Of a stretch of 47,111 bases of DNA, positions 1-47,111 are shown piece by piece. The DNA is from Cyanobacteria bacterium K_DeepCast_35m_m2_155. Its GTDB lineage: Bacteria; Cyanobacteriota; Cyanobacteriia; PCC-6307; Cyanobiaceae. The notes beneath the pieces were generated by a model. The model made no database searches and was not told the origin of the DNA. It saw only the letters and a program-made list of their open reading frames with translations. Made by a program: the position numbers and the translations under genes. The number at the start of each line of letters is the position of its first letter. Position 1 is the stretch's first letter. The stretch spans positions 1 through 47,111 of the forward strand of contig VGQS01000006.1 of NCBI GenBank assembly GCA_016882285.1, written 5' to 3'.

Positions 1-174
1 GGCGGCACGGCGGCCAAGCTGCTCGAGGCGCTGCGCAGCGGCCCCTTTGAGCAGGCGTTTCTCAACAAAGGGCGGCTGGGGGCTGTGCTCGAGGCCATGC
101 CGATCACGGCCATCACCGATCCGGAGATCGGCTTGTACAGCGCGGCCTGCCGGGCCCGCATGCTGCTCGGCTGA
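1..174 (+). CDS. glk: Glucokinase, C-terminal fragment (starts before window)
   Basis: Frame-1 translation GGTAAKLLEALRSGPFEQAFLNKGRLGAVLEAMPITAITDPEIGLYSAACRARMLLG* resembles the glucokinase C-terminus; stop at 172-174. Confidence 0.8.
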   Translation, partial: GGTAAKLLEALRSGPFEQAFLNKGRLGAVLEAMPITAITDPEIGLYSAACRARMLLG

Positions 175-201
175 CACACTGGCCCCAGTTGAATCGACTC
201 C

Positions 202-1152
202 ATGGCGCGCCCCCGCATCGGGCAGGGCGTGGTGGTGCATGTGCCCGCTACCACCGCCAATCTGGGCCCGGGCTTTGATTGCCTCGGGGCCGCCCTCGAG
301 CTCGACAATGTGTTCGAGATGCGCTGCATTCCCGGCGGGAGTGAGCGGTTCGATCTGATCATCGAGGGCAATGAGGGATCGCACCTGCGCGGCGGCCCCG
401 ACAACCTGGTGTATCGCTCGGCCCAGCGGGTCTGGCGCGAGGCGGGGCTTGAGCCGGTGGCACTCGAGGCCAGGGTTCGCCTGGCGGTGCCGCCGGCGCG
501 GGGCCTGGGCAGCAGCGCCACGGCCATTGTGGCCGGGCTCATGGGCGCCAATGCCCTGGCGGGTGAACCGCTGAGCACCGAAAAACTGCTCGAACTGGCC
601 ATCGACATCGAGGGGCACCCCGACAACGTGGTGCCTTCGCTGGTGGGCGGGCTCTGCATGACCGCCAAGGCGGCCTCGCAGCGCTGGCGCGTTGTGCGCT
701 GTGAGTGGTCCAAGCATGTGCGGGCTGTGGTGGCCATTCCGGCGATTCGGCTGACCACCAGCGAGGCGCGGCGGGCGATGCCCAAGGCCATCCCGATTCC
801 TGATGCGGTGAGCAACCTGGGTGCGCTGACGCTGCTGCTGCAGGGCCTGCGCAGCGGCAATGGCGACCTGATCAGCGATGGTATGCACGACCGGCTGCAT
901 GAGCCCTACCGCTGGGGACTCATTCAGGGGGGGCGCGCCGTGCGCGAGGCGGCCCTGGCCGCCGGTGCCTGGGGCTGCGTGATCAGCGGCGCTGGCCCCA
1001 GCCTGCTGGCGCTGAGCCGGCTTGAGGTTGCCGAAGCGGTGCAGGCGGCCATGGTCGATGCCTGGCGCCGCGAAGGCGTCGAGTCGCGGGCCGAAGCGCT
1101 GGGCATCCAGACCAGCGGCAGCTCCTGGAGTGCCCTGCCCGATCGGGACTGA
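202..1152 (+). CDS. thrB: Homoserine kinase
   Basis: GHMP kinase motif PPARGLGSSATAIVAGLMGANAL; VHVPATTANLGPGFDCLG N-terminus. Confidence 0.95.
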   Translation: MARPRIGQGVVVHVPATTANLGPGFDCLGAALELDNVFEMRCIPGGSERFDLIIEGNEGSHLRGGPDNLVYRSAQRVWREAGLEPVALEARVRLAVPPARGLGSSATAIVAGLMGANALAGEPLSTEKLLELAIDIEGHPDNVVPSLVGGLCMTAKAASQRWRVVRCEWSKHVRAVVAIPAIRLTTSEARRAMPKAIPIPDAVSNLGALTLLLQGLRSGNGDLISDGMHDRLHEPYRWGLIQGGRAVREAALAAGAWGCVISGAGPSLLALSRLEVAEAVQAAMVDAWRREGVESRAEALGIQTSGSSWSALPDRD

Positions 1153-1230
1153 GCGGCGCGGCGGCGCTGAGTACTTCTACCCAACCGATAGGGCCGCGCT
1201 GATAAATTTCGCAACAGCCCTCAGGGAACC

Positions 1231-2787
1231 ATGGACGCGAACCTTTCAGGCCTGGCCGCGTCTTTCCCCTGGCTGAGTCTGATTGTGTTGTTGCCGACTG
1301 CAGCGGCCTTGGTGATGCCGCTGCTGCCTGGCGATGGCAGCGATCCACGGCTGCCGCGCACCGTGGCGCTGGTGGTGATGATCAGCGATTTCGTGTTGAT
1401 GCTGCTGGCGTTCAGCCGTCATTACGACCCCAGCCTCGAAGGCCTGCAGCTGGTGGAGCGGATCACCTGGGTACCGGCGCTGGGGCTCGAGTGGAGCCTC
1501 GCCGCCGATGGACTTTCGGCTCCTCTGGTGGTGCTCTCGGGTCTGGTGACCCTGCTCACCACCGCCGCCAGCTGGAACATCAGCCGCAAAACCAAGCTGT
1601 ATTTCGCCCTGCTGCTGGTGCAGGCCTCGGCCCAGGCGCTGGTCTTTCTGTCGCAGGACTTTCTGCTGTTCTTCCTGGCCTGGGAACTGGAACTGGTGCC
1701 GGTCTATCTGCTGATCGCCATCTGGGGCGGCAAGGCCCGCCAGTACGCCGCCACCAAGTTCATCCTCTACACGGCCACCGCCTCGCTGCTGATCCTGCTC
1801 AGCGGACTGGCCCTGGCCCTGCATGGGCCCTTCACCTTCAACCTCAGTGAGCTGGCAGCCCGCTCACCTGGCGGCACCTTTGGCCTGCTCTGTTACCTGG
1901 GCTTCTTGATCGGCTTTGGGGTGAAGCTGCCGATGTTCCCCCTGCACACCTGGTTGCCCGATGCCCATGGCGAGGCCAATGCGGCGGTCTCGATGCTGCT
2001 GGCGGGTGTGCTGCTGAAGATGGGCGGCTATGCCCTGCTGCGCTTCAACGTGCAGATGCTGCCTGAGGCCCATCTGCAGCTGGCGCCGGCGTTGATCGTG
2101 CTGGGCATTGTCAACATCGTCTACGGCGCGCTCAATGCCTTTGCCCAGGACAACGTCAAACGCCGCATCGCCTGCAGCTCGGTGAGCCACATGGGCTTTG
2201 TGCTGCTGGGGATCGGCGCCATCGATGCGCTGGGAATCAGCGGCGCCATGCTGCAGATGATCAGCCACGGGCTGATCGCCGCAGCCATGTTCTTTGTGAC
2301 CGGGGTCTTCTACGAGCGCACCGAGACCCTCTCGATCCCCAACATGGGCGGTCTGGCCAAGGCGTTGCCGATCACCTTTGCGTTCTTTCTGGCCAGTTCG
2401 CTGGCCTCGCTGGCCTTGCCTGGCATGAGCGGCTTCGTCAGCGAAATCACGGTGTTTCTGGGGGTTACTGCCAACGACGGCTTCACGATCGGGTTCCGGG
2501 TGATCACGATTGTTCTGGCCGCAATCGGACTGGTGTTCACCCCCGTGTACTTGCTGTCGTTGTGCCGCAGGGTCTTCTTTGGCCCGCGCATCCCGGCCCT
2601 GGCCATCACCGGCGACATGAAGCCCCGTGAGCTGCTGATCGGGCTGACCCTGCTGGTGCCGACCCTGGCGATCGGCTTCTGGCCCAGGCTGGCGATTGAT
2701 TTCTACGAATCGAGCACCAACGCCCTGGCGGCCCAGTTGTCGGCTCTGCCTGTGGTGGCGTTGGGCCAGAGCCTGGGGATCGGTTGA
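1231..2787 (+). CDS. ndhD: NAD(P)H-quinone oxidoreductase subunit 4 (NdhD)
   Basis: Multi-TM protein with proton-translocating subunit motifs ([44 protein letters not shown]). Confidence 0.95.
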
Positions 2788-2788
2788 G

Positions 2789-4936
2789 ATGAGCTCCGCT
2801 GCTGCTGCTACTTCGATGAGCCGATCGCCACTACTGGTCTGTGAAGGGCTGCCTGACTTTGCCGCGATCACGCCTGAGCAGGTTGATACAGCGATTCCGC
2901 AGTTGCTCGAGGAGCTCAACGCCGAGCTCGATCAACTCGAGGCGGCTCTGGACAGACGTGCAGGCGCTGAGCTGGCCTGGGCCGAGCTGATGGATCCGCT
3001 GCATCACCTCGGTGAGCGGCTGCGCTGGAGCTGGGGGGTGGTCAGCCATCTCAATGGCGTCTGCAACACCGCTGAGCTGCGTGAGGCGCACCAGCGTCAG
3101 CAGCAGGGCGTGGTGGCCTTTGGCAGCCGCGCTGGCCAGTCGCGGGTGATCTATGACGCCCTGCGCAGACTCGCCCAGCAGCACGACGCTGGCAGCCAGC
3201 CGCTCGACGCCACCCAGCAGCGCATCCTGGCGGCCGAGCTGCGTGACATGGAGCTGCGCGGCGTCGGGCTCGAGGGCGCCGAGCAGGAGGCGTTCAATGC
3301 GGCCACCGCCGAATTGGCGCGGCTCGCCAGTGATTTCGGCAACCACGTGCTTGATGCCACCAATGGCTGGACCCTGCGGCTCAGCGATCCTGCTGAGGTG
3401 GAGGGGCTGCCCGCCAGCCTGCTGGAGCTGCTGGCCCAGGCGGCGCGCCAGGCCGCCCACCAGAGCGGCGATGCGGCGGCCACGGCAGAGGCCGGCCCCT
3501 GGCTGATGGGTCTTGACATGCCGCGGGTGGTTCCCTTTCTCAAATACAGCGCTCGGCGCGATCTGCGTGAGACGGTGTATCGCGCCCAGGTGGCCCGCGC
3601 CTCGAGCGGCGAGCTCAACAACTGGCCCCTGATCGAGCAGATTCTCAGCCTGCGCCTCGATCAGGCGCGGCGTCTGGGCTACGCCAACTGGGCCGAGGTG
3701 AGCCTGGCCGCCAAGATGGCCGGCTCGGTCGCCGAGGTGGAGCAGCTGCTCGATGAGCTGCGCGCCGCCGCCTATCCGGTTGCCCAGGGCGAGCTCGAGC
3801 ACCTGCGCGGCTTTGCCGCAAGCCATGGCGCCCCAGAGGCCGCCGATTTCAAGCCCTGGGACGTGAGCTTCTGGGCCGAGAAGCTCAGGCACAAGAGCTT
3901 TGATCTCGATACTGAAGCCCTGCGCCCCTGGTTCCCGCTCGAGGGCGTGCTGCAGGGCCTCTTTGGTCTCTGCCAGCGCCTCTTTGACATCCGCATCATC
4001 TCTGCCGAGCCCGGTGAAGCTCCCACCTGGCACAGCGATGTGCGTTATTTCAGGGTGCTCGATGGCTCCAGCTGTGCCCCCCTAGCGGCCTTTTACCTGG
4101 ACCCCTACAGCCGGCCAGGCAGCAAGCGCGGTGGCGCCTGGATGGATGAGTGCCTGGGCCGCAGCATCAGCCGCGCCGGTGAGCCGGTGCTGCCGGTGGC
4201 GTACCTGATCTGCAACCAGAGCCCGCCGGTGGCAGGCACCCCCAGCCTGATGACGTTTGACGAGGTGGAAACCCTGTTCCACGAGTTTGGCCACGGGCTG
4301 CAGCACATGCTCACCACGGTGGAGCGGCCCCAGGCCGCCGGCATCAACAATGTCGAGTGGGACGCCGTCGAGCTGCCCAGCCAGTTCATGGAGAACTGGT
4401 GCTATGACCGCGCCACGCTGATGGGCATGGCACGGCACTGGCAATCCGGCGACCCCCTGCCCGAGGCCGATTACCAGAAGCTGCTGGCGGCCCGCACCTT
4501 CATGGGCGGCAGCGCCACCCTGCGCCAGGTGCATCTGGCCCTGAGCGATCTGCGCCTGCACAGCGTCTGGAGCCCAGGCAGCGGGCAGAGCCCCGAGCAG
4601 CTGCGCCGCGAGGTGGCCCGCACCACCACCGTTCTCGAGCCCATTGCTGAGGACGCTTTTCTGTGCTCGTTCAGCCACATCTTTGCCGGTGGCTACTCAG
4701 CCGGTTACTACAGCTACAAGTGGGCCGAGGTGCTCAGTGCTGACGCCTACAGCGCCTTCGAAGAGGTGGGCCTCGACGTGGAAGCTGAGATTGTCGCCAC
4801 AGGACGTCGTTTTCGTGACACGGTTCTGTCGCTGGGTGGCAGCCGCTCACCCGCCGAGATCTTTGAGGCGTTCAGGGGTCGGCCGCCCAGCAGTGAGGCC
4901 CTGATCCGCCATTCGGGGCTGGCGCAGGCGGGTTGA
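2789..4936 (+). CDS. M3 family metallopeptidase (oligopeptidase A-like)
   Basis: Zinc motif LFHEFGHGLQHML and downstream M3 fold sequence; ATG at 2789 follows ndhD stop directly, so the ORF-track start 2696 is probably too far upstream. Confidence 0.93.
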   Translation: MSSAAAATSMSRSPLLVCEGLPDFAAITPEQVDTAIPQLLEELNAELDQLEAALDRRAGAELAWAELMDPLHHLGERLRWSWGVVSHLNGVCNTAELREAHQRQQQGVVAFGSRAGQSRVIYDALRRLAQQHDAGSQPLDATQQRILAAELRDMELRGVGLEGAEQEAFNAATAELARLASDFGNHVLDATNGWTLRLSDPAEVEGLPASLLELLAQAARQAAHQSGDAAATAEAGPWLMGLDMPRVVPFLKYSARRDLRETVYRAQVARASSGELNNWPLIEQILSLRLDQARRLGYANWAEVSLAAKMAGSVAEVEQLLDELRAAAYPVAQGELEHLRGFAASHGAPEAADFKPWDVSFWAEKLRHKSFDLDTEALRPWFPLEGVLQGLFGLCQRLFDIRIISAEPGEAPTWHSDVRYFRVLDGSSCAPLAAFYLDPYSRPGSKRGGAWMDECLGRSISRAGEPVLPVAYLICNQSPPVAGTPSLMTFDEVETLFHEFGHGLQHMLTTVERPQAAGINNVEWDAVELPSQFMENWCYDRATLMGMARHWQSGDPLPEADYQKLLAARTFMGGSATLRQVHLALSDLRLHSVWSPGSGQSPEQLRREVARTTTVLEPIAEDAFLCSFSHIFAGGYSAGYYSYKWAEVLSADAYSAFEEVGLDVEAEIVATGRRFRDTVLSLGGSRSPAEIFEAFRGRPPSSEALIRHSGLAQAG

Positions 4937-4946
4937 TCCCGTCACG

Positions 4947-6101
4947 ATGCTGGCTATGGATCTTTGTGCACTGGCGGCCCGTTTTGCACTTGACGCCGAA
5001 CCGGCCTTGGTTGAGCCGCTGGGTCACGGCAACGTCAACGCCACCTACCGGGTTCAAACCGTTTCGGGGCGCAGTTATGTGCTGCAACGGCTGAACACAG
5101 CCGTCTTTCAACGCCCTGAGTTGGTGATGGCCAACCTTGAAGCCTTGATCGAGCATGCCGATCCGCCGCTCGACTGGCAGTTGCCCAGGCCGGTGCCTGC
5201 CGCCGTGGTGGCCACTGGCTCATCGAGCACCTCCCCCTATCTGGTGGAGCATGGGGGCGATCCCTGGCGCGTGCTCACCTTTGTGGAGCAGGCCACCAGC
5301 ATCGATGTGGTCGGCAGCGCCAGCCAGGCCGCCGAGATCGGCCGTGCCCTGGGACGCTTTCATGCGCTGCTTGCCGACGTGCCGGCCGATCAATTGGTCG
5401 ACACCCTCGAGGGCTTTCACATCACGCCCAGGTACTACAGCGCCTATCAGCAGCAGCTGGCCAGCGGCAGTGTCCGCCTGGGCAACCCGCGGGCTCAGTG
5501 GTGCGCGTCGTTCATTGCTGAGCGCGCAGATCTGGTGCCGGTGCTGGAACAGGCCAAGGCCGCCGGCCGGCTGCAGCTGCGCCCCATTCATGGCGACCCC
5601 AAGGTCAACAACGTGATGCTGTGCAGCGCCACCGGCTGCGCCGTGGCCATGGTTGACCTCGACACAGTCAAGCCCGGGCTGCTCCACTACGACATCGGCG
5701 ATCTGCTGCGTTCAGGCTGCAACCCCGCTGGCGAAGAGACCACCGATCTTCAGGCTGTGCGCTTTGACCTGGATCTGGCACGGGCCATGCTCAGCGGCTA
5801 TCTGGCTGAGGCCGCCTCGCTGCTGAACGCTGCCGATCGCGAGCATCTCTTTGATGCGATTCGGTTGATTCCCTTTGAGCTGGGACTGCGTTTTTTCAGT
5901 GACCATCTCGCTGGTGATGTCTACTTCAAGGCTGAGCGCCCTGATCACAACCTCTCGCGAGCGCTGGTGCAGTTCCGCCTGACCGAGCAGATCGAGGCCC
6001 AGGAGGAGGCGATCCGCGCTCTTCTAACTGAGCTCTTCCTGGCGCTCCAGCCGACTGCGGCAACAGCGCTTCACCCTGAGGCGATGGATCTGGCGTCGTG
6101 A
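4947..6101 (+). CDS. Aminoglycoside phosphotransferase-family kinase-like protein
   Basis: APH motifs RPIHGDPKVNNVML and AMVDLDTVKPGLLHYDIGDLLRSG. Confidence 0.85.
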   Translation: MLAMDLCALAARFALDAEPALVEPLGHGNVNATYRVQTVSGRSYVLQRLNTAVFQRPELVMANLEALIEHADPPLDWQLPRPVPAAVVATGSSSTSPYLVEHGGDPWRVLTFVEQATSIDVVGSASQAAEIGRALGRFHALLADVPADQLVDTLEGFHITPRYYSAYQQQLASGSVRLGNPRAQWCASFIAERADLVPVLEQAKAAGRLQLRPIHGDPKVNNVMLCSATGCAVAMVDLDTVKPGLLHYDIGDLLRSGCNPAGEETTDLQAVRFDLDLARAMLSGYLAEAASLLNAADREHLFDAIRLIPFELGLRFFSDHLAGDVYFKAERPDHNLSRALVQFRLTEQIEAQEEAIRALLTELFLALQPTAATALHPEAMDLAS

Positions 6102-6646
6102 GTCAGCTGCAGAGCAGGCTGCATCCCTTTGCCCAGCAGAGCGCTCCGGCCCTGCGGCTGGATGCAACGGCCCAGCTGCTCCAGCAGCCAGGCCAGCGAC
6201 CAGAACTGCTGCTGAGCTATCAGATCGATGCAGCAGCTTCCTTGCTGATGGGTGAGCCTTCGGCTGAGCCCAAGCGTTGCGATGGCTTGTGGAACCACAC
6301 CTGCCTGGAGGCCTTTGTGAGGGATCCTGCTGTTGATGCCTACTGGGAATACAACCTGTCGCCAAGCGGTGATTGGAACGTCTACCGCTTGGATGGTTAC
6401 CGCCAGGGTCTGCGGCAGGAGAGTGCGTACGGCACGCTGCCGTTCAAGCTGAGGCAGCGCTCAGGCACCGTTGCGCTTGAGCTGCGCTGCTGTCTGCCGC
6501 CGTCACTGCACCGCTCGGCAGAGCTTCAACTGGGCCTGTGCGCCGTGTTGCAGGAGCACTCAGGCCGGCTGAGCTACTGGGCGTTAAGCCACCCGGCCTC
6601 AGAGCCTGATTTTCACGACCCGCGCGGCTGGACCTTGAGGCTCTGA
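6098..6646 (+). CDS. DOMON-like domain protein
   Basis: GTG start with 4-bp overlap to upstream stop; GLWNHTCLEAFVRDPAVDAYWEYNLSPSGDWNVYRLDGYR and PDFHDPRGWTLRL. Confidence 0.75.
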   Translation: MSQLQSRLHPFAQQSAPALRLDATAQLLQQPGQRPELLLSYQIDAAASLLMGEPSAEPKRCDGLWNHTCLEAFVRDPAVDAYWEYNLSPSGDWNVYRLDGYRQGLRQESAYGTLPFKLRQRSGTVALELRCCLPPSLHRSAELQLGLCAVLQEHSGRLSYWALSHPASEPDFHDPRGWTLRL

Positions 6647-6666
6647 GACGCCCGCAGCGGCGCCGA

Positions 6667-7050
6667 TCAACCCGGTCCCCCGTGCCTGGAGCGCCGCACC
6701 GCCACCACGCCGGAAAAACCGCTGACGGGGGCCTTGCATTTGCGCAGTTCCAACTGCACGGGCACCGGGCCGTACAGGGTTTCGGCCAGATCCAGCATCT
6801 GCTCGCTCCAGTGCTCCAGGGTCTGGCAGCAGATCTGGCTGGCTTGCTGTTGCAGGGCGGTGATCAACCGGCTGTAGTCGCAGGTGTCGCTGAGCTGGTC
6901 GCTGGTCGCTGCAGCGCCAAGATCAGCTCCAAGCGTCAGGTCGACCTCAAACCACTGGCCGCGTTCGCGCTCATGGGCCAGCACCCCGACATGGGCCCAG
7001 AGCCGCAGGCCGCGCACGACGATCTGATCGGTGATCCGATCGCTGCTCAC
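6667..7050 (-). CDS. folB: Dihydroneopterin aldolase
   Basis: [31 protein letters not shown] and [10 protein letters not shown]. Confidence 0.92.
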
Positions 7051-8360
7051 AGCGGCAGGCTGCGGTGGCTGAACTGCCTGGTGCCACTGGCGTAGTCGGC
7101 GGCGATGTGGCCCTGGCCGCGCAGGCGGTAGCGGTAGGTGACCAGACCCTCCAGACCCACCGGGCCTCGGGGCGGAAGGGTCTGGGTGCTGATGCCGACC
7201 TCGGCCCCGAAGCCGTAGCGAAAACCATCAGCAAAGCGGGTCGAGCAGTTGAGGTAGACCCCGGCACTGTCGACCGCCGCCAGAAAGCGATCGGCAACCG
7301 CGCCATCGCGGGTGCAGATGGCGTCGGTGTGACGCGAGCCGTAGCGCCGAATGTGCTCAAGGGCTTCCTCGACACCCTCCACCACCTTGACCGCCAGGAT
7401 CAGATCGCTGTATTCGCTGCTCCAGTCGTCGTCACTGGCGGCATGGCTCACACCCAGAGCCATGGACGGTGCATCGCCGCGCAGCTCAACCCCTGCTGCT
7501 GCAAACGCGGGGATTGCTTCGCCCAGGAAGGGGCCGGCAATCTGCTGATGCAGCAGCAACGTCTCAATGGCGTTGCAGGCTGCTGGGTACTGGGTTTTCG
7601 AATCGATTGCCACCCGCAGTGCCTCGCCCAGATCGGCAGCCGCGTCGATGTACAGGTGGCAGATGCCATCGGCATGGCCGAGCACCGGGATGCGCGTGTT
7701 GTCCTGAATGAAGCGCACCAAGGCATTGGAGCCACGCGGAATGATCAGATCGACCAGGCCATCGAGCTTCAGCAGGGCCAGGCTTTCTTCGCGGCTGGTG
7801 AGCAGCTCCAGCGCATCGGCACTGGCGCTGCTGGCGGCGAGGCCGCGTTTGAGCGCCGCCATGATCGCGGCGCAGCTGCGGGCGGCTTCGCGGCCCCCCT
7901 TGAGCAGGGCGCCATTGCCCGAGCGGATCGCCAGGGCTGCGATCTGCATCACCGCATCGGGGCGGGCTTCGAAAATCACCCCCAGCACCCCCAGGGGCAC
8001 GCTCACCCGCTCGAGCACCAGGCCTGCATCGAGCTCGGTGTGCAGCTGCCGCACTCCAATCGGGTCGGCCAGAGCTGCCACCTGGCGCACCCCCTCAATG
8101 GCGCCAGAGAGCTTGGTGGCATCCAGCTTGAGCCGTGCGACCAGGGCCTCGGCCAGTCCTTCGGCGGCTGCAGCGTCCAGGTCGGCCTGGTTGGCCGCCA
8201 GGATCGCCTGCTGATCGGCCGCTAGCGCATCGGCCATGGCCCCCAGTGCCGCCCGGCGCGCTGCATCGCTCAGCTGGCCGAGGGCCATGGCGCTGCGGCG
8301 CACGGCAGCGGCGCGGCTGAGCAGCTCAGCACTCGGTTCGGGCACGGAAGCGGGGTTCAT
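7047..8360 (-). CDS. proA: Glutamate-5-semialdehyde dehydrogenase
   Basis: ProA motifs [77 protein letters not shown]. Confidence 0.96.
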
Positions 8361-8367
8361 GGCCCCA

Positions 8368-9258
8368 TCATCCCAACCGCTGTGCCGCCAGCAGAGCGGC
8401 TCCCAACCGTCCGGCGCCGTTGCCCAGCTCGGCCCTGCGGATCTGCAGACCCTCGCGGCTGGCGGCCTGCACCCGAGTGTTGACCTCCTGCCACACCGCC
8501 GGCAGAAACTGATCGCAGGCGCCGCTGAGGCCGCCCCCCAGCAGCACCAGCTCGGGGGTGAGCACGTACACCAGTGAACTGATGCCGATGCCCAGCAGCT
8601 GGCCGTAGCGCTGCCAGACGGCGCAGGCCTCGCCGTCGCCGGCCGCGGCGCGCCGCTGCAGCTCTTCGGGTGGCAGATCGCTCAGTCGCGCCAGACCGCG
8701 CAGGCTGCAGAACGATTCGAGCGAGCCGCGGTTGCCGCTGTTGCAGGGCGGGCCATCGGGGTTGATGCCGATGAGCCCGGGCTCGCTGGCGGCCCCGCCG
8801 CGGCCCGTGAACAGCTGGCCGCCCAGCATCACGCCGCCGCCCACCCCCGTGCCCAGGGTCAGCAGCAGCACATCGCCGCAGCCGCGGGCAGCGCCGCTGT
8901 GGTGCTCGCCCAGCACCGCGCAGTTGCCGTCGTTGCCGCAGGTGACGCGCCGCTGCAGCATCGGTTCAAGCCAATCGGCCAGGGGCACGTCGGTCCATCC
9001 CGGCAGGTTGATGGCGATGCGGGCGATCCGACCGGTGGCATCGGCAGGCCCCGGATGGCCGATGCCAACCCGCTCGGCCTGGCGATCGGGATCGAGCTGG
9101 GCTACCGCCTCGGCGATGGCCATCACAGTGGCCCCGGGCACTGCGGGCTGAGGGGTGGGCAACGTCAGCTCGGCCAGCAGGGTGCCATCGGGCTCAAAGC
9201 GCGCCAGCTTGATCGCTGTGCCGCCGAGGTCAATGCCGATCAGCTGGCGCGCCTGCAT
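8368..9258 (-). CDS. ROK family sugar kinase
   Basis: [44 protein letters not shown]. Confidence 0.9.
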
Positions 9259-9264
9259 GCCAAC

Positions 9265-12200
9265 TCAGAAGCGGAAAAACAGCTGCAGCTGACCCTGCAG
9301 GGCTCCTTGACTGTCGACTGAACCTTGCACGTTGAGGATGTCCGTGGCCCGCACATTCAAGTTGAGCTGGGGGGGCACATCCGAGCGATTCGGCGCCGCC
9401 AGTACCGACACATTGAAGCGCTCGGTGATGTCCAGGCCGATCTCTGAACCGAGCACAAGCTGCGGGGCCAGGCGCTGCGATTGCAGCACGGCCTGGTTGG
9501 TCACGTTGGGGTTCAGATAGGTGGGGTACAGGGCGAAGCTGACCCGCTGGCCGAAGGCATCGCTCAGTCCGCCCAGCACCGGTGAGAGCAGGGTCTGCCC
9601 CACCACCGTGGCGATGGCGGCACCGGCGCCGGCGCCGCCCAGCCCGGCCAGGGAGTTGCCGCCGATCAGGGCAATCAGCTTCGATTCAGGCAACGGCGGG
9701 CTGCTGCGCAGGCGGATGCTTTGCGCCAGACGATCGGCTGGACCGCTGACCGTCACGGTGATGCGCACCAGATTCAGTTGATTGAGATTGCTCAAGCCCC
9801 CTTGGGCCTCGATCTCGGCCAGCGAGGGGCTGCCGGCGCTGCCCAGCCCAGAGATCGCGACGCTGTCGGCAACCCGGGTGCGCATGGCGATGTCGAGATA
9901 GGGCACTAGCCCTAGGGCCGGCGTGAACACGGCCACATTGGGAGCATCAGGATCAAGGCTGAAGCTGGTGGTGAACAGGTTCAGCCGGCCCTGCAGCAGC
10001 CGCACCACACCGCGGGCACGCAGCGTGGGGTCAAGGCGCCCTGTGAGCCGCAGCAGACCGGCCGATTTGAAGCTGGCGGCATTGGGAATGACGATCCTGA
10101 GGTTGGGACCGAGCTTGACCCTGAGGTCGTTGAAGCCGAGCGGTTTGAAGCGCGGCACGGCCTGCAGCACGTTGCGGCTGCTGTTGGTCTGGGCCTCCGC
10201 TCCGATCAACAGCAGGGGACTCTGGAAGTCCCAGTTTTCCTGCAGCAGCTGGCTCACCGATTGGCGCGGTGCCTGGGGCTTGCTGCTGGGTCGGGCTGCC
10301 ACCAGGCGGCCGGGCTGGGCATTGATGCTGCCGCGATCGACGGCCACCTCACCGGCCATTTGCAGATCGCTCAGGCTGCCGCCGATCTCGAGCTGTCCAT
10401 CGGCGATGGCCGTGATGCGCGGCACGCTGAAGGGCACCTGGTTCAGTTGGACGGTCAGGGGGGGCTGGGTGCTGGTCGGAGTCACCAGGCCCAGATGCCC
10501 CGACGCCGTGATGCTGCCGGCTGGACCGACCTGGGCCCTGAGCTCTTGCACCAGCAGCTGCTCAAAGTCGAAGACGATCGTGGCTTCGAGGGCCTCGACG
10601 GTTTGCTTGAGCAGGCTTAGCTGGCCATCGCGAATGCGCAGGAAGCCATTGGCGATCGGTTTGCTGACGCTGCCGCGCAACAGCAGCTGCAGATCGGCAC
10701 TGCCCTTGCGCCAGAGCAGATCGGGTTCGGCAAGTGCCGTCAACATCCGCAGGCCATCGTCGCGGCTGGCCAGACGCAACTCCAGACCCTGGCGGTCTGG
10801 ATCAAGCGGCAGCACACCAGCCAGATCAATGCTGCTGGAGGTTCCCTCGGCCTGCAGCGCCAGATCCAACTTCAGAGCATCGCCAGCCAGCACCACCTCG
10901 CCCCGGCTCAGGCGCAGGGAGCGGCCGGCCAGTTCGGCCCCGGTGAGCCCCAGCGCCAGGTTGAGTTCGCGCCGCCCACGTCCCAGGCCGTAGCGCCCTT
11001 GGAGCGTCAGAGCCCCACGCAGACTGTCGGGTACCGGGGTTAACAGGGCCAGCAGGCTGAGCGGCAGATTGCTGAGATCGAAGCTGCCCTGCCCCAGGGT
11101 CAGCGGACCGTCGAGCCGCAGGGTGACGGGCTCTGTGCTCAGCACCAGGTCTTGCTCCTGCTCAGCCAGCCACAGGTGCCCCTTGGCAGCCAGATCCAGC
11201 TTGAGCTGGCGCGCGGTAGGCCCGCGGACGCCGAGATCAGCGTCGACACGAAGCCGCAACTGGCGCAGCCGCTGCTGCAACGAGGCCCCATCGCCGCCGG
11301 TTCTGCCACTGGCGATCAGCTGGGCTCTGGCATCTGCCAGGGCGCCCAGTTGCTGCTGCAGGCTCTGCCCCAGCGTGGTGATCATCAGCGTTCCAAGATC
11401 ACTGGCCCTGCCAGCCGCGCGTTGCTCGCGGCCCTGCCACTGGGGCCAGCGGTCCACCACTTGCTGCAGCGTGTCGCGCTCGAGTGCCCGGGCCGACACG
11501 TGCAAGGCCAGAGCACCGCGCCTGCCGCCACGGGCCTCGAGGCTCAATTGGCTTTGCGCTGTCGGCTTGAGCTGCCCTTGGAGCTGATAGCGCTCGCGCC
11601 CGTAGCGCCCCTGCAGCGAGGCGCTCATCAGGCGCAACCCCAGCACGCTGGGGCGTTGCAGTTCGGCGCTGCCACTGAAGCCAAACGGTTGCAGGCCCAC
11701 CTGCCCGGTGCCGCTCAAACGGCCGCGCAGCCCCTGGGGCAGGGCTCTTGGGCCCAGGCGCAAGGCCAGCCCGTCGAGCAGGAGAGCCCTGGCCTGCCAG
11801 CGATAGGCACTCGGCTTGCCCCGCAAGCTGAGCTCACCGTCTCCGCGCTTCAAGCTGATGCTTGTCGGCAGCCATCGCGGGTTGAACGAGGCTTTCAGGC
11901 GGGCCTCAGGTGCTGGCGCCAGCGACAGCATGGACAGCTCGCCGCCACCGGCTGCAGAGCCCTGCCAGCGGCCCTGCCACAGCTCGTTCAGCACCAGGGG
12001 CCCAGCGCCCAGCTGGTCCACGGACAGCTCAAGCTCGGGTACCAGAGCCGCAAGCGGCCCGCTGATGCGTCCCTGGGCATCGAGGCTGCCGGCAAGTTGC
12101 GCACCCACCAGCGGCTGTAGGCGCGCCAGCGGGTAACGAGACAGGTTGAGCTCCAGTTGCAAGGGGCCGCTCTGCAGGCCGCGGCCGGGCTTGAGCTGCA

Positions 12201-13485
12201 GCGGCAGCGCGCCGCTGGCCTGCAGGTGCTCGCTGCGCAGCGACACCAGCCGCAGGGGCGTCTGTGTTGGCTTCCAGCTCAGTTCGGCGCGCCAGGGGCC
12301 CAGCAGAGGATCACGCCTGTTGCTCAGGTTGAGCTTCAGTTGCGGCTGACGCCAGCTGCCGCGCAACGTCAGCTCGCCAGTGAACTGTTGTTGCTGCAGC
12401 CAGCCCGGTAGCCGTTGGCCTTGGGGCAGATCGCCAGGCCAAATGGCCAGCTGGCTGCTCAGGGCCAAGGTCCTCTGCACGGGACCCTTGAGCTGCATGG
12501 ACGAGCGACCTCGCCTGAGCTCGAGCGTCTCCAGGCTCAGCCCCTTGCCGTTGATCCACCGCGCCTGGCCGCGCGCCTGGGCCTGCCAGGTCCCCCAGCG
12601 CACCGTGGTGGGTTGCAGGGTCAGCCGTTGCTGCTGACAGCTCAGCACCAGGCGCTCGATGCCGCGGCCGCCGCTCGCCTGTGGCCCTGGCCAGAGCAAA
12701 CCCTGGAGCTGCAGGTTGCCTTGACAACTGCTGCGTTGCGGGGCCAGCTGCAGCATCACCTGGCCCGACGCTTGGCCAGGTGCACGCAAGCGGCTGTTGA
12801 TCGGCAGCAGGGCCGCCATGTCGCTGAGCCTGAGCCGATCAAGCGCCAGTCCGAGGCGCCATTGACTGGGCCGCCAGCCGCCATGGCCGCTGACCCTGAG
12901 GCTGCCGCCTCCCGTCTGCGGACGCAACACGGCATCGAGCGCCAGGCGGCGGCGCTGCAGCTGCAGATCAAGCGCGCCGCTGAGGGCAAAACGTCCGCTC
13001 TGCTGCGGCAGGGTGAGCGCTGCGCTCTGGCGCAGCACCACGCGCAAGGCCAGGGCGGGCGGCTTGGCCCGGGGCCGGCTGGGCGGCAAGGACCAATAGC
13101 GGCCCTGCTCGTTGGCGATCAGTTCGGCCGCTGCGCCGCCCACTGCAAGCTCAAGGCTGGGCAGTCCGTTTTTGATCGTGGCGATGGGGGCCAGAGCCAA
13201 CTGCAGCGACTGCGCCGTGACCTTGGAGCGTCCGCTGGCGGTTGGTTTGAGCTGGCTGGGACCGACCAGCAGGCCCCAGGGCCGCAGACCCACGTAGTCC
13301 CCCAGCCCTAGGGGCTGGCCGAGCTGGCGGCTGAGGGTCTGCTCCAGCTGCGGCTTGAATTGCCGGTACAGGCCCGCCGCGAGTCGATCGCTGGCAAGCA
13401 GGCCAAGGGCCACAGAGCCAAGTGCGCCGGCACCAATCAGCAGGGGGCGCCTGGGCCAGGGCAAGAGCACGATTCCCCGGTACAA
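9265..13485 (-). CDS. TamB-like translocation/assembly (AsmA/DUF490 superfamily) protein, 1406 aa
   Basis: Very long beta-rich protein with N-terminal TM; C-terminal ILNVQGSVDSQGALQGQLQLFFRF and LIALIGGNSLAGLGGAGAGAAIATVVGQTLLSPVLGGLSDAFGQRVSF typical of the TamB C-terminus. Confidence 0.88.
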   Translation of the reverse strand: MYRGIVLLPWPRRPLLIGAGALGSVALGLLASDRLAAGLYRQFKPQLEQTLSRQLGQPLGLGDYVGLRPWGLLVGPSQLKPTASGRSKVTAQSLQLALAPIATIKNGLPSLELAVGGAAAELIANEQGRYWSLPPSRPRAKPPALALRVVLRQSAALTLPQQSGRFALSGALDLQLQRRRLALDAVLRPQTGGGSLRVSGHGGWRPSQWRLGLALDRLRLSDMAALLPINSRLRAPGQASGQVMLQLAPQRSSCQGNLQLQGLLWPGPQASGGRGIERLVLSCQQQRLTLQPTTVRWGTWQAQARGQARWINGKGLSLETLELRRGRSSMQLKGPVQRTLALSSQLAIWPGDLPQGQRLPGWLQQQQFTGELTLRGSWRQPQLKLNLSNRRDPLLGPWRAELSWKPTQTPLRLVSLRSEHLQASGALPLQLKPGRGLQSGPLQLELNLSRYPLARLQPLVGAQLAGSLDAQGRISGPLAALVPELELSVDQLGAGPLVLNELWQGRWQGSAAGGGELSMLSLAPAPEARLKASFNPRWLPTSISLKRGDGELSLRGKPSAYRWQARALLLDGLALRLGPRALPQGLRGRLSGTGQVGLQPFGFSGSAELQRPSVLGLRLMSASLQGRYGRERYQLQGQLKPTAQSQLSLEARGGRRGALALHVSARALERDTLQQVVDRWPQWQGREQRAAGRASDLGTLMITTLGQSLQQQLGALADARAQLIASGRTGGDGASLQQRLRQLRLRVDADLGVRGPTARQLKLDLAAKGHLWLAEQEQDLVLSTEPVTLRLDGPLTLGQGSFDLSNLPLSLLALLTPVPDSLRGALTLQGRYGLGRGRRELNLALGLTGAELAGRSLRLSRGEVVLAGDALKLDLALQAEGTSSSIDLAGVLPLDPDRQGLELRLASRDDGLRMLTALAEPDLLWRKGSADLQLLLRGSVSKPIANGFLRIRDGQLSLLKQTVEALEATIVFDFEQLLVQELRAQVGPAGSITASGHLGLVTPTSTQPPLTVQLNQVPFSVPRITAIADGQLEIGGSLSDLQMAGEVAVDRGSINAQPGRLVAARPSSKPQAPRQSVSQLLQENWDFQSPLLLIGAEAQTNSSRNVLQAVPRFKPLGFNDLRVKLGPNLRIVIPNAASFKSAGLLRLTGRLDPTLRARGVVRLLQGRLNLFTTSFSLDPDAPNVAVFTPALGLVPYLDIAMRTRVADSVAISGLGSAGSPSLAEIEAQGGLSNLNQLNLVRITVTVSGPADRLAQSIRLRSSPPLPESKLIALIGGNSLAGLGGAGAGAAIATVVGQTLLSPVLGGLSDAFGQRVSFALYPTYLNPNVTNQAVLQSQRLAPQLVLGSEIGLDITERFNVSVLAAPNRSDVPPQLNLNVRATDILNVQGSVDSQGALQGQLQLFFRF

Positions 13486-13540
13486 CCGGGGGGAGCGTTC
13501 GGCGCAATATAAGGGGCTTGCCCTGTCTTACCCAGTCCCC

Positions 13541-14005
13541 ATGCCGACCGATCCGATCCTGCTCGAGGCTGGCCGGTGGCTGGGCATCGCCAGCGGTGTC
13601 CTGTTTCTGACAATGCTGCTGGGCTTTCGGCTGGGCTGGGGGATCCGTTTCCGCCTGGTCGGTGTCACAAGCTTCACCACGCTGCTGGCGATTTCGTGTG
13701 TGGCGTTTGCGATCAGCTACCGCCCTCGGGTCGCGATCGAAGGCGCGGTGTCGGTGCCGATCGTCTACGACAACGGCGCCGATCTGGTGATCGCCGCGGC
13801 CCCCGCCAGCCTGGAGCCGGCGGCCGTCGCCCCCAGCCTGCAGCAGGTCGCACTCAACCTGCGTGGCAGTGGTCGCAACACCGCCGACGGTCTGGTGACC
13901 GTGCGGCTGCGGCGCATCGAGCCCGCCGGTGACGGTCTGGACCGCCCGGTGGTGCTGGCCGAAGTGCAACGGGATCTGGTCACCGGGGCCGTGATCCCCC
14001 GCTGA
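13541..14005 (+). CDS. DUF2518 / Ycf51 family protein
   Basis: MPTDPILLEAGRWLGIASGVLFLTMLLGFRLGWGIRFRLVGVTSFTTLLAISCVAFAISYRPRV; ATG at 13541 in the same frame as the 13355 ORF. Confidence 0.78.
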   Translation: MPTDPILLEAGRWLGIASGVLFLTMLLGFRLGWGIRFRLVGVTSFTTLLAISCVAFAISYRPRVAIEGAVSVPIVYDNGADLVIAAAPASLEPAAVAPSLQQVALNLRGSGRNTADGLVTVRLRRIEPAGDGLDRPVVLAEVQRDLVTGAVIPR

Positions 14006-14006
14006 G

Positions 14007-14408
14007 ATGGATGATCTCAACGCGCTGCCTGCTCACTTCAGCCGCGAAATCAAGCGTCTGCGCGAGGCGGGCATCACCAGCTGGGCTGCCCTGGCTGCGC
14101 TCGATGCGGCGATGCTGCGCAGTCTGGGTCGCGCTGGTGGCGCCAGTGAAGCGCGGTTGATCCGGTTGCGGGCCCAGGCGCGCCTGGTGGTCGATGTCGA
14201 GCTGGCACCCGGTGATGCCGCCTTGCTGTTGCACGCCGGCATTGCCACCAGCCAAGGCCTGGCCCAGGCTGAGCCCCATCGCCTGCTCCAGCAGGTGGTG
14301 CGGCTGCAGCGCCGTCTGATCGGTGCAGCAGCCGTGCCGCTCGATCTGACGACCCTGCGCGGCTGGATCCGCCGGGCCGCATCCAGCGCCGGTCGCTCGA
14401 CGAACTGA
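14007..14408 (+). CDS. DUF4332-like helix-hairpin-helix protein
   Basis: Repeated HhH-like LREAGITSWAALAALDAAMLRSLG and LLHAGIATSQGLAQAEPHRLLQQV. Confidence 0.65.
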   Translation: MDDLNALPAHFSREIKRLREAGITSWAALAALDAAMLRSLGRAGGASEARLIRLRAQARLVVDVELAPGDAALLLHAGIATSQGLAQAEPHRLLQQVVRLQRRLIGAAAVPLDLTTLRGWIRRAASSAGRSTN

Positions 14409-14450
14409 CCCTGTGCCAAGGCAGAGCGGTCCTGGCTTTCCTGCAATGGA

Positions 14451-14777
14451 GTGATGACTAGCGTGCTGCCCATGCAGCGTCCACTGCCCGCCAATCCACG
14501 CCGCCGCGTCGCTGCCTCAGCGTTGGCTCTGCTGGCTGTGATCTGTTGCGGGCCAGGTGCATCCGCCCAGCAGTCGGCCCTGCTGGAGTCGGTCAAGCAA
14601 AACCCCCAGCGGGGCAAGGATCTCTGCCTGCAGCTGCGTCAACTCAACGCCCAAGGCCAGAGCTTTACCTCAGCGCAGGTCACCACAGCCGTTGCCCGTC
14701 AGGAGAACCTCAGTGCTGCTGATGCCGAAGTGCTGGTCACCTACGTGGTGGGCTTTTATTGCCCCGACGTGCGTTGA
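14451..14777 (+). CDS. Small secreted hypothetical protein
   Basis: Signal peptide-like [20 protein letters not shown]; abuts the downstream CDS. Confidence 0.6.
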   Translation: MMTSVLPMQRPLPANPRRRVAASALALLAVICCGPGASAQQSALLESVKQNPQRGKDLCLQLRQLNAQGQSFTSAQVTTAVARQENLSAADAEVLVTYVVGFYCPDVR

Positions 14778-16364
14778 GTGAATCACCCGGTCGTCAGCTC
14801 TGACCAGAGCCTGATCTGCCGCGATGGCACCGCCCTGATCGCGCGGGTGTGGCAGCCCGAGGGGGCTGGCAGCTGGCCAGTTCTGCTGATGCGTCAGCCC
14901 TACGGACGGGCGATCGCCTCCACCCCGGTCTATGCCCACCCCAGCTGGTATGCGGCCCACGGTTATGTGGTGGTCGTCCAGGACGTGCGCGGCAGCGGCG
15001 ACTCAGGCGGCAGCTTTGCGGGCTTTGCCCAAGAGGCGCACGATGCGGCAGAGACCGTGCTTTGGGCGCGGCAGTTGCCAGGCAGCAACGGTCGCGTGGG
15101 CACCTATGGCTTTTCCTATCAGGGCCTCACCCAACTGCTGAACCACGATCCCCGGGGCCGCCCCGAAGCCCTGCCCGACGCGCTGGCCCCAGCCATGTGC
15201 GGGCTCGATGAGCAGCGTCACTGGTGCAGCTCCGCAGGGGCCCAGTGGTGGGCACTGTCGCTGGGCTGGGGGCTGCAGCTGGCCGCTTTGCAGTGCCGCC
15301 GCCGCGGCGATCAGCATGGCTGGAGCGCGATTGCCGGCAGTCTGCAAAGCGGGGCTTTTCTGCGCGATGGCTTGGCGCTGCTGCAGCAGCATGACCCCGC
15401 CAACATGGTGCTGGCGTGGTTGCAGCGCCAGGCGGGCAGCGGCTCCGACCGGCCGCCCCACGCCGTCGATCCGCAGCTGTGGCACAAGCCCATGCTGCTG
15501 ATCGGTGGTTGGCACGATCCCCAGCTCGAGGGGGTGCTCGACCTGTATGGCCGCGCACGCTCGGCCGGTGCGCAGCCTGTGTTGCATATCGGTGCCTGGA
15601 CACACCTGCACTGGCAGGGCGGTTTGGATCGCCAGCAACTGGCCTTTTTTGACCGTCACCTCAAGCCTGAGGGTGCTGCGCCTGCCGCTGCGAACACAGT
15701 CCAGCTTCAGGAGGTTTTGGCCGGCAGCTGGTGGCAGCGCGCGCCTGAGCGCTCGAGCGCCCAGCGCTGGGGGTTGCGCAGTTCAGGCTTGGCGGCCATC
15801 GATGCCTCTGAAGGCGAGCTCACTGGCGGTGCCGCCAGTGGTGAGGTCACGCTCGTGCATGATCCCTGGCGCCCCCTGGCTGGCCGGGGCGGGCATCTGG
15901 GCCTCGATGCCGGCTTGATCGAGCGCGGTGATCTCGATGCGCGCAGCGATGTCGCCTGCTTCACCACAGAGCCCATCGAGGCCGAGCTTGAGTTGTTTGG
16001 CCGGCCTGAGCTGCGTGTGCTGGCCAGCGCCGATCAGCCCGGTTTCGACCTTTGCGTTGCGCTCTCCAGGCTCGATCCCGATGGCGCCGTGCTGCAGCTC
16101 ACAACCGGCGTGTGCCGTTGTCTGGGGGAGGGGTGCCTTGAGCCCCAGCGTCGCAGCGTTGCGCTGCAGCCCCTGCTCGCCCGCCTGCAGCGTGGTGATC
16201 GGCTGCGGCTGTCGATTGGCCTGGCGGCCTGGCCCCAGATCGCCGTCAACCCCGGCACCGGTGAGCCGGCCGCCCCCGTTGGCCCCTTGCACCGGGTCAT
16301 CACCGTGGCGCTTGGGCTCACGGATGCCAGCCTCTGCATCAACCCTTTGGTTGGGGCAAACTGA
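14778..16364 (+). CDS. CocE/NonD family hydrolase (X-Pro dipeptidyl-peptidase S15 type)
   Basis: Catalytic Ser motif VGTYGFSYQGLTQ, VVVQDVRGSGDSGGSF, C-terminal jelly-roll; GTG start. Confidence 0.9.
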   Translation: MNHPVVSSDQSLICRDGTALIARVWQPEGAGSWPVLLMRQPYGRAIASTPVYAHPSWYAAHGYVVVVQDVRGSGDSGGSFAGFAQEAHDAAETVLWARQLPGSNGRVGTYGFSYQGLTQLLNHDPRGRPEALPDALAPAMCGLDEQRHWCSSAGAQWWALSLGWGLQLAALQCRRRGDQHGWSAIAGSLQSGAFLRDGLALLQQHDPANMVLAWLQRQAGSGSDRPPHAVDPQLWHKPMLLIGGWHDPQLEGVLDLYGRARSAGAQPVLHIGAWTHLHWQGGLDRQQLAFFDRHLKPEGAAPAAANTVQLQEVLAGSWWQRAPERSSAQRWGLRSSGLAAIDASEGELTGGAASGEVTLVHDPWRPLAGRGGHLGLDAGLIERGDLDARSDVACFTTEPIEAELELFGRPELRVLASADQPGFDLCVALSRLDPDGAVLQLTTGVCRCLGEGCLEPQRRSVALQPLLARLQRGDRLRLSIGLAAWPQIAVNPGTGEPAAPVGPLHRVITVALGLTDASLCINPLVGAN

Positions 16365-16384
16365 GCCCGCTCAGCTCCGTTTCC

Positions 16385-17155
16385 ATGCCGCGCCGCCACG
16401 GGTTTCATCGCTCCTGCATCGGTCTGGGGTCTGCGCTGTGGCTCGCTGCGGCAGCGAGTGCGCTGCCAGGGTTCGCGCAACCAGCTGTCCAGCAGCAGAG
16501 CACTACAGCCCCGAGTGCCCAGGCTCCCGCGCTGAGCGTCGAGCAGGCCCGCGCAGCGGCGACCCGCGTGTTCGATGTGATCCAGCGTGGTGATGCCAAG
16601 GCCCGTTACAGCCAGTTCTCACCCGAGATGCAGGCCGTGACGAGCCCGTCGATGATCGCTGCCACCATGCGCTCACAGCCCAAGGTGCTCAGCTACAAGC
16701 TGCTGAGTGTGCAGAGCTCGCTCAATGGCAGCACCGTTGAGGCAGATCTGACCACCACGGCTGGACCGCGCACGGTCTTTCTGGTGCTGACCAGTGCGGG
16801 CAAGATCGCTCGCTATTACTTCGATCGCATCGACGATTCGACCAGTCAGGTCGCCAGCCAGTTCATGCAGGCGCTGAGCACAGGTCACTTCATCACCGCC
16901 CATAGTTTTTTGAGCCCCCTGTTCCAGAGCGACATCACGCCAGAAGCCCTGCAGTCCAAATGGCTGGGCCTGCAGCGCGAAACCGGTGCCTTTGTGAGTT
17001 TGGGCCGCGTTGTCGAAGCCGAGACCACCCCCGATTCGCGGCTTGTGTTGGTGAATGTTCAGTTCAACCGGCTGACTGAAAACGTGTTTGTCGTGCTCAA
17101 CAACGCCAATCAGATCACCGGGCTTGATTTCCCGCAGAACGATCAGGCTCCATAA
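16385..17155 (+). CDS. Secreted protein with two DUF3887-like units
   Basis: Signal peptide followed by two similar segments (VFDVIQRGDAKARYSQFSPEMQAV... and QFMQALSTGHFITAHSFLSPLFQSDITPEALQSKWLGLQRETGAFVSL...). Confidence 0.65.
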   Translation: MPRRHGFHRSCIGLGSALWLAAAASALPGFAQPAVQQQSTTAPSAQAPALSVEQARAAATRVFDVIQRGDAKARYSQFSPEMQAVTSPSMIAATMRSQPKVLSYKLLSVQSSLNGSTVEADLTTTAGPRTVFLVLTSAGKIARYYFDRIDDSTSQVASQFMQALSTGHFITAHSFLSPLFQSDITPEALQSKWLGLQRETGAFVSLGRVVEAETTPDSRLVLVNVQFNRLTENVFVVLNNANQITGLDFPQNDQAP

Positions 17156-17228
17156 GTTCGTTCGCTGAAGCAAGGCGCCGCTGCTGGAAAAACGGGCTTA
17201 AGCTCCCGGCTCCGCCCGCTTCGCACCC

Positions 17229-19562
17229 ATGGCCACGCTGAGCCTCGACTGGATGGTTGAGGACGCCCATCGCCTGGCCGAGTGTCGTCACGATCACCCT
17301 TTTGCGGTGCTGGGTCCTCAGCCGCTGGAGTCGGGTGGCTGGGTGGTGCGGGTCTGGATGCCCGAAGCCGAATCGGTTGAGCTGCTGCTCCAGGGCCATG
17401 GAGCAGCAGCCGGCATCGCTCTGGAGACCCCCAATCACCCCTGGGTGTTTGAAACCCAGCTCGACCATGACCCCGGCAGCGCCTACCAGCTCAGGGTGCG
17501 CCGCGGCGGCATCGAGCACAGCCAGCACGATCCCTGGTCCTTCAGGGCCGAGTGGATGGGCGAACTGGACCGGTTGCTGTTTGCCGAGGGCAACCACCAC
17601 CACATCTGGCGCAAGATGGGCGCCCACCTCACCGAGCGTGATGGCGTCGCCGGTGTGATGTTCTGCCTGTGGGCCCCGAACGCCCGCAGCGTGGCGGTGC
17701 TGGGCAACTTCAACACCTGGGATGGTCGCCTGCATCCGATGCAGAGCCGCACCGGGGGCTGCTGGGAGCTGTTCATCCCGGGGCTTGGCTCAGGCGAGGT
17801 CTACAAGTACGAGATCAGAACCCAGCAGGGTCACTGCTACCAGAAGGCCGACCCCTATGGCTTCCGCCACGAGGTCCGTCCCGCCAATGCCTCGATCGTG
17901 GAGCCTATGGATCAGGGCCGCTACCCCTGGAGCGATACGGGCTGGTTGTCCGAGCGAGACAGCCGCAACCCCCTGGAGCAGCCGATTGCCGTGTACGAGA
18001 TGCACCTCGGCAGCTGGATGCATGCCAGTGCCGATGCCCCCTACATCGAGGCTGATGGCACCCCCCGCCCGCCGGTGCCCGCCGCCGACCTCAAGCCCGA
18101 AGCCCGTCTGCTCACCTACCCCGAGCTGGCCGAGCGGCTGATCCCTTACGTCAAGGCTCGCGGCTTCACCCACATTGAGCTGCTGCCGATCTCGGAGCAC
18201 CCCTTCGATGGCTCCTGGGGGTATCAGGTCACCGGTTGGTATGCGCCCACCAGCCGCTACGGCACGCCCGATGAGTTCCGTGCCTTTGTGGACCGCTGTC
18301 ACGCCGAGGGCATTGGTGTGATTCTCGACTGGGTGCCTGGGCACTTCCCCAAAGATGCCCATGGCCTGGCCTTCTTTGATGGGGCCCACCTCTATGAGCA
18401 TGCCGATCCCCGCATCGGTGAGCACAAGGAATGGGGCACGCTGATTTTCAATTACAGCCGCAACGAGGTGCGCAACTTCCTAGTGGCCAACCTCGTCTAC
18501 TGGTTCGAGGAGTTCCACATTGACGGCATTCGCGTCGATGCCGTCGCCTCGATGCTCTATCGCGATTATTTGCGGCCCGATGGCGAGTGGATCGCCAATG
18601 AGCACGGCGGCCGCGAGAACACTGAGGCGGTGCAGTTTCTGCAGCAGGCCAATCACGTGCTGTTCCAGCATTTTCCCGGGGCCCTCTCGATCGCTGAGGA
18701 ATCAACCACCTGGCCCATGGTGACCCAGCCGACCAACATTGGCGGTCTGGGCTTCAACCTCAAGTGGAACATGGGGTGGATGCACGACATGCTCGATTAC
18801 TTCGAGCTCGATCCCTGGTTCCGCCAGTTTCACCAGAACAACGTCACGTTCTCGATCTGGTACGCCTTCACCGAAAACTTCATGTTGGCCCTCAGCCACG
18901 ACGAGGTGGTGCACGGCAAGAGCAACCTGCTGCACAAGATGCCGGGCGATGACTGGCAGAAGTTCGCCAACGTGCGCGCCCTGCTGGCCTACATGTGGAC
19001 CCACCCGGGCAAGAAGACGATCTTCATGGGCATGGAGTTCGGTCAGCGGGCCGAATGGAACGTGTGGGGTGATCTGCAGTGGGACCTGCTGCAGCACGAG
19101 CCGCATCAGGGTCTGCAGCGCCTGGTCGACGATCTCAACAGCTTCTACAAGTCAGAGCGGGCCCTCTGGGGCGATGACTTCAGTGAGTACGGCTTCCAGT
19201 GGATCGATTGCAATGACACCCGCCACTCGGTGATCAGCTTCATGCGGCGTGAAGGCGCCACCGGCCGCTGGCTGGTGGTGGTCGCCAACTTCACCCCCCA
19301 GAGCCATTCGCATTACCGCATCGGCGTGCCCCTGGAGGGCTTCTACGATGAGGTCTTCAACACCGACGCTGAGCGTTACGGCGGCAGCAATCTGGGCAAC
19401 CTGGGCGGCAAGTTCACCGACCAGTGGTCGATCCACGGCTACGAGAACAGCCTCGATCTGTGTCTGCCGCCGCTGTCGGTGCTGGTGTTCCGCCGCGACG
19501 AGGCCCGCAGCCAGCAGCTGCTCTGTGACGAAGCGGCCCAGGCCTCTGCTGCAGCCGGCTGA
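17229..19562 (+). CDS. glgB: 1,4-alpha-glucan branching enzyme
   Basis: [13 protein letters not shown]-type and GH13 motifs: [64 protein letters not shown]-type [16 protein letters not shown]. Confidence 0.97.
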
Positions 19563-19622
19563 AAGCGGGACCTGTTCAGGTAGGTTCGCTCCTGATCAGG
19601 CCCGCCCAACGCTGTTTTCACC

Positions 19623-20681
19623 ATGACCTCTGCTGCTCCCTTGCTGCTGCGCGCCGCCCGAGGCGAGCAGGTGGAGCGTCCGCCGGTCTGGATGATGCGT
19701 CAGGCGGGCCGTTACATGAAGGTCTACCGGGACCTGCGCGACCGTCACCCCGGTTTTCGTGAGCGCTCGGAGAACCCCGATCTCTCCTACGAGATCTCGA
19801 TGCAGCCGTTCCGCGCTTTCAAACCCGACGGCGTGATCCTGTTCTCGGACATCCTCACGCCGCTGCCCGGTATGGGCATTGATTTCGACATCGTCGAGAG
19901 CAAGGGACCTCTGATTCAGGACCCCATTCGCACCATGGCCCAGGTGGAGGCCCTGCGTCCCCTGCAGCCCGCCGAATCGATGCCGTTTGTGGGCGAGGTG
20001 CTCACCCGCCTGCGCGAGTCCGTGGGCAACGAGGCTGCGGTGCTGGGCTTTGTGGGTGCCCCCTGGACCCTGGCGGCCTATGTGGTCGAGGGCAAGAGCA
20101 GCAAAAACTACGCGGTGATCAAGGCGATGGCCTTCCGCGAGCCGGCTCTGCTGCACAGGCTGCTCGATCACTTTGCTGAATCGATCGCCGCTTACCTGCG
20201 CTATCAGATCGACTCGGGCGCCCAGGTGGTGCAGATGTTCGACAGCTGGGCCGGTCAGCTGAGCCCCGCTGACTACGACACCTTTGCTGCTCCCTACCAG
20301 AAAAAGGTGGTGGATCTGGTCAAGCAGACCCATCCAGACACCCCATTCATCCTCTATATCAGTGGCAGCGCCGGCGTGATCGAGCGCATGGCCCGCACCG
20401 GGGTCGACATCGTCTCGCTCGACTGGACCGTCGACATGGCCGAGGCTTTGGCGCGCCTGCCCCAGCACGTCGGTGTGCAGGGCAACGTGGACCCGGGCCT
20501 GCTGTTCGGCACCCCCGAGGCGATTCGCGATCGCATTGACGACACCGTGCGCAAGGCGCGCGGGCGCAGGCACATTCTCAACCTGGGGCATGGCATTTTG
20601 CCCGGCACTCCAGAAGAGAACGGCCGTGCCTTCTTTGAGGCCGGCAAGTCGGTGATGGATCGCCTTGGAGCCCTCGCTTGA
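19623..20681 (+). CDS. hemE: Uroporphyrinogen decarboxylase
   Basis: [47 protein letters not shown]. Confidence 0.97.
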
Positions 20682-21703
20682 GCACAAGCCGCCCGGCCCG
20701 CATCCTGATCACCGGCGCCGCCGGCTGCGTCGGGCAGTACATCAGTGAGCAGCTGTACCGGCAGAGCGACGCCGAGCTCTTGCTGCTGCTGCGCGATCCG
20801 GCCAAGCTGAGCGCCGTTCCCAAAAACGACCCGCGCATCACGCTGCTCGTGGGCGACCTGCGCGATCTGGAGCCCCACGCAGCCCAGATCGCCACCGCCA
20901 CGCGGGTGATCCACACCGCCACCGCCTGGGGTGATCCCGAGCGGGCTCACCAGGTGAACGTGGTGGCCGTCAAGCGTCTGCTTGAGCTGCTGGATCCAGC
21001 GGTGATCGAGCAGATCACCTACTTCTCGACGGCCAGCATTCTCGATCGCGATCTGCAGCTGTTGCCCCAGGCGGCCGAGTTCGGCACCGAATACATCCAG
21101 ACCAAGGCCACCTGCCTGCAGCAGCTTGAGCAGCACCCGTTGGCCGATCGCATCGTGGCGGTGTTTCCGACGTTGGTGTTCGGCGGGCGCCTGGGTGAAG
21201 CGGGGCGCTGCAACGGCGGCGACCTCCACCCCACCAGCTATCTGACCGCAGGGCTTGCTGAGGCGGTGCGCTGGCTCCCCCTGGCCAAATGGCTGCGGGC
21301 CGAGGGCAGTTTTCACTTCATTCATGCCGCCGACATCGCCAAGGTCTGCGTGCATCTGGCCACCACCGCCCACCAGAGCAACCCCGAGCCGGGCCAGGGC
21401 CCGCTGCGGCGGCTGGTGCTGGGCCAGCCGGCCATGACCCTCAATCAGACCCTGCGTCAGCTCTGCCGCTGGCGCCGAGGGTGGTACCCGCCCGTGGGGC
21501 TGGCGTTGAGCGGCTGGTTGATCGATGGTCTGATCAAGCTGCTGCGGCTTGAGATCACCCCCTGGGACCTGTTCTCGATCCAGCAGCGCCACTTTGTGCA
21601 TGAGCCCATCAGCCCGCCTGAGCGCTTTGGCCTGGTCAGCCATGCTCCCAGCCTCGAGGCGGTGCTCGAAGACGCCGGGGTGCTGCGGCGGGGCCGCGTC
21701 TGA
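20678..21703 (+). CDS. NAD-dependent epimerase/dehydratase family protein
   Basis: Rossmann [21 protein letters not shown] start with 4-bp overlap to hemE. Confidence 0.85.
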
Positions 21704-21828
21704 GGCTCCAGCCTGTGCCCAATCAGACGTTCAAATGTTTCGAAGCAGTCGCTTCGCTGCAACATCAGGGCGCTCGAGGCGCGCAAAGCCCTATTTTTTG
21801 CAGGTATTCGTGCACACCAGCGCTTCCC

Positions 21829-22170
21829 ATGCGCCGTCTCTTTTCCCTGATTGCCCTCTGCCTGACGCTGCTGCTGGGCGCGACCCCGAGCTTTGCTGCT
21901 GATGTGGCCCACGGCGGCCAGATCTTCTCAGCCAACTGCGCGGCCTGCCACATGGGCGGCGGCAACGTTGTCAACGCTGAGCGCACCCTTAAGCAGGATG
22001 CCCTCGAGGCCTACCTGGCCAACTACAGCAGCGGCCATGAAGCCGCCATTGCCTACCAGGTGACCAACGGCAAGAACGCCATGCCTGCCTTTGGTGGCAA
22101 GCTCAGCGAAGGCGACATCGCCGATGTGGCCGCTTACGTCGAAGACATGTCTCAAAAGGGCTGGGCCTGA
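21829..22170 (+). CDS. petJ: Cytochrome c6 (c-type, secreted)
   Basis: Signal peptide [25 protein letters not shown]; haem motif [38 protein letters not shown] at 21829. Confidence 0.93.
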
Positions 22171-22197
22171 TCGCCACGCCTTCTGCCTCGAGCCAAT

Positions 22198-22223
22198 GCC
22201 CCGGCCTTCGCCGGGGCTTTTTT
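22198..22223 (+). terminator. Rho-independent terminator of petJ
   Basis: Perfect 8-bp stem GCCCCGGC-CTTC-GCCGGGGC followed by T6, 28 bp after petJ stop. Confidence 0.93.
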
Positions 22224-22277
22224 GTTGGCATGGCCACACGCCCTGGCCATGCTGGGTCCAGGCCGTGTGGTGGGTCG

Positions 22278-22499
22278 ATGTCGTTGCAGCAGTTGCGTGC
22301 TCTGGTGGCGTTGGCCGAACGCAACCCGTCGCTGCGTCGCCGCCTGCGCTGGCAAGGCAGCTGGCCGAGCTGGCTGCAGCAGGCCAGGCAGCTGGGCTTC
22401 AGCGTGAGCGAAGCTGATCTGAGCCACCTTCATGAGCTGGAGCGCCAGGCGGCGCTTCTGGATCAAAGTCAGATTCCTGCGATCCGGCGCCTGCGCTGA
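22278..22499 (+). CDS. Nif11-like domain small protein (73 aa)
   Basis: MSLQQLRALVALAERNPSLRRRLRWQGSWPSWLQQARQLGFSVSEADLSHL fits the Nif11 pattern (LxxFLxLAxxxPxLxxxLxx...AxxxGFxxSxxDL). Confidence 0.6.
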   Translation: MSLQQLRALVALAERNPSLRRRLRWQGSWPSWLQQARQLGFSVSEADLSHLHELERQAALLDQSQIPAIRRLR

Positions 22500-22614
22500 G
22501 TCAGATCGCGCCTGCGCACGCGGTGATCGCCTCGGGGATCATGGCGAAGTCCACCACTGGCTGAACAAACGGTGCAGGGTCATCGGCAGCCCTCCCAGCA
22601 TGGCTGAGCTGATG

Positions 22615-23411
22615 TCAGCCCCCGGGCACCCCCCCTGCAATGGCGTTGGCGCGGCCCGCGATGATGATCGAACCGTTGGCGCCGCTGTGCAGCTGCTCCT
22701 TGAGCTGCTGCTGCAGGGCCTGCTGTTGAGCCGGTTGCATCGCCCGGATCGCCTGCCCCACGCTCGGTCCTGCAGAAACGACGGCCCAGAACGCGGCGAA
22801 GTCGGCAAAGCTGCGCTCGACGCGGATCGAGCAGGTGCGGACTGCCTCGAGTGCGGCGTCCTGCCAGAGCGCTTCCATCACCTGCAGCCCCGAGGCTTCG
22901 GGCGACGGTGGATCCGGCGTGCTGATCTGCCAGGCCTTGAGGGCCTCACGCACCTGCTGGTAGGGAAAACCCCCGCCGCCCAGATCCCAGATGTAGGCGC
23001 TCACAAGGCCCCCAGGGCGCACCACCCGCGCCATCTCGGCCACCCCCGGCCAGGAACCGGCACAAACGGCAGCACCAGCGGCATCACCGCGCTGTCAAAG
23101 GCAGCGGCGCCGAACGGCAGCTCCATGGCGCCTGCCTGCAGCAGCTGGGCCTCTCGCAGGCTGGGTTGGGCCCGGGCATAGGCCAGCTGCTGCTCTGAAG
23201 GGTCGATGCCGGCGATGCTCAGTGGCTCGAGCCGCTCGGCCAGCAGGCTGGTGAAGGCTCCGTTACCGCAGCCCACGTCCAGCCATCGCAGCGCCGGGGC
23301 CGGGGCCAGCCACGCGAGAAACGAGGCCCCCACCAGCCGGCTCCACGCCCCCATGAAGCGCTCATAGGCGTCGCCGTCGCTGAAGCGGATCGCTTCGCTT
23401 GCGGTACTCAT
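22615..23411 (-). pseudogene. Class I SAM-dependent methyltransferase, disrupted by a single frameshift (or sequencing error)
   Basis: N-terminal part in ORF 23001-23462 (LRWLDVGCGNGAFTSLLAERLEPLSIAGIDPSEQQLAYARAQ...LVLPFVPVPG), C-terminal part in ORF 22615-23043 (VAEMARVVRPGGLVSAYIWDL...); frames join at C5 tract 23043-23047. Confidence 0.8.
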
Positions 23412-23460
23412 GGGCGGGGCCTGGGATTGTGGTGTCAGTCTGAGCCCCACTCCGCCTGCC

Positions 23461-23574
23461 ATGGAAACCGATTACACCGCCGCCCTTGCCGGCCTGTTTG
23501 CTGTTGTTGTGGTGCTCACCGCGATGGTGGTGTTTCTGCTGAGCAGGCCCTCAGATCTGCCTCCCAAGCCGTGA
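23461..23574 (+). CDS. 37-aa single-pass membrane mini-protein
   Basis: METDYTAALAGLFAVVVVLTAMVVFLLSRPSDLPPKP*; too short for the supplied ORF track; one hydrophobic helix. Confidence 0.5.
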   Translation: METDYTAALAGLFAVVVVLTAMVVFLLSRPSDLPPKP

Positions 23575-23630
23575 TGGCCGCGCAACGCCTGCAGCCGGCC
23601 GTCATGATGAGACCTGCTTGAACGCGCTTG

Positions 23631-23930
23631 ATGGCTCCCACCCGTGAGCAGATCCTTGCCGCATCCGCCGGCTGGGTGGCTGCCCTGCTGAACGTGGTGC
23701 CTGGTCTGGGTGCTGGCTACCTCTACCAGCGCCGCTGGAAGGCCTACTGGATCACTTCGGCTCTGGCGACGGCCTGGTTAGCCAGTGGCGCTGTTCTGGC
23801 CCAGAACGCCGATGCCGCCGAAGCCCAGAACCAGCTGGTGGGGCTGATTGGCCTGTTGCTGCTGGCTGCCCTCACGGCCACCGAGGCGGGCCTGGCTGTC
23901 AAGCGTGTTCGGCAGAACAAGGACTGCTGA
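23631..23930 (+). CDS. Small multi-TM hypothetical protein
   Basis: MAPTREQILAASAGWVAALLNVVPGLGAGYLYQRRWKAYWITSALATAWLASGAV; two or three hydrophobic segments. Confidence 0.7.
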   Translation: MAPTREQILAASAGWVAALLNVVPGLGAGYLYQRRWKAYWITSALATAWLASGAVLAQNADAAEAQNQLVGLIGLLLLAALTATEAGLAVKRVRQNKDC

Positions 23931-23937
23931 ATCAACG

Positions 23938-24630
23938 ATGCGAGACCTTCTGGCAGCAACAGGACTGCTGATGGCTCTGAGCACTGCGGCCACACAGGCC
24001 CAGGCCGATCCCCACGCGCACCATCACCATCAGGCGGCTCCGTCCCCCGTTGACCACAGCGCCCACAACCACATCCACGATGTGGGCCCGGCGGGCAGCA
24101 CCTACGACCTGCGCTGGCTCGACGCCATGGTGCAGCACCACTTCGGTGCGCTGCGCATGAGTGAGTTTGTGTTTGACATCGGTGCGGCTGGTGTCGGTGC
24201 GCTCGCCAAAACCATCTGGCGCGAGCAGGCCCAGGAAATCAAGGCCATGGGCCAGTGGCGCAAGGCCTGGTATCCCGAGGCGCCTGTGTATCCGGTTGTG
24301 CTCCAAGCCGGCGGCGATCCCGATGCCATGGATGCACTCACCCGCATGGGCACCGCTCAGATCCAGGCGATGCAGATGCTGGGCGCGCCCCCGACACGCA
24401 GCAATCGGGTCACCTGGTTTCTCGAAGGCATGTTGCATCACCACGGCGCGGCGCTGCTGATGGCGCACGATGCCTTGCAACACTCGCGCAATCCAACGCT
24501 GTTGCGTCTGGCCCGCAGCATCATCGTGGCCCAGCGACAGGAGATCAATCAGCTGCGCAGGATGCTTCAGCACGACGGCAGCAACAAGCCGGCGTATCAC
24601 CAGTACGACCGCTACTTTTCGCTGCGCTGA
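23938..24630 (+). CDS. DUF305 family secreted protein with His-rich N-terminus
   Basis: Signal peptide, DPHAHHHHQAAPSPVDHSAHNHIHD, then DAMVQHHFGALRMSEF...EQAQEIKAM...MLHHHGAALLMAHDAL...IIVAQRQEINQLRRML, typical of DUF305. Confidence 0.85.
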   Translation: MRDLLAATGLLMALSTAATQAQADPHAHHHHQAAPSPVDHSAHNHIHDVGPAGSTYDLRWLDAMVQHHFGALRMSEFVFDIGAAGVGALAKTIWREQAQEIKAMGQWRKAWYPEAPVYPVVLQAGGDPDAMDALTRMGTAQIQAMQMLGAPPTRSNRVTWFLEGMLHHHGAALLMAHDALQHSRNPTLLRLARSIIVAQRQEINQLRRMLQHDGSNKPAYHQYDRYFSLR

Positions 24631-24701
24631 GCGCTCATGCACCCCAGCTATCTCGCAGGATCTGGCACCTCCAGTTGTGGCCGCTGCTCAGAATCGGACT
24701 G

Positions 24702-24779
24702 ATGCAGATCCATGCCGATCTGAATCAACGGGCAGGGCTCGACCCCAAAGCCCTGCCCTGCACCACGTGTTGTCAGTGA
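24702..24779 (+). CDS. 25-aa ORF resembling the N-terminus of a ChrR-like cupin (possible remnant)
   Basis: MQIHADLNQRAGLDPKALPCTTCCQ*; first ~19 residues resemble the start of ChrR-type cupins. Confidence 0.35.
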   Translation: MQIHADLNQRAGLDPKALPCTTCCQ

Positions 24780-24991
24780 GGGGCTCGTTCGGCCTGCTTT
24801 CTGGCCTCCAGCACCGCCAGGTACAGCTCCTCGTCAATCTCGCGGATGTCGTATTCGCTGGGAAGCACCCCGTGCACATGACGATGCACCGCCATCCAGC
24901 AATTGCGCTCGGGGTCGGCGCCGGTGGCATCGAATTCATGTGAGGCGGCCACCAGCGATTGCACCAACTCCGCGTGGTCTGCCATGGCCAT
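24773..24991 (-). CDS. Conserved-looking small hypothetical protein
   Basis: MAMADHAELVQSLVAASHEFDATGADPERNCWMAVHRHVHGVLPSEYDIREIDEELYLAVLEARKQAERAPH; plausible amphipathic composition. Confidence 0.6.
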   Translation of the reverse strand: MAMADHAELVQSLVAASHEFDATGADPERNCWMAVHRHVHGVLPSEYDIREIDEELYLAVLEARKQAERAPH

Positions 24992-25026
24992 TCCGCTTCA
25001 GAATGAGGTTGCTTGATCAGCGCATC

Positions 25027-25338
25027 ATGGCCTTTGACCAGCGGCAATTGGCTTGGCAATGCGGCGCGTGCCTGCTTGGCGCAGCTGCTATGTACGCCGG
25101 GACTACGGCCTGGGCCAACGATGCCGTGGGCACGTTGAAGCCGCCCTGCCCGCGGATTGCCTCACCCGCGGGGCAGTCGTACCTGCAGCCGGCGCGGCTC
25201 AAGCCCGAAGAAGTGGCCGCCAAAAACAGGCTGGGGTGTCTCTCCCCAGCCGATGCCGTTTATGGTCCCGATGGCTGCCCGCAGCGCTACTGCGGGGCCG
25301 ACGCCGGCGTGTTTCCGTTCAACCCCGGCTCGCCCTAA
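25027..25338 (+). CDS. Small secreted hypothetical protein
   Basis: MAFDQRQLAWQCGACLLGAAAMYAGTTAWAND signal-like N-terminus, then Cys-containing mature part. Confidence 0.55.
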   Translation: MAFDQRQLAWQCGACLLGAAAMYAGTTAWANDAVGTLKPPCPRIASPAGQSYLQPARLKPEEVAAKNRLGCLSPADAVYGPDGCPQRYCGADAGVFPFNPGSP

Positions 25339-26057
25339 GTGCCACTGCCATAGGCCACCTGGCAGACCGCGTTGAGCAGTTGGGCCGAGTTGGCGTTGTT
25401 GGGGATCTGACCGTTGAGTAGGCCTTGCTGGCAGTTGGCACCCCCCATCAGCTGGGTGCCGTTCACCAGATAGTTGAAGCTCACCCCATAGCTGCCAACC
25501 GCCTCCACGGAGCCGTAATCGAGTTCGTAGGTGGTGTTCGGCACCATGATCACCGGTGACTGGGCATCGGCGGCTGCATTGACCAGACCGCCGATCACCG
25601 CCCCGGTGGCCAAACCTGCCAGGCCCCAGGCAGCTGAGCTTGCACCCCACCAGCCCCAGCCGCCCCAGCCGCGGTACCAGCCGGTGTTCCAGGGGCGACT
25701 GCCCCAGTACCCGCCGTTTGACCAGTTGCGGTTCCAACCGTTGTAGTCGCGGTTGTAGAAGTTGTTGTCGACATTGACGTTGCGGTTGAAGCGGTCATTG
25801 TCGAAGTTGCCATTGACGCGGTCATCGCCATCCCAGTTGCTGCGGGTGCCTGCGCCATACACCGGGTGGTAGCCCTGATACCCGGCCCGGTAGCCGCCAC
25901 TGTTGAAGTGGTAGGGCTGGGCGCCACCGCCATAGCGGAAGTCGCCACCGCGGAAGCCTCCGCCACCGCGGGGTGCGGCGGCCAGCGGTTGCAGCAGGCT
26001 CAGGTTGGCCAGCAGTGTGAGGGCGCAGGTGGCAGCCAGGCGAATGGTGCGGGTCAT
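25335..26057 (-). CDS. Secreted Gly/Trp/Asn/Tyr-rich protein (paralog A)
   Basis: Signal peptide MTRTIRLAATCALTLLANLSLLQPLAAA; low-complexity middle; shares C-terminal domain with 26128-27246. Confidence 0.8.
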   Translation of the reverse strand: MTRTIRLAATCALTLLANLSLLQPLAAAPRGGGGFRGGDFRYGGGAQPYHFNSGGYRAGYQGYHPVYGAGTRSNWDGDDRVNGNFDNDRFNRNVNVDNNFYNRDYNGWNRNWSNGGYWGSRPWNTGWYRGWGGWGWWGASSAAWGLAGLATGAVIGGLVNAAADAQSPVIMVPNTTYELDYGSVEAVGSYGVSFNYLVNGTQLMGGANCQQGLLNGQIPNNANSAQLLNAVCQVAYGSGT

Positions 26058-26127
26058 GGCGAGAGGGCAACAGGGTGGGAACCCGCGCAGCGGGCAGTGT
26101 GATGAGGACAATTCGCTCAGCGCAGGC

Positions 26128-27246
26128 TCAACTTGAGGTCACGTTGGCGTGATGTTCGGCTTTGGCGCCTGCGTTTTGGTTGCGCTTGCGCTCGAGCAGC
26201 TGCCAGGCCCCCACGGCGATGCCGCCGCCCAGGGCCAGAGCCAGCAGCTCGCGCAGCCAGCCCGGCAGGCGGCCCGCCAGGCTCTCTGGCAGCGGTGTGC
26301 CTTTGGGGTCGGGTCCGTAGGCGACCTGGCAGGCAGCGTTGAGCAACTGCGCCTGAGCTGCGGTGCTGGGCACCTGCCCGTCAAGCAGGCCCTGCTGACA
26401 GTTGGCGGCGCCCTTCAGTGGCGGACTGCCGGCGACCGCATAGCTGAAGTCAGCGCCGCCAGAACCCACGGAGTCCACCGTGCCGTAGTTGAGCTGGTAG
26501 TTGCTGTCAGGGACATCAATGACAGGCGATTGCTGCTCGGCAGCATCGTTGACCAGGGTGGTGATCACATCACCTGTGGCGAGTGCCGCGAGTCCCCAGC
26601 CCAGTGAGGCACCGCCCCACCAGCCCCAGGTGTCAGGGCTCCAGCTGTACCAGCCATAGCCCCAGGGACGGCTACCCCAATAGCCCCCATCGCCCCAGGC
26701 GTTGTTCCAGCCGCCGTAGTCGCGGTTGTAGAAGTTGTTCTCGAGATTCACCCGGCGGTTGAAGTCACCGCCGCCCCAGCCTCCATCGCCCCAGCCACCG
26801 CGGCCACCCGTCCAGCTGCCGTCATTCATGCGGCGGAACTGGTCGGCCGAGATGTTGTGCCCACTCCAGGCCGTGCGGCTGCCGCCGCCATAGAGGTGAT
26901 GGCTACCGCCATAGCCCTGCTCGAGCGAGCGATCCGCAGGCCGATCGGCCCAACTGTCGACGCGGCCACCACCGCCGCCACCACCGCCAATCGGGGCACC
27001 GCTCTCGATCGGCGCCGATTCGATGCGCGGCGCGTTGAAGCGATAGCCGCCACCGCCACCGCCGCCCCCGAAGTCACCGCCACCGCCCCTGAAACCACCG
27101 CCAAAGCCACCGCCACCGCCGCCACGGAACCCGCCGCCGCCCCCGCCAAAGCCGCCGCCGCCCCCGCGAGCTTCAACGGAGGGGCTGGCACTCAGCGTCA
27201 GCAGGGCCCCAAGCAACAGGGGCGAGAGGCGGCGCAAGGAAGGCAT
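26128..27246 (-). CDS. Secreted Gly-rich protein with C-terminal TM helix (paralog B)
   Basis: Signal peptide, poly-Gly region, NFYNRDYGGWNNAWGDGGYWGSRPWGYGWY, ANCQQGLLDGQVPSTAAQAQLLNAACQVAYG, C-terminal TM WLRELLALALGGGIAVGAWQLLERKRNQ. Confidence 0.8.
   Translation of the reverse strand: MPSLRRLSPLLLGALLTLSASPSVEARGGGGGFGGGGGGFRGGGGGGFGGGFRGGGGDFGGGGGGGGYRFNAPRIESAPIESGAPIGGGGGGGGRVDSWADRPADRSLEQGYGGSHHLYGGGSRTAWSGHNISADQFRRMNDGSWTGGRGGWGDGGWGGGDFNRRVNLENNFYNRDYGGWNNAWGDGGYWGSRPWGYGWYSWSPDTWGWWGGASLGWGLAALATGDVITTLVNDAAEQQSPVIDVPDSNYQLNYGTVDSVGSGGADFSYAVAGSPPLKGAANCQQGLLDGQVPSTAAQAQLLNAACQVAYGPDPKGTPLPESLAGRLPGWLRELLALALGGGIAVGAWQLLERKRNQNAGAKAEHHANVTSS
26995..27175. repeat. Low-complexity (CCACCGCCGCC)-type tract encoding poly-Gly of paralog B
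   Basis: Runs of ccgccaccgccaccgccgcccc between about 26995 and 27175. Confidence 0.8.
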
Positions 27247-27517
27247 CTCACGATGGTCCTGATCCCCTTTGTCGTAGCTCTGTACAGATCGGCTGCATCA
27301 CTGCTGCAATCGCTTGATGCATTTCGCAGCTGGAACAGCCATCCACACCTGCCGGGGTGTCTGCTTGCGTTGTGTTGTGTTCGGTTCTCACGTCAAGGCG
27401 GTTCGGTGTGGTCACCATGGGGACGGCTGGCCCTACCGATTGGTTCGGTTGGCCCGTCTGTGGGCGCTCGCACGGTGCCCATACGGTTCTTTCAGTTGAA
27501 AACAAGGGAGCGGGTTC

Positions 27518-30154
<2,637 letters not shown>

Positions 30155-30172
30155 GCGCGCCGTTCTGTTGGC

Positions 30173-30460
30173 TTAGCCCTGCAGCCCATCAATGCGCCCG
30201 GCCAGCTCCACGTCCAGAGTGGACAGCCCGCCGGCGTCGTGGGTGGTGAGATCGATCACCACCTTGTTCCACACATTGCTCCACTCCGGGTGATGCCCCA
30301 TCGCTTCGGCGATCAGGGCCACACGGCTCATGAAGCCGAAGGCTTCATTGAAATCGGCGAAGCGCAGCTCGCGGTGCAGCTTGCCGTTGACCAGGCTCCA
30401 CTGCGGCAGGGTCTGCGGCAAGGCATCGATCTGCTCAGGGCTCAGGCGATGGGCGGCCAT
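30173..30460 (-). CDS. 4a-hydroxytetrahydrobiopterin dehydratase (pterin-4a-carbinolamine dehydratase)
   Basis: [37 protein letters not shown] at 30460. Confidence 0.92.
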
Positions 30461-30462
30461 GG

Positions 30463-30882
30463 TCAGGTTCCGATCAGGTGCAGGGCAATCTGGCGCAGGT
30501 GCGGGGCATCGCGGTGCTCCCACAGGTACACCTCCTGCCAGGTGCCGAGCCGCAGCTGCCCATCGGCAAAGGGCACACTCAGGCTTGTCGTTGTCAACGC
30601 CGTGCGGATGTGGGCGGGCATGTCGTCGGGGCCTTCGTCGTCGTGGGCATAACGGCGCTCCCGGGGCACCAGATCATGCAGGTAGGCCTCCAGATCGGCG
30701 AGCACTCTGGGGTCGGCGTTCTCGTTGATCGTCAGTGAGCAACTGGTGTGTTGCGCAAGGGCCACGCACAGTCCCTGCTGCAGGCCGCTGCGGCCGATGG
30801 CCCCATTGATCGGCCCGCTGAGCCGAGTCAAGCCGGGACCAGACGTAGCGATCTGCAGTTGGTCAGAGACTTGACGCAGCAT
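30463..30882 (-). CDS. YjbQ family protein (secondary thiamine-phosphate synthase family)
   Basis: [78 protein letters not shown]. Confidence 0.92.
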
Positions 30883-30915
30883 TACGATCTGCCCTGGTTG
30901 TTGCTTGCAGTTGCG

Positions 30916-31230
30916 ATGCCGCGTTTTGCATCAGGTGGCCCTGACCAGGACATCTGCTCTCAATCAACACCCTCTCATGGCCGTTCGGCAACGGCCAGCT
31001 ACGCAGCCCTGGCCCTGACGGCTCTTGCCGCAGTGCTGACCCCACAGCAAGCTCTGGCCCAACGCGTGGTGCCCAAGATCGGCACCATCTGCCCGTTGGG
31101 GTATGTCGACACACTCAATGGCAAGTGCAGCACCCTCGGTCTGATGCGTTACACCGTGCAACCCACCAACGGCAAGGCCTGCCCCGAAGGGTGGATGAAT
31201 GTCGGCGGCGGCTATTGCCGCCAAAAGTGA
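30916..31230 (+). CDS. Small secreted protein with duplicated CPxG..GxC motif
   Basis: ICPLGYVDTLNGKC and ACPEGWMNVGGGYC after an Ala/Leu-rich segment ALALTALAAVLTPQQALAQ; start uncertain. Confidence 0.6.
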   Translation: MPRFASGGPDQDICSQSTPSHGRSATASYAALALTALAAVLTPQQALAQRVVPKIGTICPLGYVDTLNGKCSTLGLMRYTVQPTNGKACPEGWMNVGGGYCRQK

Positions 31231-31231
31231 T

Positions 31232-31684
31232 TCAGAACCAGCGCCTGATCTGACCGGTCGCGATCTGTACCTCCTTCAGGAACAGCAGCACGGCCACCAT
31301 CAGACAGGCCATCGCCAGCACGAACAACGGCACCACCAGCAGGGCAAGGTCCAGGCGTGCGACCGCGCTGACAAACACAATCGCCACCACCAGAGCCACC
31401 AGCAGGATGGTCACGGTGGCGAATTCGATCGCCTTCAGCATCAGCCCCATGCGGCGTTTCTGCAGTTGCAGCTCTTGCCTGGCTTCACGGGTGACCGCCA
31501 CCGAGCTGTCGCTGGTCTGAGCCTTGAGCTCGCGGCCGCGGTCGATGATGCGTGCCAGGCGATTGCTGATCACCCCCAGCAGGCCGCTGATCCCGGCCAG
31601 CAGAAAGACCGGTGCCACCGAGAGCTGGATCGCGCGAGCCAGTCCTTCGACCGGTGCGAGCACCATCAACCACGGCAACGGCAT
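31232..31684 (-). CDS. DUF2721 family membrane protein
   Basis: IQLSVAPVFLLAGISGLLGVISNRLARIIDRGREL followed by two TM helices. Confidence 0.85.
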   Translation of the reverse strand: MPLPWLMVLAPVEGLARAIQLSVAPVFLLAGISGLLGVISNRLARIIDRGRELKAQTSDSSVAVTREARQELQLQKRRMGLMLKAIEFATVTILLVALVVAIVFVSAVARLDLALLVVPLFVLAMACLMVAVLLFLKEVQIATGQIRRWF

Positions 31685-31749
31685 GGAGGCAGCAGGTTTG
31701 AGGCCTGATCAAACTCAGCCAAACTATCGGCACCCCGGCCGAGACGTCA

Positions 31750-31938
31750 TCACCGTGGCTTCCGGTCGCCCAAAGGCAGGCTCAGTTTGCGCTGCTCCAG
31801 GGCCCTGAGCTCCTGTGAAACGCTCTGGATGAAGGCACTCACGTCAGAGCCCGAGCGCTCAAGACCTTTGAGCACGGTGAGGTCATCGAGCAAATGGTCG
31901 ATCCGGTTGTTGATCCGCTCAAGCTGCATGTTGCGCAT
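31750..31938 (-). CDS. Small coiled-coil hypothetical protein
   Basis: MRNMQLERINNRIDHLLDDLTVLKGLERSGSDVSAFIQSVSQELRALEQRKLSLPLGDRKPR; heptad-like helix. Confidence 0.5.
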   Translation of the reverse strand: MRNMQLERINNRIDHLLDDLTVLKGLERSGSDVSAFIQSVSQELRALEQRKLSLPLGDRKPR

Positions 31939-32053
31939 GACCAGGACGCGTCGTTGTAAGGCCAGCCTGGGAGCGGTTCGTTCCCTGCGGCGCACGGCGA
32001 GGCCGCAGCTCCGTGGCGAACCAGCACCGCTCTGCTGCACAGGGATCCCAGGA

Positions 32054-33190
32054 TCAGCTTTGCGGCGTAGGGGGTGCCCAGCGCTTGATGATCTCTTCGG
32101 TATCTCCATCAAAGCGGAGCTCTGAGATGGCGATGTTGATGGCCTTGCGCGAGTCGGCGCTCAGGCCGCTGCCAAAAATGAACCCCTGGGGTGTGGTGTT
32201 GAACGTGCGGGCCTGCATCTGAAAGGCATCCGGCGTTTTGCTCTGTCCCCAGAGGTATTTGATGCGCGAGGTGTCGGCCATGATTGCTTGGACCTTGTTT
32301 GTTTCAAGGGCTTGGATCAGGGCCTTGTCTCCGCTCAACGGCACAATCCGCTGCAGGGATTCGGAGACGCTGAGGATTCCATCGGCCTGTTTTTCGAGCC
32401 ATAGCTGGCTCACCGTGCCTTCATCCACTCCGATCATGTGCTGCAGGGCGGCGGCGATGCCATCGCCACTCGCCGCATCGATCGGATCGCGCTGCTCAAG
32501 GAGCACGTTGGTGGCAGCACCAACGAAGATTGAGGTGATCACCAGACGAAAGAAGTTCGTCAGGGCCACCATGGTGAGGCTCGGGGGCGTGGATCCCATT
32601 TTGTAGATGCCAGTGCCCATCCCGATCATCATCCAGCCCTTGAAAAAGGTGTGACGGCTGTTGCGGCCGATGATGTCCTTGTGGTCGAATCCCCGTGAAA
32701 GGGTCCACAGAATCGTGGCCGCCACAAAGGACACAGCAAACAGCAGGATCGTCGTATCTCGGATGATCGGTTCGGTGATGACCGCGGCAACCGTTGTCAG
32801 AAAGCTTTCCTCCTCACGCCGATTCAGCAGGGCCAGGCTGTCTTCCTGGTAGGGAGAGGAGAAGCTCACCTGCTCCAGCCTCAGGGGCGTCACGTTGAGG
32901 CAGGAGATTGCCAGATCGATCTCACCGGCGGCTGCCTTCTGTACAGCCTGATTCGGGTTCTGCAGGGATTGATAGTTGAACGGTGTCTGGGTTTTGTGGG
33001 CAATCGCTTGCCACAGATCCACGGCGCTGCCACGGGGAAAGCCGTTGCGCACATCGGAGCAGGGAAGAGCGTTGTCAACAACGCCCACCCGCAGTGGTGG
33101 CGCTGCCGCGGCGCTGCGGGGTGCTTCAACCAACAGGCCCGCCGTTACCAGGCAGAGCCCTGCCAGATGCCACCGGCGGAAGGGAAGCAA
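32054..33190 (-). CDS. Ionotropic glutamate receptor-like channel (substrate-binding lobes split by a pore region)
   Basis: Signal peptide; SBP lobe 1 (LRVGVVDNALP...GEIDLAISCLNVTPLRLEQVSFSSPY); TM and pore-like segment; TM; SBP lobe 2 (MIGVDEGTVSQLWLEKQ...NKVQAIMADTSRIKYLWGQ). Confidence 0.8.
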   Translation of the reverse strand: MLPFRRWHLAGLCLVTAGLLVEAPRSAAAAPPLRVGVVDNALPCSDVRNGFPRGSAVDLWQAIAHKTQTPFNYQSLQNPNQAVQKAAAGEIDLAISCLNVTPLRLEQVSFSSPYQEDSLALLNRREEESFLTTVAAVITEPIIRDTTILLFAVSFVAATILWTLSRGFDHKDIIGRNSRHTFFKGWMMIGMGTGIYKMGSTPPSLTMVALTNFFRLVITSIFVGAATNVLLEQRDPIDAASGDGIAAALQHMIGVDEGTVSQLWLEKQADGILSVSESLQRIVPLSGDKALIQALETNKVQAIMADTSRIKYLWGQSKTPDAFQMQARTFNTTPQGFIFGSGLSADSRKAINIAISELRFDGDTEEIIKRWAPPTPQS

Positions 33191-33252
33191 GAGTCTGGCG
33201 CTGCACCTTCCAGCATTCTGTTTGAGACCACTGCCGTTCGCTACTCCATTCC

Positions 33253-34779
33253 ATGGCCACTGCGCTGCAGTCTCTTCAGCAGCATCTGCATCAGACCCGA
33301 CTGCTGGGTTCGATCAGCAGTGCTCTCTATTTCGATCAGAACACGGTGATGCCCGCTGCCGGCGCTGACTGGCGCGGCGAGCAGCTGGCCTTGCTGGCAA
33401 CCCAATTGCATGAGCGCCAAAGCAGCAGCGCCTATGCCGATCTGGTGGCCGCGGCTGAAGCCGAGCTGCACCCCGACGATCCAGAGCCGCGCCATCGCAA
33501 CCTGGCGCTGTTGCGGCTGGAGCTTGAGCGTCAGCGCGCGTTGGATCCTGCCCTGGTGGCCGCCCTGGCACAGGCTCAGTCTCGCGGTAATGCCATTTGG
33601 CAGAACGCTCGCCAGCGCAATGATTTTGCGGCCTTTGCACCAGCGCTTGAAACCTTGCTCGCCCTGCGCGCTCAGCAGGCGAGCCAACTGCAGGCAGCTG
33701 AACCTGAGCTGCGCAGTCCCTGGGAGGTGCTGGCCCAGCCGTTTGAACCCGATGTGAGCAAGGCCCAGCTGCAGGAGCTGTTTGCGCCACTGCGCGCTGA
33801 GCTGCCGGCGCTTCTTGACCGTGCCCGCTGCATGGATGCGGCGCAGGGCAGGGCAGCGTCACCTGAGCACGACCTGCCAGAGCCAGTGCAGGAGCAGCTC
33901 TGCTCGGAGCTGCTCGCAAGCTGGGGCTACAACGCGGAGCAATGCCACCGGGCCCGATCGGCGCATCCGTTTTCATGCACGCTTGGACCTGGTGATTTCC
34001 GCATCACCACACGGGTGGTGCGTGGTCAGCCGCTCTCGGCGTTTCTGGCAACGGCCCACGAGTGGGGTCATTCGCTCTATGAGCAGGGCTTGCCCCGTGG
34101 CGATGACCATTGGTTCCCCTGGCCCCTGGGCGAAGCCACCTCGATGGGCGTGCATGAGTCGCAGTCGCTCTTCTGGGAGTGCCGTGTGGCGCGCAGCAGG
34201 GCGTTTGCCCAGCGCTGGCATCCGCGTTTCAGCGCTGTGCTGGGCGGCGACCCCTGGGGCGGCGAGTTTGGCTTCTGGCGCGCGTTCAATCCCCTCAAGC
34301 CGGGCTTGATCCGGGTGGAGGCTGACGAACTCAGTTACTGCCTGCACATCGTGCTGCGCTACCAGCTCGAGCTGGACCTGCTGGAAGGCGATCTGCCGGT
34401 GGCCGAGTTGCCGCAGCAGTGGAACCTGCTGATGCAGGAGCTGTTGGGTCTGACGCCCTCAACCGACCGTGAGGGTTGTTTGCAGGACATCCACTGGGCA
34501 GAGGGGCTGTTTGGCTATTTCCCCAGCTATGCCCTGGGGCACCTGATCAGTGCCCAGCTCGCAATGGCGATGGAACAGGCGCTTGGACCGATCGAAACGC
34601 AGATCGCAACAGCTCAGGAGTCGGCCTTGCAGCGCTGGTTGTCAGACCATGTCTGGTTATGGGGACGCAGCCTTAATGCCGGCGAGCTCGTGCAACGGGT
34701 CACCGGCCAGCCGCTGCGTGCCGAGCCCTTTCTGGCCTATCTGCGCGGCAAGCTCGAGCGCCTGGAGACCGGTCCTTAG
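33253..34779 (+). CDS. Carboxypeptidase M32
   Basis: TAHEWGHSLYEQGLPR (HExxH-type), DPRITTR-like GDFRITTRV, MGVHESQSLFWE. Confidence 0.94.
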   Translation: MATALQSLQQHLHQTRLLGSISSALYFDQNTVMPAAGADWRGEQLALLATQLHERQSSSAYADLVAAAEAELHPDDPEPRHRNLALLRLELERQRALDPALVAALAQAQSRGNAIWQNARQRNDFAAFAPALETLLALRAQQASQLQAAEPELRSPWEVLAQPFEPDVSKAQLQELFAPLRAELPALLDRARCMDAAQGRAASPEHDLPEPVQEQLCSELLASWGYNAEQCHRARSAHPFSCTLGPGDFRITTRVVRGQPLSAFLATAHEWGHSLYEQGLPRGDDHWFPWPLGEATSMGVHESQSLFWECRVARSRAFAQRWHPRFSAVLGGDPWGGEFGFWRAFNPLKPGLIRVEADELSYCLHIVLRYQLELDLLEGDLPVAELPQQWNLLMQELLGLTPSTDREGCLQDIHWAEGLFGYFPSYALGHLISAQLAMAMEQALGPIETQIATAQESALQRWLSDHVWLWGRSLNAGELVQRVTGQPLRAEPFLAYLRGKLERLETGP

Positions 34780-34814
34780 GATCACGGGCTGCAACTGCGC
34801 GCCCCGCTCTGCCC

Positions 34815-35402
34815 ATGGCCAACATCGACCACGCCCCCAGCCGCACCATGCTGAACCTGCTGCATGTGCTGCCGGCTTTTGCCGATGAGGGCGCGCTGCG
34901 GCTCAATGCGATCGTCGAGCTCAATTCGATGACGATCAACAAGTACGAGTTGATCACCGAAACCGGTCATCTCAAGCTCGATCGGGTTGGTTATTCGTCG
35001 CTGGCCTACCCCTTTGCCTATGGCTGCATTCCCCGCACCTGGGATGAAGATGGGGACCCGCTTGATATCGAAATTGTCGGTGTCACCGAACCGCTGATTC
35101 CAGGCTCCTTGGTTGAAGCCCGCATCATCGGCATCATGACCTTTGACGATGGTGGTGAGGTCGACGACAAGGTGATCGCTGTTTTGGCCGACGACAAGCG
35201 CATGGATCACATCACCAGCTACACCCAGCTGGGTGACCATTGGCTCAAGGAAACCCAGTACTACTGGGAGCACTACAAGGATCTCAAGAAGCCCGGTACC
35301 TGCAAGGTCAATGGCTTTTTCGAGCCCACCGAAGCGGTTCGCATCATCAAAGAGTGTGAGCAGCGCTATCTGCAGCAGATCGACGCCAAGCTCGTCAACT
35401 GA
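34815..35402 (+). CDS. ppa: Inorganic diphosphatase
   Basis: ELNSMTINKYELITETGHLKLDR, YPFAYGCIPRTWDEDGDPLDIEIVG. Confidence 0.93.
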   Translation: MANIDHAPSRTMLNLLHVLPAFADEGALRLNAIVELNSMTINKYELITETGHLKLDRVGYSSLAYPFAYGCIPRTWDEDGDPLDIEIVGVTEPLIPGSLVEARIIGIMTFDDGGEVDDKVIAVLADDKRMDHITSYTQLGDHWLKETQYYWEHYKDLKKPGTCKVNGFFEPTEAVRIIKECEQRYLQQIDAKLVN

Positions 35403-35474
35403 ACGCTGAGCGAGTCGAAAGAGATTCTGCAGATCTGCTGGATCGCCCCATTCAGCAGTCGCCATCCCCTTAAG

Positions 35475-35693
35475 GTGTCAGCCACTGACCCTTTCATTGT
35501 GAGTCCGGCTCCGTTTCCCCCTTCCAGCCCGAACCATGGCTGTCAGCGTGGGGCCGAGCACACGGCTCTCAAGTGGGGGTGTGACGGAGAGCTCTCGGCG
35601 CTCGATCTGCAGCGCATTCTGGAGCGTCTCACCGCCGTTGATCCTGCGGCCGAGGCGCTCAGCCAGCATTTCGATTCGGCTCAGCTCGGTTGA
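35475..35693 (+). CDS. Small hypothetical protein
   Basis: GTG start; [35 protein letters not shown]; last 13 nt overlap the convergent ClC gene. Confidence 0.45.
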   Translation: MSATDPFIVSPAPFPPSSPNHGCQRGAEHTALKWGCDGELSALDLQRILERLTAVDPAAEALSQHFDSAQLG

Positions 35694-37651
35694 GTGTCGC
35701 CCAGGCTGCGGCGAGCCAGGGCCCTGGCCTTTCCATCACGACTGGCCAGGCCGCACAGGGTCTTGGCGCTCAGCCCCGAGCCCGGCAGGCCATGGGGTAG
35801 CGCGGCCACACCCTCAGCGGGCACAGCAAACACCGGCAGCTGCCTCAGACCATTGGGCTCGAGTTGATCTTCAAGTTGGGCCAGCTGGGCGGTGCTGGGC
35901 AGCCAGATCAGCTCGTCGCGCAGGCAGTCGCGCAGCACACTGGTGCCTTGCTGGCGGCTCAAGCTGCGCTGGAGATCGGCCAGAGTAACCAGGCCGATCA
36001 CCCAGGGGCCATCCACCACCAACAGGCAGTGGCCATGCGCTTCAACCAGGCTGTTGAGGGCGTCTGCGGCGCTGGTCTCTGCTTCGAGCAGCAAGGGGGC
36101 TTCGGGTTCCAAGGCCTCGCAGACACTCAGCCGGCTGAGCACGGCTCGCCGCTGCTCTTCGCTGGGATCGGGCCCCAGCAGACCCGGATCCTGCAGCCCT
36201 TGCCAGCGCTCGACCAATGCAGCGCTCAGGCCTGCTGCTGCCATCAACGGCAGCACGATGCGAATATCCCGGGTGAGCTCAAACAGCAGGATCAGGGCCG
36301 TGAGCGGGGCTCGGGCGCTGCCAGCGAGCACCGCCGCCATGCCCACCATGGCGTAGGCCGGTGGCGCGGCGACGGCCAGATGCAGCCCACCCGTGCCCAG
36401 CACCTGCCCGTAGCAATTGCCCAGAACAGCCCCCAGCACCAGCGCCGGTGCAAATCCGCCACCCACAAAGCCGGTGGCGTTGCTGAGGCCAGTGGCAAGC
36501 AGCTTGGCGCCCAGCAGCAGCACCAGGGTCAACAGGGGAATGCCACCGCCATTGCCGAGCAGCGCTTCGATGGTGTCGTAGCCGACGCTCAGCACCTGCG
36601 GAAACTCCAGGGCGATCGCGCCGACAGCCAGGCCCCCGAGGGCACCAGTCAAGCCAACGGGCAGCTGCCGCAGCAGGTTCTGCAGGCGCTGGTTGCGCCC
36701 GAGCGCCAGCAGCTTGATCAGCGCCACCGACATGAAACTCGCCAGCACACCCAGCCCCAGATACAGCGGCAACTCCCAGAGGGAGCGCACGTCGTAAGCC
36801 GGCAGCCGCAGGATGGGCGTATCGCCCAGCCCCACCTGAACCACCAGGGTTGAGGTGATGGCGGCCACCAGCACCGCGCGCAGGCTGGGGCGCCCCCCAA
36901 GGCCGCTGAAGCTGCCTTCAAAAGCAAAGAACACACCGGCGATCGGGGCTTTGAAACCGGCGGCCAGGCCCGCCGCCACCCCTGCCGCCACCAGGGCTTT
37001 CTGGCTCTGGGGCGTCAGCCGCGCCTTCAGGGCCAGCCACAGGCCGATGTTGCCGCCCGATTCGACGCTGGGTCCTTCAGGCCCCAGTGACGCACCGCTG
37101 CCCAGGCTCAACGAGGCGCTCAGCAACCGCAGCAGCGGGAGCTTGGGCGCGGCAGCCATGTCGCCATCGGCCATGGCCATCAGACTGGGCAGTCCTGGTC
37201 CTAAATCGCCCAGCCAGCGCCGCAGCACCCCGACCAGTGCGCCGCCCAGGGTGGGCACCACCAGCACCGGCCAAAGGCTGAGCCAGTCGGGCACCTGCAG
37301 GCTGGGTAGGGGCGGCGGTTCGGGTGGTGGTGGCGGCGGCGGCAGTAGACCCAGTCCCCCCAGGCCGATCTGCAGCAGTTGTTGCAGGGGGGCGGCACGC
37401 AGGGGCGCAACCGGCGGTGGTGGTGGGGGCGGCACGGGCAGCTCCAGCGGATGCAAGGGGCTGCGGCCGATCGTCAGCAGCCCCTCCACAAAGGGCCCGA
37501 ACAGAAACGTGTTGATGAACCCCAGCAGCTCATGGAATCCCACCACCGCCAGTCCCGTCAGAACCCCGAGCAGGGCGGCCCAGGCCAGCAGGTTCCATTG
37601 CAGCGGCGGGGCCTGAAGCTCGCCGTCAGGCCTCGGGGCGAACGGTTGCAA
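35681..37651 (-). CDS. ClC family chloride channel/antiporter with CBS domains
   Basis: [55 protein letters not shown]-terminal CBS pair; start uncertain (ORF extends to 37750; TTG at 37651 reduces hemC overlap). Confidence 0.9.
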
Positions 37652-38576
37652 AAATCTCCTCCAGGATTTCCCCGGCGCCTTGGGCCTTGAGCTTGTGGGC
37701 CAGGGTGATGCCGATGGCCTCCGGTGCGTCCTGGCCGCCGCGGGCCTCATCGCGGATCAGGCGCTGGCCATCGAGGCTCGCCACCATGCCGGTGAGCACC
37801 AGTTCCTCACCCTCGAAGCGGGTGTTCACACCAATCGGCACCTGACAGCCACCTTCGAGCTCGCGCAGGAAGGCGCGCTCGGCCAGGCAGCGGCGGGCGG
37901 TGGGTAGGTGCTCGAGCACTTTGATCTGCTCCAGCACAGCGGTGTCGCCCTCGCGGCATTCGATGCCGAGAGCCCCCTGTCCCACGGCGTGCAGCGAGAT
38001 GCTCGGATCGATTAGTTCATGAATGCGATCACCCAGCCCGAGGCGACCCAGGCCCGCGGCCGCCAGGATCAGACAGTCGAATTCACCCGAATCAAGCTTC
38101 TCCAGGCGGGTGATCACATTGCCGCGCACGTCCTTGAACGTCAGGTGCGGAAAGTGATGGCGCAACTGGGCCAGCCGGCGCAGCGAGCTGGTGCCCACCA
38201 CCGCACCCTCGGGCAGGGTTGAGAGGGTTTTGTCCTTGTGTTTGGCGTGCACGACCAGGGCATCGGCCGGGTCTTCGCGTTCGGTGATGCAGCCCAGCAT
38301 CAGCCCTTCGGGCAGGTTGGTGGGCAGGTCCTTGAGGCTGTGGACGGCGATGTCGGCGCGGTCCACCAGCATCTGGGCCTCGAGCTCCTTGGTGAACAGG
38401 CCCTTGTCGCCGATCTTGGCGAGCGCCACATCGAGGATCTTGTCGCCCTGGGTGGCCATCGCCTCGATGGTGATCTCCAGGCCTTGGTGGGCCTTGGCCA
38501 GTTCATCACGCACCCAGTGGGTCTGCACCATGGCCAGCTGGCTGCGGCGGGAGGCGATGCGCAGGTGGTTGGCCAT
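37626..38576 (-). CDS. hemC: Hydroxymethylbilane synthase
   Basis: [52 protein letters not shown] at 38576. Confidence 0.96.
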
Positions 38577-38677
38577 CAGTCCTGAATCACAGCTGCCAAG
38601 CCTAGGCACCGGCGGTCTCGCTGCTGAGTGATCGCTTTGAGTCGTGATCAGTCGTCGCGATCCGCTTGTCTGTTCTC

Positions 38678-39073
38678 TCAGCCAAACAGGTCCAGCGGGA
38701 GCGGGCCCCAGGTGTCCTCGGCGCCGGGATCGCCTGGGCAGTGGCCGGTGATCAGCAACCCCTGCCCCAGGCCGTTCTCGGGGCGCAACAGGTAGCGGCC
38801 GGTGTTCTGGTTGCCTTTCAGAAAGGCTGACTCCTGCACAGCGCTGCCGCTGGGGCTGGCCGGATCGGCCTCGAGCGGCGGCCAACCCAGGGCGGCTTCA
38901 AGCGCGCGCAGGGCCTCGATGGCTTCAGCGCCTGTGCTGGCCATGACGCCAATCGTGAACCAGTCGCAGGCGGCAAGCCGGGGCTCGAGCTCAGCCTTGA
39001 GGCTGTCGCGTTGGCTTGGATCCAGCTGTGGGGCGCTGCGCAAGCCGCGCAGATCGGCAAGGGACATGCTCAT
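38678..39073 (-). CDS. DUF1824 family protein
   Basis: [28 protein letters not shown]...[33 protein letters not shown]. Confidence 0.82.
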
Positions 39074-40183
39074 TTACGGAGTGTTCCACACAAAGCGCGA
39101 CGAGGCCGCATAGTTCCAGACGAACACCACCAGAATCCCGGCCAGTTGCGCCCAGAAGGTGTCCCGGGCCACAAAGCTGTAGTACGCCGAGGCCAGCCCC
39201 ACATTGGCCAGCACTGGCAACGAGGCCACCAGCAGAAACTTGAGCAGTCCCCGCAGCAGGGCCATGCCTTCCAGCCGTTGAAAGCGGAAGGTCAAGGCGT
39301 TGTTGATCAGGTAGTTCGAGCTCGCTGCGCTCACCACCGCAAAGGGCAAGGCCTGCTCAAAGCCAAGCCCGATCAGCGCCATCAACAGTTGGGTCACCAG
39401 CAGCTGCACCACCACCCCAGAGGCGCCCACCAGGCCAAAGCTGATCGCCCGCCGCGGCAGCAGCCTCAGGCTCAAGCTATGCAGGATTGAGATCAGAAAA
39501 TCCCAGAAGATCGCCAGATCGAGTTTGGAGCTGCCGTAGCTGCGGGGTTGAAACTGCAGCGGCACCTCGGCAGTGGCCAGCCGCCCGCGGCTCACCGCCA
39601 GGAGCTCATAGAGAAACTTGAAACCGTTGACATCGACAGCGCGGATCAGCGGCAGCAGGGGCTCGAGCCGCAGCGCAAAACATCCGCTCATGAAGTCGCT
39701 GAGCTCGCTGTAGCGCGGCGGCAGGCTGAAGCGGGCACAGGCGTTGGCCCAGGTTGAGCCCGCTTCGCGGCGGCCGCTCAGCCCGGCAATGCTGGCCTTG
39801 GGGTGAAAGCGACTGCCAATCACCAGATCGAGGTCGCTTGCACACAGGGTGTCGATCGCCTGCGCCACGGTTTCCGGCGGGTGCTGCCCGTCGCTGTCCA
39901 TGACCACAGCGACATCGCCGGTGGCATCGAGCAGGCCTTCTTTGATGGCGCTGGCCAGACCTGAGCGCCCTACGCGCCGGATCAGCCGCAGCCTCGGTTC
40001 GCGGTGGGCCAGCTGCCGCACCAGCTCGGCCGTGCCGTCGGCCGAGTCGTCATCGACGACGAGGATCTCGAGGTCGAACTGCCGTTGCAGGGGCAGCAGC
40101 TGGGCCAGCAGCGGTTCGATGTTGCCCCGCTCGTTGTAGGTGGGCAGAACGATCGAAACCCGTGGGGGCATGGCATGCATCAC
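39074..40183 (-). CDS. GT2 family glycosyltransferase fused to GtrA-like membrane domain
   Basis: VSIVLPTYNERGNIEPLLAQLLP, VVDDDSADGT, DSDGQHPPE (GT2/DPM1-like), then four-TM GtrA-like C-terminus. Confidence 0.92.
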   Translation of the reverse strand: MMHAMPPRVSIVLPTYNERGNIEPLLAQLLPLQRQFDLEILVVDDDSADGTAELVRQLAHREPRLRLIRRVGRSGLASAIKEGLLDATGDVAVVMDSDGQHPPETVAQAIDTLCASDLDLVIGSRFHPKASIAGLSGRREAGSTWANACARFSLPPRYSELSDFMSGCFALRLEPLLPLIRAVDVNGFKFLYELLAVSRGRLATAEVPLQFQPRSYGSSKLDLAIFWDFLISILHSLSLRLLPRRAISFGLVGASGVVVQLLVTQLLMALIGLGFEQALPFAVVSAASSNYLINNALTFRFQRLEGMALLRGLLKFLLVASLPVLANVGLASAYYSFVARDTFWAQLAGILVVFVWNYAASSRFVWNTP

Positions 40184-40247
40184 GACAAAGTCGGCGGGAT
40201 CACCGCCGACTCGGGCACCGTAAACCGGCTTTGGCCTGGGCTTGGTC

Positions 40248-41588
<1,341 letters not shown>

Positions 41589-41957
41589 GGAACGACTGAC
41601 GGTGGGATAGAGGCGTCGCGGCGATGCGATGAACTGATCACCAATCGAGACGGCAACCTGCGAGGCCTGCCGGACGTGGTGAACACAAACGGTGATCCAG
41701 AACAATTGACGTGGGCAACGGCATGCACTGCCGATGACAGACCGCAGACGACGCGCTGACCAGCCAGCAGGTGGACCGATGGCGGTCCGTCAAGCGTTCT
41801 AGTGGTGCAGGCAGTTGGTTTGAGGAGTGTCGATGAACCGGTTTGGCCGAAGCCTGATGACAGCTGTCAGGGGTGGTCGCAGACCGGGAGGCCAGTAATG
41901 GAAAGCCTTCATGGAGAAGGTCGTTTCCTGGCGCTCGCTTCGGGTCTTCCCTCTGGA

Positions 41958-41977
41958 CGGAACCTTGCCTGGTTCCG
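41958..41977. other. Perfect inverted repeat CGGAACC-TTGCCT-GGTTCCG in rpoD/priA intergenic region
   Basis: 7-bp perfect stem, 6-nt loop, no T-tract. Confidence 0.6.
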
Positions 41978-42041
41978 ACAGCAGTCGATCGACTGCCCAA
42001 CACTGTCATCTTAAGAATGGCGAGACGCCTTTGCAAGCCTG

Positions 42042-44264
42042 GTGGCAAGCCAATCCCAGATCGCAGCGCCGCCCTGGCTCCAGGTCTGGCTCGAAGCGGG
42101 CCGTGAAGGGCAGGTTTTCACCTACGGCAATCCCCAGCAGATCCCTGTGCAGCCAGGTGATCTCGTGCAGGTGCGCCTGCGCGGCCGGCGCCATTCGGGT
42201 CTGGTGGTTGAAGCCCTTGAAGACCTGCCCGGCGAACTGGGGGCTCGCACGCTGCAGCCCATCGAGAGCCTGCTGCAGGCCGCCGCGGTGACGACCCGCT
42301 GGCAGGCCTTGATCGCCCAGGTGGCAGTCCACTGCCACGCCAGTCGCTTTTTGACCCTCAAGAGCGCCCTGCCGTCGGCCTGGCTGGGCCAGCGCGCGCA
42401 GCGGCCTGCCAAGGCGGCGCGACCCCAGTGGTGCATCGAAGGACCACTGCCTGGGGCCGAGAGCACGCGGCTCACGGCGGCTCAGGGGGCCCTGCTGAGC
42501 AGTCTCGAGGCCGCCGGTGGCGCGTTGCCCCTGGTTCAACTGTGCGGCCAGGGCGGCCACAGCCGTGCCGTCCTAGCGGCGCTTGAGCGCCGAGCGCTGG
42601 TGAGGCGCGTACCGCTGGCAGCAGCACGTCCTGCGGTGGACTCGGCGCGCCGGCTTAATCCTGAGCAGAGTCTGGCCTGCAAGGCCGTGCTGACGGCCGA
42701 ACCGGGCTCCACCCTGCTGCTCTGGGGGGTCACCGGGGCCGGCAAGACCGAGGTCTACCTGCAGGCAGCGGCAGCGGTCCTGGCGCGGGGGCAGAGCGTG
42801 CTGCTGCTGACACCCGAGATCGGTCTGATCCCTCAACTGCTCGATCGCGCCCGCAGCCGCTTCGCTGACGCGGTGCTCGAGTACCACAGCGGCATGGCCG
42901 ATGGTGAGCGGGTCGCCAGTTGGCGCAAGGCTCTTGATCCATCGCAGCCCCGTTTGGTGGTGGGCACCCGTTCGGCGGTGTTTTTGCCCCTGCCTCGCCT
43001 GGGCCTGATCGTGCTCGATGAGGAGCACGACAGTTCGTACAAGCAGGAGAGTCCGATGCCCTGCTACCACGCCCGCGATGTGGCCCAGATGCGCGCCCAG
43101 CAGGACGGTGCCGTGCTGCTGCTGGGCACCGCAACGCCATCGCTGGAGACGTGGCAGCGCTGTGAGATCGGCGAGATCGCGCTGTTGAAGCTGCCCTCTC
43201 GTATCGGTGGGCGCCCCCTGCCCCCGGTGCGGCTGGTCGACATGCGCCAGGAACTGGCCCAGGGGCATCGGCGGCTGATCAGCAGGCCCCTGCTCGATCG
43301 GCTCCAGCAGGTGGGCGAACGCCGGGAGCAGGCGGTGGTGCTGGTGCCGCGGCGTGGCTATCGCTCGTTTCTGAGTTGCCGCAGTTGCGGTGAGGCGGTG
43401 CTGTGTCCGCACTGCGATGTGGCGCTGACGGTGCATCGCAGCAAGGCCGGCAACCAGTGGCTGCGCTGCCACTGGTGCGATCACCGCCAGAACGTCAGCG
43501 ATCGCTGCAGCCATTGCGGCTCTTCAGCGTTCAAGCCCTTTGGCGCCGGCACCCAGCGGGTGGTTGAGCAACTGGCTGAAGATCTGCCCGAGCTGCGGCT
43601 GTTGCGCTTCGATCGCGACAGCACCCGCGGCCGCGATGGGCACCGCCAGCTGCTGCAGCGCTTTGCCGCCGGCGAAGCCGACGTGCTCGTGGGCACCCAG
43701 ATGCTGGCCAAGGGAATGGATCTACCCAGGGTCACCCTGGCTGCGGTGCTGGCTGCCGATGGCCTGTTGCATCGGCCCGATCTGCGGGCCAGTGAGCAGG
43801 CCCTGCAGCTGATGCTGCAGCTCGCAGGCAGGGCCGGCCGCGCTGAACTGCCCGGCGAGGTGCTGGTGCAGACCTATCTGCCCGAACATCCGGTGATTGC
43901 TCACCTGGTCAGTGGCGATTACGGCGCCTTCCTGGCCGAAGAGCTGGAGCTGCGCCGCCGCGCCGCGCTGGTTCCCTTTGCCAGAGCCGCCCTGCTGCGG
44001 TTTGCAGGTCCGTCCGCCAGCGCAACGGCAACGGCTGCCGCTGCTGTGGCCTCAAGGCTTGAGCCCCAGGTGCTGGAGGCAGGTTGGTGCTTGATCGGTC
44101 CGGCACCGGCGCCTGTGGCCCGTGTGGCGGGCCGCAGCCGCTGGCAGTTGTTGCTGCACGGGCCTGCAGGCGGTGCCATCCCATTGCCGGCTGAAGCTGA
44201 GCTGCGCGGCAACCTGCCCGCTGGGGTGAGCCTGGCGATCGACCCCGACCCGCTGGCCCTTTAG
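42042..44264 (+). CDS. priA: Primosomal protein N' (replication restart helicase)
   Basis: LLWGVTGAGKTEVYLQA, LIVLDEEHDSSYKQE, zinc-binding CRSCGEAVLCPHCDVALTVHR...CHWCDHRQNVSDRCSHCGS. Confidence 0.95.
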   Translation: MASQSQIAAPPWLQVWLEAGREGQVFTYGNPQQIPVQPGDLVQVRLRGRRHSGLVVEALEDLPGELGARTLQPIESLLQAAAVTTRWQALIAQVAVHCHASRFLTLKSALPSAWLGQRAQRPAKAARPQWCIEGPLPGAESTRLTAAQGALLSSLEAAGGALPLVQLCGQGGHSRAVLAALERRALVRRVPLAAARPAVDSARRLNPEQSLACKAVLTAEPGSTLLLWGVTGAGKTEVYLQAAAAVLARGQSVLLLTPEIGLIPQLLDRARSRFADAVLEYHSGMADGERVASWRKALDPSQPRLVVGTRSAVFLPLPRLGLIVLDEEHDSSYKQESPMPCYHARDVAQMRAQQDGAVLLLGTATPSLETWQRCEIGEIALLKLPSRIGGRPLPPVRLVDMRQELAQGHRRLISRPLLDRLQQVGERREQAVVLVPRRGYRSFLSCRSCGEAVLCPHCDVALTVHRSKAGNQWLRCHWCDHRQNVSDRCSHCGSSAFKPFGAGTQRVVEQLAEDLPELRLLRFDRDSTRGRDGHRQLLQRFAAGEADVLVGTQMLAKGMDLPRVTLAAVLAADGLLHRPDLRASEQALQLMLQLAGRAGRAELPGEVLVQTYLPEHPVIAHLVSGDYGAFLAEELELRRRAALVPFARAALLRFAGPSASATATAAAAVASRLEPQVLEAGWCLIGPAPAPVARVAGRSRWQLLLHGPAGGAIPLPAEAELRGNLPAGVSLAIDPDPLAL

Positions 44265-45358
44265 CCCGGCAGTTCGGGCAGGCCAAAGCCCAATTGCCGG
44301 CGCAGTTGCTGCAGCACCAGGCTGAGCAGCAGCAGTGCTGCCACGGCAACAGCGCCAAGACCCAGCGGATTCCAATGCCACAGGTGCAGCACCAGCTGGT
44401 TGCTGGCGCCGCCCTGCAGACGCCAGCGCCAACGCGGTGTGCGTCCAGCCCCGATGGGCTCTGCCGCAGCCGGAGCGGCACTGCGCAGCGCCCGCTTGGG
44501 TACGCCTTCAAGCACGAGCTCAAGCTCTGGGGTGCTCCAGGGGCTGAGGCCGCGCAGGTCGAGCTCCAGCACAAAGCGCTCATCGATCGCCACCAGCCAG
44601 TTGCGGCTGCGCAGCTGCAGCTGCGGCTCTGGCAGCCCCGCCGCAGCCAAGCCTGAGGCACTGCTGATGCTCTGCTGCAGCCGGCGCAGGGCCTGGCGGC
44701 TGGGCAGCACTGGGGCCTGCAGCAGGGTGCTCTCTCCCAGCTGCTGCACCCGCCAGCCCTGCTGGCGCAGGTCCTTGATCCATTGCCGTTGCCAGGCCGG
44801 CAGCGCGCCGCCGCCACTGTCGATGCGATGGCTCAGTTGCAGCCGTCCGGGGCTGCTGAAGCGCAGGGTGCTGGTGACCTCGTTGCAGCCCCCGAGCAGC
44901 AGCGCCAGGGCAACCAGCAGGCTGACCAGCAGGGCAAAGCCCAGGGGGGCGCGGGTGGGGCCGACGGCTGGCGGCGGTGGTTCAGGGGGCCGTTGACGCC
45001 GGCGTCTCCGGCTCAGTTCGCCGAGCTGGCGCCCCACAGCCGGATCGCTGCCGCTCAGATCAGGCAGGGTGAGCGACCAGTCGCGCGGCCGCTGCAGAGC
45101 GGGTGCCTCCAGTACGCGCTGCAGCTCGCGGGCCTGGGCCCGCAGGCTGGCGTCGCCGCAGCTGCGCAGCCTGCGGCAGCACAGCAACGCCTCGTTGTTG
45201 CGGCCCAGGCCCAAGTACGCGGTCGCCAGCAGCAGCAGGGCCTGGCTCTGCTGCGCCTGAGCGCCTGCGCCCAGCAGCCTGATCACCTGGCCGTAGTCAC
45301 CCCGCTCGAGTGCGTGTTGCGCCTGCGCCAGCTGCACCTGCTCCGGCTGGTCGCTCAC
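44261..45358 (-). CDS. TPR-like repeat plus DUF3153-like protein
   Basis: N-terminal TPR-like LAQAQHALERGDYGQVIRLLG...LLLLATAYLGLGRNNEALLCCRRL; TM/lipobox-like LVALALLLGGCNEV; DUF3153-like region; C-terminal TM. Confidence 0.75.
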   Translation of the reverse strand: MSDQPEQVQLAQAQHALERGDYGQVIRLLGAGAQAQQSQALLLLATAYLGLGRNNEALLCCRRLRSCGDASLRAQARELQRVLEAPALQRPRDWSLTLPDLSGSDPAVGRQLGELSRRRRRQRPPEPPPPAVGPTRAPLGFALLVSLLVALALLLGGCNEVTSTLRFSSPGRLQLSHRIDSGGGALPAWQRQWIKDLRQQGWRVQQLGESTLLQAPVLPSRQALRRLQQSISSASGLAAAGLPEPQLQLRSRNWLVAIDERFVLELDLRGLSPWSTPELELVLEGVPKRALRSAAPAAAEPIGAGRTPRWRWRLQGGASNQLVLHLWHWNPLGLGAVAVAALLLLSLVLQQLRRQLGFGLPELPG

Positions 45359-45363
45359 CGTGA

Positions 45364-46260
45364 TCAGTCGCCGGGCTGCAGATGGCGTTGGCTGCCCACC
45401 ACCATCGTGCCGATGCCGGCATTGGTGAAGACCTCAAGCAGCAGGGCATGGGGAACCCGCCCATCGACGATGTGCGCTGCCGCCACACCCTGGGCCAGGG
45501 CACGGATGCAGCATTCGGTCTTGGGGGTCATGCCCCCCTGCACCACACCGCTGCTCATCAGCTGGCGGGCGGCCGCAAGACTCAACTGCCTGTGTAACGA
45601 GCCCGGATCGTCCCGATCCTGCAGGATCCCGGGGGTGTCGGTCAGCAGGATCAGCTTTTCGGCCTGCAGGGCAGCGGCCAGTTCGCCCGCCACCGTGTCG
45701 GCGTTGATGTTGTGGGCTTGTCCTGAAGGATCAGCTGCCACGCTTGAAATCACCGGGATGTAACCGGCATCGAGCAGGGGTGTCAGCACGGCGGGATTGA
45801 CGGCCGCCACATCGCCCACCAGGCCTCGGGATCCATCGCCGTAGGGGCGTGCGATCACCAGCTGGCCATCGCTGCCGCAGAGGCCGACGGCCTGGCCGCC
45901 CACCTGGTGCAGGCCGTTAACGATCTGTTTGTTGACCCTGCCGACCAGCACCATCTCGACCACGTCCATGGTGGCGGCGTCCGTGACGCGCAGGCCATCT
46001 TGAAACTGCGGGGTGATCGCCAGTTTCTCGAGCCACTGGTTGATCTCAGGCCCGCCGCCGTGCACCACGATCGGCTGCACACCGACGCTGCGCAGCAGCA
46101 CCAGATCACGAAAGACCGCCTCGCGCAGATCGGCCTGCACCATGGCGGCGCCGCCGTATTTCACCACCATGCGGCGCCCGGCAAAGCGCTGGATGTAGGG
46201 CAGGGCTTCGCTGAGGACCGAAACCCTCAGGGTGTCGTTGCTGGTGATGGCGTCGCTCAC
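45364..46260 (-). CDS. argB: Acetylglutamate kinase
   Basis: [52 protein letters not shown]. Confidence 0.97.
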
Positions 46261-46793
46261 GATTTCAGCAGGGTCAGACGCAGGTGCCCGGAGCTGATCG
46301 GCTCGAGCTCTGCGCTCAGGCCGGGACCGAAGAAGCGTCCCAGGCGTGCCTGCTGATCTTGCCAGCGCTCGAGCGGTACGCCAGCGGTGTCAAACGTGAG
46401 CACCAGGCCGTAGCTGCCATCGCTGCCAATCTCGGCCACGCTCAGCAGCTGCGGCGGACGGTCTTCATCCCAGAGCTTGAGGGCTTCGAGTGAGCTCTCC
46501 AGGTGGGCCTTTTGCCCGTAACGCCAGCGGTTGAGATCGCCCAGCAGTTTGATCAGGTCTGCATTGGCAGGATCCAGACGCTCGTTGCGGTACTGCTCGG
46601 GGGGCGTGAGCCGCTTTGGCGGCGGCAGCTCCGATGACTTCAGCGCCAACCCCCCCAGCAAGATGGGGATGCCATAAAAAATCGTCGGCAGACTGAGGTT
46701 GGCGTTATCGCCCAGGTAGGCGATTGAGCCGACCACGGTCAGCACGGCGCCGGCGATGGTCACCAGGCTTCCTGGAGAGAACAGAGCATTCAT
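46257..46793 (-). CDS. DUF2854 family membrane protein
   Basis: [53 protein letters not shown] at 46793; 4-bp overlap with argB. Confidence 0.83.
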
Positions 46794-46862
46794 GCCGCCA
46801 TCTTCGGCCAGCAGCAAGCAGGATGGAGCTGTTGCGCCGCCCTGATGGCCTTCTCAAACCCG

Positions 46863-47057
46863 ATGAGCCCTGCAGAACCCGACTCTGGTGCGGCAGCTGG
46901 CGTGCATGAGCTGCTGGCCCAGCTGCAAGACGATCGGCAGTGGCTCCTGCGTCAGCTCGATGCCGGTGCCTGGCCTGACTACAGGCTTGATCTGGCAGCA
47001 CTCGAGCGCGAGCTTGGCGCGTTGCTCGATCGGGCCCAGGACAAGCTCAGCAGCTGA
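46863..47057 (+). CDS. Small hypothetical protein
   Basis: MSPAEPDSGAAAGVHELLAQLQDDRQWLLRQLDAGAWPDYRLDLAALERELGALLDRAQDKLSS. Confidence 0.55.
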   Translation: MSPAEPDSGAAAGVHELLAQLQDDRQWLLRQLDAGAWPDYRLDLAALERELGALLDRAQDKLSS

Positions 47058-47081
47058 TCGGGGCCCGTCGGGTTGCACCCG

Positions 47082-47111
47082 TCAAAAGGGAATGTCGTCG
47101 TCTCCAAGGTC
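47082..47111 (-). CDS. ssb: Single-stranded DNA-binding protein, C-terminal tip only (continues beyond window)
   Basis: Reverse complement gac ctt gga gac gac gac att ccc ttt tga = DLGDDDIPF*, the acidic SSB tail signature. Confidence 0.75.
   Translation of the reverse strand, partial: DLGDDDIPF

Follow-up and report, generated by a model that had tools for sequence, protein, structure and literature searches.

A picocyanobacterial protein of GluR0-like architecture in which a conserved GTGIYKM motif stands in place of the TVGYGD filter

The gene at 32054-33190 of the window (the whole stretch of 47,111 nucleotides that was analysed) encodes, in a freshwater picocyanobacterium, a protein with the domain order of GluR0, in which a different and strongly conserved motif, GTGIYKM, occupies the place of the K+ selectivity filter; for this reason we regard the protein as a putative non-K+ channel. 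Our best reading, which we hold with about as much doubt as belief, is that it forms an amino-acid-gated, tetrameric pore-loop channel of GluR0-like ancestry that is not K+-selective. What can be read from the sequence itself is the split binding domain with its ligand residues, 2 transmembrane (TM) helices, a conserved loop between them, the loss of TVGYGD and an arginine within the second helix.

Results

Gene and protein layout

The open reading frame lies on the minus strand, which the preliminary description had left unstated, runs from a TTG start at 33190 down to 32054, and specifies 378 residues. Behind a predicted signal peptide their order is, as that description had proposed, GluR0-like, with solute-binding (SBP) lobe 1, a TM helix, a short loop, a second TM helix and SBP lobe 2. 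The elements of this layout are as follows.

32054..33190, minus strand: whole gene, protein of GluR0 architecture with non-canonical pore (open reading frame; SBP_bac_3 over residues 33-372; Cyanobiaceae homologs)
33101..33190, minus strand: predicted signal peptide, residues 1-30 (hydrophobic N-terminus up to SAAAA; from sequence only)
32807..33100, minus strand: ligand-binding domain, first half (S1), residues 31-128 (from the Pfam match and from alignment with 1iit/1ii5)
32699..32770, minus strand: M1 transmembrane helix, residues 141-164 (hydropathy and low-confidence model)
32492..32584, minus strand: M2 helix, residues 203-233 (hydropathy and low-confidence model)
32066..32491, minus strand: ligand-binding domain, second half (S2), residues 234-375 (from the Pfam match and from alignment with 1iit/1ii5)

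SBP_bac_3 was the sole Pfam family above cut-off in the 378-residue protein (E=1.9e-19), and an insertion separated the halves of its match; a membrane block divides the type-3 solute-binding domain into its parts S1 and S2. With 2 TM helices inside the domain and no transporter genes adjacent, the protein differs from a family-3 binding protein of an ABC transporter, which would be continuous and accompanied by a permease and an ATPase. The closest solved structure in a single-sequence search was the ligand-binding core of GluR0 (Slr1257) from Synechocystis (E=6.6e-10). Hydropathy analysis gave 2 TM segments, at about 146-166 and 203-233, and the stretch between them contained no TM-like window. 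The source genome, in an assembly that is 83% complete, carries a single copy of the receptor gene, and a search of the same assembly for a canonical GluR0 found none.

Pore motif and its conservation

2 features define the pore region.

32594..32650, minus strand: pore helix and filter region, residues 181-199, TFFKGWMMIGMGTGIYKMG (11 of 19 columns invariant, mean pairwise identity 0.85)
32597..32617, minus strand: filter motif GTGIYKM, residues 192-198, replacing TVGYGD (homolog alignments)

The segment at 32582-32647, to which the preliminary description had assigned the pore, corresponds exactly to residues 182-203 and reads FFKGWMMIGMGTGIYKMGSTPP. The protein has GTGIYKM and no TVGYGD (TxVGYG) K+ filter, as had been claimed, and neither TVGYGD nor GYG was found anywhere in 10 members of the GTGIYKM clade, so that no canonical filter is kept elsewhere in these homologs. 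Alignment of picocyanobacterial homologs, which the same description had suggested, revealed many filter types in the wider family and a pore region that is conserved within the clade. Among 10 homologs with 38-51% overall identity, residues 181-199 formed the most conserved stretch of the protein, the best 19-residue segment elsewhere reaching a mean pairwise identity of 0.64. The 2 closest homolog pairs differed by 0 and 1 amino acids in this segment and by dozens in the remaining protein; change within the segment was mostly synonymous, and reading frames were open in nearly all clade members. With the highest conservation of the whole protein falling on this segment, the pore loop is not simply a decayed one. 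The loop between M1 and the pore helix (M1-P loop), in which F168 and D172 are kept across the clade, has a net positive charge and therefore fits the cytosolic side.

Relationship of the membrane block to the GluR0 pore

A whole-length profile comparison between the clade and canonical GluR0 homologs gave E=4e-30 over 333 columns, most of the signal coming from the binding domain. When only the TM block was compared, the GTGIYKM clade matched proteins of the TGPGSNT type (E=4e-8) and the TGPGSNT type matched the canonical proteins (E=4.7e-5), 0 of 100 column shuffles being equally good in either comparison. The direct comparison of clade and canonical TM blocks was not significant, with 4 of 100 shuffles equally good. 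Since both comparisons with the TGPGSNT type were significant and the direct one was not, homology of the pore module to that of GluR0 is, as judged by these alignments, transitive, by way of the TGPGSNT intermediate only. In the chain alignment GTG lies opposite GPG, and GPG opposite or adjacent to GYG, in a filter register that is uncertain and was off by one in one multiple alignment. A PDB sequence search with the TM block returned no match. Both Lig_chan and Ion_trans_2 of Pfam were matched by all 15 canonical proteins, and neither by any of 8 clade members; thus, of the 2 families that the preliminary description had put forward for profile searches, SBP_bac_3 was recovered and Lig_chan was not.

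The full-length AlphaFold model, built from a six-sequence alignment, had a pLDDT of 49 and was not used as fold evidence. A model of the TM block (pLDDT 59) placed M1 at residues 141-164, a helix at 178-191, a loop at 192-202 and M2 at 203-233; the 14-residue helix is too short for a membrane span, and at this low confidence the block resembles a short pore helix and loop, not the plain solute-binding structure that had been considered beforehand. When this model was used as a Foldseek query, 25 of 32 matches were P-loop tetramers, including the AMPA receptor, NaK, KcsA, Kir, TREK and CNG, all of them non-significant (best E=2.0) and of a kind that the structure predictor saw during training. 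Together, the model and these matches point weakly to a pore loop. Both termini of GluR0 are outside, opposite to the KcsA topology, as determined with PhoA fusions (PMC13099474), and we assume by analogy a GluR0-like topology for the present protein, with the pore loop entering from the cytosol.

Ligand site, cysteine pair and M2 arginine

The following single residues were located by alignment.

32879..32881, minus strand: Arg104, equivalent to the S1 Arg that contacts the alpha-carboxylate of the ligand (invariant in the clade; role according to PMC2950845)
32273..32275, minus strand: Asp306, equivalent to the S2 Asp that contacts the alpha-amino group of the ligand (Asp in 9 of 10 clade members, Glu in 1; role according to PMC2950845)
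33059..33061, minus strand: Cys44, a Phe/Tyr position in most canonical homologs (family alignment)
32900..32902, minus strand: Cys97, a Pro position in most canonical homologs, possible disulfide partner of Cys44 (family alignment; disulfide conjectural)
32546..32548, minus strand: Arg215, basic residue inside M2 common to non-canonical types (family alignment)

In ionotropic glutamate receptors (iGluRs) an S1 Arg and an S2 Asp hold the alpha-carboxylate and alpha-amino groups of the ligand (PMC2950845), and the presence of Arg104 and Asp306 is that expected for an amino-acid ligand. The Cys44/Cys97 pair occurred in nearly all non-canonical types, the LLSTDH type being the exception. From comparison with known iGluR ligand sites we take positions 44 and 97 to adjoin the ligand, and a disulfide between them is for that reason plausible.

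A basic residue within M2 (Arg, or His in the NDGIDT type) was present, to within one column, in 46 of 46 rows representing 8 types: GTGIYKM, NDGIDT, TGPGSNT, TGEGDAE, IGPSPLDK, IGSGIHS, LLSTDH and SSSGLYKM. It was found in 0 of 30 TVGYGD rows, 0 of 4 VGGADNKG rows, 0 of 3 TSGKP rows and 0 of 2 QADEMP rows. Because helical-face analysis of M2 gave a conservation moment with p=0.096, we do not declare Arg215 to be pore-facing. In the non-canonical types, then, 3 features occur together, namely the missing GYG filter, the basic M2 residue and, except in LLSTDH, the Cys pair. The preliminary description had included neither the M2 arginine nor the cysteines, nor the many different filters of the homologs, and was to that extent incomplete.

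Related proteins in picocyanobacteria

Homologs belonging to the clade, at 38-51% identity, were found in other picocyanobacteria, among them Cyanobium, Cyanobium usitatum and Synechococcus sp. ATX 2A4. On one scaffold, the Cyanobiaceae display the filter types TVGYGD, GTGIYKM, TGPG(S/T)NT, TGEGDAE, NDGIDT, IGPSPLDK, IGSGIHS/IGTGLNL, SSSGLYKM, LLSTDH, VGGADNKG and others; by this sequence comparison GTGIYKM is one of about 10 such pore types in picocyanobacteria. Several types can reside in a single genome, as in G064 (GTGIYKM, SSSGLYKM and LLSTDH) and G192 (IGSGIHS, TVGYGD and LLSTDH). In a maximum-likelihood tree of 87 sequences, which has several long branches and an unsure deep order, most non-canonical types fell on one side and the TVGYGD proteins on the other (support 90/76, moderate). 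Nearly every filter type required only one or two changes on this tree, and GTGIYKM appeared paraphyletic, with NDGIDT nested inside it.

Several of these types merit separate description. TGPGSNT was the commonest non-canonical type sampled, with 18 Cyanobiaceae sequences (loci L013, L017-L023, L025, L028, L030 and others) and a near-invariant ATGPG(S/T/G)NT pore that we could match to no described filter. A VGGADNKG filter in an otherwise GluR0-like pore (L031, L036, L041, L044, L128 and L132) was common to Cyanobiaceae and to genomes from the same class as the Opitutae MAG discussed below; the strong match between the TM block of this type and that of canonical proteins (E=1e-27) indicates that it is mainly the filter that has changed in these proteins. 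The LLSTDH type (L034, L040, L049, L059 and L060), whose position in the tree is unsure, is GluR0-like with a shortened pore loop and an M2 Arg, and is without the Cys pair. Finally, 2 stop-interrupted non-canonical copies, L010 (genome G230) and L057 (genome G333), are apparently recent pseudogenes or assembly errors.

Genomic surroundings and transfer

The neighbours of the gene specify ClpB, pterin-4a-carbinolamine dehydratase, UPF0047, DUF2721, carboxypeptidase M32, pyrophosphatase and a CLC chloride channel. The last of these, a CLC-type channel with a CBS domain, is encoded on the minus strand at 35681-37750 of the window, ~2.5 kb from the receptor gene, and nothing suggested that the two share an operon. 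The receptor gene is not adjoined by genes for an ABC permease or ATPase, and in the available flanks of the homologs we saw none of its neighbours in the window again.

One GTGIYKM-type clade member, L071:1360-2472, lies in an Opitutae contig. It is about 51-53% identical to the present protein and is its sister in the tree (support 100/98). Contamination as the origin of this copy is disfavoured by the neighbouring gene on the contig, which has up to 74% identity within its own order and at most 41% to Cyanobiaceae. Most likely, on this sequence evidence, the contig is genuinely from Opitutae, and the receptor gene has therefore been transferred between phyla, in either direction. Other homologs sampled in the Opitutae class have TVGYGD, TIGYGD or VGGADNKG-like filters. 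Searches of phage and viral contigs gave no clade relatives, and viral matches to the canonical profile fell mainly in the K+-channel pore region.

Discussion

If the protein works as a GluR0-like channel, 4 subunits would assemble with their binding domains on the periplasmic side, an amino acid would on binding shut the clamshell and so pull on M1 and M2, and the pore loop would enter from the cytosol as in GluR0. In that loop G-T-G-I-Y-K-M would take the place of the K+ filter; when aligned through the related TGPGSNT and TGEGDAE types, it fits best as GYG changed to GxG, with loss of the Tyr, Thr and Asp. The replaced filter together with Arg215 should abolish K+ selectivity and leave a weakly selective or non-K+ pore, for which the NirBac channels, with working non-selective pores despite replaced P-loops, are a tested precedent (PMC4607889), and the Cys44/Cys97 pair suggests a ligand pocket unlike that of GluR0. 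The gene stands alone without conserved neighbours and appears to have passed into an Opitutae genome, as a self-sufficient channel would be expected to do. Among the mechanisms named in the preliminary description, altered selectivity is, on sequence grounds, the best supported, since no part of the protein is more strongly constrained than the new pore motif. The label of diverged paralog, which had also been offered, suits the protein as a member of a large non-canonical GluR0-like branch in the tree of picocyanobacterial sequences; it does not suit it in the sense of decay, the pore being its most constrained region.

An Arg buried in M2 could equally block conduction, and the protein may possibly, though with clearly less probability than our best reading, be a non-conducting transmembrane amino-acid receptor whose pore module serves as a signalling or scaffold element, its pore and cytosolic loops (F168 and D172) docking a partner. 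The loss of all K+-filter chemistry, the basic residue within M2 of the non-canonical types, the unmatched channel families of Pfam and the retention of F168 and D172 in the M1-P cytosolic loop would all accord with such a role; yet a signalling domain and a conserved neighbour gene are absent, the cytosolic loops are very short and a single gene was transferred to Opitutae, so that no obvious partner presents itself, and it is the P-loop itself that is the most conserved motif. An anion-permeable or mixed channel, made positive within its pore by the M2 basic ring and the lost filter Asp, seems improbable. R/H in M2 of the non-canonical types, as against 0 of 30 canonical proteins, would accord with it, and in edited GluA2 a pore Arg makes the channel less permeable to Ca2+ and measurably permeable to Cl- (PCl/PCs 0.14, PMC6754398). 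The GluA2 Arg, however, sits in the filter of a channel that is mainly cation-conducting and whose Cl- flux is negligible with gamma-2 (PMC6754398), and the helical-face analysis does not establish that Arg215 faces the pore.

We attach very little probability to the idea that this is an ordinary solute-binding protein, secreted or anchored in the membrane, that serves an amino-acid ABC transporter. SBP_bac_3 as the only family above cut-off is what such a protein would give, but the domain is split by 2 TM helices and a strongly conserved loop, no permease or ATPase lies alongside, and the whole-length relatives are GluR0-type proteins. Even less credible is a decaying paralog on its way to a pseudogene: although some relatives are broken by stops (the copies in G230 and G333), frames are open in nearly all clade members, and the pore is both the most constrained region and one in which change is mostly synonymous. 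We thus retain the amino-acid-gated, non-K+ channel as the best reading. Its extension to a picocyanobacterial family of amino-acid-gated channels with filters rewritten in many ways, a basic M2, a non-K+ or possibly anion-permeable pore and a disulfide-remodelled pocket is a speculation that we consider doubtful as a whole.

In textbooks GluR0 connects K+ channels with the glutamate receptors of animals, and K+ selectivity must have been lost en route to the latter. A branch with several conserved filter replacements offers natural variants for the question of how glutamate receptors lose K+ selectivity, and also raises the question of what use picocyanobacteria, with their small genomes, make of amino-acid-operated pores. 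In the open literature that we searched, prokaryotic iGluRs lacking a K+ filter figure as a small group of unsettled position, and the picocyanobacterial diversity goes unmentioned; we found no description there of the non-canonical GluR0 branch. Prokaryotic iGluRs without a recognised K+ filter in the P region and with GluR0 topology were nonetheless described as Group 2 by Ger et al. in 2010 (PMC2950845). The 2 sampled proteins with a QADEMP filter, which we presume to be of the Group 2 kind, group with the canonical proteins in the tree and, unlike the present protein, have neither the M2 basic residue nor the Cys pair.

With GluR0 and the cyanobacterial TVGYGD homologs the protein shares the split SBP_bac_3 domain, the S1-M1-P-M2-S2 order and the ligand Arg and Asp; it differs from them in lacking TVGYGD and any Lig_chan/Ion_trans_2 match, in its basic M2 residue, and in having Cys44/Cys97 where they have Phe/Tyr and Pro. 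The TGPGSNT/TGEGDAE types have the closest well-sampled pore modules outside the clade and share with it the M2 Arg, the Cys pair and a GxG filter, although the filters read TGPG(S/T)NT or TGEGDAE against GTGIYKM and overall identity is about 25-32%. NirBac channels, which are of the Kir type, lack a ligand-binding domain of this sort and have no demonstrated sequence relation in the filter, resemble the present protein as relatives of K+ channels in which the P-loop has been replaced, and they conduct non-selectively (PMC4607889).
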